Below are positions 1 through 64,000 of a stretch of DNA of 64,000 nucleotides, one piece after another (positions within the stretch are counted from its first letter, which is position 1; every line of letters starts with the position of its first letter). A program made the translations under genes and the position numbers. Source of the DNA: Pseudanabaena sp. PCC 7367 (lineage in GTDB: Bacteria > Cyanobacteriota > Cyanobacteriia > Pseudanabaenales > Pseudanabaenaceae); contig NC_019701.1 in the NCBI RefSeq assembly GCF_000317065.1, positions 2,137,001 through 2,201,000 of the forward strand, given 5' to 3'. The notes beneath the pieces are model-generated. The model made no database searches, was not told the DNA's origin, and saw only the letters and a list, made by a program, of their open reading frames with translations.

Positions 1-78
1 TTTATTTCCCAGGGCGATCGCCGTAAATTATTAATTAATTTCAATAATCTCAAATCTAAGCAGCTAGCCAAGCAAGCA

Positions 79-1605
79 TTAAGCGCCTACTGCTTCTTTG
101 GCGGCGTAAAACACCTCCAGGGTGATCAAGGCAATCTTGCGATCGCGGGCAAACTTTTCAGTGTTGCGCTTCACCTTACCGCGCACAAACCCAGGCACCT
201 TCTGGAGCAGTTCTTTGGCCTCTCGATCCCAATCCATATCTGAATCTGCCGAGATCCCCTTATGGATTACTTCCTTGGTATCATGGCCGCCAAAAATTTC
301 CAACAGATGATCTTCCATGCCCAGGGTGAATGAGTTATAGACAAGATCTGCCACCTGGTTTGTGCCCTCATAACCCAGGAATGGCTTATAGCCGATCGGG
401 AAATTTTGGATATGAATCGGCGCCGCAATTACCCCACAAGGAATGTTCAGGCGTTTGCCCACATGGCGTTCCATCTGGGTGCCAAAGATCGCGGCTGGTT
501 CTGTCTTGGCGATCGCATCACCAATGTCGCCATGATTCTCCGTGACCAAAATCTCATCGCAATATTCACTGACTTCGCGGCGGAACCATTCTTCATCATA
601 TTTGCAGTAGGTGCCAGCCCAAACCACATGAATGCCCATTTCCCTGGCCAGGACTTTGGTCATTGCGGCGGCGTGGGTGCTGTCACCAAAGACAACCGCT
701 TTCTTGCCGGTTAGGTTCTGGCAATCGATCGATCGAGAGAACCAGGCCGCCTCGGAAACATAGAGGGTTTGGTTAGTGATGTAGTCTTCATAATCGACTT
801 CTTGACCCATGTCATTGAGGATCTGACCGATCGCCCGAATGCAGCGTGCTGTCTCCACCACACCCATTGGCGTAATGTCCACGTAGGGCATGTCAAATTC
901 AGTTTTTAAATATTCCGCCGTCATCAAGCCCACTTCCCGGTAGGGCACCAGATTAAACCAGGCCTTGGGCAAATCCTTCAATGTTTCCACATGAGCGCCC
1001 TGGGGAATCACCAGATTCACTTCGATCCCCAATTCTCCCATTAGCTTCTTCAGCTCAGTGCAATCGTGTTGATTGTGGAAGCCCAGGGTAGTCATGCCGA
1101 TAATATTAACCGAGGGTTTGGCGGTCTTTCCTGCTGGCAGGTTGCCGTGCTTGCGGGCTTTCTTAATATAGAACTTGATAATTTGCTGCAAGGTACGATC
1201 GGCGGCTTGTAATTCATTGACGCGGTAATGATTCACATCTGCCAGCATTACATCGCTTTTAGAATCAAGGCTAGCCTGCTCGACGAAGTTTTCCAAATCC
1301 TCTTGCAGGATGCTGGAGGTGCATGTAGGGGTGAGCACAATCAGATCTGGCTTGTCTTCTCTGTCCTTACGGGTAATGTTGTTGACCACTTTTTCACCTG
1401 ATCCACCGGCCAAGACATGGCGATCGACGACGCTGGTGGTCACGGGCGTAAAATCGCGTTCTCGCTCTAGCATGGAGCGCATCACATTAAAATAGTCATC
1501 ACCCAGGGGCGCATGCATGATCGCATGGACGTTTTTAAACGAACTGGCGATGCGAAGGGTGCCGATGTGGGCAGGCCCAGCATACATCCAATATGCTAAC
1601 TTCAT
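79..1605 (-). CDS. chlB: Light-independent protochlorophyllide reductase subunit B (ChlB)
   Basis: ChlB pairs with ChlN to form the nitrogenase-like NB component of dark-operative protochlorophyllide oxidoreductase. With electrons from the ChlL Fe protein it reduces ring D of protochlorophyllide to chlorophyllide in the dark. The 508-residue length and N-terminus ([15 protein letters not shown]) are those of the family over its whole length. Asp36, in the HAPLGDDYF stretch, is at the position known in the family as the unusual aspartate ligand of the NB [4Fe-4S] cluster. The nitrogenase-type segment [14 protein letters not shown] is also visible. chlL and chlN are not in the window, so the subunits are not all encoded together here. 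The start is the only ATG consistent with the family N-terminus. Confidence 0.97.
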
Positions 1606-1755
1606 AGGCTTTTGCGTTTATTTGCTCGTTGCGTAGCTTTACTTCTGCTACCTAGCCTAAGGGGGTTTGCGGTGATGTGCGTGGCCTCTTAACCAATGTT
1701 TACTTTTTGACTTCTAGCGATCGGTATATATTTCTAGTTCTTTACATTGGCTCAG

Positions 1756-2481
1756 TTAGTTCGTATCAGCGTAAAGTTGCTCAACCTCCTGGGCATTCAG
1801 CAAGCGATAGCGACCAGGGGCAATATCCTTAAGTGTCAGGTTAGCGATCCCCACCCGCCGCAATTCCAACACCTCCAACCCCAAATGCTCAGCCACTCGC
1901 CGGATCTGGCGATTGCGCCCTTCTTTGATTTCCAGCTTAATCTTGCTGTTACCAGCTTCATTGGCAATAACTTTTACCTTGGCCGGCAAAGTAGGCTTGC
2001 CGTCGAGCATTACACCCTGCCGCCATTTCGCCAATTTCTCATGACTGGGATTGCCCCGCACCCAAACCATATAGGTTTTGATCACGTGATGGCGCGGATG
2101 CAACAATCGATTAGCCAGATCGCCATCGTTGGTGAGCAATATTGCACCACTGCTATCGTAGTCCAGCCGACCTACGGGATAGAGATGATGGAAATTCTTT
2201 GGTAACAAATCCATCACGGTTCTACGCCCTTTGGGATCGCTGCGGGTGCAAATAAATCCGCGCGGTTTATTGAGCAATAGATAAACCTGATCAGGTTGAC
2301 GATCGCCCCGCAGCAGCTTGCCATTAACTTCGATTCGATCGCTATTTGGATCGGCTTTCGTGCCCAATTCGTCTACCACTGCGCCATTGAGCCGCACTTG
2401 TCCATCCAGAATCATTTGTTCGGCCTGTCGGCGTGAGGCGATCCCATATTGGGAAATTATTTTTTGCAGTCGCTCTGCCAT
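1756..2481 (-). CDS. RsuA/RluB-family rRNA pseudouridine synthase
   Basis: Converts uridine to pseudouridine in ribosomal RNA. From the ATG at 2481 (241 residues) the protein begins with an S4 RNA-binding domain (MAERLQKIISQYGIASRRQAE, about residues 1-60). The catalytic domain follows, with the GRLD motif at 104-107 supplying the catalytic Asp107, then the LLTNDGDLANRLLHP and GRNRQIRR segments typical of RsuA/RluB/RluE/RluF. The frame is open a further 19 codons upstream, but those residues are not family-like, so the internal ATG is preferred. It lies upstream of chlB on the same strand with a 150-bp gap. Whether it modifies 16S or 23S rRNA cannot be told from sequence alone. Confidence 0.9.
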   Translation of the reverse strand: MAERLQKIISQYGIASRRQAEQMILDGQVRLNGAVVDELGTKADPNSDRIEVNGKLLRGDRQPDQVYLLLNKPRGFICTRSDPKGRRTVMDLLPKNFHHLYPVGRLDYDSSGAILLTNDGDLANRLLHPRHHVIKTYMVWVRGNPSHEKLAKWRQGVMLDGKPTLPAKVKVIANEAGNSKIKLEIKEGRNRQIRRVAEHLGLEVLELRRVGIANLTLKDIAPGRYRLLNAQEVEQLYADTN

Positions 2482-2591
2482 GATGTTGGGGTTATTGACT
2501 AATTTAAGTTGTGAATAATATTCAAGCAGTTGGCACAAGCATATGCATCGATATTGCCATTAGAGCTCTAGAGCATATCAAATATTACAGT

Positions 2592-3014
2592 TTATTCGCG
2601 TAGTAAAGCTCTAAAACCTTCTGCTTCGAAGTCTTTATCATGGGTCAAAGCTTCGCTAATTTGATGATCTCGCATAATTATGAAACAACTACAGTCAGTT
2701 AAGCTGCATCCTTGATCATCTCTTTCGCCATAAAGTTGCAATGCTCTACCAAACAAATTGCTATCCTGTGGAATTACTGTAACGTTAGGATGCTGATCCA
2801 TTGCAGATATGAAATTGACCGCTTGCCTACGGATATGAGTACCGCCTTTAGGAAAATGATTTAGGTATTCTGTCAAGATCATTTCACTAGTAAAGATAAT
2901 CGCACTTGCGGCAATCAATTTGTGCTCAACCTCTAAAGCTTTCTGATGCAAGTCATCTTTGATGTTAGACAGCGCGATCCAATATCCCGTATCCGCAAAA
3001 ACAGCTTTCATCAT
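2592..3014 (-). CDS. PIN-domain (VapC-like) toxin ribonuclease
   Basis: Small PIN-domain protein of 140 residues. VapC-like PIN toxins are Mg2+-dependent RNases that cleave tRNA, rRNA or mRNA when freed from their antitoxin. The acidic residues expected of the fold are visible: Asp8 (FADTGYW), Glu49 (ILTEYL), Asp107 (SLTDCSCF) and Asp126/Asp128 (THDKDF). It begins 4 bp after the stop of the upstream gene, as is usual for a two-gene toxin-antitoxin operon. Two tandem ATGs (3014 and 3011) are possible starts; an AGGTGA lies just before them, and the second has the better spacing. It could instead be a solitary PIN nuclease, but the partner gene argues for a pair. Confidence 0.85.
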   Translation of the reverse strand: MMKAVFADTGYWIALSNIKDDLHQKALEVEHKLIAASAIIFTSEMILTEYLNHFPKGGTHIRRQAVNFISAMDQHPNVTVIPQDSNLFGRALQLYGERDDQGCSLTDCSCFIIMRDHQISEALTHDKDFEAEGFRALLRE

Positions 3015-3018
3015 TCAC

Positions 3019-3474
3019 CTAATCAGCAGAATGACCATATAAATACTCATCAACTCTTGAAGCATCTTCAGGTACTTCTGCCCATTCTTCCTCTGGAACT
3101 TTAGCAAATAGCTCAGCCGCTATCTGTGAAATTGGCTTGGCACTCGGCACATATTCCTGTGATTTTATTTGCTCAATCTTTGCCCAATAGGAATTACTGG
3201 AATTTTCCTGCTGAACAACTTCGCGTACCGTTTGGGCAATCAATTCCTTGAGTTCTGCCCTGGTCATTGAACCAACTAAGCTATCCTCCTTGTTGATAAT
3301 TTTTGAAATTTGATTAATTGTTTTTTTGAGAGCATCAATTTTTTCTGTAGAAATATTTTTTAGCTCTTCTAAGGTGAACTCTTCCCCTTCAATGGTTAGG
3401 ATAAGGGCTGAATCTGATTTCTTGGCAGTCGTCTCTTTAGTTGGATTGTTAGCCTGAGATTCAGTATTAACCAT
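3019..3474 (-). CDS. Putative antitoxin of the PIN-domain pair
   Basis: A 151-residue acidic protein directly upstream of the PIN toxin. The start at 3474 is chosen because AAAGGAG lies 5 nt before it; an in-frame ATG at 3489 would place that ribosome site inside the coding region. Residues 1-25 are low complexity, the middle (about 28-80) is helical and charged, and the C-terminus contains a tryptophan/proline/acid-rich tail (PEEEWAEVPEDASRVDEYL). Such C-terminal tails bind and block PIN toxins in VapB-like antitoxins. No DNA-binding fold is recognised, and it is longer than common VapB proteins (about 70-90 residues). The antitoxin role is inferred from position and tail alone. Confidence 0.6.
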   Translation of the reverse strand: MVNTESQANNPTKETTAKKSDSALILTIEGEEFTLEELKNISTEKIDALKKTINQISKIINKEDSLVGSMTRAELKELIAQTVREVVQQENSSNSYWAKIEQIKSQEYVPSAKPISQIAAELFAKVPEEEWAEVPEDASRVDEYLYGHSAD

Positions 3475-3624
3475 GACTACTCCTTTCAACTATTCAACAG
3501 AAATATTCTAGCTTATACCCCCAGAGGCAGTTAAAGGTATTTCTACGCTTTACATATCTTCAAGCTTATTAATAATATGCATGATGTACTGCAATAATCT
3601 ATCTCTTCGATCGCAACACAACTT

Positions 3625-4101
3625 ATGGACATCAGACAAATAATTCAACCGATCGCCGACCAGGTTAATCAGCTTGGCACCCCTGAAGTGGTAAACCACT
3701 GGGGACATCCTTTTTTCATGTCGATCGTAATTTTGGCAATGGGCAGCTTTGCGGGGATTGCGGGATGGAAAGCCAGGCTAACCAGTGATGTGGAAGTGGA
3801 AGCAAAAAGCCGTGCCGATCATCGTAAGGTTGCGCCTTTGATGTCGATCTTTCTGGCATTGGGCTACAGTGGTGGCCTGATTTCCCTGGTGGTGCAAGAT
3901 CAGCCGCTGTTGGAAAGCCCGCATTTCTGGACTGGTTCTGCTGTATTAATCCTGCTGGCGATCAATGCCTTAATTTCTTACACGGGATTCTTTGGCGATA
4001 AGGTAGCGCTGCGTACTACCCATGCCTATGTGGGCAGTGGTATTTTAGCTTTGCTTTTGATTCATGCGGCGTTGGGCTTAAAGCTGGGTTTGGCGATCTA
4101 A
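3625..4101 (+). CDS. DUF4079-family integral membrane protein
   Basis: Protein of 158 residues with four hydrophobic segments: roughly residues 27-48 (after HWGHPFFMS), 70-90, 100-120 and 133-157. A conserved-looking loop carries RADHRKVAPLMSIFLALGYSGG. The arrangement, with histidines at helix ends (GHPFF, DHRK, THAY, IHAALG), is that of the DUF4079 family found mainly in cyanobacteria and plastid-bearing lineages. No enzymatic function is established; the histidines at membrane edges would suit heme or metal binding, which is inference. It stands alone, with a 135-bp upstream gap and no operon partner on its strand. Confidence 0.75.
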   Translation: MDIRQIIQPIADQVNQLGTPEVVNHWGHPFFMSIVILAMGSFAGIAGWKARLTSDVEVEAKSRADHRKVAPLMSIFLALGYSGGLISLVVQDQPLLESPHFWTGSAVLILLAINALISYTGFFGDKVALRTTHAYVGSGILALLLIHAALGLKLGLAI

Positions 4102-4336
4102 ACTTAGCAATCTAAACTTGATTGCGATAAATTTGCATAAAAAAGCGATCGCTACTTGCTAGGTTTGCACTAGTCAGCGGCGATCGCATCACAGTCATGA
4201 TTATCTTGTTTGCAGAGTTTCAATATACTTAGTCTATTTGGTTAGCAGGTTTGCCGCATCATCTGGCTTAATGGACTGGATGGGCGATCTTAGACTAATG
4301 CGATTGGGTGATAGGACAAGTTATCCATCAAAAAAA

Positions 4337-4945
4337 TTAAAACTCGATTCCGGCCTGTGCTTTTACACCTTGCTCGCGGAATGGATGCTTAATTAGTTTC
4401 ATCTCGGTAACCAGATCAGCGTATTCGATCAGCTCAGCGGGAGCACCACGACCAGTTAGGATCACGTGATTATCGGCCGACTTTTGCTTCAGCCCAGCGA
4501 TCACATCCTCTACCTGTAAATAGCCCAGCTTCAGCGAGATGTTAATCTCATCCAGCAAAACCAACTTAATCTCTGGGTTCTTAATTAATTCCAACGCCGT
4601 TTGCCATGCTTCTTTGGCTTTGGCGATATCACGATCGCGGTCTTGGGTTTCCCAGGTGAAGCCTTCGCCCATGGCCTGAAAGGTGAGCCGATCGCCAAAC
4701 ATTTCTAAAATTGCCTTTTCGCCCGGTTGCCATGCACCTTTAATAAATTGCACGATCGCCACATGATAACCATGCCCCAGCGATCGCAGCACCATCCCCA
4801 ATGCAGCGGTGGTTTTGCCCTTGCCATCGCCAGTGTTGACAATAATCAAGCCTTTTTCTAGCTGTTTTTCTGCCAGTCGCTTGGCCTGCACTTCCTGGCG
4901 GCGTTGCATTTTACGGCGATGTTCTGCGGCGGTAATTTCACTCAT
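4337..4945 (-). CDS. cobO: Cob(I)yrinic acid a,c-diamide adenosyltransferase (CobO/BtuR type)
   Basis: Transfers the adenosyl group of ATP to cob(I)alamin or cob(I)yrinic acid a,c-diamide in corrinoid biosynthesis or salvage. The 202-residue length is normal for CobO/BtuR. An N-terminal basic helix (about residues 8-28) precedes the P-loop GDGKGKTT at 39-46. The segment VQFIKGAWQPGE, the LVLLDEI Walker-B-like strand and the ILTGRGAPAELIEYADLVTEM motif follow in family order. It is transcribed alone, divergent from the 4946-5265 gap. No other cobalamin gene is visible in the window. Confidence 0.95.
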   Translation of the reverse strand: MSEITAAEHRRKMQRRQEVQAKRLAEKQLEKGLIIVNTGDGKGKTTAALGMVLRSLGHGYHVAIVQFIKGAWQPGEKAILEMFGDRLTFQAMGEGFTWETQDRDRDIAKAKEAWQTALELIKNPEIKLVLLDEINISLKLGYLQVEDVIAGLKQKSADNHVILTGRGAPAELIEYADLVTEMKLIKHPFREQGVKAQAGIEF

Positions 4946-5265
4946 TTTTATAGCCTGATTAAAGATTGCATTGATGTTATCGATGTTTAAGTTCTTTAAT
5001 TATGGCTTGTGGGCGATCGCTGTTGCGATAAATATGTCGTTGCTGCAGATTGAGGTAATGAATATTAGCGACAAAACACGATCAAGCAATGTTAAGCCGA
5101 GCAAAGAGAGCGCTAAAGAAGTAATAGGCTTCTCAAGCAACCCATCTCAATAACAAGCTAGGAGTTGCCAATATTTACCTAAATCAGGCTCAATCAGGAT
5201 GTTCAAACGGCTGCTACGCAAACATCGTTGATATTGGCGATCGAAAGATCAATGATGAGCAAATT
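4946..5265. other. 320-bp intergenic stretch
   Basis: Lies between cobO and the end of the lytic transglycosylase gene. It contains an open frame at 4971-5153 (+) whose 60-residue product has one hydrophobic stretch. That frame has no recognisable ribosome site or family resemblance, so it is not called as a gene. The promoter of cobO should lie at its left edge. Nothing else is seen. Confidence 0.4.
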
Positions 5266-7461
5266 TTAATTCTCAGGACTAGGCACTGTAGAAACCTGGG
5301 TGTTCTGTTGCTCCAACTGGACTAGCCGCTGTTGCACTGCTGGTGAATAGAGGCGCAAATAATTCCAGTAGTTACCAAACACCTTCACCACATAACCCCG
5401 CGTTTCGCTGTAGGGAATCTGCTGCACAAACACATCGGGATCGCTGAGGCTGCGTTGGTTTACCCATCTGGCCACTGCTCCTGGCCCCGCATTATAGCTA
5501 GCCACCGCCAGCATTGAGTTATTGCCATACTCGCGGTGGGTGTAGTCCAGATACCAGGTGCCCATTTTGATATTGTCTTCTGGATTAGAGAGCGAGTAGC
5601 TGGTAATCCCAGTTTTGCCAGCGATCCAAGCGCCAGTGTCCGGCATCACCTGCATCAATCCAGTGGCACCTGCACTAGAGCGAATTTGCGACTCGAACCG
5701 GGATTCTTGCCGGATGAGACCCAAAACCAGGGTTGGGGAGAGTTGCCGCTGCGCTGACCAGTTAGTCACACTATCCCAATAGGGAAATGGGTAGAGGGTA
5801 TACCAGAAAGCGGGATGCTCTTTGAGCGTATTGATCCGCTGTTGCTCGGCCGCACTAACATCAATCCAATCAAAGCTATCGAGCTGGAAAATGCCCTCCA
5901 AATTATCATTTATAGCTACCCGTAACACCCCATCGGTAAACATTTGATCGACGGTGGTTAATTCCTTGCCGCGTGTTTCAAACTGCCACTGGGCGATCGC
6001 ATCTTGATCCTGAGCCAGCAGATGCAATTCCTTGAGTGTGACCGATCCGGTGGGCAATACACTGCGTTGGGTCGGGATTTGCAATGGCAAACTGAGATTG
6101 CGGGCATTGTGAAAATCACCCACTGGCCAGCCCAGCTTATTGGCCGATCGCCAAGCATAATAGGATTCCGGCTGATACTGCAATACAAATTCATAGGCTA
6201 AACGGGCTTGGGCTTGCTTACCCATTTTGGTGAGCCACTTACCCGACCAATAAATTGCCTCTGGCGCAATTTCTGTATGCGGGGCACTGGTCTTGATTCG
6301 ATCGACTAGCTCAACTGCCTTGGTCAAGTTGCCAGCTTTGGCTTGCTGATTGGCTAGTTTCCAAAGTAATTCTGCCGCTGCATCACTCTGGCCATATTTG
6401 CTCAGCAGAGCATTGCGGACAATGCTGGCGGTTTTGGGGCTACCCAACTCATTTTGCAACAATTCCGCCTTGATTAGCTTTGCTTCCGGTGCGGTGTCGG
6501 GATAACTGGCAATGATCCGATCGGTAATGGTGAGGGCATCTTTGGGCTTGGCAATTTTGGCCATCCGAATCAGGGCGCGGGGTGCTTGGGGGCTATTGGG
6601 GAATTGCTGCACCACCCGGTTATAAATTGAGTAGGCCTCCCATTTTTTACCGGAAATATGCAAGCTGCGGCCAAACCGATAGGTATTAACGGCGGAGGGA
6701 GAAGCATAGCTGTAGGCAATACTGGCTTTACCATATTCACGGTTGTTCCAATAGCCTGCCGCGATCGCGCTCCAGTAGTCTGCATTTAGCCGACTTTTGT
6801 AAGCAGTAGAGAGTCGATTTAAAATCGGTACGATCTGGTCATAGTCATTGAAATAGACCGCCAGCAGAATCATTGGTTCAAACTGGTTGGGATTTTGCTT
6901 GAGCTTAGCGATCGCCACATCCCTGGCCTTGGGGTGATTGGGGAACCTGGTCATCACTTCGTCATAGCGACCCAGCGCAACGAGAGCTTCTGCGGCCACG
7001 GCCTGGTTGCCATGATCAGTTAAAATTTGATTCCAAACTGTTGTAGCGTTAGCCTGGTCAAAGGCTGCAGTATGGGCAGTTGCTCGCTTCAGCAAAATAT
7101 ATGCTTTGAGGGGCGGATATTCAGCTTCCAGATTTTCCAGTAGTGATAGTGCTTCCTGGGGGTTGCCATTTTCTAGGAAAATATTCGCCAGCACATAACG
7201 GGCACGACTACGATCGAGTGAAGCTTCTGGGGCATCGGCGCGTTGTTGAAACTGGGAAATGCGTTGCGCCAGGGTCAGGCTGGTTAAGGGGTCGTAGGCG
7301 CTGGGTTGAGCTAGTTCGGTACTGATGTTTTTGGCGATCGCGGCCAGGTTAACATCTGCTTCGGGATTGGTTGAATTTCCGGTAATGGCATGGTGGACAC
7401 CAACACCAGCCCCAGTTAGACCGAGGGCGACAAGAAGAGACCATTGCATCATATGCTTCAT
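5266..7461 (-). CDS. Soluble-type lytic murein transglycosylase with TPR superhelix
   Basis: Cleaves the MurNAc-GlcNAc bond of peptidoglycan with formation of 1,6-anhydro-MurNAc. The 731-residue protein starts with a signal/anchor segment (about residues 5-25). A long series of TPR-like helical repeats follows (about 40-450), the counterpart of the U-domain doughnut of Slt70. The SLT domain is at about 575-700: Glu586 in LIRQESRFES is the expected catalytic acid, followed by GATGLMQVMPDTG and the VASYNAGPGAV motif. Length and order match Slt70-type enzymes of cyanobacteria. The first in-frame ATG is used because it yields the signal segment. Confidence 0.93.
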   Translation of the reverse strand: MKHMMQWSLLVALGLTGAGVGVHHAITGNSTNPEADVNLAAIAKNISTELAQPSAYDPLTSLTLAQRISQFQQRADAPEASLDRSRARYVLANIFLENGNPQEALSLLENLEAEYPPLKAYILLKRATAHTAAFDQANATTVWNQILTDHGNQAVAAEALVALGRYDEVMTRFPNHPKARDVAIAKLKQNPNQFEPMILLAVYFNDYDQIVPILNRLSTAYKSRLNADYWSAIAAGYWNNREYGKASIAYSYASPSAVNTYRFGRSLHISGKKWEAYSIYNRVVQQFPNSPQAPRALIRMAKIAKPKDALTITDRIIASYPDTAPEAKLIKAELLQNELGSPKTASIVRNALLSKYGQSDAAAELLWKLANQQAKAGNLTKAVELVDRIKTSAPHTEIAPEAIYWSGKWLTKMGKQAQARLAYEFVLQYQPESYYAWRSANKLGWPVGDFHNARNLSLPLQIPTQRSVLPTGSVTLKELHLLAQDQDAIAQWQFETRGKELTTVDQMFTDGVLRVAINDNLEGIFQLDSFDWIDVSAAEQQRINTLKEHPAFWYTLYPFPYWDSVTNWSAQRQLSPTLVLGLIRQESRFESQIRSSAGATGLMQVMPDTGAWIAGKTGITSYSLSNPEDNIKMGTWYLDYTHREYGNNSMLAVASYNAGPGAVARWVNQRSLSDPDVFVQQIPYSETRGYVVKVFGNYWNYLRLYSPAVQQRLVQLEQQNTQVSTVPSPEN

Positions 7462-7971
7462 TGAATCCGTTGCTTGCTTGAACTACTTGTACTATTCATA
7501 CTATTTAGGGTGGGCAGAATACGCAGATTTATTTCGCTGGTTTATGCCACTGGCAATATGTCATAGTTGCGTGCGCTGGAATATGTTGAAATTTTAGAAT
7601 TGTTAGTTAAACGAAGCTGATAGATTTCCCCAAATTGCGATGGATTGGGGTGTCTGTTGTTTTAGTTAATGGTGTTCAGGGAAGGCTTAAAAATCAATCA
7701 AAATTGATCAGCAGATTTAATTAGCTAGCCGAATATCTCAAGCCAACAACGCGGATATCATAGCATTACTGCACTGAATTCCGGTTGCTTAGGCAAGCAA
7801 AATCCTGGGCTAGTAATTTGTCAAATTAGAACCAATTGCTAAAAGCTTTAGGACAAAGTAGATACTGGCACACCTCATGCCGATCGCCAACCAGAAAACT
7901 GCGATATTCGATCTCAAGTTAAATAAAACAACTTCGTAGCAGTTTTAGACTAAATAACTTGGGAGCAGAAA
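7462..7971. other. 510-bp intergenic region, no gene seen
   Basis: A divergent spacer that must hold the promoters of the transglycosylase (left) and the acyltransferase (right). The DNA is AT-rich. An open frame at 7325-7597 (+) is mostly antisense to the transglycosylase and is not credible. No repeat, RNA or terminator was recognised. Confidence 0.5.
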
Positions 7972-9357
7972 ATGGTTAATCTCGATCGCGTACAACCAGC
8001 CATGAAACATTTACCGCCCAACCTCCAGCCTTGGGTGGTGTCAACCGCAAAGCTAATATTGCCTGTTTGGCTGAGACAGCGTTGCGGCATTACCGAAATT
8101 GAAGAACGTAATATCGAGCGGTTTATTCAGATCAATCAGCAGTTCCAGGCTGGGAAAGTGCGTTACCTGCTTGCCTTCCGTCATCCCACCATTGATGATC
8201 AGTTTGCCCTATTTCATTTGTTTGCCAAGGCGACATCCCATGCCACCAAACAGATGGGCATCAAGTTAGAGCGACCCATCCATTCCTACTATGTCTACGA
8301 TCGCGGTATTCCTCTATGGGCAGGCAATCTAGCCACCTGGTTCTATCCGCGTACTGGTGGGATTTCGATTAATCGCGGCAAGCTAGATCGCCAGGCTCTC
8401 AGAACCTTACGGCAAACAATGGTTGATGGTGATTTCCCCCTGGCAATTTCGCCGGAAGGGGATGCCAATAACCATAATGAGAGAGTTAATCGCTTAGAGC
8501 CAGGTGCAGCGCAAATTGGCTTCTGGACGGTGGAAGAACTAGCCAAAGCCGATCGCCAGGAACAAGTAATGATTCTGCCGGTGGGTTTGCAATATGAATA
8601 TTTAGGCAACCCTTGGCCAAATATTGATCGCTTTTTGATGGATTTGGAGTGCGAATGTGGTGTGGACAAAGCACCCCTGCGATCGCCCACCATGACAGAA
8701 CGCTATCAACGCTTACGCGATTTTGGCAATTACCTAATTGATTATACCGGTGACTTTTATCAACGTTTTTATCGTGACCATATGCCAGAGCCAAAGCCAG
8801 ATTCAGAGCATAGCGAAACGATTGGCGATCGGCTTGAGCAGCTCTTAGATACAATCTTGCGAATTGCCGAATCACATTTCAAGATCAAACCAAATGGTTC
8901 ATTTATCGAACGCTGTCGCCGTTTGGAAGCCGCTGGCTGGGAGCAGATCTTTCGCAACGATATCCCAGATCCCAAATCCAGAGCGCCGCTAGAACAAGGT
9001 TTAGCCGATCGTCTTGCCAAAGAAGCGAACAGCAGTCTGAGCCACATGCGGATCGCCGAAGGTCTGGCCGCGATCACAGGAGACTATGTGGTCAATCATC
9101 TCAGTGCCTCTAGATTTGTAGACATTTTGCAGTTGATCTGGCGTGGTATTCGCAGCGCTAAGGGGAAATCCTTTGGCCGAGCGCCTTATCTTGGCAAGCG
9201 AAAATGTACCATTTCGATCGGTGAACCCTTAGTGGTCAATGACTATTATCGTGAATACTCATCCAGTCGAGCGGGAGCGAAAACAGCAATTGCCGATCTG
9301 ACTAATAATTTACAAACGGCAATGGAGCATCTCATCTTTCCATCTTGCCTGGCGTAA
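7972..9357 (+). CDS. PlsC-like (1-acylglycerol-3-phosphate acyltransferase family) protein
   Basis: A 461-residue protein with the glycerolipid acyltransferase signature. The catalytic HX4D motif is His71-Asp76 (FRHPTIDDQ). It is followed by GGISINRG and by ISPEGDANNH near residue 157, where the family usually has an EGT or EGD motif binding the phosphate. After about residue 220 there is a long C-terminal extension (to 461) not seen in short PlsC enzymes; its role is unknown. A GGGAGCAG ribosome site lies a few bases before the ATG. It may acylate lysophosphatidate or another lipid; the substrate cannot be read from sequence. It converges on the carotenoid oxygenase gene. Confidence 0.8.
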   Translation: MVNLDRVQPAMKHLPPNLQPWVVSTAKLILPVWLRQRCGITEIEERNIERFIQINQQFQAGKVRYLLAFRHPTIDDQFALFHLFAKATSHATKQMGIKLERPIHSYYVYDRGIPLWAGNLATWFYPRTGGISINRGKLDRQALRTLRQTMVDGDFPLAISPEGDANNHNERVNRLEPGAAQIGFWTVEELAKADRQEQVMILPVGLQYEYLGNPWPNIDRFLMDLECECGVDKAPLRSPTMTERYQRLRDFGNYLIDYTGDFYQRFYRDHMPEPKPDSEHSETIGDRLEQLLDTILRIAESHFKIKPNGSFIERCRRLEAAGWEQIFRNDIPDPKSRAPLEQGLADRLAKEANSSLSHMRIAEGLAAITGDYVVNHLSASRFVDILQLIWRGIRSAKGKSFGRAPYLGKRKCTISIGEPLVVNDYYREYSSSRAGAKTAIADLTNNLQTAMEHLIFPSCLA

Positions 9358-9447
9358 ATTCATAGCATTAAATGGCATTAATAAGATTAGGCTAAGCTGA
9401 AACTGAGACTAAGACCGAGTCACTAGAAAGAAAAGTTGCTTCCAGGC

Positions 9448-10941
9448 TTAGACCCAGACCTCTGGCGTAAAGTTTCCATGCAAGCCATAGGGAATATGAT
9501 GCTTGAGGTGCAACGTGGCGATCGGTGGGTTGGTAATGTTTGCCGCATCGAGAATCACTAAATCAGAGCGCTCATGCTCACCATCAAACACCAGCACCAA
9601 TAGCCAGCCATGATCTTCTTGGCGATCGGCTGCATCAATATCTGGGCGATCTGGGTGATGATCTGGGCGGGGTACAAAAATTGGCTCACTAATGAACTTG
9701 CGCGGTGCAAAGCTATGGATTTGTTGCTCACCGGTTTTGTGATCGAACTTCAGGATCGCTTGCAACGGTGCATTCCCAGTCTCTTGGGCGATCGCACCAA
9801 TATAGACATAGCGGTAGGGTTGCCCCACATAATCGGGATGGACAACCGGAAACTCACAGGAGCGCGATACTAATACTTCGCGGCACACCTGGCCAGTGGC
9901 AGGGTTGATCGTAAACCGGCAAAGCTGCGCTGGGATCACCTTGTTAAACTCAATGTTCTTGTAGTCTGCACCGTCTTTTAGCTTAGGATAATCGTCATAG
10001 CAAACCGAATCCAAAATAATCTCGTCACCCTGCTCAAACGCATTGCAATGGTGAAACACAAAACAGGGATCGGTTTCCAGGGTAATTAAATTGTCTTGGC
10101 GATCGCACAACAACAACTGGGAAGGAGTATTAGGCTTTAGATCAATGCAGGCAGCAGCAGTTTTTAGCCCCAACACCATCGGGATCGGATCGAACTTAAC
10201 CGGGTTCTGCATAAAGATGCAATAGTTAGGCGTAATCGCAAAGTCATGCAAAAAGCTAAACCCAGGAATACGATGGGAAATGGGCTGGTGTAAATTACCA
10301 CCGCGATCGACCCGGTAAATATTAATCGTTGACTTGGGCCCTGCTTCTACGCCAAAAGCCCAGAGATCGCCGTTTTTGGGGTCAAGCTTGGGATGGGCGG
10401 TAAATGCTTGTCCTGGCGATAACTTGCCATCAAAGCTTTCCATGCCGATCGTATCCAGGCTAGTTGGATCGAGTCGATAGGGGCGATCGGCTTCCCACAA
10501 TGCCATTAACTTTTCACCATGATAAATCACATTGGTGTTGGCGATATTTTTCAGCCGCAGGTCAAAAATATTATTCAACCAACCACCGGGCTTCTGGGTG
10601 CCAAACACGCCCCGATAGAGAATCTTGCCAGCTTTCTGCTCCGCTAAGAATTCCGGTGTTTTGACATAACTGTTGGCGAAATGGGCTTTGCCGTTGCTAA
10701 AACTAAAGGCACAAACCATGCCATCGCCATCAAAGGGATGACCATATTCCTGTCCGTTGCGATCGAGGAGTCCTGGCCCGTTGCGGAACAAAGTACCTTC
10801 CAGGTCAGCGGGGATTTCACCTTCGATCTCGTCAATCCAGTAGGCATATTCCTGTGGTAGCGATCGATAGCCTTTCTGCCAATCGGCACGACTGAAGGTA
10901 TTGGCTGATGATGAATTGACTGGATCTACGGCTTTGACCAC
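9448..10941 (-). CDS. Carotenoid cleavage oxygenase (apocarotenoid oxygenase/RPE65 family)
   Basis: Nonheme Fe(II) oxygenase that splits a conjugated double bond of a carotenoid or apocarotenal. The four iron-binding histidines are recognisable: His183 (FTAHPK), His232 (FSFLHDFAI), His297/298 (FVFHHCNAF) and His488 (YGLHGNF, close to the C-terminus). Their spacing and the 497-residue length are like the Synechocystis apocarotenal 15,15'-oxygenase, so retinal formation from apocarotenals is a fair inference. Cleavage of intact carotenoids cannot be excluded. Monocistronic, with a 480-bp upstream region. Confidence 0.93.
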   Translation of the reverse strand: MVKAVDPVNSSSANTFSRADWQKGYRSLPQEYAYWIDEIEGEIPADLEGTLFRNGPGLLDRNGQEYGHPFDGDGMVCAFSFSNGKAHFANSYVKTPEFLAEQKAGKILYRGVFGTQKPGGWLNNIFDLRLKNIANTNVIYHGEKLMALWEADRPYRLDPTSLDTIGMESFDGKLSPGQAFTAHPKLDPKNGDLWAFGVEAGPKSTINIYRVDRGGNLHQPISHRIPGFSFLHDFAITPNYCIFMQNPVKFDPIPMVLGLKTAAACIDLKPNTPSQLLLCDRQDNLITLETDPCFVFHHCNAFEQGDEIILDSVCYDDYPKLKDGADYKNIEFNKVIPAQLCRFTINPATGQVCREVLVSRSCEFPVVHPDYVGQPYRYVYIGAIAQETGNAPLQAILKFDHKTGEQQIHSFAPRKFISEPIFVPRPDHHPDRPDIDAADRQEDHGWLLVLVFDGEHERSDLVILDAANITNPPIATLHLKHHIPYGLHGNFTPEVWV

Positions 10942-11423
10942 GATCTCCCCCTTATGCTGGCTTTTACTAAATTGCTTATTAATTTATATGAATGCTTATT
11001 ACTTTATATAAACTAATACTAACAGCAAGTTTATAAGCCATGAATCGAACCAAGGGCTTAGGATTGGCCAAAGCGCGATCGAATGTTATCGAATGTTAGG
11101 AAAACTGGTTATATCCAATTAGGAGCAAGTCAAGAGCAAGTCAAGATCAAGCCTGATCCAGTAACTATGCAATTAGTGGCAGAAAGGCAATGCATGATTA
11201 GAAATTAAGAGCTTTGCCACATATAGCAATTACCCGTACTACCGCATGACTGCCAGAGCTTTTTTATTCAGGTGATTATTCATGTGACGATCGGGTTTGT
11301 GGCACAGGAAAGCACCTTTTCTCGATCGAGAGATGGCATATTGCTATTACAGCAAATCTGATGTGCGTAGCATTCTGATTGGAGCTGAATAGCAAAGCAG
11401 AGTTTAGTAACGCGGGAATTTTG
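10942..11423. other. 482-bp divergent intergenic region with a MITE-like end
   Basis: Separates the carotenoid oxygenase from the DUF2157 gene and should hold both promoters. At 11226-11254 the sequence, read on the minus strand, matches the right terminal repeat of the 114-bp elements at 39 and 55 kb in about 24 of 30 aligned positions. It looks like a decayed solitary end. Nothing else was recognised. Confidence 0.4.
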
Positions 11424-13112
11424 ATGATGAACTCGATCGAATTTCGCAAAAAATTACGCCAGGAAGCCGAAAAATGGCGATCGCAAGAATTGATCAATAC
11501 CGATCAGTATCAGCAACTGGCTGATATGTATAGCTTTGAAAGCATTGAAGCTAATACCGAAGGCAAATTTGCCACCATTTTGATCGGCCTGGGCTGTATT
11601 TTGATGGCGCTGGGGCTAATTACCCTGGTGGCCGCCAATTGGCAAGTCATCCCCAAGGTGTGGCGATTGGTGCTGTTGCTGATTGCCCTGATTAGTGCAA
11701 ACGTCACTGGGTTTTATATGTGGCGGGGCAGCGATCGTTGGCGGCGGCTGGGGCAGGGCTTATTAATCTTTGCGGCTCTTTTACTTGGCGCGAATATTGC
11801 CCTGGTTGGCCAAATGTTTCATGTTGATGGGGAGTTATACAATCTCTATTTCATGTGGGCGATCGGCGTGACCACGATGGCCTATGGGCTCCGGTTTATG
11901 CCATTAGGTGTGCTGGCGCTGATTTTATTTGCGCTGGGTTATTACGAACATCTGGGACAATATCGTTTTGCCGTCTCGGCCACAGGATTCGAGTTTGGAA
12001 ACCTGATTGCCTCACAGATGCTCTTGGTGGTATCGATCGTATTTGTGCCTTTGGCTTACTGGTGTCGATCACGGGCGATCGCCATCATTACCATGCTGCT
12101 CACCGGACAGATTTATTTGCATTACCTGGATAGTTATAGTTCTAGGGCGGCGGATCTGGGTTTGTCCTGGCTGAATCTCCCCCTTTGGCTCACGATTGAA
12201 TATATGCCGATTCTGGCAGTGTTGGTGTTTGTGCCATTGGCCTATCGCTGTCGATCGCGCCTGGTGTTTGTGGTGGCGGTGTTATTGGTGGTTGCTGGTC
12301 TGTTCCGCAGTGCGGGAGTGATTGTGGCGGAGTTCGATAATTCCAACCTGATCACGTCATTGGCAATGGCGATCACCACCTCAATCCCGCCATTGTTGCT
12401 GTGGGGCTACCGCGATCGCTGGCTCGATCATTCCATTTTGGCAAGAACCTATAACGGCGAGGTCGGAATTGCCCCCAAACGGTTTGCGCCTCTGGCGAGG
12501 GGAGTTGCGATCGCCTGCTTGAGTGTGACCACTTATGCATATTCTTTCTATCGCTTTTGGAACTGGCAACCGGAAAATATCCGCGCCGAGTTATTTGCAT
12601 TTGCGGGCTTTAGTCAGTGGGCAAGTGTGCTGAGTCTAGGTTTATTTGCTGGATTAGCAATTTGGGGCTGGTTTGGCTCTCGTTTTACTCAAACTCAATC
12701 GCCACCGGCAAATACTGCAAATAATGAGCTTGAATTGGGCGATCGCCTGCTCACCAATGTGATCGCTGGGATCAGCATTGCGATGGGATTAACTTTTTTC
12801 TGGCATGGCGCAGTGGCAGAGATGCCGGAAGTAATGACATTTATTTATAATGTGCTGCTGTTTTTGCTGGCCGCTGGCATGATTCGGATCTCCCTGGAAA
12901 AATCCCGCCGTCTCCCGTTCTGGACTGGCACGATTCTATTGATCTTACAAATCACCAGCCGCATGTTTGAATACAACACTGGCCTAGCCTTCAAAGCGGC
13001 GATCTTCATGTTGTGTGGTGTAGCAGTAATCTCAGCAGGGATCTGGTTCGAGCGCTATTTAACCAGCTCCAGCCCTGCCTCAGCTTTGGAAACATCGGGT
13101 AATACTAATTAG
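11424..13112 (+). CDS. DUF2157-domain multi-pass membrane protein
   Basis: From the ATG at 11424 (562 residues) the cytoplasmic N-terminus (EFRKKLRQEAEKWRSQELIN, then TDQYQQLADMY) is the hallmark of DUF2157. It is followed by about 14 hydrophobic segments running to residue ~545. The frame is open for 15 codons upstream, but the ATGATG pair just before the DUF2157 domain is the more natural start. Function is unknown. Members of this family are commonly encoded beside GDYXXLXY proteins, and here such a gene follows at 13851, on the same strand after an unusually long 738-bp gap. The two probably work together at the membrane. Confidence 0.8.
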   Translation: MMNSIEFRKKLRQEAEKWRSQELINTDQYQQLADMYSFESIEANTEGKFATILIGLGCILMALGLITLVAANWQVIPKVWRLVLLLIALISANVTGFYMWRGSDRWRRLGQGLLIFAALLLGANIALVGQMFHVDGELYNLYFMWAIGVTTMAYGLRFMPLGVLALILFALGYYEHLGQYRFAVSATGFEFGNLIASQMLLVVSIVFVPLAYWCRSRAIAIITMLLTGQIYLHYLDSYSSRAADLGLSWLNLPLWLTIEYMPILAVLVFVPLAYRCRSRLVFVVAVLLVVAGLFRSAGVIVAEFDNSNLITSLAMAITTSIPPLLLWGYRDRWLDHSILARTYNGEVGIAPKRFAPLARGVAIACLSVTTYAYSFYRFWNWQPENIRAELFAFAGFSQWASVLSLGLFAGLAIWGWFGSRFTQTQSPPANTANNELELGDRLLTNVIAGISIAMGLTFFWHGAVAEMPEVMTFIYNVLLFLLAAGMIRISLEKSRRLPFWTGTILLILQITSRMFEYNTGLAFKAAIFMLCGVAVISAGIWFERYLTSSSPASALETSGNTN

Positions 13113-13850
13113 CTTGCCAGCTTAAATTCTGTCGATCGACCAGGACACGTTATCCCCATCGCAACGGTTGCAGCGATTTTTCTTCAGCGTATTGAGCTGG
13201 ACTGGCTCTCACTTGAAACAGTACAAGGAAGATGGCAAGGCGATCGATCGCAACTACACCCAGATTTCAAATATTAGATCGCTTACCTACCTGCTCAAAT
13301 AGCATCTGAAATCATAGTCCTCTTAATCACTATATTGAATTTTTGCAAAACCCTATTGAACAAAGTCGGACTAATTAAGGCTTACTTAGATCTAAATCAG
13401 CCTAAACAGAATTACTAGGAAATAAACTTAGAAAAGCTTGAGAATTGAATCAATTTAACTTTTAGCAATTAGTTCAAATAGGATTTAGCAATTTTAAATT
13501 TTAAGTAATTAATTCTAAGTAATTAAATTAATTGAAACCATCAAATCAGCTAATTAGAAAGTTCTATTTAAATTCAGACTCAAAATGTCGCAGCGATCGC
13601 CTAGAAATGTCAATAAATTAGCACTCAGGAGGAAAGAAATGGCTAATTAAGACTAACGGCCATAGTTATTTCAGTTAATAATTGGCTCTGACTAACCCAA
13701 TCAAACTAGCGCCATACCTATTACATAAAATTTTACATAAAATTATTGAGATCAGCCCCCAGACTAAAAACTAGGCGGATCACACTTAGATATTTTTCGA
13801 TCGCAATTTCGCCCTATTTATATTCTTGTTAGTAAGGGAACCTTAAAGTC
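13113..13850. other. 738-bp AT-rich intergenic region
   Basis: Separates two genes whose relatives are normally close together. It is strongly AT-rich, with short direct repeats (TAAGTAATTAA-type at about 13502-13530, ACATAAAATT twice near 13724-13745). No reading frame of note, tRNA or terminator was recognised. It may have been an insertion site whose contents have decayed, but nothing identifiable remains. Confidence 0.45.
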
Positions 13851-14666
13851 ATGCAACCCAACCAGCCAGAAAACCCAAATCAACCAGATCCAGCTAGTCA
13901 AGCCGAGCAAAATTCAGCAAATGCCGATCGCGCCGCAGCTTCAACTCCGGTAAATTCAGAGCAAATATCTGAGCATCCTCAGCCGGAAGAACCTAGCAAT
14001 GCTGCGATCGGCTCTAACACCTCGTCAACCAGCACATTTAAACAAACCCAACAACCAGAACGTCGTAAAATCGGCGCATGGCGAATGTGGGCTCCGATCG
14101 GCTGTCAATCGCTATTAATCCTATCGGTATTGATCGCGCCGCTTCAAGCACATCTTAACGGCAAGACAGTGGTACTGCGCACCCAACCGATCGACCCCTA
14201 TGATCTACTGCGCGGTTATTCGCAAACCCTCAGCTATGACATTTCCAATTTGGATAACTTACAAGAGCTACCAGGCTGGGAAACCCTGCCCAAAACTCAA
14301 TTTAACGCCCCGAATCGCCCCCAAAGGCCGGAATCGGGCACTAGCTTCTATCTAGTCCTAAAATCTCCCGATCGTGGCTCCAGCGATAATCAAGCCCCAA
14401 ATCCTTGGACACCAGTACGCATTGCCAGCACAGAGCCCCAAACCCTGGCTAGTAATGAGGTGATGCTGAAGGGCAAAATTGAATGGTCGGCTGCCAGATA
14501 TGGGCTCGAACGTTACTATATGCCTGAATCACGCCGCGATGAGATCAACAATGCCGTCAATCTGGCCAATCGCAACCAAACCGGAGCCGTAGAAATCAAA
14601 GTTCGCCAGGATGGCTATGCTGTACCGGTTAAACTTTGGGTAGGCCAAGAGGACTTTGAGTTTTGA
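13851..14666 (+). CDS. GDYXXLXY-family membrane-anchored protein
   Basis: Protein of 271 residues. Residues 1-65 are a Pro/Asn/Gln/Ser-rich disordered tail. A single transmembrane segment at about 82-102 follows, then an extracytoplasmic domain beginning with the family block PIDPYDLLRGYSQTLSYDI. The family-defining motif is present as GYSQTLSY, with the usual Asp and first Tyr replaced. The end VEIKVRQDGYAVPVKLWVG is also family-like. Function is unknown; genes of this family co-occur with DUF2157, as here. The long disordered N-terminus is more than most relatives carry. Confidence 0.7.
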   Translation: MQPNQPENPNQPDPASQAEQNSANADRAAASTPVNSEQISEHPQPEEPSNAAIGSNTSSTSTFKQTQQPERRKIGAWRMWAPIGCQSLLILSVLIAPLQAHLNGKTVVLRTQPIDPYDLLRGYSQTLSYDISNLDNLQELPGWETLPKTQFNAPNRPQRPESGTSFYLVLKSPDRGSSDNQAPNPWTPVRIASTEPQTLASNEVMLKGKIEWSAARYGLERYYMPESRRDEINNAVNLANRNQTGAVEIKVRQDGYAVPVKLWVGQEDFEF

Positions 14667-14721
14667 TGCTTTGGCCGTTTACATCGATTGGGTTAGTTAC
14701 GCAATACCACAGCTTCGCTAT

Positions 14722-15405
14722 TTAGCGCTTTTTGAGATAGATGCAATGGCGCACACTATTGCTAATTGGCGTGGCATAACTATCAATCTGCATGATTTTG
14801 GCCGCCGATTTTTGGCATACCGCAAACAGTTGATCCTGCTCCGCATCAGTCCATTGACCGCGATATAGCACCGCCATGCCTCCCGATCGCAGGAACGGAA
14901 TTGCATATTTGGCGCACAAAATTACACTGCCCACCGCCCTGACCAGAACGAGGTCATATTTGCGGGTATAGCGAGCATCTCGATTGATGCTTTCAGCCCG
15001 CCCCAACAGGGTATGGGCATTGTCGATTCCCAATGCCTTGATCGCAGTATTAATAAAATTGACTTTTTTAAGTTTGCTATCGAGCATCCGCACTTGCCAA
15101 TCGGGCTTGGCGATCGCAATTGGTAGGCCAGGAAATCCAGCCCCAGAGCCAATATCGATCGCTTCAAGCGCCTGATCTGGGTTTTCCCTGGTTCTTTCCA
15201 GCTTTTCCCAAATTGGCGTTACCCCCCGGAGCGAGTCCCAGATATGCTTCTCCCAGAATTCATCTTTTTCGGTGATTCTAGTTAGATTTTGCTTTTCATT
15301 ACCTTCTAGAACCAATTGATAGAGATGATCTAGCAGCTTTATCTCTTGGCTTTTGGGCTGCCAGCTTAAGGTTTCCTTGTATTTACGAAAAAATTGTTCA
15401 AACAC
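14722..15405 (-). CDS. rsmG: 16S rRNA (guanine527-N7)-methyltransferase RsmG
   Basis: Methylates N7 of G527 of 16S rRNA using S-adenosylmethionine. The protein has 227 residues. The NLTRI motif is at 40-44 and KHIWDSL just after it. The SAM-binding glycine loop DIGSGAGFPGLP is at 84-95, and the LVRAVGS strand follows. The start fits RsmG proteins, which open with a helical substrate-binding segment. It converges with the GDYXXLXY gene, with 55 bp between the stops. Confidence 0.95.
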   Translation of the reverse strand: MFEQFFRKYKETLSWQPKSQEIKLLDHLYQLVLEGNEKQNLTRITEKDEFWEKHIWDSLRGVTPIWEKLERTRENPDQALEAIDIGSGAGFPGLPIAIAKPDWQVRMLDSKLKKVNFINTAIKALGIDNAHTLLGRAESINRDARYTRKYDLVLVRAVGSVILCAKYAIPFLRSGGMAVLYRGQWTDAEQDQLFAVCQKSAAKIMQIDSYATPISNSVRHCIYLKKR

Positions 15406-16229
15406 TTAATTCTATGCTCACTATTTGCTCAAATTAGAGCATTGCTTAAACAGTAGATAAGAATACTATTAGCAACCTAAAGTATCAATACTTTGTAAAC
15501 AATGTCTATTAAATATGCTTTAAATGCCCCCAATATCAGAGAATAGTTTTCATTTTCTCTGTCTTTATCTACCTTTATTCAGGTTGAAAAAACTACTTAT
15601 TTATATTCTAGCAACAGCTAAATATATTGTTACTCAATACTATTAATTTAATAGTTAGTTATTAACATTAGGTTTAATCCTAAAATAAATCACGATCGCG
15701 CTACATTTATCAATAGACCTCTTGTAAAAGTTTAATCATGTAACCGGAGAATCATGATTTCAGCCACTATTAGAAGAGTATTTAAATCAGCAGTCTGAAT
15801 CCTGGCTTTGAATTGGGTTTATTACATCCTGTGACTAGAGCATAATTAAATCCCCTAAATGTGAAAGTCATGTGACCGGGATTACAAGGAGTCTGTTAGG
15901 TCGATCGCTAATCATTCTTCCCAAAATCACCACAAACTTAGCCCCATTTCACAGAAACTTTTTTGGTTTCGCGGCATCATCGTAATCAGCAAAGAGAGAC
16001 GAAAACCTATATGTAAACTGAAACATACAACTAACACACCTAATTACGCCCAGCCTTAAACCGCTGGGTTTTGTCTTTCTCCGTCAAGGCTGGTAGTCTG
16101 TCCAGAGAATTATGATCGGTGCAATTGCGATCGACTAGATAACCCGCCTGGATGACGATACCTCATCTTTAAATCGGTCAGATCATGGCAACAAATTAGG
16201 CTTATTGATCAGGTGAAAGCTAAACTAAA
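15406..16229. other. 824-bp intergenic region, possible small-RNA locus
   Basis: Contains no credible reading frame. Two related blocks, TCATGTAACCGGAGA near 15737 and TCATGTGACCGGGAT near 15869, are spaced about 132 bp apart. A strong hairpin followed by T-rich sequence lies at 16049-16079 on the plus strand. Because no plus-strand gene ends nearby (rsmG is on the minus strand), the hairpin would have to terminate a transcript that starts inside this region. A small RNA is therefore a reasonable guess. Confidence 0.4.
16049..16079 (+). terminator. Rho-independent-type hairpin
   Basis: Perfect 6-bp stem CCCAGC (16049-16054) / GCTGGG (16063-16068) with an 8-nt loop, followed directly by TTTTGTCTTT. 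No annotated plus-strand gene feeds into it, so it may end an unannotated small RNA transcribed from about 15.8-16.0 kb. Confidence 0.6.
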
Positions 16230-18353
16230 TTAGTTATTAGCGATCGGCTCTGGTGATTGATTGATCAACTCTCCCGCTGCGGTAACTTGCAAAGGAGAAT
16301 CGGGGAAATCTTGTTCAGTCAGGGCTTTGATTAGCTTAATACTCCGATTCTGAGGATCTGGTTTTGGAATACCATTGGCATCAATATGCACCGGAATAAT
16401 TTTGCCGGTGATGAACCTGCCTTCTTGATCTAGTTCTAGTTCCAGGATTAATGAATAACCCAGCTCCGCCACACTGGAAAGGGTTTGATAACCCATAAAA
16501 TTACCCAGCGAATAGGCAATCAGGCGATCGCCATATAACTCCATTGCCCTCGGCACATGGGGGCCGTGTCCCAGGATCAAATCAGCGCCAGCATCAATCA
16601 TGGTGCGGGAAAATAGCAACATGTTGCCACGATTTTCACCAAAGAAATATTCATTGCGATCGCTTACTGTCATTGCATCAGTCCCCTCTGCCCCCGCATG
16701 GACGGAAATAATCACAATTTCTGAATTTGCTGTAGCTGTCTGAATCAATGCCTTGGCTGCTTCGAGATCATGGATCGAATTGTGATCTTCAAAATAGCTA
16801 AAGCCAATGAATGCGACTCGATTGCCCTTTACTTCCAGGTAAAGAATTTGGCCTTTCTGTCCCACCGCCGCCATGCCCGCATTTTCAATATTGGCGATCG
16901 TCTCCAAAAAGCCAACATCCCCAAAATCAAATGAATGATTATTGGCCACACTCAACACATCAAAGCCAATTTGCTTGAGCTGCTCAGCGTAATCTGGCGG
17001 GGTGCGAAAGGCAAACACATTGGGGCGACTGGTATCCTTGGCGGCATAGGGATGATTAGTAAGTGTGCTTTCAAAGTTGCCAAATAAAAGATCGCTACCG
17101 GAGAGGGCAGCGGCGATCGCTGCAAACAAAATTTCTCGATCCTCTGGCAGTTTAAAGCTGGGATAGTTGGTACCAGGGATCATATCGCCCACCGCTTTGA
17201 TCGTAATTTTGGGCGCTTTTGGTGTGTTCAAAAGACCAGATTGACGCATGAAGAGTTGAGCCGATTCCCAGGTAAATTGGGTGGCAGGATCGATCGCTGT
17301 TTCTGGGCTAGCAAAATTAAGCTCTTGATTAGTCGCTAATTCGTTGGCTGCTAGATCTGGCTCGGAAATGTTGACTAGATTTGAGTTAGTTATTGGTGCG
17401 ATCGCTGGCTGGTCTGATTGCGGCGCGGTTAAAGCTAAAGCTGGCGCAGATTGATCTTGATTCTGGTTCAGTTGAGCAGGTGTTGGGGCGATCGCATTAT
17501 TAGGCAATGATTCTGTAGTTTCAGTCGTAGCGACAGAATTTTCAACCCCCTCGTGATTAGGATTATTAGTATTACCAGGATTGATTTTGCGATTACTAAC
17601 AATCGGTTCTGAGCTTTGATCGCTTTGATTAGAATTAAATCGATCGTTAGCCAAAGTTCTCACCATTTGCGGCATTGACAACAGGCGATCGCTAACTTGC
17701 CAGGCGCGTTCCGTCGCCATCCCCACTCCAAAACTAGCCAGCGAAATAAACCCAACCATTGAACCAGTGCCAACCTTGACCAGGGGGATCTGCGGTAAGC
17801 GCGATCGCTTCGGCTCTGCTTGAGCTGATGCTTTAGGCTTAGTTGATAGCTCGATTAGTTCGATGGCAGGGATTTGCGCAGGGTTACGATCGCCCAACTC
17901 TGGCTCTGGCGGCGAAGTAACGAGTTTTGATTGCTTAGAATCACTTGGCTTTTGTTTGGTTAATTGGGGCTGAGTTGATTTACTTGACTTAGGCGCAGCA
18001 GGCTTACCAGCTACTTTTTTTAATTTAATTGTTTCAGTCCAGGCCAGGCCACTAGCTCCAGTTTTGCGACCACTGATGTTGGCGGTGGCGATCGCCTCGA
18101 TCTGGAAACGTTTTAATTCTTGCCGCAGGAGCCTTACATACTTGCGCTGATGCGGCAATTTTTTAGCAGTCAAAACCACCGTCAGGTTATGATCTTCGCG
18201 GCTAACCTGAACCGTAATTCCCTGCTTGCGCAGCAGCCGATTGCACAGAAGGCCAATCGAGTAGGGATCGCCATGTCTGGCTATTGTTTCAACTTCTTCC
18301 CAAATCACACCAGCACACCTCACGCCACCAGGAATTGCGATCGCGTTAACCAA
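16230..18353 (-). CDS. CapA-family (poly-gamma-glutamate synthesis/metallophosphatase-like) membrane protein
   Basis: Protein of 707 residues. The C-terminal part (about 385-690) is a CapA/PgsA-like domain of the calcineurin metallophosphatase fold. It opens with VGDMIPGT and has FGNFESTLT, SVANNHSFDFG, ISVHAGAEG and ILGHGPHVP in family order; the Asp/Asn/His residues in these form the metal site. Residues 1-110 are a separate basic globular domain, followed by a Lys/Pro-rich linker. A membrane segment lies near 193-220, and a Ser/Asn/Gln-rich linker leads to CapA. The N-terminal half thus sits in the cytoplasm and the CapA domain outside. CapA proteins act in poly-gamma-glutamate or surface-polymer assembly; the substrate here is unknown and no cap genes are adjacent. 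Confidence 0.82.
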   Translation of the reverse strand: MVNAIAIPGGVRCAGVIWEEVETIARHGDPYSIGLLCNRLLRKQGITVQVSREDHNLTVVLTAKKLPHQRKYVRLLRQELKRFQIEAIATANISGRKTGASGLAWTETIKLKKVAGKPAAPKSSKSTQPQLTKQKPSDSKQSKLVTSPPEPELGDRNPAQIPAIELIELSTKPKASAQAEPKRSRLPQIPLVKVGTGSMVGFISLASFGVGMATERAWQVSDRLLSMPQMVRTLANDRFNSNQSDQSSEPIVSNRKINPGNTNNPNHEGVENSVATTETTESLPNNAIAPTPAQLNQNQDQSAPALALTAPQSDQPAIAPITNSNLVNISEPDLAANELATNQELNFASPETAIDPATQFTWESAQLFMRQSGLLNTPKAPKITIKAVGDMIPGTNYPSFKLPEDREILFAAIAAALSGSDLLFGNFESTLTNHPYAAKDTSRPNVFAFRTPPDYAEQLKQIGFDVLSVANNHSFDFGDVGFLETIANIENAGMAAVGQKGQILYLEVKGNRVAFIGFSYFEDHNSIHDLEAAKALIQTATANSEIVIISVHAGAEGTDAMTVSDRNEYFFGENRGNMLLFSRTMIDAGADLILGHGPHVPRAMELYGDRLIAYSLGNFMGYQTLSSVAELGYSLILELELDQEGRFITGKIIPVHIDANGIPKPDPQNRSIKLIKALTEQDFPDSPLQVTAAGELINQSPEPIANN

Positions 18354-18641
18354 CCAGAATCAACTAGTTAGCTCAAAAAAGACGTGCCCATCATATGCAA
18401 CAAAGAGAAAATTCACAAGCAAAAACATGGTAAGGGATTTGCAACTAATCCCAGTTTTACTTGTTAAAAAGTGCTCTAAACCAAAGTCGATCGCTAATTA
18501 TTAATCAATCGCCGCTCTTTTCCCTGGGGCAATATTTCCTCTCAGGGATAGCCTAATAGCGATTATGCGATCAGTCTAATCTAGATCACGATCGATCGAC
18601 AGTAGCCACCATAACCTTATTTATCTCTATAGCTCTACCTG

Positions 18642-18980
18642 CTAACCTTCAGGAGTCCAAACCTGATTATCGCCAGATCCCCACACGCCATCATATTTAG
18701 TGATGCGCAGATCGCCCAAAACCTTGGTCTGGCAGGAAAGTCGCCGATCTCGATCGATTTTGTGGGGTGGTAGCGATCGTCTGGCTTTCTCGCGCCATCC
18801 TGCTTCCGAGGCTTCTCCTTCCACCTGCACCGCACAGGTGCCACAGGTGCCCAGACCATGACAATTCACGGTTTTGGCCGCGCCATTATAGACATCAACC
18901 CCATTGGCAAGCAAAACCTGGCGCAGGTTGGCTCCCATTTCACAATCGAACGTTTTTCCTTGAGCAGTTACTTGAGGCAT
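18642..18980 (-). CDS. 2Fe-2S ferredoxin
   Basis: Electron carrier of 112 residues with four cluster cysteines in NCHGLGTCGTCAVQVEG and later RLSCQTKVLGD. The first three follow a Cx5Cx2C pattern, closer to the adrenodoxin-like than to the plant-type Cx4Cx2C arrangement. This makes it distinct from photosynthetic PetF. The start MPQVTAQGKTFDCEMG gives the usual beta-grasp opening. The redox partner is unknown and no partner gene is adjacent. Confidence 0.88.
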   Translation of the reverse strand: MPQVTAQGKTFDCEMGANLRQVLLANGVDVYNGAAKTVNCHGLGTCGTCAVQVEGEASEAGWREKARRSLPPHKIDRDRRLSCQTKVLGDLRITKYDGVWGSGDNQVWTPEG

Positions 18981-19273
18981 TTTTCACGCTCCGCTAGCTT
19001 GCAATCAATATATTGATATTGCCAACTTAGCAAATTTCAGATCGCAGCTAAATCTATGATTATTTTAATTAATCCTACTCAAGGCTATACCCTATAAGTT
19101 TAAGTTATTGACCAAAATCGTGATCTCTTCAGTTTTGCATCTCAACGATCGCCGATTCACCTCAACTTGATCGCATCTCTAAATATCTTTAGCTCCTGCT
19201 CAGGTCACAACTACCACATGATAATATCCAGCTAAGGCAGTTGGTATTTTGCAAACAGGGGGAACGAACGCAA

Positions 19274-19897
19274 ATGGACGAGGCAGTTTTACACGATCGT
19301 GACTATACCGTGATTATTGCTCGCCCCCAACCAATCACTACCGATCGACCACCATTGCCAGACCTGGAAGAACGTTGGCAACTTGCCGAAACGGCGATCG
19401 CACGGCTAGCGCAAAAATGCGAAGAACTTGATCCCGATGGGATTACGCTCTACATCGCCACGACTCCACTGATCAGGTATAGCAATGCTACTGGTGCAAT
19501 GGTGGCGGAAATTTTGGCGGCGGGTTATCTGGCTGAGCAGCCTGATTTGTTTGCGACTCTGAAGGTGGCGATCGCGGATTATTTTGAGCGCAAGGAAGAT
19601 GAATTGACTAAGGCAAATGGTGAAATTATTGCGGTGTTTCTGGATGGGGAACCCTGCGATCGCGGCGATCTGGTGCAATTGCTGGTGAAAACTTCGCGCC
19701 AGATGGATCGCAATGAAGAACTAGGAATTGTGTTTGCCCAGGTGGGAGATGACATGGTAGCGCGGGGCTTTCTGCAAGCGCTGGATGATGATTTGAAAAA
19801 GACAGGTGCTAAGTTTGATCTGGTCGATAGCCGGGTGGTGGCGGATCTTCAGGGGGAGGAAATTACTCAGTTTTTGTTTGGTGCGATCTACGATTAG
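19274..19897 (+). CDS. von Willebrand factor A-like protein with degenerate metal site
   Basis: The ATG at 19274 is chosen because AGGGGGAA precedes it at proper spacing; the frame is open 11 codons further upstream. The 207-residue product follows the bacterial vWA fold: DRDYTVIIARP, then RWQLAETAIARLAQK, DPDGITLYI, the strand IIAVFLDGEP, RQMDRNEELGIVFAQVG and FLQALDDDLKKTGAKFD. In vWA proteins the first strand ends in DxSxS, which with a Thr and Asp forms the MIDAS metal site. Here the first strand reads ARPQP and the expected GST turn is absent, so metal-dependent ligand binding is probably lost. Likely a scaffolding role; the partner is unknown. Confidence 0.75.
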   Translation: MDEAVLHDRDYTVIIARPQPITTDRPPLPDLEERWQLAETAIARLAQKCEELDPDGITLYIATTPLIRYSNATGAMVAEILAAGYLAEQPDLFATLKVAIADYFERKEDELTKANGEIIAVFLDGEPCDRGDLVQLLVKTSRQMDRNEELGIVFAQVGDDMVARGFLQALDDDLKKTGAKFDLVDSRVVADLQGEEITQFLFGAIYD

Positions 19898-19903
19898 CAA
19901 AAC

Positions 19904-21043
19904 TTACTCTTGCTCATCTTCCCCACTACTAGTCTTACTAGCTTTTCCCCCTAATAAGCTAGCTAACCTCGCTTTAAGCTGGGGGGCTAAGCTGTAGAGA
20001 TCGTCTAAACCATTAAGTGCGCAGTAGCCCTCTTTCTTATCTTCATCCAAGATATCTATACTGCCAACGCTTTCTTGATTGGCGCTGTCTTCGTAAATTC
20101 GCACTCTACAGATAGTCTTGGTGGCTTTACCATCTAGATTGATCCCAAAGTAGCTTCTGGTATCTTTATGCTGAATCCTTTCTGTATCAACCATACCGCC
20201 TAGAATTGATTTGACGATATAGTAGCTCTGCATTTCCGCTTCAGTAGTAACAATGCCATTACTAGGTTCAGATTCAAGCTCGGATTCTTCGTCTGATTCC
20301 GTATCTTTTTCGTTGGCATCAGGATCAGGCAAATCAATTACAGATTGCAGTCGATCGGCAATCCGATCGTTGATAAACTCCTTAAGTGATTTTTTGGTTA
20401 ATACTGCAAACTTCTCGACAACATTTTCCGTAAGCCTACCTGAATAAACCTGTTTAGCAAAGAACTTAACAAACTCATTATCGGGATTAGTGAACTGCTC
20501 CGCCATAATCCGCTTAATTCCCTTGGTATAGAGCAGATCCCTAGCCGCATCGCCCAATTCATCAGGATTGAATCCAGTTTTTGAGAACCGCTTTAATTCA
20601 TTTACTGATGCATCTGTAAATTCCAGCAAATTAAACTCAAAGAATGGCTTCTCATCCATCACATTATCTTTTTCAATATCGGTATAGAACCGATAAATAA
20701 TGCCATTGGTTAATACACCAAACTTGGCTTCCGTCACATGGAAGTAAGCATGAAGCTGAGAAGAATGCCGAGGATTTTCTAATGTTTCGCCGCACCACTT
20801 ACACTCGAAGAGGATGACAGGTTTTCCCTCCATCAAAATTGCATAATCAACTTTCTTGCCCTTGAGCCCAGGATAATCAGCAGTGTACTCAGGGCAAACC
20901 TCCATAATATTGAAGACGTTATAGCCCAAAGCCTGGATAAAAGGCATTATAAAAGCATTTTTAGTTGCTTCTTCAGTTTGAATATGCTCTTGTTGTTTTT
21001 CGATTCTTTGCGCTAGTGTGCGAATTTCGTCTATAAAATCCAT
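19904..21043 (-). CDS. Orphan HsdR_N-type nuclease-domain protein
   Basis: Protein of 379 residues whose first ~150 residues resemble the N-terminal nuclease domain of type I restriction HsdR subunits. TEEATKNAFIMPFIQALGY is followed by VDYAILMEGKPVILFECKW, giving Asp66, Glu80 and Lys82 as the PD-(D/E)xK residues. A helical middle follows, then a Glu/Asp/Ser-rich linker (about 255-280) and a C-terminal domain of unknown fold (SYFGINLDG, CRVRIYEDS). There is no helicase motor and no hsdM or hsdS beside it, so it is not a working type I system. Proteins of this design are widespread and unexplained; a defence or DNA-repair role is inference. The ATG at 21043 starts at the domain; an upstream ATG at 21061 is possible. 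Confidence 0.75.
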   Translation of the reverse strand: MDFIDEIRTLAQRIEKQQEHIQTEEATKNAFIMPFIQALGYNVFNIMEVCPEYTADYPGLKGKKVDYAILMEGKPVILFECKWCGETLENPRHSSQLHAYFHVTEAKFGVLTNGIIYRFYTDIEKDNVMDEKPFFEFNLLEFTDASVNELKRFSKTGFNPDELGDAARDLLYTKGIKRIMAEQFTNPDNEFVKFFAKQVYSGRLTENVVEKFAVLTKKSLKEFINDRIADRLQSVIDLPDPDANEKDTESDEESELESEPSNGIVTTEAEMQSYYIVKSILGGMVDTERIQHKDTRSYFGINLDGKATKTICRVRIYEDSANQESVGSIDILDEDKKEGYCALNGLDDLYSLAPQLKARLASLLGGKASKTSSGEDEQE

Positions 21044-21118
21044 AGCCTTTGGGAAACACATTAACTTAAGGCTACATCATATTTACAGGTATTCCTAGAG
21101 CTTTTTTGCCACATTAAC

Positions 21119-22333
21119 TCATTCTCTCTTTATCCTGCAAAATAAAGTTGGCGGACTACTACTTTGCTGACCTAACCGTGGAATGTCGGATTTAAGCTGA
21201 AACCTCTGCCAGGGCAGATCGCTATTTCCCTTAGTAATCAGATCGCCAACAATCTTGGCCGTAACCGGAGCCATCAAAACCCCATTGCGGTAATGCCCAG
21301 TTGCTAGGATTACTTTTGCCTTAGTCTCGACGATCGGCATAGAATCCGGCCAAAACCCCAGAATCGGCGCACTCTGATTAACTGGCCGAGGGCGATCGCC
21401 AGCCCAGGTATCGAGCACTTCCGCAACGCTAAAAGCAGGGCAAAAATAACCGGTGCGATCGAGCAATAAATCCACATTGGCCTGATGGGGCATGGGTTGT
21501 TCCGGCGCAAATTCGACCGTTGCCCCCAACCAATATTCATGATTTCCCAGCGGCACGATATTAATATCACTGCCGTCATTTGCCACGCCATGAACTACAC
21601 TCTGGATATTCTGCAAAGCCAAATTATGGGACTGGTTAAGCCGCACTTTGATCGCCTGCCCAGCCACTGGCATCAGTCGCATTGTCGTTTGCGGTGAGGC
21701 GGTAAATAGATTAATAATCCGATCGGAGCCCACCCCAGCAGCGATCACATACCAATCTGCTGGTGGTAAATCAGCGCGATCGCCCAGGTTGAAATTGCAC
21801 CGAAACTCCACATCCTGCTGTTGGGCAGCCATCACTAAAGCGGTTATGAGTTGATGGGGATCTACAGCACGATCGCTAGGACTAAGTAGTCCACAACTAG
21901 CCTGAAATTGCGGATAATCTTGCCTTAAGGTCTCAGCATCCAACCATTGCAATCGAAAACCCTGTTGGTGGCGCTGCTCGATCACCTTTTGCCACTTGGC
22001 AGTAAATTTCTCAACCCGATCGGCAGCAGGATTGAATAGGTTCACAATGCCAGCCTGGTTATAGCGAATTGGCAGCCCCGTTTTTGCCACCAGCTCAGGG
22101 ATTAAGGTCTCATATAACCTCAGACTAGCCAGTCGCAATCGGACTGAATCCCCTGACTTACGCTGACTGCAAGCGGCCATCAAAACCCCCAATGATGCAC
22201 CAGTTGCAACCTTGCCAGGTTGATGATTGGCTTCCAGCACAGTTATGTGCAAATTGGTAGATTGTGACAGCAGATAGGCGATCGTGGTGCCTACAATGCC
22301 GCCGCCAATAATAACTACCCTTTGCTGAGCCAT
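21119..22333 (-). CDS. FAD-dependent oxidoreductase of the D-amino-acid oxidase/glycine oxidase family
   Basis: A 404-residue DAO-family flavoprotein. The Rossmann FAD-binding motif GGGIVGTTIAYLLSQ opens the protein and ends in the acidic residue of TVLEANHQPG. The CATP-like stretch GKVATGASLGVL follows, and the C-terminal ATGHYRNGVLMAPVTAKIV is the second FAD-contact region of ThiO/DadA enzymes. It could be a glycine oxidase for thiamine or a D-amino-acid dehydrogenase. It is not fused to ThiG, as is common for cyanobacterial ThiO. A 21-bp gap separates it from the upstream TPR gene on the same strand, suggesting co-transcription. Confidence 0.85.
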   Translation of the reverse strand: MAQQRVVIIGGGIVGTTIAYLLSQSTNLHITVLEANHQPGKVATGASLGVLMAACSQRKSGDSVRLRLASLRLYETLIPELVAKTGLPIRYNQAGIVNLFNPAADRVEKFTAKWQKVIEQRHQQGFRLQWLDAETLRQDYPQFQASCGLLSPSDRAVDPHQLITALVMAAQQQDVEFRCNFNLGDRADLPPADWYVIAAGVGSDRIINLFTASPQTTMRLMPVAGQAIKVRLNQSHNLALQNIQSVVHGVANDGSDINIVPLGNHEYWLGATVEFAPEQPMPHQANVDLLLDRTGYFCPAFSVAEVLDTWAGDRPRPVNQSAPILGFWPDSMPIVETKAKVILATGHYRNGVLMAPVTAKIVGDLITKGNSDLPWQRFQLKSDIPRLGQQSSSPPTLFCRIKRE

Positions 22334-22354
22334 GAATATAAAATGCGATCGCCG

Positions 22355-23461
22355 CTAGCTTCTTTTTAAGGTTTCTAGCCCCAGATATGCCTCTCTTACG
22401 GTCGTTTGGTCATTAATGGCATGGCCTAGATCCATTGCTTTTTGAAAAGCGGGGCGGGCTTTGTGCGGCAAATCGAGAAAGAAATAGAGGCCACCCAGTT
22501 GACGATAAAGGATCGCTTCATTGGCGCGATCGTTTTGTTTTTTGGCGATCGCCAAGCGCTCTAATAAAATATCTTCAGCTCGATAATAGTTGGGGTCAAA
22601 CTTATCCAGATAGGGGCTGACCATCCGATCGAGAATCAATGCTTGCAGGTCGGCATCCCTGGTTTGCTTAGCCAAAACCAATGCCAGGCCATATTCACTG
22701 ATCGCCGTGTCATATTCTTCTAGCGCTAAATAGCTATCACCACTATAAATCAGGGTATAGGCTTCACCCTGGCGATCCCAGATACCATAGCGATTGGGCA
22801 TCGAGCGATAATAGAGCTTAATTGCTTTGAGATGCTGGCCGCGTTGTGCTTCTAGTCGTCCTAATGTGTTCAGGGCGATCGCACGTCCCTGATGATTGTC
22901 GTAGCCATAGGGACGAGACAGATAGAGTGCCTCGTTAGCATATTCTTTGGCTGGGCTTACGCCATGCCCTGGCACTGCGGCGATCGTACCGAGGTTATTA
23001 TTGGCAGCAATTTTACCGATCGGCACATCTAAGGTGGTGGCGTAGTGAAGTCGTTTGTGATAAGCAAGACGAGCCGACTCCATTCGGTTCATCGCCACAT
23101 AGATATCACCAATCAAAGATAGGGTATGTCCGATCGCGGCTTCATCATTGACCCGTTTGTAATGTTCGATCGCCCCATACCAGGAAGTGAGTGCCTTTTT
23201 GGGTTCTCCCTGTTGCCGTTGCAATTTGCCTAATTCCAGGAGTCGATCGCCTTCGTCGGCAATGGTTTGATTATCCCATTCAATAATTCTCTGGGCAGAA
23301 GCTGGCTGAACCAAACCGATCGCGGTAATTGGCGCTAACCCACCGATCGATAGCAGCAATAGGGCATACCCTGAAATCTGCCTAGCCTTGGGAACTTGCG
23401 GCAAACCCAACCCAAATTTTTCCCTTAAGCGCTCTAGACTTAGCTTAGTCGCTTGCATCAT
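22355..23461 (-). CDS. Secreted/membrane-anchored TPR-repeat protein
   Basis: Protein of 368 residues with an N-terminal signal segment (about 28-56, SGYALLLLSIGGLAP ending in ASAQ). A series of TPR helices with alternating small and aromatic residues fills residues 65-365 (for example HTLSLIGDIYVAMNRMESAR and LNTLGRLEAQRGQHLKAI). Such proteins act as periplasmic scaffolds in cyanobacteria; no partner is identifiable. It is the promoter-proximal gene of a likely two-gene unit with the FAD oxidoreductase. Confidence 0.78.
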   Translation of the reverse strand: MMQATKLSLERLREKFGLGLPQVPKARQISGYALLLLSIGGLAPITAIGLVQPASAQRIIEWDNQTIADEGDRLLELGKLQRQQGEPKKALTSWYGAIEHYKRVNDEAAIGHTLSLIGDIYVAMNRMESARLAYHKRLHYATTLDVPIGKIAANNNLGTIAAVPGHGVSPAKEYANEALYLSRPYGYDNHQGRAIALNTLGRLEAQRGQHLKAIKLYYRSMPNRYGIWDRQGEAYTLIYSGDSYLALEEYDTAISEYGLALVLAKQTRDADLQALILDRMVSPYLDKFDPNYYRAEDILLERLAIAKKQNDRANEAILYRQLGGLYFFLDLPHKARPAFQKAMDLGHAINDQTTVREAYLGLETLKRS

Positions 23462-24170
23462 GATTATGAACTCCTCTGTACCTAAACTCTGTACCTAAAC
23501 TCTGCACCTTAATCGGCACAATCACCACAGGTTGCCAGCTAATTGCTTAATTGCTACTTTTCTAAACCACTTCAGAAAATTGATTCAGCTTTTAGTTGGC
23601 GATCTCGATCGCATATGCGGCTACATTTTAGCGGTTTAAGCTTGTTTTTTAAGTGTTTTGGAGCAGTTTTTTAAGACATTTTCTGACATTTTCTGATCTC
23701 TGCGATCAAATCTGCCCGAATCAGCAGGAGCCAATACCAACTTAGGTGATGGGATAGTGAAAATTGGGTAGCAACTACACATTGAATATTTGGCTTGTGA
23801 ATACTGGGCTTGTAAATACTTGGCTTGGCGCAAGTGGCATGATGCATCAGTTGGATTCAGAAATTGACATGACCATGCGCAAATTGCGATCGCTCTGGTA
23901 TACTTTTAATCCGGACTATTGCTAGGCTACTTTTTCGCAGCAACTACTTAGCTCACTTAATTTATAGGCATGTGTATAGGCAGGATGGATTTAGCTCATC
24001 TGGCCTAGATAGCCGGAAAGTTAGCAAAATCTGTTGAGCAGTAGTTAAAAGTGATTTGGTAGTTCTCTCGATCGGCTAATATGTTTCTATGCTTCCCTGT
24101 GTGCAGCTAGATCTCTGTTAGCACGGTACAAGTGCAATCTTCATAAAATAGAATCATAAAAGTTAGGTAG
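23462..24170. other. 709-bp intergenic region with short degenerate repeats
   Basis: No gene seen. At 23783-23826 three degenerate 15-bp units of the type GTGAATACTGGGCTT stand in tandem, and near 23677-23696 ACATTTTCTG is repeated twice. The promoter of the tRNA gene should lie near 24110-24165. Nothing else was recognised. Confidence 0.45.
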
Positions 24171-24242
24171 GGGTGACTGGCGCAACGGCAGCGCATCGGA
24201 CTCTTAATCCGCTGGTTCTGGGTTCGAATCCCAGGTCACCCA
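24171..24242 (+). tRNA. tRNA-Lys(CUU)
   Basis: A complete 72-nt cloverleaf. The acceptor stem GGGTGAC pairs with GTCACCC and the discriminator is A. The D stem is GCGC/GCGC and the anticodon loop is CTCTTAA, with anticodon CTT at 24203-24205. The T arm is CTGGG-TTCGAAT-CCCAG. The top pair of the anticodon stem (T27/C43) is mismatched. The 3' CCA is not encoded. Confidence 0.93.
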
Positions 24243-25021
24243 TAAACTTAAAATCCATAAATAAAATCCATAAATAATAAATAACGAATGGCAACTTGAG
24301 ATATCTCAAGCAGCAATTTCCTAATGCATTAGTTAATTGGCCAATTGGCAAAAATATGGGAACTTCCCCACAATTCCCACCATCATATTCACTAAATACC
24401 TCACAAACCCCGCTTAAAAGAAGCTGGCGATCGCTTTAGAATAGAGTCATTACAGTCATTTCAATAGTTTCTAATTGGGGATAGTTAGCTTTAGCGAGTT
24501 TCAATTACACGGGGAAACTCTGGAATTCAAATTGCTAGATCATGATCAAAATGATCGCCTAAATGCCAAATTAATCATCAAGAGCCAATGCTTTTATGGT
24601 TGGCTTTGGCACGGGAGCGATCGAGCTATGAAAATAGAGCTAGGAACAGTTGGAATACAGTAGTAATTTTTGATTTTGGTTGCGATCGCGATCGCCTAAT
24701 CTCCTTTGAACTGCATTGGGAACTAGGCATGAAAATCCGCCTATTGCTTATGGATAGGTGTTTGGGGGGAGCATTGAGTTAGCCTGGATGTGATTTGGGT
24801 CATAGAATCCAATCCTGTTCCAACTAATAATTAATAATTAGTTGTAATGTAAGATCGAAATTCTCTAACTTTTTTGCAAGTTTAGATCATCTCGTCATAG
24901 ATACATAAACATCAGATCTATAATCTGGTATGTGAATCATGTGTTGTGCAGCGCTACTTAATTACTGGCTTCATTCCCAAACTAATGAAAAGAATCAGTT
25001 GCTATTTTATGGGGAGCTAAT
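24243..25021. other. 779-bp region without a confident gene
   Basis: Two overlapping open frames on the plus strand (24475-24663 from a TTG, and 24588-24782) could be read as one small frameshifted gene. Neither shows a ribosome site or a recognisable family. The right end must carry the promoter of the REC-PAS regulator; GGGGAGCTAAT directly before the ATG at 25022 is its ribosome site. Confidence 0.4.
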
Positions 25022-25867
25022 ATGTCCACTCACGGAATTTTTGTGGTGGAAGATGAAAGTGTTGTAGCACTGAATATTCGCACTAGACTACTTGAACTTG
25101 GCTATGCGGTAGTTGGCATGGTGACTACTGGAGAATCAGCCATAGGAACAATTGAAGCCATGGCTAATAGCGATCGCCCTGATCTGGTGTTGATGGATGT
25201 CAAGTTAAAAGGCAGAATTGATGGGATTGAAACCGCCAGGACAATCCGCGATCGCTTTGATATTCCGGTGGTCTATTTAACCGCCTATACGGATGTGAAT
25301 GTGGTGGAACGGGCTAAGATTACTGAACCCTATGGCTATGTAATCAAGCCATTCGCAGCCACTGATTTACGCACTGCGATCGAAATTGCCCTCTATCGTC
25401 ATCAGGTCGATCGCTCCAATCGGAAGCGAGAGAAGCTATTAAATTCAACTCTGGCAAGTATTGGCGATGCGCTGGTGACAACTGATCTAGACGAAAAAAT
25501 CACCTTCCTAAATCCCATTGCTCAGCGATTGACTGGTTATACAGAGCGAGAGGGAGTTGGCAGTAGTTTTAATCAGGTAGTTCAAGTATTAGAGGAAGAA
25601 AACAATAGCATTGATGCTCCAGAAACTCTGGTAGGCCGTGCTATGACTGAAAATAGGATCATTAACTTGCCACCAGGCACGCTTTTGGTAGACCGCGATT
25701 TAAATGTCATTCCGATCGTGGATAGCGTTGCCCCAATTAGAGATGATCTGGGCGAAGTTGTGGGGGCGGTGATGGTGTTCCAAACTAATGTCAGCGACGG
25801 CCAGAATCAGGAGTCTAAAAAATTTCACCGTCTACTGTTCTATCTGTTGCTGAATTTATTGAGTTAG
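25022..25867 (+). CDS. Response regulator with REC and PAS domains
   Basis: Protein of 281 residues. The receiver domain (about 5-125) has the acidic pair ED at 10-11, phospho-acceptor Asp59 (LVLMDVKL), YLTAYTD and Lys109 (VIKPF). A PAS domain (about 138-265) follows, opening with LLNSTLASIGDALVTTDL. There is no output domain such as HTH, GGDEF or kinase, and the protein ends in a short hydrophobic tail (FHRLLFYLLLNLLS). Its REC-PAS arrangement closely parallels the N-terminus of the large kinase encoded next (26383), so the two probably arose by duplication and act in one pathway. It could be a truncated copy that lost its kinase half. Confidence 0.88.
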   Translation: MSTHGIFVVEDESVVALNIRTRLLELGYAVVGMVTTGESAIGTIEAMANSDRPDLVLMDVKLKGRIDGIETARTIRDRFDIPVVYLTAYTDVNVVERAKITEPYGYVIKPFAATDLRTAIEIALYRHQVDRSNRKREKLLNSTLASIGDALVTTDLDEKITFLNPIAQRLTGYTEREGVGSSFNQVVQVLEEENNSIDAPETLVGRAMTENRIINLPPGTLLVDRDLNVIPIVDSVAPIRDDLGEVVGAVMVFQTNVSDGQNQESKKFHRLLFYLLLNLLS

Positions 25868-26382
25868 CCGTAAATGCTAATCGGGTAATGAGTTAGCCGG
25901 CATAAGCCAGGCTGTAGGTTCTTAGGTAACTGGAATCAAATCATGCTGCGATCGCAACACTGCAATAGTGATGGCTGGAGCGAGTTTGATGCTATGTATT
26001 GAATTGGGTATTGAATTGGGTATTGAATTGGGTATTGAATTGGGTATTGAATTGGGTATTGAATTGGGTATTGAATTGGGCTTGAGATTACCAGGTAGTG
26101 CATATTTGGCCAATGCCTGAAGTTGATTGACTCAGCATCATTAACCAAATTCACTTGAGAATTACTAACAATTGCTGAGAATTAGATCCAAGCCTTTACG
26201 TCTTTTACGTCTTGGTTGGGCTCAGAATGCTCATAATTAAATCAAGCCAACAATTAGTAACAGATTAATTTAATAATAGATTTAATTGTTTGGGATCAAC
26301 CTTTTTATATTTTAGTTAGAATTTAGACGCGGCTAAGTGATCGGCAAGTAATAGGCATCGAGAATGATTGAGGGAATGAGCA
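25868..26382. other. 515-bp intergenic region with a minisatellite
   Basis: Lies between the REC-PAS gene and the large sensor kinase. It contains the 12-bp tandem array listed separately. GAGGGAATGAGCA just before 26383 provides the ribosome site of the kinase. No other feature was recognised. Confidence 0.5.
25997..26080. repeat. 12-bp tandem repeat, seven perfect copies
   Basis: The unit TATTGAATTGGG is repeated seven times without a mismatch over 84 bp. Because 12 is divisible by 3, both strands stay open across it, which creates spurious frames. Copy number would be expected to vary between strains through replication slippage. It lies in a promoter-proximal intergenic region upstream of the sensor kinase. 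Confidence 0.95.
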
Positions 26383-29300
26383 ATGGAGCCAAAAGCTAGA
26401 ATCCTGATCGTCGAGGACGATGGTGTCACTGCTTTAAATATCCACACCAGACTATGCCAATCGGGGTATGCGGTTTTGGCGATCGTGGAGTCAGCCGAAC
26501 AGGCGATCACCTATGTAGATCTGACCTATGCCAATGAGCGCATTGACCTGGTATTAATGGATATCCATCTTAAGGGTGAGCAAGATGGAATTGCTGCTGC
26601 TGATCAAATTCAAGGCCGATTTAATATTCCAGTTGTATATTTGACCGCAAATACTGATCAAACCACGATCGATCGCGCTAAACTCACCAGCCCCTATGGA
26701 TATGTAATCAAACCATTTCAAACGGCAGACCTACTCTCAGTCATAGAGATCGCCCTACATAAATATGAGGTCGATCAGCAGCTAAAAGAACGCGAACAAT
26801 GGCTATCGGCCACCCTCAAGAGTATCGGTGATGCGGTGATTACTACGGACGCGGCTGGGCAAATTACCTTTATGAACCCATTGGCAGAAGAATTAACCGC
26901 CTGTTTGCGAGCGAACTGCAATGGCTGCAATCTTTCCCATATTCTCAACTTAACTGATTCGCAAACTAGTCTTCCCTGCGAAGATATTACTACGAAGACC
27001 TTAAACCAAGGCAGTAGTTTCACTTCTAAACACCATGTCTGGCTGCATAATCAAGCAGATCAGCAGATTCCGATTGAATATCAAATTTCACCAATCCGCA
27101 GCGATCGCCAGGTAATTACAGGCGCAGTGCTGGTATTTCGGGATGTCAGCGATCGGCTAGAGACTGAACAAGCATTACAGCGTAGTGAAGCTAATTTTAG
27201 CCGCCTAGTGGAAGCCGATGTGATTGGCATGATTATTGGCAATATAAAAGGGGAAGTTCCCTATGTTAATGATTACTTTTTGAATATGTTGGGCTATAGC
27301 CGCACTGATTTTGAAGCGGAAGCAATTAACTGGCGTAAAATCACCCCACCCGAGGATTTAAAGATTGATGAAGAAGTAATCAACGATTTAAACCAGGGTA
27401 AGCCCCGCAGCTATGAGAAAGCCTATATTCACAAAAATGGCCAGCATGTGCCGGTTTTGATTGGGACAACCAAGCTAGAGGGCTATGAGATCGATACGGC
27501 GATCGGCTTTGTGCTAGATCTTAGGGAACGTAAGCAGATTGAGCAGGAACTTCACGATCTCAATCAAAAACTAGAACAAAAGGTGGCAGCTCGCACGGCA
27601 AATTTAGCTGAAGTCAACAATAAGTTATTAGTAGAGATCGCCGAACGTGCCAAAGCAGAGCAGTTATTAACGGAATATTTACACAAGCTGCAACGATTCC
27701 AAGAAACGACTTTTGAGCTTAGTTGCGCAGAGACCCTTGAGCAAATCTACGATGTGGCGATCGCTCAGATTAGCTCCTTTATTGGCACTGCCAGGGCTGG
27801 GCTTTTGCTTACTAATGATGAGGATCTCTCCCAGGTTTATTTTGCGGCAGCCTGCGGCATCAGTGAGCATTTCTGCAAAAATATTGCCCAAACGCTGAGT
27901 GAGTCGGGATATATTTCCAGCGACAAGGAGGCAATCTATGCGGATGTAAAACAAGCGATCGCCCTGCAACCAATTTTGCCTCTATTAGAACAAGAGCAGA
28001 TCGGCGCAATTACCTCTTTCCCGCTGAAGTATCAAGGCCAACTCATGGGTCGATTGGTGCTCTATTATGATCAGCCCAATGGGTTTGCCAATCAGGATCT
28101 AAATCTTGCCAATGCCCTTTCTACCTCAGTGGCAGTTGCCATTTCACGTAAACGCACCGAGATTGCCCTGCGCGATCGAGAACGCCAATATCGCAGCCTG
28201 GTTGATAATATTCCTGGCCTCATTTACCGGGTGCTTCCCGATCGTCAATCCTCGGTTCAATTTGTTAGTCAACAAGTTGAGGCTCTGATTGGATATAGCA
28301 GTGCTGAGTTGATCCAAAACCCCAATTTGAGCTTTGTTGACCTGATCCATCCAGAGGATTTACCAGCAGTTATTGCACAGGTTAACCGAGCAATCGCGGC
28401 CAAGCAGCCCTTTGAACTGCAATATCGCATCATTGCTGCCAATGGAGAAGTCAAGTGGGTCAATGAAAAAGGCCAGGGGATCGCTGACGCAAAAAATGGT
28501 GAGATCGCTTATCTCGATGGGGTAATTTTTGACATTAGCGATCGCAAGGCGCTAGAAGCTAAGCACCAGTTATATAACGAACGATTGCATAACCTCTACC
28601 AGAGTGTATTTGATCTTGGTCAGGCTCCTGGGCTAGAAGAGTTATATGATGTTGCCCTGAGCGGGGTTAAGCAAACCCTCAAGTGCGATCGGGTGGCAAT
28701 CTTACTCTTTGATGCCCACCAACAGTGGCAGGTAGTTCGCACCGATGGAATTAGCCCCCCACATGGCCAGTTAATTGAAACCTGCCTTAATTCTGAAGCT
28801 GCGATTGTCTGTGCCAATGACCATGAATCAGGCGCGAATATATATGCCGACATCAGGCGATCGCCTCTACCTCAACCACTGTTGGAATTGTCGCTAGTGG
28901 AAGGGGTAGCGTCGATTGGGATTGCCTGGATTAAGAACAAAGATAAATTAATTGGTCAAATTGCTTTTCACTATAATCAATCACACGATTTTTCGGATCA
29001 GGAAATTCAACTGGTTGATACCCTCGCTGCCTATATTGGCATTGCCATTACCCGTAAGCAATCGGAACAGTTACTGGCGATCAGCGAAAACAGATATCGT
29101 TCCCTAGTGGGAAATGTCAGGGGTGCAATCTATCGCTGTAATATGCACAATGATTGGCAGACCGAATTTATTAGCGATGCAGTTCAAGATATTTGCGGCT
29201 ATCCTGCGACCTACTTTACAGATCCCACAAACGGCAAAAGTTTTCTGAGTCTGATTCACCCTGCCGATCGCAAATCGATCCGCCAAACAATACGCCAAGC

Positions 29301-31611
29301 AATCGATCATCAACAGCCCTATGAATTGGAATATCGGATCATTGATGTTAATGGCCAAGAACGTTGGGTCTTAGATTGTGGCATTGGTGTTTATGAAGAT
29401 GGCGATTGTGTTTATGAAGATGGGGTTATTTTTGATATTACCAATCGCAAAAACACTGAAGCTGAACTTCACCGGAGCAAGGCAACCCAGCAAGCAATCA
29501 TTGAAGCAATCCCCGATCTGTTGGCAAGAGTCCGTCGAGATGGCACCTACCTAAACATCATTACCAATGGTGAAGTAACGCTACTAAACCCAGCCCAAAT
29601 GAAATCTGGGATGAACATTGTCGATATTTATCCGCCTGAGATTGCCCAGCAGCGTTTGAACTATGTCCAAGCAGCGATCGACAATCAAACCATGCAGGCC
29701 TATGAATATCAAATTGAAGTGGATGGCCAGGAGTTTTATGAAGAAGCGCGGATTGTTCCTTGCGGCAAAGATGAAGCCCTAATCATGGTGCGGGATATTA
29801 CCGATCGCAAACTAACTGAAGCCGAACTACGCCAGAGCAAAGCTACCCAACAGGCAATTATTGAAGCAATTCCCGATCTGTTGGTAAGAATGGATCGAGA
29901 TGGCAAGTATCTCAATATCATGAGCGGAGGTAAAGTTAAGCTAGTCAACGAAGCTCAGATAAAGCCTGGCTCGAATATGCGGGATATTACACCCCTTGAC
30001 TTCGCCGAAGAGCGAATCAGACGGGTGCAAAAGGCATTGGATTCTCAAGAGATCGAAATATATGAATATCAGGTGGAGATACAGGGTGAGAGCCGAGATG
30101 AAGAGGCGCGGATTGTCACATGTGGCACAAATGAAGTGTTAGTTATGGTGCGTGATATCACCGATCGCAAGCGGGCTGAACGTTCCTTAAAAGATAGTGA
30201 AGAGAAATATCGGGTTTTGTTTAATAGTATTGGTGATCCGGTGTTTGTGCATGGACATAATAAGCAAGTGCCAACGGAGTTTATTGAGGTTAATGATCTA
30301 GCTTGTAATAGTTTGGGCTATAGCCGGGACGAACTCTATCGTATGACCGTAAGAGATATTTTGCCCCCAGGCTTTAGGTATGATCCAGAAGCGATCGAGG
30401 CTTTCTTGCGCGATCGTGAGGCTATTTTTAAGGTCGAGCATGTACATGCCGATGGCCATCGCTTCCCAGTGGAGGTCAGTGCCAGAGCATTTTATTTAGA
30501 CAATGAATTGATGGTAGTAGGAATTGCCCGTGATGTATCCGAACACAAGCAGATTGAAGCAGAATGGCGACGTGCCTACGAAAAGCAAAAGGAGTTAGCT
30601 GATTTACGCTCTCAATTTATTGAGATGGTTTCCCACGAATTTCGCACCCCAATGAGTAGTATGCTTTTGTCGATCGAACTGCTAGAGCACCGCAGCGACG
30701 ATTGGGATAATGAAAAAAAACATCAGCGATTTGCCAGAATCCGCCAGGGGATTAAGCGAATTGATAATCTGATTGAAGATGTTTTAGTTATGGGCAAGCT
30801 GAATGCGGGGCAGATGAGATTTCAGCCCACTCCGATCGATTTCCTTGATTTATGCCTGGAGCTAGTGGAGGAGGCTAGAATCATTACCAATAAACACTTC
30901 ATTTCTTTGAGTATTGATGGTGTTGTTTGCCAGGAAATGGAGCCTGATGGTAATGAGATGGCCAGTGATGATGAAAATATAGCAGCGATCGCCCCCGATT
31001 TAGCACCTTTAGCACCAACCAAACCCACCTCAATCGTTGGCCTACAGCATACCTACATGGACGATCGGCTAATCCAGCATATTCTCAGTAACCTATTGTC
31101 AAATGCGCTCAAATATTCACCCCAAGGCGGAGATATTGAGTTGAGCATGGTATTTCAGCCAGATTTTGTGCCGCTTCCAACTAAACCAGCACAGGAAAGC
31201 CAAAATGACGATCGTAATTTTACTGATTTTAATTCCTTTGCCGTTTCGCATAATGGCAGCAGCGATCGCCATAATCACGATGACACAGTTGAACTAGTGG
31301 CAAAGCCAGATTGGATTGGGCATACCAAATTTGATCTAGAGCAACCCTTAAATGCGATCGGTACGATCGTAATCACGGTTCGAGATCCGGGAATTGGGAT
31401 TGAACCGGAAGATCAAGCGCATTTGTTTAAGGAGTTTCATCGCGGCCAAAATGTGAGCAATATCCCAGGGACTGGCTTGGGGCTTGCGATCGTCAAACGT
31501 GCGGTAAATCTGCATCGCGGCCACATTTCTGTTGATAGCAAGGTTGGCTTAGGCACAACGTTTGTAGTTGAACTACCGGTGTATCAGCTTGAATATGCAC
31601 TTGAGGATTAA
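26383..31611 (+). CDS. Multi-PAS/GAF hybrid sensor histidine kinase with N-terminal receiver
   Basis: A 1742-residue signalling protein, predicted soluble. The receiver is at 5-125 (Asp60 in LVLMDIHL, Lys110 in VIKPF). PAS domains follow at about 137-260 and 268-385, a coiled coil at ~385-435 and a GAF at ~440-595. Then come PAS ~596-725, GAF ~731-893, PAS ~901-1025, two duplicated PAS domains at 1027-1146 and 1147-1266, and a last PAS ~1271-1390. The HisKA domain has His1418 in MVSHEFRTPMSS. The HATPase has its N box (LLSNALKYSP) near 1565, DPGIGI near 1668 and GTGLGLAIV near 1695. A ~90-residue Asp/Asn-rich insertion separates the N and G1 boxes. No transmembrane segment is seen. The stimulus is unknown; the GAF domains lack an obvious bilin-binding cysteine motif. 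Confidence 0.93.
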   Translation: MEPKARILIVEDDGVTALNIHTRLCQSGYAVLAIVESAEQAITYVDLTYANERIDLVLMDIHLKGEQDGIAAADQIQGRFNIPVVYLTANTDQTTIDRAKLTSPYGYVIKPFQTADLLSVIEIALHKYEVDQQLKEREQWLSATLKSIGDAVITTDAAGQITFMNPLAEELTACLRANCNGCNLSHILNLTDSQTSLPCEDITTKTLNQGSSFTSKHHVWLHNQADQQIPIEYQISPIRSDRQVITGAVLVFRDVSDRLETEQALQRSEANFSRLVEADVIGMIIGNIKGEVPYVNDYFLNMLGYSRTDFEAEAINWRKITPPEDLKIDEEVINDLNQGKPRSYEKAYIHKNGQHVPVLIGTTKLEGYEIDTAIGFVLDLRERKQIEQELHDLNQKLEQKVAARTANLAEVNNKLLVEIAERAKAEQLLTEYLHKLQRFQETTFELSCAETLEQIYDVAIAQISSFIGTARAGLLLTNDEDLSQVYFAAACGISEHFCKNIAQTLSESGYISSDKEAIYADVKQAIALQPILPLLEQEQIGAITSFPLKYQGQLMGRLVLYYDQPNGFANQDLNLANALSTSVAVAISRKRTEIALRDRERQYRSLVDNIPGLIYRVLPDRQSSVQFVSQQVEALIGYSSAELIQNPNLSFVDLIHPEDLPAVIAQVNRAIAAKQPFELQYRIIAANGEVKWVNEKGQGIADAKNGEIAYLDGVIFDISDRKALEAKHQLYNERLHNLYQSVFDLGQAPGLEELYDVALSGVKQTLKCDRVAILLFDAHQQWQVVRTDGISPPHGQLIETCLNSEAAIVCANDHESGANIYADIRRSPLPQPLLELSLVEGVASIGIAWIKNKDKLIGQIAFHYNQSHDFSDQEIQLVDTLAAYIGIAITRKQSEQLLAISENRYRSLVGNVRGAIYRCNMHNDWQTEFISDAVQDICGYPATYFTDPTNGKSFLSLIHPADRKSIRQTIRQAIDHQQPYELEYRIIDVNGQERWVLDCGIGVYEDGDCVYEDGVIFDITNRKNTEAELHRSKATQQAIIEAIPDLLARVRRDGTYLNIITNGEVTLLNPAQMKSGMNIVDIYPPEIAQQRLNYVQAAIDNQTMQAYEYQIEVDGQEFYEEARIVPCGKDEALIMVRDITDRKLTEAELRQSKATQQAIIEAIPDLLVRMDRDGKYLNIMSGGKVKLVNEAQIKPGSNMRDITPLDFAEERIRRVQKALDSQEIEIYEYQVEIQGESRDEEARIVTCGTNEVLVMVRDITDRKRAERSLKDSEEKYRVLFNSIGDPVFVHGHNKQVPTEFIEVNDLACNSLGYSRDELYRMTVRDILPPGFRYDPEAIEAFLRDREAIFKVEHVHADGHRFPVEVSARAFYLDNELMVVGIARDVSEHKQIEAEWRRAYEKQKELADLRSQFIEMVSHEFRTPMSSMLLSIELLEHRSDDWDNEKKHQRFARIRQGIKRIDNLIEDVLVMGKLNAGQMRFQPTPIDFLDLCLELVEEARIITNKHFISLSIDGVVCQEMEPDGNEMASDDENIAAIAPDLAPLAPTKPTSIVGLQHTYMDDRLIQHILSNLLSNALKYSPQGGDIELSMVFQPDFVPLPTKPAQESQNDDRNFTDFNSFAVSHNGSSDRHNHDDTVELVAKPDWIGHTKFDLEQPLNAIGTIVITVRDPGIGIEPEDQAHLFKEFHRGQNVSNIPGTGLGLAIVKRAVNLHRGHISVDSKVGLGTTFVVELPVYQLEYALED
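29461..30180 (+). repeat. Tandem 360-bp PAS-encoding duplication inside the kinase gene
   Basis: Two adjacent 360-bp units (29461-29820 and 29821-30180) encode 120-residue PAS modules in the same register. Both begin with a stretch ending SKATQQAIIEAIPDLL and end MVRDITDRK. The modules have diverged in the ligand-pocket region while the edges remain alike, so this is an internal duplication and not an assembly artefact. Confidence 0.85.
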
Positions 31612-31657
31612 ATCACCCACCCCGATCGCATTCTTGATGATGCCAAACCAATAAAAA

Positions 31658-31693
31658 AGCCTACAGAAATATAGAAATTCTGAGGCTCTTTTT
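31658..31693. terminator. Bidirectional terminator between the kinase and hupE genes
   Basis: Stem AGCCT...AGGCT with an inner CAGAA/TTCTG helix (31658-31687), flanked by an A run on the left and CTTTTT on the right. It can therefore terminate the plus-strand kinase transcript and the minus-strand cyn/hupE transcript, which converge here. Confidence 0.8.
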
Positions 31694-31757
31694 ACTTGCT
31701 TATTAATGATTGTGCAATCGCTTTAAGCTTCAGTCTAGTTAAAGACAATGAAATAGA

Positions 31758-32450
31758 CTATGCTGCCAAAGCCGAGGAAAGGAATACTAGTCCAACTGCA
31801 CCAATAACCAATCCCATAAATCGTCTTACCAGGGCTGGTCTAGCCGGGAACTGCGCTTTGATTAATCGCATCCCGACAAAACAAACACCTGCAATCACCA
31901 ACTGAATGCTGGCAAATCCAGCCAGATAGCCAAGCAGTGGGGTCATTTCAGCCCCGACAATCGCTTCACCATAGGCATACCCATGAAATACTCCAGCCGC
32001 CCCAGCGATCGCTGCCGCAATTAATGCGAACACTGGCATTTCTGCATTTTTGGTTTCGCTACCCTTGAATGCAACAATTAGGCCAAAGCTCACCACGGAA
32101 GCTGCGATGATTATCTCTGGGATCGGTAGATCGATCCCAGTTAAATGTACCCCAGTCCCAGCGATCGTAGTCATTACAAAGGCGATCGGTACAAGAATGC
32201 CCATCGGGCCAAACTCGGATGCCATCAACCCAGTACCAATCACTGCCGCCAGGTGGTCAAAACCAATTACAGGGTGGCCAAATCCAGATAGAACTGCTTG
32301 AAACAGGTTGGTAGGAGTTTCGCCACCAAAGGGATGGTGAGCCATCGCCGCAGACGGAATTGTCAACAGTAAGACTGCTGCTACGACCGTTAATAGACCC
32401 AAATCTAGCTCTACAATACTCTTTCTAGAGGATTGCTTATTAATTGTCAT
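31758..32450 (-). CDS. HupE/UreJ-family membrane protein
   Basis: Protein of 230 residues with a signal or first membrane segment, then the family block HHPFGGETPTN and GFGHPVIGFDHLAAVIGTG. Later transmembrane helices carry GVFHGYAYGEA. HupE/UreJ proteins are thought to be secondary transporters for nickel or cobalt; their His/Asp motifs (HPFGG, GxDHL, HGxxxGE) are all present. It is the last gene of the minus-strand series downstream of cyanase, 160 bp away. Neither urease nor hydrogenase genes are in the window, so its link to the cyanate genes is unexplained. Confidence 0.85.
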   Translation of the reverse strand: MTINKQSSRKSIVELDLGLLTVVAAVLLLTIPSAAMAHHPFGGETPTNLFQAVLSGFGHPVIGFDHLAAVIGTGLMASEFGPMGILVPIAFVMTTIAGTGVHLTGIDLPIPEIIIAASVVSFGLIVAFKGSETKNAEMPVFALIAAAIAGAAGVFHGYAYGEAIVGAEMTPLLGYLAGFASIQLVIAGVCFVGMRLIKAQFPARPALVRRFMGLVIGAVGLVFLSSALAA

Positions 32451-32609
32451 ATTTTCTTTCTCTTAACCAATCTTTGAACCCTAGTGAATATAAATCCTGG
32501 TGAATAGGTGAATAGTAGTTGGGGACACAAGCATATTAATCAGACGTATTCATCAAAAGAGAGTCACTACTAGAAATAAATTTCCCAAATCACCAACCAA
32601 AATTAACGT

Positions 32610-33053
32610 TTACCACTTCTTATAAGGAAGAAACTTGCCAGTCATAATGATCTGGACTCGATCGCCTTTCGGGTCTTCAACTTTCTCAACTTCGATCGAA
32701 AAGTCGATCGCACTCATAATCCCATCGCCAAACTTCTCATGGACTACTGACTTCACTGGCGCACCATAAACTTGCATGATTTCGTAGAACCGATAAACAA
32801 GAGGATCGGTGGGAATTAGAGGATCGAGGCTACCTTTCATGGGCGGAATAGTCAATTCCTTTGCCATCTCTTCCGGCAAACCCAATGTTGTCACCAACTT
32901 CTTGGCTACATCCAGATCAGCGCTGGCTTGTCGAAAAATTACCGCTGCTACCCACACTTCATCAAATCCAACAGCAGCCTCTAGATCAGCATAGGTCATA
33001 CCCTTAGCATCTTTAGCAGCTAAAAGTTTTTCTGTAATCTCAGCGATCACCAT
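32610..33053 (-). CDS. cynS: Cyanase (cyanate hydratase)
   Basis: Catalyses bicarbonate-dependent decomposition of cyanate to carbon dioxide and ammonia (via carbamate), giving nitrogen and detoxifying cyanate. The 147-residue length is normal for the decamer-forming enzyme. An N-terminal helical domain (1-75) precedes the catalytic domain, where Arg88 and Glu91 ([12 protein letters not shown]) and Ser114 (GIMSAIDF) match the known active-site triad. AGGAG stands before the ATG. It lies 319 bp downstream of the ABC transporter ATPase, a spacer long enough for its own promoter. Confidence 0.97.
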
Positions 33054-33372
33054 AGGTTAAATTCTCCTCATTAAAAACTACTACTTCTACTAGTTCCGTT
33101 AAACAGACTAGCTGATTATTTACAACTTAAGTTAAAACAAAAGATAATCTTCACACCGCCAATTAGGTCAATATCGAGCCAATAGCTTAGTCGCAAAGCC
33201 CAACCCAAGAGGAATAAAGAATATGCACAGGCTAGCGGAATGAACCGTCAATCTACAACTTCCGATCACTTCTCAACAAGTCCATAGGAACAATAACCAA
33301 CAATAACCACAGTAATTAAGGGTAATTGATTATTTTAGATGCAGTGCTCGCTCTCCTGCTAGAGCCCTAAGC
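33054..33372. other. 319-bp spacer between the transporter ATPase and cyanase
   Basis: AT-rich spacer, no reading frame. I found no full GTAN8TAC site. The ribosome site AGGAG of cynS is at its left edge. It may hold a secondary promoter for cynS. Confidence 0.4.
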
Positions 33373-34263
33373 CTATTTACGCTTAGCCCGCTCTTCTTCA
33401 ACTGCCCTAGTCTCGCGGTATAGATGCGATTCCATCTCCGATTTAAGCGCATGATAATCGGGATGAACCTCAACTTCCTCACGCACCCGTGGCCGGGGAA
33501 AGGGAATTTCAAGAATCTCATCAATACGAGCCGCCGGCCCCCTGGTCATCATTACGATTTTATCGGAAAGCAATAGGGCTTCTTCGATACTGTGGGTAAT
33601 CATTACCACGGTTTTACGTTTTTGATCCCAAATCCGTTCCACTTCATCTTGCAAAAAGCCTCTAGTTAAGGCATCGAGCGCCCCAAATGGTTCGTCCATG
33701 AGCAGTATTTGCGGATCGATCGCCAGGGCTCTAGCAATCCCAACCCGTTGACGCATCCCACCGGATAATTCATGGGGATGTTTGCGTTCAGCACCAGCCA
33801 AGCCAACTAACTGAATAAACTCATGGGCGATCGACTTTTGCTTCAGCCTTCCCATTTCAGGAAAAACCGTTTCGATCGCAAAGCGAATGTTCTGCTCTAC
33901 GGTCATCCAGGGCATCAGGGCATAATTCTGGAAAACCATACCACGATCGGGGCCAGGGCCATCGATTGGTTTACCATTCATAAACACATCACCGCTGGTT
34001 TGCGAACTCAAGCCAGCAATAATATCAAGCAAGGTTGACTTGCCACAGCCCGAAGGCCCAATGATCGTGACAAAGGTATTATGTTCAATATCAATGTTTA
34101 TGTCTTCCAGGGCGGTAAAATCACTGGAGGCTTTACCCATGATTTTGTTAACTAATCCCTTCTTGCCAGGGAAAACCTTGGAAACATGCCGCAAGGAAAG
34201 TTGAACGTCCTTACGAACTTCGGTAACTGCACTAGTTGATTCCGGTGTGAGTGAGATGTTCAT
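33373..34263 (-). CDS. cynD: Cyanate/nitrate-type ABC transporter ATP-binding protein
   Basis: ATPase subunit energising uptake of cyanate (or nitrite/nitrate). In 296 residues it has Walker A GPSGCGKST, the signature LSGGMRQR, Walker B ILLMDEPFGALD and the switch histidine in MITHSIEEA. It is a single-domain ATPase like CynD/NrtD, without the NrtC-type fused binding domain. The gene starts 5 bp after the permease stop, so translation is coupled. Assignment to cyanate rests on the neighbouring cyanase; the sequence alone would allow nitrate or bicarbonate. Confidence 0.9.
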   Translation of the reverse strand: MNISLTPESTSAVTEVRKDVQLSLRHVSKVFPGKKGLVNKIMGKASSDFTALEDINIDIEHNTFVTIIGPSGCGKSTLLDIIAGLSSQTSGDVFMNGKPIDGPGPDRGMVFQNYALMPWMTVEQNIRFAIETVFPEMGRLKQKSIAHEFIQLVGLAGAERKHPHELSGGMRQRVGIARALAIDPQILLMDEPFGALDALTRGFLQDEVERIWDQKRKTVVMITHSIEEALLLSDKIVMMTRGPAARIDEILEIPFPRPRVREEVEVHPDYHALKSEMESHLYRETRAVEEERAKRK

Positions 34264-34268
34264 GATGC

Positions 34269-35126
34269 TTACCTCCCAAATGATACGAATCTTTGTAATA
34301 AGCCGAAGATGCGATCGAGTATGATGCCAACTAAGCCAATCACTACGATCGCAGTAATGATGCTGGTAATACTGAGGTTATTCCATTCATTCCAAACAAA
34401 GTAGCCCAGGCCAGTACCACCTACCAGGATTTCCGCGGCCACAATCACCAGCCAGGAAATGCTAATGCTGATGCGTAACCCAGATACAATGCTTGGCGCA
34501 GCAGCAGGTAGAATCACTTTAGTGATTTTGCGCCAGGGAGAAGCACCGAGCGTCCTAGCCACATTCAGATAATCTTGATCAACATTGTTTACGCCAAACT
34601 TAGTATTGATCAGGGTTGGCCAGATGCTAGTAATCGCAATTACAAAGATTGCGGTCATTTCTGAATCCTTAAGTATACCCAGGCCAATCGGCAACCAGGC
34701 CAAAGGTGAAACCGGCTTGAGCAATTGCACATAGGGATCGATCGCCTTGGAGGTAACTTCCGATAGTCCCACTAGGAAGCCCAATGGCACGGCGATCAAG
34801 GAACCCACCGTAAAACCGATCGCAACCCGGCGCAGGCTGACCAGCAAATGCCAGGCAATTCCTTTGTCATTGGGACCGTAATCATAAAATGGATCGGAAA
34901 TCCAGCCCCAGAAATCTTTGATCGTAAGACTGGCAGAGGGCATCAGGTCAGAAAACCAACCATTAATAGAACCAATCTCCCAAAAAGCAAGGAGAAAACC
35001 AAAAGAGCAGAGGAACAGGACAAAAGCCTGGAGATTCTGGCCAGGGATCAACCTGCCGATCGTCTTAAAGAAGCCAACAATCGGGTTACTGCCTTTTTTT
35101 CTGCGGACTTTTGCTTGCGAATGCAT
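34269..35126 (-). CDS. cynB: Cyanate/nitrate-type ABC transporter permease
   Basis: Integral membrane subunit of 285 residues in the NrtB/CynB/SsuC family. A cytoplasmic basic N-terminus and about six membrane helices are visible. The ATPase-coupling EAA-like loop ARTLGASPWRKITKVILPAA lies at about residues 193-212. It is 5 bp upstream of the ATPase gene and about 200 bp downstream of the binding-protein gene, in the standard cynA-B-D order. Confidence 0.9.
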   Translation of the reverse strand: MHSQAKVRRKKGSNPIVGFFKTIGRLIPGQNLQAFVLFLCSFGFLLAFWEIGSINGWFSDLMPSASLTIKDFWGWISDPFYDYGPNDKGIAWHLLVSLRRVAIGFTVGSLIAVPLGFLVGLSEVTSKAIDPYVQLLKPVSPLAWLPIGLGILKDSEMTAIFVIAITSIWPTLINTKFGVNNVDQDYLNVARTLGASPWRKITKVILPAAAPSIVSGLRISISISWLVIVAAEILVGGTGLGYFVWNEWNNLSITSIITAIVVIGLVGIILDRIFGLLQRFVSFGR

Positions 35127-35324
35127 GACGAATCTTAAGTAATCAATAGAACTGCTTGTAATGCGAGTTATTCAAATATTTAATTTAAAGCTAATTACAT
35201 TTAAAGCTAATTAGCCCATACCCAGCTTGCAGTTATTTAAATCCCAAGAGCTATTAGGAACTAAAAGCCACCACAGGCTGAGTAGGAATAAAAAGGAATA
35301 CCAAGGAGACGCTATACAGCAGCG

Positions 35325-36965
35325 TTATACCCCATATTCCTCAATTTGCTGTTGCACGTAGGCATCAGGGTCAGCAGGATCGAAGGTATCAAACTTCAAT
35401 GTCTCAGTACGGAACTCATCTTCGGGCGGAGTCTGCCCTACTTCCTTAGACAATTCCCTTGCCAGATCAGTAAGAAAGATATCCTTACCAATTTCATCAT
35501 ATTCTTCTTTAGTAGAAGCTTGATCGCTAGGCAGGAAGTTCCATCGCACCATCTGGCCAGAAATCCAATGGGCAAAGCTCTGCCAGGGATAGGGATCAAA
35601 GTCGATCCGATCGGGAATGTTCTGAGTATTACCGAGACCATCATCAAATTCCCCAGTTAGAACGGCTGCTACCACTTCCTCTGGTTGGTTCAAAAATGCC
35701 CGTTCTGAAATGGCGGTGGCGATCTCCCTGCGATTGGCCGGATCGCTGGCATAACCAGCCCCATCAATGATCGCCTTGTTCAGCGCTCGGAACGTATTGG
35801 GATTAGCATCAATCCATTCATCGCTGGCTGCAAACGCACAGCAGGGATGGCCTGGCCATAGATCCTTAGTCAGCAAGTGAATAAAGCCTGCATCTTCAAA
35901 CACAGCCCGCTGATTAAACGGATCGGGCATTAACATTGCATCAATGTCACCCACTGCCAACTTGGCTACGCTGTCTGGCGGTGGAACTGCCTCAATCTTG
36001 ACATCCAAGTCGGGGTCCAGACCACCAGTGGCCAGATAATAGCGCAGGAGCAGGTTATGCATTGAATAGGGGAACGGCACACCGATCGTGAATCCTTTGA
36101 AATCAGCCGGCCCATTAACCTTACCCTTGTGCAGGTTAGATACCGTAATCGCCTGACCATTGATATTTTCAATACTGGCCAGTTTTACGCCAAAGGTAGC
36201 CGAACCCAGACCCAGGGTCATGGCAATCGGCATTGGTGCCAGCATATGATAGGCATCCAGCTCACCAGCGATCGCTGAATCCCTCACCGCTGCCCAGCTA
36301 GGCATTTTTATCACACTTGCATCAAACCCATATTTCTTATAGAAGCCCAATGGTTCCGACATAATAATTGGTGTGGCACAGGTGATCGGGATAAAGCCAA
36401 TTTTTAGATTTGTTTTTTCGAGATCACTCGGTGGCGGCACATCATCCGGTGCATCTGCGGTTGGTGGTGGTGTATCTGCATTTTGTCCACAACTGGCCAG
36501 GGTAACTAGGGCAGCACCGATCGCCACGTTCCGCAAAAAGCGTCTTCGACTAGTCCCATTAATCCGCTTAGCATCACTGAAGAATTCCGCCGATCGATGC
36601 CCAAAGGCGGCTGAAAAAGCTTGATCCAAACCTCCGGCTAATCCGGCCAATTCCCGTGCCAGACGTTCGCGCTCTGGATTGGTGCGGCCGATTGTTTTGA
36701 AAAATAATTCTGTGCGCAGGTCTGCGGCGCTGATGGTCTGCGCCAAGGCCAGACTATCTTGCTTGTAAACCCGCATTTTAATCAAATCATCAATCATCTC
36801 AAGGGGATCTTTAGGCATTTCCTCTGCCATAAATTTCCAGTGATCTTGAGTCAAATGATATCCGCCACAGGTCAGACAGAGGATGTCAAGCTGACTTAGC
36901 TCGCCTTGCTGGGCATAGAGCTTATCCCACTTCTTTTGCTTGTCGTTATTAGCAATTAGTACCAT
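35325..36965 (-). CDS. cynA: CynA/NrtA-like substrate-binding lipoprotein with Cys-motif N-terminal extension (copy 1)
   Basis: The mature part (about residue 175 onward) is a CmpA/NrtA/CynA periplasmic binding protein. IGFIPITCATPIIMSEPLGF, the PMPIAMTLGLGS block and DLWPGHPCCAFAAS are family marks. Ahead of it lies a Tat-type lipoprotein signal (SRRRFLRNVAIGA ending LASC, about 138-160). Ahead of that is an unusual ~135-residue domain with CLTCGGYHLT near residue 30 and a helical middle. It is the gene closest to the permease. An NtcA-type site is centred about 60 bp upstream of the start. About 70% identical by eye to the upstream copy at 37467; the two may differ in substrate (cyanate versus nitrite or nitrate). 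Confidence 0.88.
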   Translation of the reverse strand: MVLIANNDKQKKWDKLYAQQGELSQLDILCLTCGGYHLTQDHWKFMAEEMPKDPLEMIDDLIKMRVYKQDSLALAQTISAADLRTELFFKTIGRTNPERERLARELAGLAGGLDQAFSAAFGHRSAEFFSDAKRINGTSRRRFLRNVAIGAALVTLASCGQNADTPPPTADAPDDVPPPSDLEKTNLKIGFIPITCATPIIMSEPLGFYKKYGFDASVIKMPSWAAVRDSAIAGELDAYHMLAPMPIAMTLGLGSATFGVKLASIENINGQAITVSNLHKGKVNGPADFKGFTIGVPFPYSMHNLLLRYYLATGGLDPDLDVKIEAVPPPDSVAKLAVGDIDAMLMPDPFNQRAVFEDAGFIHLLTKDLWPGHPCCAFAASDEWIDANPNTFRALNKAIIDGAGYASDPANRREIATAISERAFLNQPEEVVAAVLTGEFDDGLGNTQNIPDRIDFDPYPWQSFAHWISGQMVRWNFLPSDQASTKEEYDEIGKDIFLTDLARELSKEVGQTPPEDEFRTETLKFDTFDPADPDAYVQQQIEEYGV

Positions 36966-37466
36966 AGACCAGTTATATACACTTGTATCAATTAGAATGC
37001 TTGTTCTAGCAACTAACTGTATAGTTAGCTACAAATATTCCTTTCGGGTGAAATCTTTTCTAGCTTGGTTGGATGGCTAGGTGTGGTAGCGCAATTTAAA
37101 ACTTAATTCAAAATTAAGCTTCTGACTGTTTAGCCTAAACAAAACATGGCGATCGTCGCATAAGAATTAGTTAACTTGTTGCGATCCACTAAATTAAATC
37201 AGTCTAATTCAATCGGCAATAGTTTGAATATAGGATGATTCTTATTGATGAAAGTGCTTCCCAGACAGTTTTACACGAAATCGTATTGATGTATATATCG
37301 CAACACCAATTCACAATTATTTGATTTGGCTCAGATAAGCTCACCAGCTTTTTATCTGTCTAGTGAGTTACTATAGCTAATAGACCATAATCCCAAAACA
37401 TTCGCTTTGAGACGGTTTTGCTGGGTCGATCGCCTCCCATTACTCCGAATCGCCATGCTTAAATGC
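36966..37466. other. 501-bp spacer carrying the copy-1 promoter
   Basis: Lies between the two binding-protein genes. Its left end holds the NtcA-type promoter of copy 1. The remainder shows no reading frame or terminator that I can recognise, so partial read-through from copy 2 is possible. Confidence 0.5.
36989..37032 (-). promoter_or_regulatory. NtcA-activated promoter of cynA copy 1
   Basis: A perfect NtcA consensus GTAN8TAC stands at 37019-37032. Sixteen nucleotides downstream on the minus strand is AAGCATTCTAATTG (36989-37002), whose CATTCT lies about 29 bp from the centre of the NtcA site. This is the spacing of class II NtcA promoters, in which the activator replaces the -35 box. The start codon is about 55 bp from the NtcA site. 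Confidence 0.8.
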
Positions 37467-39089
37467 CTAAACACCAAATTGCTCGATTTGTTGCTGTAAA
37501 TATTCTTCTGGATTATCAGGATCAAGCGTGTCGAACTTCAGTTGCTCGACCCTGGCTAGTTCCTGTGGTGCTTCTATGCCTAGTTCTTCGGCCAATTCCC
37601 TTGCCAAGTCGGTCAGGAAAATTTGTTCGCCAATTTCGTCATAATTCGCATCTTCCGCTGGCAAATAATCCCACCGCACCATCTGGGTTACAATCCAATC
37701 GGCAAAGCTCTGCCAGGGATAGGGATCGAAATTAATTCGATCGGGCACATCCATCATATTCCCCAGCCCATCATCAAACTTGCCAGTCAAGACTGCATCC
37801 AGCACTTCCACTGGTTGGTTGAGATATTCACGTGGCGCGATCGCCTTGGCAATTTCAGCGCGATTGGCCGGGTCATTGGCATAGGTAGCCCCATCAATGA
37901 TTGCTTTATTGATTGCTCGGAAGGTATTCGGATTCGTATCGATCCATTGTTGCGAAGCCACAAACGAACAGCAGGGATGTCCTGGCCACAAATCTTTGGT
38001 GAGCAAATGAATAAAACCAATCTTTTCAAAGACCACCCGCTGCACCAGATTATCCGGCAATAGGAAAGCGTCTAGTTGCCCCGAAGCCATCTTCGCCACT
38101 GCATCTGGTGGTGGCAGGTTCTGCAAGTTGCAGTCTTGATCTGGATCAAGGCCACCGGAAGCCAGGTAATAGCGCAGGATTAAATTATGATTGGAATAGT
38201 CATAGGGAAGGCCGATCGTCATGCCTTTGAAGTCTGCTGGGCCATTGATTTTGCCTGCATGCTGCATCGCCACCGCGATTCCCTGGCCGTTGTTATTTTC
38301 AATACTAGCCAGCTTGACGGCGAACGCGGTCGAACCTAGTCCCAGAGTCATAGAAATTGGCATTGGAGCCAGCATATGATAGGCATCTAGCTCTCCAGCG
38401 ATCGCTGAATCCCTCACCACTGACCAGCTTGGCATTTTTACCACTTCCACATTCAAGCCATGCTTTTCATAGAAGCCCAACGGCTCCGACATAATGATTG
38501 GCGTGGCGCAGGTGATCGGCAGGAAGCCTACTCTCAGATTCGTTTTTTCAAGGGAACTGGTATCGATCGGCTCGCTGGTTTCCGTGGGCGCAGGAGTCTG
38601 TTCCTGGACACCACAACTAGCCAGGCTAACCAGAGCCGCACCGATCGCCACATTCCGCAAAAAACGCCGCCGACTAAAATTGCTATAGCGCTTTGCATCG
38701 GTGAAGAATTCGCCTGCCCTGGGACCAAAGGCAGCAGCAAAGGCTTGATCCAGGCCACCAGCCATCTTGATCAAGTCATTCACTAATCGTTCGCGTTTGC
38801 GATCGCCCCGACCAGCAATTTTCAAAAAGAGGGACTTGCGCAAATCCGCTTGGGTCAGGCTATCAGCAACATTAAGCGCTTCTGACTGATAGAGCCGCAT
38901 CTTAATCAAATCATCGATCAACTCTTCCGGCTGTTGCGGCATTTCCGACAGAAACCGCTGGTGATCGGCAGTCATGTGATAACCACCACAAATCATGCAT
39001 TTGATCTTGAGTTGGTCTAGCTCACCGCGATCGCTAGCCAGATTTTGCCATTTACTTGAAGATAGGGGAGAACCGAGAGATAGAACCAT
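37467..39089 (-). CDS. cynA: CynA/NrtA-like substrate-binding lipoprotein with Cys-motif N-terminal extension (copy 2)
   Basis: A 540-residue paralogue of the protein at 35325 with the same three-part build. The N-terminal extension has CMICGGYHMT near residue 31. A Tat-type lipoprotein signal follows (SRRRFLRNVAIGA ending LASC, about 138-160), then the CmpA/NrtA/CynA binding domain (VGFLPITCATPIIMSEPLGF, DLWPGHPCCSFVAS). Differences cluster in the pocket-lining loops, for example GIAVAMQHAGK here against AITVSNLHKGK in copy 1. It has its own upstream NtcA-type promoter and is the first gene of the minus-strand series. Two binding proteins may share the single permease/ATPase to widen the substrate range; that is inference. 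Confidence 0.87.
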   Translation of the reverse strand: MVLSLGSPLSSSKWQNLASDRGELDQLKIKCMICGGYHMTADHQRFLSEMPQQPEELIDDLIKMRLYQSEALNVADSLTQADLRKSLFLKIAGRGDRKRERLVNDLIKMAGGLDQAFAAAFGPRAGEFFTDAKRYSNFSRRRFLRNVAIGAALVSLASCGVQEQTPAPTETSEPIDTSSLEKTNLRVGFLPITCATPIIMSEPLGFYEKHGLNVEVVKMPSWSVVRDSAIAGELDAYHMLAPMPISMTLGLGSTAFAVKLASIENNNGQGIAVAMQHAGKINGPADFKGMTIGLPYDYSNHNLILRYYLASGGLDPDQDCNLQNLPPPDAVAKMASGQLDAFLLPDNLVQRVVFEKIGFIHLLTKDLWPGHPCCSFVASQQWIDTNPNTFRAINKAIIDGATYANDPANRAEIAKAIAPREYLNQPVEVLDAVLTGKFDDGLGNMMDVPDRINFDPYPWQSFADWIVTQMVRWDYLPAEDANYDEIGEQIFLTDLARELAEELGIEAPQELARVEQLKFDTLDPDNPEEYLQQQIEQFGV

Positions 39090-39280
39090 TACACACCTAG
39101 CTCAACCTTAGAATATGGTTTCCAATTAGAATGCTTTTTCTAAATGAAATTTGTTGCCTGGAATACAATTCCTGCCCTAACTTTAGAGCAATAAGCTACA
39201 TTCTTAGCAATGGTGAACAAATATAAACTTTTATCGCTTCTAAAATGAGTAGACTCTATCTGCTCTATATCATCAATAGA
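39090..39280. other. 191-bp spacer: copy-2 promoter region and island edge
   Basis: Between the start of cynA copy 2 and the left 114-bp repeat. It holds the NtcA-type promoter at 39123-39166. The remainder is AT-rich with no gene. Confidence 0.5.
39123..39166 (-). promoter_or_regulatory. NtcA-type promoter of cynA copy 2
   Basis: GTATTCCAGGCAAC on the minus strand (39153-39166) fits GTAN8TAC except in one half-site. The 14-mer AAGCATTCTAATTG follows exactly 16 nt downstream (39123-39136), the same sequence and spacing as in front of copy 1. The shared architecture makes a functional NtcA promoter likely despite the weaker half-site. Confidence 0.65.
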
Positions 39281-39394
39281 CGGTAGTGCTGAACAAGTAA
39301 GGATTTAGGCGATAGTTGAATATCTATAACCCAAACAAGCTAAGCTCCGAATTTCAAATCGATTGCTAATTATCCTTATTACTGCATGACCACC
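39281..39394. repeat. Left 114-bp MITE-like repeat (island boundary)
   Basis: Matches 55041-55154 in 113 of 114 positions (only 39379 T versus 55139 C). The ends form imperfect inverted repeats of about 23 bp: GGTAGTGCTGAACAAGTAAG at the left and, on the other strand, GGTGGTCATGCAGTAATAAG at the right. No coding capacity. No clear target-site duplication is seen. The two copies have the same orientation and bracket the metal-resistance genes. Confidence 0.9.
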
Positions 39395-39454
39395 CTATAC
39401 TTTGCTGGAAATACCAGGTGATATAGCAATACACTTACGTTATGGCTTTTATGG

Positions 39455-39661
39455 ATGTACTTACTCACCCATTTATATTACGCCGCGAGCGGCGGGGAAT
39501 TAGACCCACTAGAGATTAAAAGACATCGCCGATCGGGCAAGAGCTTTAGGGCGATCGCTGACTACCTTAATCGCAATAACTACCCGACTAAACGCGGTGG
39601 TAACTGGACTCATCGGACTGTGAAGCTGATTCTCGATCGGACAAAAGTCAAATCGGCTTAA
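39455..39661 (+). pseudogene. Recombinase-like C-terminal fragment
   Basis: A 68-residue frame whose second half (GKSFRAIADYLNRNNYPTKR onward) resembles the helix-turn-helix end of the Recombinase domain of large serine recombinases. The catalytic resolvase domain is missing. The last 37 codons are repeated, at about 85% nucleotide identity, at 41025-41135. Probably a remnant of a mobile element at the island edge. Confidence 0.55.
39551..39661 (+). repeat. 111-bp recombinase-tail repeat, copy A
   Basis: Aligns without gaps to 41025-41135 with 94 of 111 identical bases. Both copies begin exactly at a GCGATCGC octamer and end at the stop codon. They flank the small TetR operon. Confidence 0.8.
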
Positions 39662-39715
39662 TGCAATTCAAGAGCGCAGGTTTCTGTTCAAAATGCCTCC
39701 AACCACTGACCAATT

Positions 39716-39741
39716 TATATAAGCAAGTGCTTGCTTATATA
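39716..39741. promoter_or_regulatory. Perfect palindrome, probable TetR operator
   Basis: Eleven-bp perfect inverted arms TATATAAGCAA / TTGCTTATATA around GTGC, 51 bp upstream of the first gene of the operon that encodes a TetR-family repressor. The size and symmetry are those of a TetR-family operator, so autorepression is the natural reading. Confidence 0.65.
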
Positions 39742-39792
39742 GCAATTAAATCATACTATACCTAATATTAAATATCAAAAAAGGATATTGTT

Positions 39793-40230
39793 ATGAATGA
39801 GCATTTTTGCATTGATATTTCAATGACCCTTGGTGAGGCAATTCAATCATTGCGTATATCAGACGACGATATGACCAATACAATGGTGGAAATATCGCAA
39901 GCATTTGAGCAACACGACGCAGTTCACTTACTGTTTAATTGTGGCACTTCTATGCAAGACGAAATCGCTGCCCACATATGGATGGTATTTGCTACAACAG
40001 TAAATATCAGTGAGATGCATCGAGCAGTTTCGAACCAAGAACATCGCAATGTTTTGGCTAGTATTGGGCACCCAAAATTAATTGGCATCTGGTTACTCTG
40101 TCTTCCACGCATCATCAGCATTATTTTCAAGAGCCTACGCATGAAAAAGAGATTAGCGCTCGATGAGCTATCCCAGCTCAAGGGACAGTCCATTATCGAA
40201 ATTCGCCAAGAACACGGCATTATTTTGTGA
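39793..40230 (+). CDS. Hypothetical protein in TetR-regulated operon
   Basis: Not recognised. 145 residues, with AAGGA positioned 7 nt before the ATG, so translation is credible. The N-terminal half (about 1-90) looks globular, with a hydrophobic strand VHLLFNCG. A hydrophobic segment at 96-113 (LIGIWLLCLPRIISIIF) could be a membrane helix or amphipathic anchor, and a basic tail follows. The gene ends 38 bp before the TetR gene. It sits behind the palindrome at 39716, so it is probably the target of that repressor. Confidence 0.65.
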   Translation: MNEHFCIDISMTLGEAIQSLRISDDDMTNTMVEISQAFEQHDAVHLLFNCGTSMQDEIAAHIWMVFATTVNISEMHRAVSNQEHRNVLASIGHPKLIGIWLLCLPRIISIIFKSLRMKKRLALDELSQLKGQSIIEIRQEHGIIL

Positions 40231-40268
40231 ACACGCCCAAGTAAACCTGAGATTGAGTAGCAAATTCA

Positions 40269-40844
40269 GTGCCTCGTTCTAAAACTATTACAAACGAAGA
40301 AATTCTTACTGCAGCACGTTCTCTCTTTCTCAAAGAGGGGGCAAAAGCTTCTACACGAAACCTTGCTAAAATAGTTGGGATTTCTGAGGCGGTTATTTTT
40401 CAGCGATTTGGCACGAAAGAAGATCTCTTTTTTGCATCGATGGTGCTCCCGGAAGTGCAACTTGAGAAGATATTCAGTATTCAAGCTGGGAAGAAACAGG
40501 TAATTGAAAATCTTAAATCAGTAAGTTTACAGATTGTTGCCTATTTTCGTGAGGTGATGCCAGTTTTTCTATCCCTTATCAGCCATCCTTCCTTTGATCT
40601 ACAGACCTTTCTGAAGCGTCATACTATGCCTAGGATACAAATTGGCAATAAGTTAATGGAATATCTAAATGCTGAAGCAGATTTAGGGCGAATTTGCAAA
40701 GGTAATGTTGCGGCAGCAGCAATATTAATTTCACACTTGCATAACCTAGCACTCTCTGAAACTATTGGCTCTCATCAACCTATTGATACGGAATGCGCGA
40801 TCGCTGATGCGATTGAGGTGTTGTGGAAGGGATTGTCTCCATAG
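40269..40844 (+). CDS. TetR/AcrR-family transcriptional regulator
   Basis: A 191-residue repressor. The N-terminal helix-turn-helix (about 10-55) reads NEEILTAARSLFLKEGAKAS, then TRNLAKIVGISEAVIFQRFG and KEDLF, the classic TetR pattern. The C-terminal ligand domain is helical and not assignable. The start is a GTG; no ATG fits the domain. It lies downstream of the hypothetical gene and of a perfect palindrome likely to be its operator. No efflux gene is in the same transcription unit, although the MFS exporter lies 0.4 kb downstream. Confidence 0.88.
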   Translation: MPRSKTITNEEILTAARSLFLKEGAKASTRNLAKIVGISEAVIFQRFGTKEDLFFASMVLPEVQLEKIFSIQAGKKQVIENLKSVSLQIVAYFREVMPVFLSLISHPSFDLQTFLKRHTMPRIQIGNKLMEYLNAEADLGRICKGNVAAAAILISHLHNLALSETIGSHQPIDTECAIADAIEVLWKGLSP

Positions 40845-40919
40845 GGGGTGTGTAAATAACCCCATGTTTACTTGTCTCGGTTGAGGAGATGGACAAATTT
40901 AGTGGGCAACACTAAGCAA

Positions 40920-41135
40920 ATGCAGGTCAATGAATTTAGACGGACATTGCGAGAGTTTTTTGAGTTATTTGAAATAGACACTGACGCAATCTACTTGACC
41001 TATCACGGTAAGCCGGTCATGGTGGCGATCGCTGATTATCTCAACCGCAACAACTACCCAACTAAACGCGGTGGTAACTGGACTTATCGTACTGTAAAAC
41101 TGATTTTGGATCGGACTAAGGTGAAATCAGCTTAG
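40920..41135 (+). pseudogene. Chimeric ORF: Phd-like antitoxin N-terminus joined to recombinase tail
   Basis: Residues 1-36 from the ATG at 40920 (MQVNEFRRTLREFFELFEID onward to GKPVMVA) look like the start of a Phd/YefM-type antitoxin. At the GCGATCGC octamer (41025) the frame switches to the recombinase-like tail that also ends the frame at 39455. The join therefore looks like a recombination between HIP1 palindromes in two unrelated genes. No toxin gene follows. Possibly non-functional. Confidence 0.5.
41025..41135 (+). repeat. 111-bp recombinase-tail repeat, copy B
   Basis: Second copy of the repeat at 39551-39661 (94 of 111 bases identical). It begins at a GCGATCGC octamer within the chimeric antitoxin/recombinase frame. 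Confidence 0.8.
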
Positions 41136-41211
41136 GATATTTCAAAACAGAAGTTTCCATCTTAAATGATTGCCCCAGCTAATCCTTTAATTTGATAATT
41201 TGATCAAAAAA

Positions 41212-42555
41212 ATGACAAATAGACCCTCATGGTGGCAAGGCTTAGAGAATCCAATCTTTGCCAAACTGTATCTAGCGCAGCTAATTAACCTGGCAGGAGA
41301 TTCCTTAACCTGGCTAGGTTTAGGGTTATTAGCATTTGAGATTGCAGGTGAGAATGCTGGTGCTGTATTAGCAGGAGCCCTAACTTTGCGAGTGATGGCA
41401 TTTGTGGTGCTATCCCCGATCGCAGGGGCGATCGCTGATCAAATCGATCGTAAGCGCCTCATGGTTATTACCCACCTAGCCCGAATGGGTATAGTCTGTT
41501 TGTTCCCATTCACCACTCAAGTCTGGCAAATTTATGCAATTGTATTGTTGCTCAATACGTTTTCCGCCTTTTTCACCCCTACATACAAAGCCACCATCCC
41601 ACTAGTTACAACTGAAGCACAATGTCCACAGGCAATCGCCCTATCAAGTGCTACCTATCAGCTCCTTGGAGTTTTAGGGCCAGGTTTATCGGGCAGTATT
41701 GCGGCATTAGTAGGCACCAGGCAAATTTTCTTTCTCGATAGCATCACTTTTTTTATTTCTGCCCTATTGATCGCCTCCTTACCCAGGCAATTAATCGTAG
41801 CGCAGAGCCAGTCTACAGCCAGAAAAATCCATAGAATCCTTAAGGACATCAGAACTGGTACAACCTGTCTATTTGCCGATCCACCAATTCGTTATGCCCT
41901 GGTACTGCAACTAATCGCGGCGATCGCTGGGGCTCAGATTCTGGTCAACACAGTTGGCTATGTGCAGGGCATCCTCAACCTGGGTAAAGTTGAATATGGT
42001 TGGTCTATGGCAGCTTTTGGCGTTGGCGCAACCTTCGCATCAGTTTGGCTATATCAATCCCGCCAGCAAAGAAGTGCCATTCTCCTAACTAGCATTGGTG
42101 CTATTACTATTACCCTGGCATTGTTACCTGCTAATCTAACCAACCTGAATGGGTTATTAATTCTTTGGGTGATTGCTGGAATTGGGCAAACCTTGGTAAA
42201 TGTACCAACTCAAACTTTAATCGCCCAACGGGTTACGGTGGAGCTGCAAGGACGGGTTTATGGTGCCCACTTTGCCTGGAGTCATTTATGGTGGGCTTTC
42301 GCTTACCCTCTGGCAGGATGGATCGGTAACCGCTTTCCCAGTTCCAACTTTTTCTATAGCGGCTTAATAGGTGGAGGGTTGTTTTGCATGGTATATCTAG
42401 TTTTCAAACCACAGCAACTATCCAAACTAAAAGATTGGCTGTGGCACGAACATGAACATACCCACGATCGCCAGCATCAACATCAACATTCGACAAATGA
42501 GGCAATCGGGCAACCTCACAACCATCTTCACTTTCATCTGATCGACCCCCAGTGA
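41212..42555 (+). CDS. MFS exporter with histidine-rich C-terminal tail (NreB/NrsD-like)
   Basis: A 447-residue major facilitator of the enterobactin/macrolide-exporter type. About twelve hydrophobic segments are visible, with the loop motif GAIADQIDRKRLM between helices 2 and 3. The last ~35 residues are a cytoplasmic His-rich tail (HEHEHTHDRQHQHQH). In nickel exporters NreB and Synechocystis NrsD such a tail binds Ni2+, so nickel or cobalt export is the best guess. The ATG at 41212 is preferred over an upstream TTG at 41200. It converges, end to end with no spacer, on the sensor-kinase gene of the two-component system, as expected of an nrs-type locus. Confidence 0.82.
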   Translation: MTNRPSWWQGLENPIFAKLYLAQLINLAGDSLTWLGLGLLAFEIAGENAGAVLAGALTLRVMAFVVLSPIAGAIADQIDRKRLMVITHLARMGIVCLFPFTTQVWQIYAIVLLLNTFSAFFTPTYKATIPLVTTEAQCPQAIALSSATYQLLGVLGPGLSGSIAALVGTRQIFFLDSITFFISALLIASLPRQLIVAQSQSTARKIHRILKDIRTGTTCLFADPPIRYALVLQLIAAIAGAQILVNTVGYVQGILNLGKVEYGWSMAAFGVGATFASVWLYQSRQQRSAILLTSIGAITITLALLPANLTNLNGLLILWVIAGIGQTLVNVPTQTLIAQRVTVELQGRVYGAHFAWSHLWWAFAYPLAGWIGNRFPSSNFFYSGLIGGGLFCMVYLVFKPQQLSKLKDWLWHEHEHTHDRQHQHQHSTNEAIGQPHNHLHFHLIDPQ

Positions 42556-43980
42556 TTAGCGGGTTTGGGTATTGACGGAATGTGTCATGCGTAATGGATG
42601 GGGCTGTATACAGGGCAGATGAATTAAAAATAAACTACCCTGCCCAACCTTACTCTTAACAGTAATATGCCCTCGATGGCGGCGTGTAATCGCCTGGGCA
42701 ATCGCCAGACCTAGCCCAGTACCACCAGTTTTTCGTGATCGATCGCTATGCACTCGGTAAAAGCGTTCAAATATGCGCTTTTGCTCTACTGGAGCAATGC
42801 CAATGCCATTATCTTTAACTCTAAGAATTGCCATACGATCGTGGCATTTTAAACTAACTTCTACTGATCCCCCTGCACCAGTATATTGAATTGCGTTGGC
42901 AAGCAAATTAGAAACAAGGCGGTAAAGTTGTGATTCATTACCAAACACATAGACTTCAAAACCTGGGACTTGATTGGTTAAGTCAATACCTGAAGCGATC
43001 GCCAGTTCCAAGAACTCTTCAGTCAAGTCACTGACTAGATCATTTAAGCAACAGGGCTGTAGCGTTTTGGTCGATGATTCCTGTTCTAAGCTAGTCAGCA
43101 AAAGTAAATCAGTAATCAAACTGCTCAAGCGTCGTCCCTGTCGCTCAACCGTCTGGAGCATTGGCGGAATATTCTGGTGTAAATTTGGCGGTAGCCGTAA
43201 GATCGCTTCCACAGTTGCCAAAAGGCTAGCCAGGGGAGAGCGCAGCTCGTGGGCAACGTTGGCAGTAAACTGCTGTTGTTGTTGATAGGACTGGTAAATG
43301 GGTTGCATTGCTAGTCCCGATAACCACCACCCAGCAGCAGCAACCAAAGCAAGGGCAACGGGAAACCCAATCGCTAAAATCCACTGAATCCGTCTTGTTT
43401 CGGCATCAAATGCAGCCAAGGTACGACCAATTTGGATATAGCCCCAGGAAGTATAGTTATGACTTGATCCTATTCCCTGCTCAGCATTGGTGCCGTGTAA
43501 AATCGTGATGAATTGATGATAGCGAGTACCGTCTGAAGCTTGAAAAGTCTGCCATGTAGCTGGATTGAGTGTAGTTTCAGGTGCTAAAGGTTGATTAGGC
43601 GAAAACGCCAGCAGGTTGCCATCACGATCGAACAAACGAATGTAATAGGTGTGGCGATCGCTAATGCCAGTAGTATGGCGCTGAATCAAAGTAGGACTTG
43701 AATTACAAGGATATCCCACCAAACACAGATCAGGAAAAATTTGCCGTAACACTAAAGTAGGGTCTCCAGAGGCTGGCAGCATTGGTTCTAGACTGTCATG
43801 GAGCGTCCCAGCAAGGGATTCAATTTCCCGTTCCAGGGCAATCCATTTAGACTGCACCAGGGCACGATACATACCCAGTCCAAACAGGCTTAAAACCCCT
43901 GCCATAGCAATGGTATACCAGCACGCTAAACGGAGCCGACTACGGCGAAACAGTTGCTGGCTATTGATCATATTGCTCAT
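42556..43980 (-). CDS. Metal-responsive sensor histidine kinase (NrsS/CopS-like)
   Basis: A 474-residue membrane kinase. The first transmembrane helix is at about 15-35, then a ~165-residue periplasmic sensor domain with a Cys pair in DLCLVGYPCN, and the second helix at about 203-225. HisKA follows (QFTANVAHELRSPLASLLA, phospho-acceptor His), then HATPase with the N box LLANAIQYTG, DNGIGI and GTGLGLAIA. The gene overlaps the end of the response-regulator gene by 4 bp (ATGA), so the two are translationally coupled. The RND pump and MFS exporter on either side suggest nickel or copper as the stimulus; the metal cannot be fixed from sequence. Confidence 0.88.
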   Translation of the reverse strand: MSNMINSQQLFRRSRLRLACWYTIAMAGVLSLFGLGMYRALVQSKWIALEREIESLAGTLHDSLEPMLPASGDPTLVLRQIFPDLCLVGYPCNSSPTLIQRHTTGISDRHTYYIRLFDRDGNLLAFSPNQPLAPETTLNPATWQTFQASDGTRYHQFITILHGTNAEQGIGSSHNYTSWGYIQIGRTLAAFDAETRRIQWILAIGFPVALALVAAAGWWLSGLAMQPIYQSYQQQQQFTANVAHELRSPLASLLATVEAILRLPPNLHQNIPPMLQTVERQGRRLSSLITDLLLLTSLEQESSTKTLQPCCLNDLVSDLTEEFLELAIASGIDLTNQVPGFEVYVFGNESQLYRLVSNLLANAIQYTGAGGSVEVSLKCHDRMAILRVKDNGIGIAPVEQKRIFERFYRVHSDRSRKTGGTGLGLAIAQAITRRHRGHITVKSKVGQGSLFLIHLPCIQPHPLRMTHSVNTQTR

Positions 43981-44672
43981 GACGAGTTAAAGCGGTATCC
44001 TTGACCAGCGATCGTCTCAATCGGACAGTCACAACTATACTGGGCAAACTTGCGTCGCAACAATCGGATCTGAGCAGCAACCACGTTGCTAATTGGGTAT
44101 TCATCCAGATCCCACAGTTGAGCCCGAATTTTACTACTGGCAATAATCCGATCGGGGTTTTGCATCAGATAAGCCAACACCTGAAATTCTTTGAGAGTCA
44201 AGGGAATCGACTGCCCAGTGCGATCGGGTTGTTCGACTTGTACTGCTGTGTTGGCATCATCCAAAGTAAATTTTCCCACGCTTAGGACTTTGGGACGCAG
44301 TTGGGGCGATCGCCGCTGTAATGCCCGCAATCGTGCTAGCAACTCTTCCATTACAAATGGTTTAACCAAATAGTCATCGGCACCCGCATCAAGCCCAGTA
44401 ACACGATTTTCCGGTTGCCCTAGCGCAGTGAGCATTAGGACTGGCAAAGGATTCTGGCGGTCTCTGAGGCGCTGACATAACTCCAAGCCCGATATTTCAG
44501 GGAGCAACCAATCGATAATCGCCACAGAGTAGTCTGTCCACTCGTTTTCCAGGTAACGCCAAGCCTCTGCCCCATCAATTACCCAGTCAACAATATATTT
44601 CTCGCCAATCAAAACTTGCTTAATCGCTAACCCCAAGTCCTCTTCATCTTCTACTAATAGAATTCGCATCAC
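43977..44672 (-). CDS. OmpR-family response regulator (NrsR/CopR-like)
   Basis: A 231-residue regulator. The receiver (1-120) has the acidic pair EDE near 9, the phospho-acceptor Asp in SVAIIDWLLPE, and LVKPF. A winged-helix DNA-binding domain follows (about 130-228), with LTLKEFQVLAYLMQNPDRII and ETIAGQGYRFN. It is divergent from the efflux operon. A direct repeat TTTCAT-N5-TTTCAT in the 125-bp intergenic region is the likely binding site, letting it control both directions. Confidence 0.9.
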   Translation of the reverse strand: MMRILLVEDEEDLGLAIKQVLIGEKYIVDWVIDGAEAWRYLENEWTDYSVAIIDWLLPEISGLELCQRLRDRQNPLPVLMLTALGQPENRVTGLDAGADDYLVKPFVMEELLARLRALQRRSPQLRPKVLSVGKFTLDDANTAVQVEQPDRTGQSIPLTLKEFQVLAYLMQNPDRIIASSKIRAQLWDLDEYPISNVVAAQIRLLRRKFAQYSCDCPIETIAGQGYRFNSS

Positions 44673-44718
44673 GACAGGGATATTAACTGCGGGATTGATT
44701 ATATCAAAGCTGATCGCT

Positions 44719-44735
44719 TTTCATCCTGTTTTCAT
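44719..44735 (+). promoter_or_regulatory. Direct-repeat operator for the OmpR-type regulator
   Basis: TTTCAT (44719-44724), 5 nt, TTTCAT (44730-44735): an 11-bp periodic direct repeat, one helical turn, as bound by tandem OmpR-family monomers. It sits between the divergent regulator and efflux genes, about 60 bp before the adaptor start codon. Confidence 0.65.
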
Positions 44736-44797
44736 CGCCTCTGTGGCAAACTGCGAGAGATCTTTTTCTGGCTTTATGTTGAATGTGAGGAGATGCG

Positions 44798-45433
44798 ATG
44801 AAACCCTTTCCATTATTCAGTTCTATTCTGGCGATCAGTTTGTCGATTGCCTCCCCTACAGCCGTATTTGCCCATGTTGGTCACGGCGATGAGTTTCAAG
44901 CAACAGGTGGTATCAATCGAGTCGAAGTAAATGCTGAGACCGACTCGTTCCTGGGCATCGAAGTTAAGCCAATTGAGCCAGCTACTGATGGCAGCAGTGC
45001 GGTATTCATCCCTGCTACGGCCATTGTAGATGTCGATGGTCAGCAGTTCGTATTTGTCGAATATGAAAATTTCTATGAGCCGGTAGAAATCTCCACAGGA
45101 GAGACACAGGGAGAACTAATTGAAGTTTTACAAGAATTATCAGTAGGAGAGCGGCTGGTAACCCAGGGTAGCCTCTCACTCTATGCGGAATCACGCAAAA
45201 CCCAAACCACTGATTCTGTAGTTGCAACAGATGGAGAGGAAATTATGAATGATTCAGTTCCTACACCAGTTGAAACTGAAATTACAGAGAATGATATAAC
45301 CCAAGATGGACTGGGACGAGGTTTGATTGCGGTTGGTGTTGGGGGCGCTGTATTACTAATTGGCGCAGGTGCGATCGTTGTGTTCACGTCTGGGAAGAAA
45401 AACAATCCCGCGCGTAATAACAGGGAGCTTTGA
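44798..45433 (+). CDS. Short HlyD/CusB-like periplasmic adaptor with C-terminal membrane helix
   Basis: A 211-residue protein with a signal peptide (1-26, ending VFAHVGHGDEF), GAGGAG ribosome site and ATG at 44798. Residues 45-130 match the beta-barrel/membrane-proximal part of RND adaptors: LGIEVKPIEP, AVFIPATAIVDVDGQQFVFV and SVGERLVTQGSL. The alpha-hairpin and lipoyl domains of full-length adaptors (usually about 400 residues) are absent. A transmembrane helix near 170-192 follows an acidic linker. Either a natural short form or a deletion derivative; there is no frameshift at the start. It lies 5 bp before the pump gene, so the two are co-translated. Confidence 0.75.
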   Translation: MKPFPLFSSILAISLSIASPTAVFAHVGHGDEFQATGGINRVEVNAETDSFLGIEVKPIEPATDGSSAVFIPATAIVDVDGQQFVFVEYENFYEPVEISTGETQGELIEVLQELSVGERLVTQGSLSLYAESRKTQTTDSVVATDGEEIMNDSVPTPVETEITENDITQDGLGRGLIAVGVGGAVLLIGAGAIVVFTSGKKNNPARNNREL

Positions 45434-45438
45434 TTTGA

Positions 45439-46074
45439 ATGTTTAACTCAATTCTCAATCAAACCCTTAAAAATTCAATTGCCCAGCGGTGGTTTATTGT
45501 TGTTTGTGCGATTGTGGTGGCGATCTGGGGCATAATCAGCGTTACCCAGATGCCCCTGGATGTGTTCCCTGAATTTGCGCCACCTCAAATGGACATCCAT
45601 ACTGAAGCAACTGGACTGGCACCGGAAGAAGTGGAAACTCAGATTACGGTACCAATTGAAAGCGTGGTGAATGGTTTGCCAGGAGTAACCAAGGTGCGAT
45701 CGTCCTCTCAGGTAGGACTATCGATGGTGCAGGTAGTCTTCGACCAGGATGCCGATATTTATCAAGCTCGCCAGGCAGTGACCGAAAGGCTCCAACAAGT
45801 TGCCAACCAACTGCCTGACGGAGTACACCCGCCGGAAATTTCGCCCCTGTTATCGCCACTGGGCACAATTTTGCAATATGCCTTTACTGTAAATGGCCAG
45901 GGACAAACCTCCATGATGGAGCTGCGTAGCCTGGTTGAAGTCACGCTCAGTAATCAGATCCTTTCCGTGCCAGGGGTCTCACAAATCACCATTTATGGCG
46001 GTGATGAACGCCAGGAACAGGTATTAATCGACCCAACCAAACTAGTGGATTGTCAGCTTTCAATTTGTGGGTAA
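45439..46074 (+). pseudogene. Heavy-metal RND efflux pump, 5' part (split by IS630-family element)
   Basis: First ~201 codons of a CusA/CzcA/NrsA-type proton-driven heavy-metal efflux pump. The first transmembrane helix (RWFIVVCAIVVAIWGIISV) is followed by the hallmark DVFPEFAPPQ and the porter-domain start (EVETQITVPIESVVNGLPGV). At 46043-46044 an IS630-family element interrupts it; the last ~10 codons to the stop at 46074 are IS sequence. Removing 46045-47263 joins this part in frame to 47264-49822, restoring K-L-E-A-L-N across the junction and a 1054-residue protein. The pump is therefore inactive in this sequence but only one excision away from intact. Confidence 0.92.
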
Positions 46075-46784
46075 AGTCGCTTAAGGCGAATACGAGCATC
46101 TGCAGTTGTGAATTGCCAATCTACCGACTTCTGCAAATGATTACGCTCAATGAACCAAGCTGATGTTTCTTGTTCAAGAGTTTCTCGATCTGGGATCCGT
46201 CGATCCAGACATTGTCGGGTTAGTGCAGACAGCTCGATTTCGGCAATATTTAGCCAACTTCCATGTTTGGGCGTATGGTGAATTTCTAGCCGTTCGACCA
46301 ACCGACGCGCAGTGGACGGAGCAAAGGCCTGATAGAGCGAGGCAAGTTTGTGAATGTTCAAATTGTCACATACCAAAATGACAGTCTCGCAATCGGCGTA
46401 GTCTTGTTCAAGTAAGCGTTGAATTTCGATCGCCCAATCAACTGAGGTTCTGCGTTCACTCACAACTGCTTTACGCCAACCGGCCAAAGGTTCTGTAAAC
46501 AAGAAAATATTAGCGGTGCCATTGCGCTCATATTCATAATCTACCAACTCTGGTTGTCCTGATTTAGCCGGCAATGGAATGCGTGTTTGTTTAACCAATT
46601 GCACCGGTTTTTCATCCATGCAAATTACCGGATGCTTAGAATCATAGGGTTGGTGATAAATCTCTAGTACATCTTCCATATGAGCAACAAAATCGGCATT
46701 TTGCTCAGGTGGAATCACATACTGTTGACGTAGATGTGGTTTCAGTTCGTTTTTTTCAGCACTTGTCGCACGGTCTCGTGACAA
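46053..46784 (-). CDS. IS630-family transposase, DDE catalytic part (orfB)
   Basis: DDE-type catalytic domain: the first Asp in CMDEKPVQLVKQTR, the second in LVCDNLNIHK and the Glu in HGSWLNIAEIELS. This is the IS630 pattern. It has no plausible start of its own; the frame enters from orfA by a -1 shift at the A7 run (46750-46756 on the complementary strand). The intact DDE triad suggests the element is still active. Confidence 0.9.
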   Translation of the reverse strand: MSRDRATSAEKNELKPHLRQQYVIPPEQNADFVAHMEDVLEIYHQPYDSKHPVICMDEKPVQLVKQTRIPLPAKSGQPELVDYEYERNGTANIFLFTEPLAGWRKAVVSERRTSVDWAIEIQRLLEQDYADCETVILVCDNLNIHKLASLYQAFAPSTARRLVERLEIHHTPKHGSWLNIAEIELSALTRQCLDRRIPDRETLEQETSAWFIERNHLQKSVDWQFTTADARIRLKRLYPQIES

Positions 46785-47185
46785 ATAGCTGGTACAATTT
46801 CTAACTCCACCGCTTTATCAGCAAGCAATCGCAATGTCCAGCGAGCATGACCAGCAGGTGGTTCGCTACAACGTAAGGCTATTAGCTTTGCCTCCGACTC
46901 TCCATCACATACGTGTGGTCGTGGCGCACTTTGGCGAGGTTTGCGTGCCAAGGCCGACTCTAAACCTCCTTCAATCAATCGTTGACGCAGGTTGGCTACT
47001 GTATTGCGATGGCAACTAAAGGTGGCGGCGGCTTCCGCATCTGTCCAGTTCTGGCCATTTATATCGATATTTAACAGAATGTTGGCATGTTTGATTTTAT
47101 AGGCGGCGGCCTTACCAGTAGACACAAGATTTTGCAGCTCTTCGCGCTCTTCCTTGCTCAAACGGACGATATAGCGTTTAGGCAT
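46742..47185 (-). CDS. IS630-family transposase, N-terminal DNA-binding part (orfA)
   Basis: Residues from MPKRYIVRLSKEEREELQNL include two helix-turn-helix segments (WTDAEAAATFSCHRNTVANL and GHARWTLRLLADKAVE) that bind the terminal repeats. The frame ends VLKKTN just past an A7 run, where a -1 slip continues into orfB as KNELKPHLRQQY. An alternative ATG at 47206 is in frame. Confidence 0.88.
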   Translation of the reverse strand: MPKRYIVRLSKEEREELQNLVSTGKAAAYKIKHANILLNIDINGQNWTDAEAAATFSCHRNTVANLRQRLIEGGLESALARKPRQSAPRPHVCDGESEAKLIALRCSEPPAGHARWTLRLLADKAVELEIVPAICHETVRQVLKKTN

Positions 47186-47263
47186 AATATACTGCTCGGA
47201 TAACATAGGTATAGTTTATCCATCTTTCCCTTAACTCACAAACCCAAGATTGACAGAACACTA

Positions 47264-49822
47264 GAAGCCCTGAATGTTTCGCTGACCGAAGTCACCAATG
47301 CCACCAGAGAAGCAAATGCCAATGCGCCCGGTGGCTTTTTGGTAGGTGGCGGACAGGAACTGTTAGTACGTGGTATCGGGCAAGTACAATCGATCGCTGA
47401 TCTGCAACAGTCCGTCGTTAAAGTCCAGAACGGTGAGCCTATCTTACTCAAAGATGTAGCAGAAGTAAGAACTGGGACAGCTTTGAAACGTGGTGATGCC
47501 AGCTTTAATGGCCAGCCTGCGGTGGTGCTCATGGTGAATAAACAGCCCGATGTCGATACACCCACCGTCACCAAAGCAGTAGAGGCGGTGATGCAATCTT
47601 TGCCGACTACCTTTCCCGCTGATGTGCAAGTAGCGCGTACCTTTCGCCAGGCTAATTTTATTGATTCTGCCATTCACAATGTCAGTTTTTCGCTGCTCCA
47701 AGGCATCATCATTGTGTCGGTGATCATGCTGTTGTTTTTGATGAACTGGCGCACAGCGATGATTACCCTGAGTGCAATTCCCATGTCTTTGCTAGTCGGT
47801 TTGATGCTGATGAAAGCGTTTGGTCTGGGAATCAATACCATGACCCTGGGCGGCTTGGTGGTAGCGATCGGCTCAGTGGTAGATGACTCGATCGTGGATA
47901 TGGAAAACTGCTATCGGGGACTGCGCACTAACCAGGCACAGGACAACCCAAAACACCCTTTTCAGGTGGTGTATGACACCTCCATTGAAGTGCGACTGGC
48001 AGTAATTTTCTCTACGGTGATTATCATTGTAGTGTTTGCGCCAATCTTTACTTTAACTGGCGTAGAAGGGCGGATTTTTGCACCAATGGGGGTAGCCTAT
48101 TTGCTTTCGATCGTGGCTTCTACCCTGGTAGCCATGACCCTTTCGCCAGCTCTGTGTGCAATTCTGCTGGCAAATCAATCTTTGCCTCAGCAAGGAACTT
48201 TCATTGCCCGCTTAAGCGAACGGTTATATCGTCCATTACTAAATCGATCGCTGCGATCACCCCAATTGATTCTAGGATTTGCGCTGGCCGCATTGGTTGC
48301 TACCTTGGCAATTGTTCCTTCCTTGGGACGTGTATTCCTACCTGAATTCCAGGAAAAATCGATGGTCAATTCAATGGTCTTGTTCCCAGGCGTTTCCCTG
48401 GACATGACCAATCAGGCAGGTAAGGCATTGGCTAAATCACTCCAGGATAACCCGCTGTATGAGTGGGTACAGGTGCGAGCAGGAAGAACCCCTGGTGATG
48501 CTGATGGTGCAGGTGTAAATATGGCACACGTGGATATAGAACTCAGTGATACGGCGCTAAAAGATCGAGAAGCCAGTATTAAACAACTACGTGAGTCATT
48601 TTTGGAATTGCCTGGTGTGGCACCCAACGTTGGTGGTTTTATTTCTCACCGTATGGACGAAGTATTATCTGGGGTAAGAAGTGCGATCGCCGTGAAAATC
48701 TTTGGTTCCGATCTAGCCGAGTTGCGCCGAGTTGGTAAGCAGATCCGCGATGTGATTGCACCAATTGAAGGGGTCGTGGATCTCCAACTTGAGCCCCAAT
48801 TGCCGATCCGTCAGGTGCAAATTCAGTACGATCGAATCGCTGCTGCTGAATTTGGTTTAAGTATGGCCGCAATTTCGGATGTGGTCGAAACAGCACTCAA
48901 TGGTCGGATTGTTTCGCAGGTGCCAGAGAATCAACAACTGATTAATATTGCGATCGGATTGGAAGAGTCAGCCCGTAATAACTTAGATGCGATTCGCGCA
49001 GTTCCAATCTCTACACCCACAGGCGAAATTATTTCACTGGGCACGGTCGCAAACGTAGACTATGGCATGGGTGCTAATGTCGTGAATAGGGAAGACGTAT
49101 CGCGCCTAATTGTGGTGTCTGCCAATGTGGCTGAGCGTGACTTAGGCAGCGTGGTAGGCGACATCCAGGCACAAATTAAACAAAATGTGCAGTTGCCCCA
49201 GGGATATTTCATTCAGTATGGTGGACAGTTTGAAGCGGAGCAAAAAGCCACTAACAATTTACTGGTGTTTAGCATTCTGGCAGCAATCGTCATTGCGGTA
49301 TTAATGTTTTTCTCGGTGAAATCTCTGCCAGCAACGATCGCAATCATGCTCAATCTGCCATTAGCACTGGTGGGCGGTATTGTCTCAATCTTACTAACTG
49401 GCGGTGTTATCTCGATCGCCTCTTTGATTGGCTTTATTACCTTGTTTGGGGTGGCGGTTCGTAATGGCTTATTACTGGTGGACAACTACAACAAAAAGTT
49501 TGCCCAGGGAATGCCACTTAGAAAGGTAATTATTAAGGGTTCGTTGGAACGAGTAAACGCCATCTTAATGACGGCTGTTACCTCTGCGTTGGGGATGTTG
49601 CCGTTAGCGATCGCCAGCGGTGCTGGGAATGAAATCCTGCAACCGTTAGCGATTGTGGTTCTGGGTGGTTTGTTTACCTCCACTGCATTAACGCTGTTAG
49701 TTATTCCTGCTCTCTATGCCAGATTTGGCAAGTGGCTAATTCCCAAGCCAACTACTACTAGCATTGAGAAACAATCTTATAAAGATGAATCTGCGAAGGT
49801 AGCGATTGGAGTAAAGCTCTAG
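47264..49822 (+). pseudogene. Heavy-metal RND efflux pump, 3' part (split by IS630-family element)
   Basis: Continuation of the pump from EALNVSLTEVTNATREANAN. It includes GGGQELLVRGIGQV and transmembrane helices 2-6 with the proton-relay region GGLVVAIGSVVDDSIVDMEN. The second porter loop (VNREDVSRLIVV) and the C-terminal helices through ASLIGFITLFGVAVRNGLLL follow. The stop at 49822 is followed by no other pump subunit, so an outer-membrane factor must come from elsewhere. Free-standing translation of this half would give a channel lacking helix 1. Apart from the IS the sequence has no stop or frameshift, so the insertion is recent. Confidence 0.92.
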
Positions 49823-49861
49823 CAGTCTATAGTCGGTTGAGTTGGATTAACTCAGGTATAA

Positions 49862-50104
49862 AAATATGGTAGTGCTATACAAGTTCTGACACTGTTTCTA
49901 GCGATCGTGTGGCGCTCCATTGCAGCTTCGCTAGCTTTACCCCTAGTTAGTGGTCAAGCAGAAGGATTCCTCTGGCTGCTAGATTTACGTCGCGGTAAAT
50001 TTGGACAGATTAACCTGGAGATGGTTTATCCATTTCTCAATGGTCTAGGACTTTTATTTTTAGCTGCAACAGGGATCAGTATGTGGTTACGATCGCCCCG
50101 ATAA
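49862..50104 (+). pseudogene. Small membrane ORF, possible PepSY-associated TM remnant
   Basis: The frame is open from the TAA before 49862 to 50104 and contains two hydrophobic segments (QVLTLFLAIVWRSIAAS and FLNGLGLLFLAATGISMW). The end GISMWLRSPR resembles the last helix of PepSY-associated transmembrane proteins. No good start codon or ribosome site is visible (GTG at 49907 is the only candidate). The rest of such a protein is missing, so it is read as a C-terminal remnant. Identification is tentative. Confidence 0.35.
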
Positions 50105-50129
50105 TTAATCTGGCGATCGAAGAGCATTT

Positions 50130-50636
50130 TTATGAATGCTCAGCAAAAATTCCTGTTGTTCCATCCTCTAAAAGAGTAAATACGGTATATGGCTCAACCC
50201 GATTACCAGATTCCATCCCAGGTGAACCGATCGGCATACCTGGCACTACTATTCCTTTAATGCCAGGCTTCTCATCCAGCAACCGCTGTACGTCTTCCGC
50301 TGGTATGTGTCCCTCAATTACATAGCCGGCCGCGATCGTGGTGTGACAGGAATACATTTCTGCTGGCACTCCATACTGTTGCTTAATTGCCTCTACATTT
50401 TCAGTAATTTCATCCTTAATCTGAAAACCCGCTGCTTCCATACGATCAATCCACTGCCCACAGCAAACACAGGTGGGAGTACGAAAAACTGTGAGTTTAT
50501 GGGTCGCCGAATGTGTCGAAGTAGATGAGACTGTTTGAGCTTGGGGTTTCAGGTTTGAAGCACAACTAGTCAAAACCATACTAGTTGTAACCAGACCCGC
50601 TGCTAAAAACTTGGTAGTAAAAAAACGTCGCTTCAT
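50130..50636 (-). CDS. DUF411 metal-binding lipoprotein-like protein
   Basis: 168 residues with an N-terminal signal ending in a lipobox-like LTSC (near residue 24). The DUF411 domain follows: VFRTPTCVCCGQWIDRMEAA, EMYSCHTTIAAGYVIEGHIP and GIVVPGMPIGSPGME. Its CxCC and SCHT elements suit Cu(I) binding, and DUF411 genes occur in bacterial copper operons. It is the last gene of the minus-strand copper operon. A role in periplasmic copper sequestration or delivery is inferred from context. Confidence 0.85.
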   Translation of the reverse strand: MKRRFFTTKFLAAGLVTTSMVLTSCASNLKPQAQTVSSTSTHSATHKLTVFRTPTCVCCGQWIDRMEAAGFQIKDEITENVEAIKQQYGVPAEMYSCHTTIAAGYVIEGHIPAEDVQRLLDEKPGIKGIVVPGMPIGSPGMESGNRVEPYTVFTLLEDGTTGIFAEHS

Positions 50637-50692
50637 CTGTAATTTATACCTTTAGATTCAAAATATTAACTGCTGATGTATATCTGGCGAGT

Positions 50693-50916
50693 TTAAATCG
50701 CCTGCCAGTTACGGCGATCGCGGCGTTGCCAAATTAAATAAGCAATTGCCCCCAGAAAACAACTCGAACAATCAGAGCATCGCCATTTTGAGTTAGTTGC
50801 CAAAGCAAATTGAGATGCAGCGCAGCCAGAGTGCCAAAAATTGTCAGCAACCAGAACTCTGTTTTCTTGGCATAGTCTTTAATTAGTTTTACTAACTCAG
50901 CAGGCACAACGGTCAT
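50693..50916 (-). pseudogene. Small two-helix membrane protein with apparent frameshift
   Basis: From the ATG at 50916 the product has a basic N-terminus and a transmembrane helix (FWLLTIFGTLAALHLNLLW), then stops at 50734. Adding one base in the run at 50756-50759 (TTTT on the coding strand) would continue the frame as VVFLGAIAYLIWQRRDRRNW to 50693. This makes a natural second helix plus basic end. So either a one-base deletion has truncated the gene or there is a sequence error. It lies between the P-type ATPase and DUF411 genes in the copper operon; function unknown. Confidence 0.5.
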
Positions 50917-50959
50917 AGTTGTAACTCTCCACTAGTTTGTAACTCAGCTAATTTAGAAT

Positions 50960-53026
50960 TTAAGTAAGCTTGGCGCGACGTAGCATCACCGCATTGATTG
51001 CCACAATCACAGTTGAAAAACTCATCAGCAAAGCACCAACTGCTGGTGATAAAACTATCCCCCATTTAGATAGCACTCCAGCAGCAAGAGGGATTGCCAA
51101 CACGTTATAGCCAGTTGCCCAGAAAAGGTTTTGAAGCATTTTGCGATAGGTCTTTTTGGCTAAATTTAAGGCTTTTACTGCATCCAGGGGCTCGTCATTA
51201 ATTAAAACCAGATCGGCCGATTCGATCGCCACATTAGTACCAGCACCGATCGCTAACCCCATATTTGCCTCCAATAGGGCAGCCGCGTCATTAATGCCAT
51301 CACCCACAAATGCGGTGGGAGCCTCTTTTCGTAATGCTTTGATCCGGTTCACTTTATCCTCTGGCAATACCCGCGCATAGTAGCGATCGATGCCCAAATC
51401 ATCGGCTACACTACGGGCTACGGCTTCGGCATCACCGGTAATCATCACTGCCTTCACATCCATTTGATGCAGGCGATCGATGGTAGCGCGGGCTCTTTCT
51501 CTAACCTGATCAGCCATCGAAATAACTGCGATCGCTTGGTCTTTGTCCATTAGCACTACGGCACTTTCGCCGCGATCGTCAGCTTTGGCTAATCCTGCTT
51601 GCAAGCTATCTGGTAATTTCAAGTTTTGTTCCTTTACCCATTCAGGGCGACCCAGACGATAGGTTTGGCCATCAACTTGCCCTTCTACTCCCTGGCCAGT
51701 GACAGTCTGAAAGTCTTTCATTTTAGGCAAATCAAGCTCATACTGATTCGCAGCTTCTACAATCGCCTTAGCTAGGGGGTGCTCAGAAGCGGTTTCTAGG
51801 GCTGCGGCAACGGCTAGTGCTTGTTTTTGCTGTATTTTGGCAACTGTAATATTCTGCACACCAAACTTACCCTTAGTAAGAGTTCCAGTCTTATCAAAAG
51901 CCATAATTTTAATATCTTTGGCTCGTTCTAGGGCATCCCGATTCCGCACTAGAATCCCATTTTTAGCGGCTAGTCCAGTAGAGTTAGCAATTACCAGAGG
52001 GATAGCCAGACCCAAAGCATGGGGACAGGTAATCACCAGCACCGTCACCGCCCGATTGATCGCAAATACTAAATCATTGATAGACAGCCAGACCACGAAA
52101 GTAAGCGAGCCCGAAGCGATCGCCACCAAGGTGAGCCAATAGGCTACTTTGTCTGCAAGTGCCTGGTAACGACTGCGAGAGGATTGGGCTTCTTCCACCA
52201 GCCGCATGATTTGACTGATCGCCGTATCATTTCCAATTCGGTTTACTTTAACCTGCACCGAGCCTTCAGTATTGACCGAGCCTGCTACAACCTCATCTCC
52301 CACCTTTTTAGAAACTGGCTTTGATTCCCCGGTCAAAAAAGATTCATTAACATTGGTGTTACCTTCGATCACCTCACCATCATTAGGAATCTGTTCACCA
52401 GGACGGATTAAGATCACATCCTCAACCTGAATCTGATCGACAGGTATATCTTGAATCTCTCCATCTCGGATTAAGTGGGCTTCGTTGGGAACCAGACTTG
52501 ATAATTCTTGCAGTGCTTGACTTGCCCCCTGTACTGAGGCCATTTCTACCCAGTGCCCCAACAGCATAATATCGATCAGGGTGGCCAACTCCCAGTAGAA
52601 GGGTTTGCCTTCCAATCCTAAAGACACGGCCAGGCTATAGATAAACGCCACTGAGATCGCCAGGGCAATCAGTGTCATCATGCCGATCTTGCTCTGAAAT
52701 TCATGCCAAGCCCCTTGGATAAACACCCAGCCACCATAGAAGTAGATGACAATGCCAAAAAGTGGGCTAATCCAGACGGAGCCGGGGAATGAAACAGCTT
52801 GATAGCTCAACCAATCCTGAAGCTGTTGGGAGAAGTAAAGAATCGGCAGAGTTAGAACTAGCGATCCAAAAAAACGTTGCTTAAACATCTCAGGACTGTG
52901 ACCTGCATGTTTATCATGACCACCATGATCATGGGAATCATGATTTTGATGATGCGCATGGCTATGGTGTTGGCGATCGCTGCCATGATCATGCTTCATC
53001 TGGTTGTGGGAATCTGATTCCGACAT
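50960..53026 (-). CDS. CopB-type (P1B-3) heavy-metal P-type ATPase with His-rich N-terminus
   Basis: A 688-residue ATP-driven metal exporter. The N-terminus (1-48) is a His/Asp-rich metal-binding tail. The membrane helix 6 motif is CPH (Cys334-Pro-His336), which marks the P1B-3/CopB group associated with Cu2+ or Ag+ export rather than the CPC of CopA. The phosphorylation site is Asp378 (FDKTGTLTKG). FLTGESKPVSKK (actuator), ASEHPLAKAI (nucleotide domain) and VGDGINDAAAL (hinge) are all intact. The ATG at 53026 has GAGAGG before it; the frame opens from a TTG 12 bp upstream. It lies 30 bp after the multicopper oxidase stop, in the same operon. Confidence 0.95.
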   Translation of the reverse strand: MSESDSHNQMKHDHGSDRQHHSHAHHQNHDSHDHGGHDKHAGHSPEMFKQRFFGSLVLTLPILYFSQQLQDWLSYQAVSFPGSVWISPLFGIVIYFYGGWVFIQGAWHEFQSKIGMMTLIALAISVAFIYSLAVSLGLEGKPFYWELATLIDIMLLGHWVEMASVQGASQALQELSSLVPNEAHLIRDGEIQDIPVDQIQVEDVILIRPGEQIPNDGEVIEGNTNVNESFLTGESKPVSKKVGDEVVAGSVNTEGSVQVKVNRIGNDTAISQIMRLVEEAQSSRSRYQALADKVAYWLTLVAIASGSLTFVVWLSINDLVFAINRAVTVLVITCPHALGLAIPLVIANSTGLAAKNGILVRNRDALERAKDIKIMAFDKTGTLTKGKFGVQNITVAKIQQKQALAVAAALETASEHPLAKAIVEAANQYELDLPKMKDFQTVTGQGVEGQVDGQTYRLGRPEWVKEQNLKLPDSLQAGLAKADDRGESAVVLMDKDQAIAVISMADQVRERARATIDRLHQMDVKAVMITGDAEAVARSVADDLGIDRYYARVLPEDKVNRIKALRKEAPTAFVGDGINDAAALLEANMGLAIGAGTNVAIESADLVLINDEPLDAVKALNLAKKTYRKMLQNLFWATGYNVLAIPLAAGVLSKWGIVLSPAVGALLMSFSTVIVAINAVMLRRAKLT

Positions 53027-53055
53027 AGTACCTCTCAAAATTTAGTTATGCATGA

Positions 53056-54513
53056 TTAGGCTTGAATCTCTAAATTGCCCATCATGCCCATATCTTCGTG
53101 GTCAAGAATGTGGCAGTGATATACGGTCTTGCCAGCAAAATCACGGAACGGAATACGGATCCGAACTGTTTCACCAGCCCGCACCAAAACAGTATCTCGC
53201 CAAGCCTGATATGGCTCTGGTACGTCATTGCGGCTAATCACCTGAAAGGGATTAACGTGCAAATGGAATGGGTGATCCATCACGCCGTTATTAATAAGTT
53301 CCCAATCTTCAACCGTGCCAAGTTTCACCCTGGTATCAATCCGATCGGGTTCGTAGGGTTGACCATTGACTAGAAAAACCATACCCATGCCTGGAGCCAT
53401 GCCATGATTGAGGACAAATTGCCTGGTTGTGATTGGTTCGGGCAAGTTATTAACCGTAATCAATTGCTTGGGTAGAGACAGCTTAGGCACAGAGCCTTGA
53501 CAGGTTAAGGTAGCTAAAACTCGATTATTATTGCTAGTGAATCCACCCATCATATTGCCGCGTCCCATCATCCCCATGCCACCTCGGTCATAGGGCAAAT
53601 TAAGCAGTTCATAGGTTTTAGGCTCACGCTCCCCTCTAATCAGCACTTCAGCCCTCTCACCTGGAGCCATTAACAACTCCGAAATTTCTACTGGCTCAGC
53701 TATGCCGCCGCCATCGGTAGCGATCAGATACATGGGATGATTATTAGTGAGCGCAAGGCGATAAAAACGTGATGTGGAAGCATTGAGCAATCGCAATCGC
53801 AGAAAGCGATCGTTGGGGATGCTTATCTCTGGTGCAATTTGGCCATTAAGCGCAATAACATTACCTTCCCTGCCAAACGATCGCGCCATAGGATTTAATG
53901 TCTGCATTTGACCATTACGATCCAGATCAAAATCCTGTAAGACAAAAAACTCTTCTTTGGCTGTTTGCACTTCGGGAATGCGATCTAAATCACCACGGAT
54001 CACAAACAACCCGGCTAACCCACCAAATACCTGCTCAGCTACATAACCATGACGATGGGGGTGATACCAGGAAAGCCCGGCAGGGTGGTCTTTAGCGATC
54101 GTAAATTCATAGGTAAAGCGATCGCCTGGGGCAATATCAAGAAAGATATTATCACCACTACCTGTGGGCGGGATATGGGGGCCGTGGTAATGCAAATTAG
54201 TTGGCTGAGACAGATTATTAGTAAAGTTAATCCGTACTGTGTCACCAGCATTAACTTCAAGGCGTGGCCCCGGTATTGTGCCGTTATAGCTAAGCAATGA
54301 TGCAGTGTTTCCACCTAGTTGCACCGATCGATAGCTAGCTTCTAGCTCAACCTCTAATAATCCGTTAGCACTCTTGTATAGCTGGGGTGAAGTAATTTCC
54401 GCATCACGGGCAAGAGTTGAGCGATTTTTACTGATTAACCAATTTGAAGCTAAAGCTAGCCCTGCACCCGCAGCCCCCAGGACAATAAATTGACGGCGCT
54501 TTAATTTGTTCAT
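53056..54513 (-). CDS. Multicopper oxidase (CueO/laccase-like, Tat-exported)
   Basis: 485 residues with a Tat signal (KRRQFIVLGAAGAG). Copper-site motifs are in order: HYHGPHIPP, SWYHPHRHGYVAEQ, HPFHLHVNPFQV and the C-terminal HCHILDHEDMGMMG. The last has the His-Cys-His and Met ligands of the type 1/type 3 sites. A Met/Gly-rich loop (GMGMMGRGNMMGGF, about 315-330) resembles the labile-copper loop of CueO. Oxidising Cu(I) to Cu(II) in the periplasm would feed the CPH-type ATPase next to it, which favours Cu(II). It is the first gene of the operon, behind two MerR-type promoters. Confidence 0.95.
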   Translation of the reverse strand: MNKLKRRQFIVLGAAGAGLALASNWLISKNRSTLARDAEITSPQLYKSANGLLEVELEASYRSVQLGGNTASLLSYNGTIPGPRLEVNAGDTVRINFTNNLSQPTNLHYHGPHIPPTGSGDNIFLDIAPGDRFTYEFTIAKDHPAGLSWYHPHRHGYVAEQVFGGLAGLFVIRGDLDRIPEVQTAKEEFFVLQDFDLDRNGQMQTLNPMARSFGREGNVIALNGQIAPEISIPNDRFLRLRLLNASTSRFYRLALTNNHPMYLIATDGGGIAEPVEISELLMAPGERAEVLIRGEREPKTYELLNLPYDRGGMGMMGRGNMMGGFTSNNNRVLATLTCQGSVPKLSLPKQLITVNNLPEPITTRQFVLNHGMAPGMGMVFLVNGQPYEPDRIDTRVKLGTVEDWELINNGVMDHPFHLHVNPFQVISRNDVPEPYQAWRDTVLVRAGETVRIRIPFRDFAGKTVYHCHILDHEDMGMMGNLEIQA

Positions 54514-54528
54514 ATGGTTCTTAATTAA

Positions 54529-54559
54529 ATATAAAACTTCCAGTTTACTGGAGGATCAA
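54529..54559 (-). promoter_or_regulatory. MerR/CueR-architecture promoter, proximal
   Basis: On the minus strand, -35 TTGATC (54554-54559) and -10 TTATAT (54529-54534) are separated by 19 bp. The spacer holds the dyad CTCCAGTAAACTGGAAG. A 19-bp spacer filled by a CCxxCC/GGxxGG-type palindrome is the signature of promoters activated by MerR-family metal sensors such as CueR. The -10 lies only 16 bp from the oxidase start codon. Confidence 0.7.
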
Positions 54560-54607
54560 GACTCTGAGCTCAGACATTAATTAGAAGGTCTGAAACTCCA
54601 AGTATGA

Positions 54608-54638
54608 ATATAAACTCTCCAGTGGGATGGAGAGTCAA
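54608..54638 (-). promoter_or_regulatory. MerR/CueR-architecture promoter, distal
   Basis: A second copy of the same architecture, 79 bp upstream. The -35 is TTGACT (54633-54638), the spacer is 19 bp and the -10 is TTATAT (54608-54613). A perfect 8-bp inverted repeat ACTCTCCA / TGGAGAGT overlaps the -35 and spacer. Both promoters read toward the multicopper oxidase. No MerR-family gene is in the window, so the activator is encoded elsewhere. Confidence 0.7.
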
Positions 54639-54784
54639 GGTAGAGGTATAAAGATTCAATTCAAAAGGCTTGGCACTCATCAAGCGCTTGATAACAGAGA
54701 GGCTATTTTTTGCTGTACTGGGGGCGACAGGTTGCACCAGATAGCCGATGCAGACTCAAACGGCATAACCCGGCTAGTGCTGTT

Positions 54785-55030
54785 TCAATCGAGATGTTGT
54801 GCAAGGAGTAACCCGAATGCTAAGGGCCACAAGATACCAATGCAAAAGAAGTCTTTTGAATGCACTAGGTAACTGATCACCCGTCTAAGTAAAGTAATTG
54901 GCGCTTTTGTATCGATCGCCCTGGTCAGGTTTTTAGCTAACTCGATTTCGGCAGTATTTGCCTGAGGTGGCTTGGTTACTTTCACCAGCTCAACCAGTCT
55001 TGACCGTAACTTTGATAGCTCTCTGGGCAT
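54785..55030 (-). CDS. Hypothetical small membrane protein
   Basis: Not recognised. 81 residues: a basic/amphipathic first half (LSKLRSRLVELVKVTKPP, then NTAEIELAKNLTRAI) and a hydrophobic segment near the C-terminus (FFCIGILWPLAFGLLLA). No clear ribosome site precedes the ATG at 55030, which is only 11 bp from the right 114-bp repeat. It may be a fragment left at the island boundary. Confidence 0.4.
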   Translation of the reverse strand: MPRELSKLRSRLVELVKVTKPPQANTAEIELAKNLTRAIDTKAPITLLRRVISYLVHSKDFFCIGILWPLAFGLLLAQHLD

Positions 55031-55040
55031 TGCCCATTGC

Positions 55041-55154
55041 CGGTAGTGCTGAACAAGTAAGGATTTAGGCGATAGTTGAATATCTATAACCCAAACAAGC
55101 TAAGCTCCGAATTTCAAATCGATTGCTAATTATCCTTACTACTGCATGACCACC
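55041..55154. repeat. Right 114-bp MITE-like repeat (island boundary)
   Basis: Directly repeated copy of 39281-39394 with one mismatch (55139). In this copy the ends match best: GGTAGTGCTGAACAAGTAAG against GGTGGTCATGCAGTAGTAAG on the other strand, 17 of 23 positions over the full repeat end. The extremely low divergence implies recent movement, recent duplication or gene conversion. Confidence 0.9.
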
Positions 55155-55439
55155 AACTCTAGGCGATTTGTTCGCTGATACACAATCCTGGTGTCAAGTT
55201 TGATGTTTATCTGGGAATGTCCTGATTATGCATACATTGCCCTGCAATCTGTATGTCATAAATTGTTCATACTACAAGTTTAAAAAATGTCTTTTTACTG
55301 TTGGCTAAATCGAGTGCTTAGACTCATTGCCGTTGCGATCGTCGGGTTCATAGTAATTAACTGCTTCTTGACATAATTCTATTAATCATAGATTTTTGCA
55401 AGAATTTCGGCAAAATCTTCATGCTAGAGGAATTGCAAG

Positions 55440-55853
55440 GTGAAAGAAATAAAGGCGATCATCCAAGCTTCCAAACTAGATGATGTCAAAACCGCTCTGA
55501 TCGATGTTGGTATTCATGGTATGACTGCATCAGACGTTCAGGGTTTTGGTCACCAGAAGGGACATATAAAGCCTAATCCTGGCTCCGATTACGATCGGAT
55601 TGAATCAACTTTAGCCTTGATGGTGCTTGGTGGCATGTTTGTTGGCCCTAGCTTCACCAAAAAATATGCAGTTCAATTGTTGCCCAAAACCCAGATCGAA
55701 GTAGTAGTTGAAGATGACCAGGTTGATGAAGCGGTAAAAAAAATTCTTGCCGTTGCCAACACTGGTGAGATTGGCGATGGCAAGATATTTATCACTAATG
55801 TCAATGAGACAATTCGCTTGCGTACTGGCGAAAGAGGCGATGAAGCCCTTTAA
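55440..55853 (+). CDS. Atypical PII signal-transduction protein with T-loop insertion
   Basis: 137 residues against the usual 112. The PII fold is clear: MKEIKAIIQASKLDDVKTAL, Gln39 in GFGHQKG, TGEIGDGKIFI (PII signature 2) and Arg126/Arg128 in IRLRTGER. So the residues that bind ATP/ADP and 2-oxoglutarate are kept, and Lys83 (LLPK) takes the place of Lys58. Within the T-loop, after GSDY, about 25 extra residues (about 52-76) include the hydrophobic run LALMVLGGMFVG. The usual YRGSEY block is altered to NPGSDY. GTG start with AGAGG 9 nt before it. The insertion would change the partner-binding surface, perhaps directing it to a membrane target. It is just outside the right island repeat. Confidence 0.9.
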   Translation: MKEIKAIIQASKLDDVKTALIDVGIHGMTASDVQGFGHQKGHIKPNPGSDYDRIESTLALMVLGGMFVGPSFTKKYAVQLLPKTQIEVVVEDDQVDEAVKKILAVANTGEIGDGKIFITNVNETIRLRTGERGDEAL

Positions 55854-55933
55854 ATCTAAGCCAGACATGCGGCTTAATCAGCTAATAACACCCAAATGGA
55901 GTATTAAATAAATGAGGTATGAGGTATTAAATA

Positions 55934-57100
55934 TTAAACCAAAGCAGTCGAAGCACTCATGTGGTGTAGCATTTTTTTGAGGTGCTTGAGCGCAGGGGTA
56001 ACGATCGCCACAAAATAAGCCTCCCGTAGCTTCCGTTCCTGCGGACTACCATGTAAATAAGCCCTCGCGCCAGCATGAAGCATTGCTGAATTTGCCGCCT
56101 TGAGGGAAAGTTCTGCCGCTGTAATTCTGGCCTGAATCGCTTCTCGATCGAGTTCGGGATCATAATCTCCCTCAAAGGCATCGATCCGATCGGCGAGGGT
56201 ATAGGTTCGCAGTCGCAACATTTCTAGTTCTGATGCCAGCTCTTCGGCTTGATCATCCAGAAAATAATTCACATGTCCCAGGCGCTTATTCGATCGCTGG
56301 ATTAATTCAATGCAGCTATTCACCAAACCCAACCCCATCCCCACCTGAGTAAGAATAAAACCTGGTTTGATTCTGGGTATATATTGATCGCAAGGCGCAG
56401 ATAGTACAAACTGATCGGCTACAAACACATCCCGCAGCACACAGCTAAAGGTTTTAGTACCTTCCAGGGCAATGAAGTGGGCATTCTGCCGCAGGGTCAA
56501 GCCAGGGAAATCTCCCTCCGACACGATCGCCATCATGTAGTCTTCAGTATCGGCAATTTTTGCTACCACTGCGAAATAGTGACCCGCATCAATATTTGAA
56601 ACCCAGGGCAACAGACCATTTAGCACATAACCGCCATCACAGGGCTTCGCTTCGATCGCAATCTTTTCAATATTGGCAAAATGCTTCATCGGGTTGGATA
56701 AACCAGTTCCTGCCAGCACTTCGCCAGAGGCAACCTTTGGTAATACCTCACGATGCAAATATTTATTTTCACTTTTTTGCAAATACCAGACACAGGCCAC
56801 CTGACACCAGGCAATAAAACCAGTGCTCATGCATTGATTGGAGATCGCTTCGATCACCTGGGTCGTTGCTTTCAACCCCTTGGCGGCACCACCAAGCTCG
56901 GTTGGCACTGACTGAGCAAATCCACCCAATTTGCCCACCTTATGCATAAATTGCTGGGGGTAAACGCCCTTTAAGTCGATGTCCTTAACGATCGGTTCTA
57001 ATTCCTGCTTAATTAAGTTGGCGAAATTAGGATCGCTTAAGGGATTTTCTAAGTTATAGGTAGGACTAGCCTGCTGGGATAAATTTTCCAGTACCTGCAT
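55934..57100 (-). CDS. Acyl-CoA-dehydrogenase-like flavoprotein
   Basis: 388 residues of the acyl-CoA dehydrogenase superfamily. The helical N-domain has EAISNQCMSTGFIAWCQ, the beta domain starts near GTGLSNPMKHF and GGYVLNGLLPWVSN, and the C-terminal helical bundle has AANSAMLHAGARAYLHGS. The usual catalytic glutamate is not identifiable by eye. The sequence is nearer the SfnC/DszC-like branch, some members of which are flavin monooxygenases. Cyanobacteria generally lack beta-oxidation, so a role outside fatty-acid breakdown is likely. The OsmC-like gene lies 0.8 kb upstream on the same strand. Confidence 0.8.
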   Translation of the reverse strand: MQVLENLSQQASPTYNLENPLSDPNFANLIKQELEPIVKDIDLKGVYPQQFMHKVGKLGGFAQSVPTELGGAAKGLKATTQVIEAISNQCMSTGFIAWCQVACVWYLQKSENKYLHREVLPKVASGEVLAGTGLSNPMKHFANIEKIAIEAKPCDGGYVLNGLLPWVSNIDAGHYFAVVAKIADTEDYMMAIVSEGDFPGLTLRQNAHFIALEGTKTFSCVLRDVFVADQFVLSAPCDQYIPRIKPGFILTQVGMGLGLVNSCIELIQRSNKRLGHVNYFLDDQAEELASELEMLRLRTYTLADRIDAFEGDYDPELDREAIQARITAAELSLKAANSAMLHAGARAYLHGSPQERKLREAYFVAIVTPALKHLKKMLHHMSASTALV

Positions 57101-57888
57101 CTACGTTTCTCCTAACTTGACTGTTTGAATGCTATTAAAATTAACTAAATGTGTTTAAATGCTCTGGGCTGACTCTTTAGCTCAACGACTAAATTAACTA
57201 AATTATTTATTGATGCCGATCATAAACATCAGCAATTGTCTTTAAAATTGATTTGCCAAATGACTTAATCAAATGACTTAATTCAGTAGCAATTTAAAAT
57301 TGGCTGCCCCTATCTCGGATAGGAAAGATATGCAAAAGATATGCATAAGAAGTTAATCAGATTCAATATTTCTAAGCATAAAAATTACTGTGATCATCTT
57401 GCGTTGGCGAAAATCTTATTTATTTCTTATTGATTCTTATTTATTAATAGTTAATTGTGAACTGGTTTGGAATCTAGCTACAGTCTGGTTCTCAGGCTAA
57501 TAATAAAAAACTTACTTAAATAAATACCAGCCGATCGATTGGCTCGATCCATGTTTATACAATTGATGATCAGGCAAACTAGTGTAAAATTTCACCAATA
57601 ATTACTTCAGCTTATCCATCAATCCTCTGCTGATTAATGTGGCTTGGTACTGTTACTTTGGTAATGTTACTAAGGATTCTAAAAATTTATGCTTATGTAG
57701 GTGTATTCGGCTCATGCTCATCACTTGCGCCTGAACATATATTGAGCCGAACATGTTGCAAATTCTGCCAAATCAGCTACCAACTAATTACGATCGCAAT
57801 CCAGACAGATTCGACAGTTATTGATCCTAATTAGCTAATCTGAGCTTGGCCGATCGCCACCACTGATTAACTAGTCATTGTCAACAAA
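57101..57888. other. 788-bp AT-rich intergenic region
   Basis: Holds the promoter of the acyl-CoA-dehydrogenase-like gene at its left end. An open frame at 57637-57834 (+) has no family resemblance and is not called. A perfect 9-bp inverted repeat is listed separately (57706-57751). Nothing else was recognised. Confidence 0.45.
57706..57751. repeat. 9-bp perfect inverted repeat with 28-nt loop
   Basis: TTCGGCTCA (57706-57714) and TGAGCCGAA (57743-57751). Could be a spaced operator or an RNA hairpin. It has no T-run, so it is not a classical terminator. Confidence 0.45.
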
Positions 57889-58416
57889 CTAGCCTAGTGA
57901 GACTTCCATATTGACAGGGTTACGGGTCGTATTAGCGACAGGTGACCAGAAATTAGAATGGGCAACTAGTTCTTCTAATTCCTCACGACTAGCATCACCT
58001 TCCAGATTGACCTTAACCCGAACGTCAGTAAAGCCAAGCCGTTTTTTGGCCAGATCGCCAATCCCCCACACACCAGTGATATTAATATCGCCTTCTAGTT
58101 CTAGCTCTAGCTTGGTCAAGTTAATGCCGCGCATGACTGCATTAGCATGAATACCCACCGATAGGCAGGAACCCAATGCGGCCAGGTTGGCTTCCGAAGG
58201 GTTGGGCGCAGTGTTATCACCCAGCAAGGTAGGCGGTTCATCAACCACATGTACGGGCAGATCGCGGATGTAGTTAAGGTTCCGAAATTTGCTTTCGCAA
58301 ACTGTTTTGACTTTTAGCGTACCAATTTTAGTAGGATCTTCTTTGGCCTTGTCCGCTAAACCGACCAAACCTTCTTTGCTAATTGGGGTAATTGTGGTCT
58401 TCACAGTTTCGGTCAT
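57889..58416 (-). CDS. OsmC/Ohr-like protein lacking the second cysteine
   Basis: 175 residues of the OsmC fold: VKTVCESKFRNLNYIRD, then LLGDNTAPNPSEANLAALGSCLSVG with the first redox cysteine. The C-terminal helix is SNFWSPVANTTRNPV. In OsmC/Ohr peroxidases the last segment carries the second cysteine, as in a YCPVSNTL-type motif. Here it is Ser (FWSP), so the two-Cys peroxide reduction cycle cannot run as in OsmC. It may be a thioredoxin-independent thiol protein or a binding protein. It lies upstream of the acyl-CoA-dehydrogenase-like gene on the same strand. Confidence 0.85.
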   Translation of the reverse strand: MTETVKTTITPISKEGLVGLADKAKEDPTKIGTLKVKTVCESKFRNLNYIRDLPVHVVDEPPTLLGDNTAPNPSEANLAALGSCLSVGIHANAVMRGINLTKLELELEGDINITGVWGIGDLAKKRLGFTDVRVKVNLEGDASREELEELVAHSNFWSPVANTTRNPVNMEVSLG

Positions 58417-58773
58417 ATTTTTCTCCTAGAGGTTGAAATTAATTAAGTTAATCCGATCGACTAGTCGATCCCGATGACAAAGTTATTCGAGTTTACGATA
58501 TTTTGCCGATCCCTAGTGTTTATAGCTGGTTTATATCCGATCAAACCAAAAGTGATAAATATGAATAGCTACATAAAACAGTGCGATCGTGATCGGAGCG
58601 GAAGCAGGAATGTGAGATCGGGTGATGCAGGATTAGGTTCCGATCTTTATTTAATAATAAATTTATCTTAGCGCGATCTCCAAATAGAATGTTCTATCTA
58701 TTTGAATATTATTTCAACATACCCCAATAAAATAGTCAACTATGGTTGGGTAATTTTTAGCAACCCAAGATTT
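58417..58773. other. 357-bp intergenic region
   Basis: Contains the OsmC-like gene promoter on the left. GGAGAAAAAT immediately precedes the OsmC-like start as its ribosome site. No other gene, RNA or repeat was recognised. Confidence 0.45.
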
Positions 58774-59328
58774 TCAAGATTCATCACCCCGCGCCGCAAT
58801 TGTCTGCCATTCATCGATCAGCGCCGGGGGGATCGATAGCCGGATATCTTCATCACCCAGAGTGGGCAATTGCAGCTTGATCGGGATCGCCGCTTGTAAC
58901 TTTGGCACGATCGGCATCAGGTCATACTGGGCAATGTTTGGTTCTGGTGCGGTAGCGTCCGTAAAAATCTGGCTGGAATTATCCGCAACTGAGAATGACT
59001 TGCCCAATGAGGTAGTAATTACCAGGGGGCGATCACGATCGATCGAGGTAATCCCTGGGAAACCGACCAGGCGCAGCTTAAAGCCATGACTACCGTCGGC
59101 ACGCACCCGATTAAAGGCGATCGCCTGCCAGGAGTTACGGTGCTGGTCTTTCAGGGCTTGGCGCGATTGATAGACCACCTGATCTGGAGCCTCATGGGTA
59201 TGCCAGATCTTGGCTTGGGCTGGCATGGCGAGCAATAATCCTGCGATCCAAAATAAGCACAGCAGGCAGATTGTGACAATTTTCGCAAAAATTACTGACC
59301 AGATTCTATGTAGATATTTTTTCAGCAT
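58774..59328 (-). CDS. DUF3122-family exported protein
   Basis: 184 residues with a hydrophobic signal (about 12-38, ending MPAQAK). A small domain follows: WHTHEAPDQVVYQSRQALKD, RNSWQAIAFNRVR, GFKLRLVGFPGI and RPLVITTSLGKSF. This is the DUF3122 pattern, which occurs almost only in cyanobacteria. Function unknown; location periplasm or thylakoid lumen. Two close ATGs are not seen, and the first one gives the full signal peptide. Confidence 0.8.
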   Translation of the reverse strand: MLKKYLHRIWSVIFAKIVTICLLCLFWIAGLLLAMPAQAKIWHTHEAPDQVVYQSRQALKDQHRNSWQAIAFNRVRADGSHGFKLRLVGFPGITSIDRDRPLVITTSLGKSFSVADNSSQIFTDATAPEPNIAQYDLMPIVPKLQAAIPIKLQLPTLGDEDIRLSIPPALIDEWQTIAARGDES

Positions 59329-59514
59329 CGATCGTTTATTTGCCTAAGATTCGTTCCGATCAACAATGATCGCCAACGCTGCAATGGTCTGCTCAAGCGA
59401 TCGTCATTAACAACAGGTCAGAGTGGCTAAGCTCTGCCCGATTGTCTAAGTTAGCGAGATGCGATCTGCTTCTAATTTAAGCCAATAGATTTCTAGTTGG
59501 GAAAATCAAGCACA

Positions 59515-61017
59515 TTATTGATGAGAAAGTGCCATTTCATAGAGTTTTTGATTAGCCTGGGCAGATTTAAACAAATCCACGATCGGCTGGGGGTAATCCA
59601 CGCCCAACCGCACGCCATATTGTTTTTGCTCCGCCGGAGAAAGCAACCAGGGTTCATGCACCTTGCTGGCGGGGATTTTTGCTAATTCTGGCAGCCAATG
59701 TTTAGCATAATCCCCCTGGCGATCGTAGTCTCTGGCTTGCTTGGTGGTGTTAAAAAAGCGGAACCCCCGCGCATCATTACCAACCCCTGCGCTATAGTTC
59801 CAGTTGCCCCAATTGCTGCACACATCGTAGTCGATCAGCAACGATTCAAACCAGGCTGCCCCGATGCGCCAATCGATTCCTAGATTCTTGGTTAAAAAAC
59901 TAGCCACATTTTGCCTGCCGCGATTGGACATAAACCCAGTTGCCGCCAACTCACGCATATTGGCATCGATCAAAGGAAATCCGGTTTTCCCTTCGCACCA
60001 TTGTGCAAATCTTGTGGAATCTTTCTTCCAGGGAAGGTCTAAATTTTGGAGGCCAGATTTATAAAAAAGGCGATCGCCATGTTTGGCAGCAATGAACCGA
60101 AAGTAATCCCGCCAGATTAGCTCAAACACCAGCCAATAGGTAGAATCATTGGCAACGCGATCCTGTTCATATTTTTGCACCTGCTCAAAAATGTAGCGGG
60201 GACTGATACAACCATGCGCCAACCAGGGCGAAAATTTGGAGGAATAGTCTGCTCCCAACATGCCATTGCGGGTTTGTTTATAGGTTCTCAGACAATCGTT
60301 CTGCCAGAAATATTGATCTAGCCTAGCGATCGCCGCCCCTTCGCCCCCAGTAAAGGTAATTGCGGCGCGATCGTCCGGTGCGATTGGTTCTAAGCCAAGC
60401 TGCGCCAGACTAGGTATCTCACCAGGATCTAGAGGTGCATCTATTTCATTTAAATCATTTAAATCATTGAAAGATATTAATTCCGTTGGCATGGGTAAGG
60501 CAGGATTGATCGTGGCTTCTTGCTCGACCTGCTTGCGAAATTTGGTAAATATTGCCGGGATTCGCTCCATCGAAAAAGGTAGATCATCGCGGTGGTAGAG
60601 AGTGTGCCCCCAGAAGGCTTGAAGTTTAATATCTGTTGCAGCGAGATCCTGAGCGATCGCCGCTTCTACTTTGGTTTCCTCACTGGTCACTTCCTGGTGA
60701 TAGTAGATTGCATTTGCATTTGCATTTAGCTTTTGAGCCAGTTCTGGCAAAATCTGTTCTGGTTCGCCATAACGCACGATCAAATCGCTGCCCAGTTGCC
60801 GCAAGCGATCGCGCAGGTCAAGCACACTTTCGGTTAAAAACTGCGCCCGAAATGCCCCTGTCTTGGCAAAGCCATATTTAGTGGTTGCAAACTGGCGCGG
60901 ATCGAAGCAATAGATCGGAATGGCGATCGCTCCTGCTTTGGCCACTGTCCAGAGTGGCTCATGGTCATGTATACGCAGATCATTGCGATACCAGATAATT
61001 ATGCGTTGTGGCGACAT
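59515..61017 (-). CDS. Cryptochrome/photolyase of the CRY-DASH group
   Basis: FAD blue-light protein of 500 residues. The N-terminal Rossmann antenna domain (IIIWYRNDLRIHDHEPL) is followed by the DASH-type linker FWGHTLYHRDDLPF. The helical FAD domain carries DYSSKFSPWLAHGCISPRYI, LVFELIWRDYFRF, the active-site loop RELAATGFMSNRGRQNVASF, WRIGAAWFESLLIDYDVCSNWGNW and NDARGFRFFNTTKQA. CRY-DASH enzymes repair cyclobutane dimers mainly in single-stranded DNA. The start codon stands 1 bp from the end of an IS3-family remnant, whose AGGAAGG serves as the ribosome site. Confidence 0.93.
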   Translation of the reverse strand: MSPQRIIIWYRNDLRIHDHEPLWTVAKAGAIAIPIYCFDPRQFATTKYGFAKTGAFRAQFLTESVLDLRDRLRQLGSDLIVRYGEPEQILPELAQKLNANANAIYYHQEVTSEETKVEAAIAQDLAATDIKLQAFWGHTLYHRDDLPFSMERIPAIFTKFRKQVEQEATINPALPMPTELISFNDLNDLNEIDAPLDPGEIPSLAQLGLEPIAPDDRAAITFTGGEGAAIARLDQYFWQNDCLRTYKQTRNGMLGADYSSKFSPWLAHGCISPRYIFEQVQKYEQDRVANDSTYWLVFELIWRDYFRFIAAKHGDRLFYKSGLQNLDLPWKKDSTRFAQWCEGKTGFPLIDANMRELAATGFMSNRGRQNVASFLTKNLGIDWRIGAAWFESLLIDYDVCSNWGNWNYSAGVGNDARGFRFFNTTKQARDYDRQGDYAKHWLPELAKIPASKVHEPWLLSPAEQKQYGVRLGVDYPQPIVDLFKSAQANQKLYEMALSHQ

Positions 61018-61018
61018 T

Positions 61019-61279
61019 TGGACCTTCCTAAAGAAAGTGGACAGTTAGTTTAAGCGGTTTGTTCTAGAGCAAACCAACAATCCTCTTCAAACTGCACTGG
61101 TGAAACAAAAACAAGCGTAGAATGAATGCGTTGCCGATTGTAAAAGACCTCAATCTACTCAGGCTACTGCTTTTTGTTCGGCTGTAAATAGCCGATGTCC
61201 TCTTTTTTTTGCCATTTGGACATTCTCCTATATTTATTTTCAACTCTTGCGGAGTGGCCATTTTTTCGAGACAGGGTCA
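61019..61279 (-). mobile_element. IS3-family deletion derivative (261 bp)
   Basis: Both terminal inverted repeats are kept: TGGACCTTCCTAAAGAAAGT at the left and TGACCCTGTCTCGAAAAAAT read inward from the right, about 17 of 26 positions alike. Inside, the first 18 codons of OrfA (61159-61215, MAKKRGHRLFTAEQKAVA then stop) are joined almost directly to the last ~34 codons of OrfB (61050-61154, starting IEVFYNRQRIHSTL and ending ALEQTA). The middle, with the DDE domain, has been deleted. It cannot transpose by itself but could be mobilised by a related IS3 element. Confidence 0.85.
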
Positions 61280-61497
61280 GTGATTTCCCTATCGAAAAAG
61301 CCAGGCATATTCTATCGCTACATACTCGTAACCAATCCGATCGCTTGTTGCAGATGACAGGATTGCTGTAACCCGATCGCCTATAGGAGCTTGAAAACGT
61401 CATTATTGTTTCTTTATATGGCTAAAATATTAGATATGTATCTTATATGTGATATTGTTGGGTTTAATTCGAGTGTTAGATATTAGTTGAGAATTTA
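61280..61497. other. 218-bp leader of the cas operon
   Basis: Between the IS3 remnant and cas3. It is AT-rich toward the right and must contain the cas promoter unless transcription enters from the IS remnant. A weak GAG ribosome site lies in the TTGAGAATTTA just before the ATG. No CRISPR repeat is seen. Confidence 0.45.
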
Positions 61498-63720
61498 ATG
61501 CAAAAACTTCAATATGTAGCTCATACTCCTAATAAGTTAGGTGAATGGCATAGTTTACAAGAACACTTATCCGATGTTGCGATTAAGGCTCAGGGTTATG
61601 CTGCAAAAATAGGTTGTGATGAATTAGGTTACTATGCAGGACTATGGCATGACTTAGGTAAATACCATCCTAAGTTTCAACAGTATTTAGAGTGTTGCCA
61701 TTTAGCTACTGAAAATGGACGGAGTAGCTCATGCAAAAAATTTCCCCATGCTATTTATGGAGCTTGCCTGGCCAGAGAGTATCTACAGCCATTGGCACCA
61801 ATTATCTGGGGACATCATGCCGGATTACCTGATAAAGACAAGTTAACAAATGATTTAAGTAAGGAAAATCATGCTGTTCAAAATGAATATCGAGCAGTTC
61901 TGCAGCATGTGCCGGAAACTTTACTGCAAGTACGATCGATCCAAAAATCGAAGCAAGCAATGCAAGGCTTGGCCAAAGATAGTACCGAGATGCTAATCCG
62001 CATGCTTTTCTCTTGCCTGGTTGATGCTGATTACCTGGATACTGAAGAACATTTTGATCCTGATGCTCCAAAATTGAGAGGTGGTTACAAAACGGTAAAT
62101 CTACTCTGGAAAATATTTCAAGCGGATCAACAGCAGCTTTTCGATCGAGTAAAAGGCATAGATAGTAAAGTCAATCAGATTCGCTCAGAAGTTTATCTTG
62201 CCTGTGTTGAGGCGGCAGCACAAATGCCTGGTGTTTTCCGGCTGGCAGTGCCGACCGGTGGTGGCAAAACTCGCAGTGGTCTGGCGTTTGCTCTCAAACA
62301 TGCCATGATCCACAACTTAGATCGTGTGATTGTGGCAGTTCCCTACACCAGTATCATTGAACAAACAGTTAATGTATATAGAAATATTTTAGGTGAGGCA
62401 GATGTTTTAGAGCATCATAGTGCGGCAAAAGAACCTGATGATGAAGATGCCAGACAAAGCTATGCCAAGGCGCGTCTTGCCACCCAAAATTGGGATGCAT
62501 CGTTAGTTGTGACTACAACAGTTCAACTTTTTGAAAGCCTTTTTGCCAATCGTCCCAGTCGCTGTCGCAAGTTGCATAACCTAGTGGGCAGTGTGATTGT
62601 GCTAGATGAAGTACAAACCCTACCGATGTTCCTATTAACGCCAATTTTAAGTGGATTAAAGGAACTAGTCGATCGCTATCGGGTCACAGTAGTGCTCTGT
62701 ACCGCTACCCAACCGGCACTGGAAGGCGAAAGCCGTTATCTTGAAGGTTTCACCGCAGGATCGGTAAGAGATATTGTTTCATCTGCACTGGCTAAACAGC
62801 ATTTTGCCGGACTGGCTCGGGTTAACTACGAAATCAAGGAACAAACCTGGTCATGGGAGCAACTAGTTGCAGATATTAAGGAACACAATCACGATCGCGC
62901 CTTGATTATTCTTAATACCCGTAAAGATGCGCTGGCGGTATTGGATACATTACAGAACGATGATGAGATTGATGCTGATTCACTTCTACATCTTTCAACT
63001 CTGCTCTGTGGTGAACATCGCCGCCAGGTATTAAACCAAGTCAGAAACAGACTCGATCGCCACCAACCTTGCCTATTGGTTTCAACCCAGGTGGTGGAAG
63101 CAGGGGTGGATTTAGATTTCCCGGCGGTTTATCGGGCGATCGGCCCTCTCGATCGGATTGTGCAGGCAGCGGGTCGGTGCAATCGGGAAGGCAAAATGCC
63201 AGAAAAGGGAAGAGTTGTAGTTTTTGAGCCGGAGCAGGGTAGTAAACCGAAGGGCGATTATGAAACTGCGGCCAAAAGAGCTGAAGGTATATTAAAAAGT
63301 CCTGAGCTTGATTTGCACAATCCAGATACTTTTGAAACTTACTTTAAAGTGCTTTATAAGGACGTTAAGCTAGACCAACTTGATATTCAAAAGAAGCGAA
63401 CCAATTTCAATTACCCAGAAGTTGCTAAGAATTTCAAATTTATTAAGGATGATACAACACCTGTGGTGATTCAATTTGACGATCGGGTGCGCAAGCATTT
63501 AAAACAGATTCAGCGACGAGACCTGAATTCAGGTGACTATCGAAAACTCCAACCTTATTTAGTGAATCTCAGACAAAATGATTTCAAAGGAACGGAAGCA
63601 TTGCGCGAGGAGATCGCCCCTGGTTTATGGGTTTGGGAACGCCTCAGTTATGACGAACTTAAGGGAATCAAAATTGGCGATCGATCGATCGATTTTGATC
63701 CAGCGGACTTAGTGCAATGA
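61498..63720 (+). CDS. cas3: CRISPR-associated helicase/nuclease Cas3 (HD-DExH)
   Basis: The effector nuclease of type I CRISPR immunity: recruited by Cascade, it unwinds and degrades target DNA. In 740 residues there is an N-terminal HD nuclease domain (HSLQEHL at 18-24, His51-Asp52 in LWHDLGKYH, then HAIYG and WGHHAG). A superfamily 2 helicase follows: Walker A PTGGGKTRSG near 251, the Walker B variant DEVQ near 370, TATQP, and motif VI QAAGRCNREG. All key residues are present. The single-protein HD-plus-helicase form, with cas5 128 bp downstream, points to subtype I-C. Confidence 0.95.
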   Translation: MQKLQYVAHTPNKLGEWHSLQEHLSDVAIKAQGYAAKIGCDELGYYAGLWHDLGKYHPKFQQYLECCHLATENGRSSSCKKFPHAIYGACLAREYLQPLAPIIWGHHAGLPDKDKLTNDLSKENHAVQNEYRAVLQHVPETLLQVRSIQKSKQAMQGLAKDSTEMLIRMLFSCLVDADYLDTEEHFDPDAPKLRGGYKTVNLLWKIFQADQQQLFDRVKGIDSKVNQIRSEVYLACVEAAAQMPGVFRLAVPTGGGKTRSGLAFALKHAMIHNLDRVIVAVPYTSIIEQTVNVYRNILGEADVLEHHSAAKEPDDEDARQSYAKARLATQNWDASLVVTTTVQLFESLFANRPSRCRKLHNLVGSVIVLDEVQTLPMFLLTPILSGLKELVDRYRVTVVLCTATQPALEGESRYLEGFTAGSVRDIVSSALAKQHFAGLARVNYEIKEQTWSWEQLVADIKEHNHDRALIILNTRKDALAVLDTLQNDDEIDADSLLHLSTLLCGEHRRQVLNQVRNRLDRHQPCLLVSTQVVEAGVDLDFPAVYRAIGPLDRIVQAAGRCNREGKMPEKGRVVVFEPEQGSKPKGDYETAAKRAEGILKSPELDLHNPDTFETYFKVLYKDVKLDQLDIQKKRTNFNYPEVAKNFKFIKDDTTPVVIQFDDRVRKHLKQIQRRDLNSGDYRKLQPYLVNLRQNDFKGTEALREEIAPGLWVWERLSYDELKGIKIGDRSIDFDPADLVQ

Positions 63721-63848
63721 TCTATCACTACTTACCCTAACTGCATCGCAGGAACGGACATACAGTCAAATTCATTAATATCACTTAACAATAACAGTAT
63801 TTAGGAAGAAAACTGTATAATGCTGTTATTCAATTAGAAATTTGCATT

Positions 63849-64000
63849 GTGGAAACTGATTCATCCTTAGTCGTTAAGGTTTGGGGCGACTTTGCTTGCT
63901 TTACCAGACCAGAATTTGGCGCAGAGCGGGTTAGCTATGAGGTGATGACCCCAAGTGCGGCGCGCGGAGTGCTGGAAGCAATTTTTTGGAAGCCCGAATT
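63849..64000 (+). CDS. cas5: Cas5 (type I-C), truncated by window end
   Basis: From a GTG at 63849 the frame reads [20 protein letters not shown], then [20 protein letters not shown]. This is the start of a Cas5c/Cas5d protein. In type I-C systems, which lack Cas6, this protein cleaves the CRISPR precursor RNA and caps the crRNA 5' handle. Only about 50 residues lie in the window. No strong ribosome site precedes the GTG. cas8c, cas7 and the adaptation genes are expected just to the right. Confidence 0.88.

Follow-up and report, generated by a model that had tools for sequence, protein, structure and literature searches.

The window analyzed here, a 64,000-nucleotide stretch of the Pseudanabaena sp. 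PCC 7367 genome, codes on its + strand for a PII-family protein of 137 amino acids (55440–55853; GTG start, stop TAA at 55851–55853) whose T-loop carries a 25-residue insert with a markedly hydrophobic core. The T-loop is the element with which PIIs choose their partners, and its length is almost fixed, being canonical in 131 of the 139 PIIs that we compared. As the best, if still tentative, explanation we propose that this is a diverged second PII with normal effector sensing, whose T-loop has been rebuilt for docking to a non-standard partner via its hydrophobic tip. If functional, the protein would illustrate how extensively a PII loop can be altered and might point to partners of a new class; if it has no function, it indicates what the loop can accommodate after release from the partner constraint.

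A PII Protein with an Extended T-Loop

The earlier note on this DNA, made from the bare sequence, had recognized a PII protein with a ~25-residue hydrophobic T-loop insertion, and both elements of that proposal are borne out. The reading frame is open over all 137 codons with no stops, and its product matches the Pfam P-II model with 99.3 bits (cut-off 25), spanning residues 1–131. The signature of the PII (GlnB/GlnK) superfamily, TGxIGDGK, is present as TGEIGDGKIFITNV, along with the equivalents of Arg101 and Arg103 (R126/R128). Alignment with the PIIs in the PDB falls into two blocks, with residues 1–51 of the query corresponding to canonical residues 1–51 and residues 75–136 to canonical residues 50–111; therefore, the extra 25 residues, DRIESTLALMVLGGMFVGPSFTKKY, fall at about 52–76, within the T-loop, and constitute a 75-nt in-frame segment on the + strand (55593–55667). 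In canonical numbering, this places the insert at the loop tip or close to it, with edges that are ambiguous owing to a tyrosine at each end (Tyr51 and Tyr76). Thus, in place of the canonical GlnB/GlnK frame of 112 residues with a YRGxEY T-loop, the query displays 137 residues, with NPGSDY and the 25-residue insert. The GC content of the insert is 0.43 as compared to 0.44 in its flanks, and no direct repeats of the kind left as a footprint by mobile elements were found at its edges. Because the genome is assembled in two contigs (4.56 and 0.33 Mb) and is 100% complete, an artefact of draft assembly is unlikely to lie behind the insert.

The hydrophobic clustering in the insert is real and above chance. 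Its best 12-residue window, LALMVLGGMFVG (residues 58–69; 55611–55646, + strand), has a Kyte–Doolittle hydropathy of 2.25, as against at most 0.59 in canonical T-loops. When the residues of the insert are shuffled, only 0.66% of the permutations reach this value; among open stretches of 25 codons drawn from the six frames of the window, 4.3% do so, and among 2,276 stretches from seven window proteins taken as soluble, none. A membrane span comprises about 20 residues with a mean hydropathy above about 1.6. In the query, the hydrophobic run is 12 residues long, or about 17 counting its polar ends, and the best 19-residue mean is 1.42.

An AlphaFold2 model built on a 57-sequence alignment has a confident core (pLDDT of at least 90 for 76 residues), and a Foldseek search with it places only PIIs at the top (E 6.8e-14 to 2xbp). 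Residues 40–75, which cover the T-loop and the insert, have a pLDDT below 50 and are modelled without secondary structure. Structure prediction, which had been suggested as a check, hence bears out the PII fold of the core and yields no structure for the inserted loop. As T-loops are often disordered when unbound, and as the prediction could draw on no homologues of the insert, such an unstructured loop in the model neither supports docking nor excludes it. On the grounds of length, hydropathy and the model taken together, a transmembrane helix is rejected, and the membrane-embedding T-loop envisaged at the outset is not supported: a 12-residue run, a 19-residue mean below 1.6 and the lack of a predicted helix all go against it.

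Conservation of the Effector Core and Remodelling of the T-Loop

The divergence of the query is unevenly distributed. It keeps 28 of the 39 columns that are conserved in at least 95% of the aligned PIIs, namely 23 of 27 outside the T-loop and 5 of 12 within it, and retains all 19 invariant columns of the 57-sequence alignment; identity to other PIIs across the core is about 50–66%. The equivalents of Thr29, Gly37, Gln39, Gly41, Lys58, Gly87, Asp88, Gly89, Lys90, Arg101 and Arg103 are conserved, the last six of them in the effector-site region GEIGDGKIFITNVNETIRLR (residues 109–128; 55764–55823, + strand). Gln39, the ligand that the protein contributes to the Mg ion, and the 2-oxoglutarate-binding Lys58 (PMC3198391) are found as Q39 and K83. 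The claim that every effector-binding residue is intact accordingly holds for Gln39, Lys83 (equivalent to Lys58) and Arg126/128 (equivalent to Arg101/103), all of them invariant across the 57-sequence alignment, but not for Arg38, which lies next to the effector site, is conserved in 98% of PIIs and is a histidine in the query.

The changes in the T-loop reach far outside the insert. The part corresponding to the canonical loop, GFG-H-QKGHIKPNPGSDY (residues 35–51; 55542–55592, + strand), shows, in addition to Arg38->His, the substitutions Thr43->Ile, Glu44->Lys, Tyr46->Asn, Arg47->Pro and Glu50->Asp, with Ser49 and Tyr51 being kept. The best PDB match of the query by both sequence and fold is the cyanobacterial PII (GlnB; Synechococcus elongatus 2xbp, 2xzw, 2xg8), with which it shares the fold, Thr29, Gln39, Lys58, GDGK, Arg101/103, Ser49 and Tyr51. 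It differs from this protein in the 25-residue insert, in the alteration of Arg38, Thr43, Glu44, Tyr46, Arg47 and Glu50, and in being a second copy in its genome that stands alone.

Phyletic Distribution of the Insert

Among 139 distinct PII sequences gathered from fetched loci for a comparison of length, 131 have the canonical frame of 112 residues, 7 have a T-loop longer by about 6 residues (one of these counted from an incomplete start), and 1 has the extension of 25 residues. A search for homologues, likewise proposed earlier, thus recovers PIIs with a longer T-loop, but only those with 6 extra residues and none with the same insertion. The insert is found neither elsewhere in its own genome, searched as DNA, nor in the 38 genomes searched from its order, in protein searches of 390 cyanobacterial genomes (160 genera), or in a phylum sample of 386 genomes, these collections including no further species of the same genus. 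It is also absent from the best 80 of 424 relatives in a seeded search of an 84,980-species collection, which requires an exact 8-residue match, and from plasmids, IMG/VR and the PDB. Moreover, we ran the DNA pattern QKG-N{192,222}-GDGK, which admits any sequence between intact QKG and GDGK motifs, across the 390 cyanobacteria: it matched the window gene, the 20 other matches fetched were not PIIs, and match rates were similar to those of a reversed-pattern control. Descriptions of such a long hydrophobic PII T-loop were not found in those parts of the literature covered by our search. The insert is therefore known from a single genome only, and the contention that no standard PII has it stands across the genomes, plasmids, IMG/VR and PDB entries searched.

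Genomic Context

Three PII-type genes are present in the genome, namely a canonical GlnB (L001), the window PII and a gene (L003) that is SbtB-like as judged by eye from its sequence. The window PII gene (about C2:2192440) is alone on the + strand between two genes on the − strand. Upstream of it, on the − strand, lie genes for a CueO-like multicopper oxidase (53056–54513) at about 0.9 kb, a copper P-type ATPase (50960–53038) and a DUF411 protein; an acyl-CoA dehydrogenase-like gene on the − strand lies downstream. Farther upstream, at about 5.6 kb, is a CusA/CzcA-type RND gene (45439–49822) that is split by an IS630-like element with transposase ORFs at 46053–46784 and 46742–47206. CTAG occurs at either edge of this interruption, and the adjoining periplasmic adaptor gene (44798–45433) aligns with its family models in their C-terminal part alone. 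A cyanate cluster (32610–39089) coding for a cyanase, the ATPase and permease of an ABC transporter, and a pair of similar NMT1-type binding proteins is found 16–22 kb from the PII gene; a GTA-N8-TAC site (37019–37032) stands directly upstream of one of the binding-protein genes.

The gene had been described as standing next to a metal island and 16 kb from an NtcA-controlled ABC transporter. Copper genes are indeed nearby, but a shared operon is contradicted by the opposite strands and the split RND gene; likewise, the cyanate cluster is at the distance given, but NtcA-type GTA-N8-TAC sites occur in the window only at chance frequency (8 vs. 5.9 expected). A scan of the window found neither such a site at the PII gene nor a promoter-like site on its strand. 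The copper genes and the cyanate cluster are not co-operonic with the PII gene, and as it is alone on its strand, with the cyanate cluster distant and no GTA-N8-TAC site at hand, the neighborhood names no partner. The partner of the query is not encoded next door. We further observed an inverted repeat, GTATG-N12-CATAC (55251–55272), that precedes the PII start by about 168 bases and could be a regulator site, and a gene for a Cas3-type helicase/nuclease (61498–63720) close to the end of the window.

Evolutionary Affinities

In a tree of the query and other PIIs built on 96 core columns, in which PII-NG sequences were not included and 44 of the 80 inner branches are open, the query has no supported home, and its branch is long, at 0.78 changes per column. 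A constraint uniting it with cyanobacterial GlnB is not rejected (p-AU 0.70), and over the 96 core columns its identity to one GlnB (L135) is 66%. Neither is a clade with those second PIIs of other cyanobacteria whose genes adjoin one for an APC-type permease rejected (p-AU 0.83), and these provide its best full-span cross-species tblastn matches at 43–51% identity. The APC-permease-linked PIIs themselves (L005, L007, L124, L125, L126, L128) form a tight clade with support of 100/100 without the query and have a T-loop with 6 extra residues.

Possible Functions of the Extended T-Loop

The retained residues make it most likely that the query still folds into a PII core and remains able to bind ATP/ADP and 2-oxoglutarate. 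Its T-loop would have been rebuilt for another partner, given that the near-invariant partner-facing residues are mostly gone and a hydrophobic-tipped extension lies close to the tip of the loop. As the likeliest mode of action, this extended tip would dock in a groove of hydrophobic character, or in a cytoplasmic vestibule, on a single dedicated partner. The insert would be under selection. A parallel is offered by GlnK–AmtB, where 2-oxoglutarate moves the loop (PMC3198391) and the T-loop docks in the channel (PMC6243067); by analogy, 2-oxoglutarate at the loop base might move the extended tip in or out. The AmtB-blocking GlnK (2nuu, 2ns1) resembles the query in having its effector site for 2-oxoglutarate at the base of an extended T-loop, which in the query would be the partner contact. 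It differs in two respects: the Arg47 with which GlnK enters and blocks the AmtB channel (PMC6243067) is Pro47 in the query, and the linkage of GlnK to amt is not seen, the two adjacent ammonium transporter genes of this genome (L181, L182; G000:C2:2874912–2877903) being far from the PII gene. This rebuilt-loop reading is favored by the retention of the core over that of the T-loop (23/27 vs. 5/12) and of all 19 invariant columns, by the confident core of the model and its match to solved PIIs, by the open frame with an insert matching its flanks in GC, by the rarity of such hydrophobic clustering by chance, and by the canonical GlnB (L001) and SbtB-like protein (L003), which cover the standard roles. 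Against it are the lack of a second species with the insert, the loop pLDDT below 50, the Arg38->His change and the lack of an operon partner.

That partner-facing residues are gone is as compatible with drift as with adaptation, and the drift of a redundant copy is a serious rival, though one that we rather doubt. It would hold that a neutral or decaying PII, freed from partner constraint, acquired an in-frame insertion where its fold tolerates one best, with the hydrophobicity having no function. That the insert is a singleton, that constraint on the T-loop has been lost more broadly than at the insert, and that the branch is long all speak for such decay, as do the lack of an operon partner, the negative outcome of the promoter scan on its strand and the altered Arg38. 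Conversely, the core is well kept, free of stops and intact at GDGK, Arg101/103, Lys58 and Gln39, and only about 4% of the open in-frame DNA of the window is equally hydrophobic. We regard as improbable a T-loop that enters the membrane, at the bilayer or its surface, or the pore or vestibule of a transporter, with gating that depends on 2-oxoglutarate and ATP and makes no use of Arg47. Were it true, it would represent a novel mode of PII action upon membrane proteins. The hydrophobicity is far beyond that of any canonical T-loop, and there is precedent both in the blocking of AmtB by the GlnK T-loop and in the PII-like SbtB, for which a solved structure in complex with its transporter is reported (PMC8352866). 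As the query would be on this reading, the SbtB/PII-like regulators of SbtA are PII-type proteins acting on a transporter; they are, however, a subfamily other than that of the query, whose genome has its own SbtB-like gene. Against this reading, the 12-residue core is too short and too weakly hydrophobic for a span, no helix is predicted, Arg47 is replaced by proline, and the only adjacent transporters are the copper P-type ATPase and the broken RND gene.

Two further readings start from known PII subgroups. Very little credence can be given to a metal-linked protein of the PII-NG kind that controls the neighboring copper and RND efflux genes. PII-NG genes are found within czcABC operons of proteobacteria (Sant'Anna et al. 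2009, as cited in PMC7726332), and the query shares with them a position near heavy-metal efflux genes, with the multicopper oxidase and the CusA-type gene close by. Against this, the query shares no operon with the pump, from which it is separated by copper genes that run in the other direction; the pump gene itself is broken, and the query keeps the general PII effector residues. Plasmid PIIs were also considered as metal-linked forms; the ones inspected are not linked to metal genes. In a separate plasmid search with a PII-NG-like sequence, on which no claim here is based, the hit inspected adjoins glnA. It is similarly very unlikely that the query is a derived member of the APC-permease-linked PIIs, even though these provide its best tblastn matches and, like it, are cyanobacterial second PIIs, with a common IIQ-SKL start and a lengthened, partly hydrophobic T-loop. 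A joint clade is not rejected, but the same is true of a grouping with cyanobacterial GlnB, and the APC-linked clade is fully supported without the query. The loops also do not align, the APC-linked PIIs having 6 extra residues with PLAFLGL and an adjacent permease, and the query 25 extra residues with neither the motif nor the permease; a search of the query genome for the L005 permease, run without a positive control, gave nothing at E 1e-6. The rebuilt-loop reading remains the one that we favor. As for the APC-permease-linked PIIs themselves, an RPLAFLGL-like T-loop segment is conserved among them, two such PIIs are found in tandem in L007, and they are possibly a subgroup dedicated to a permease.
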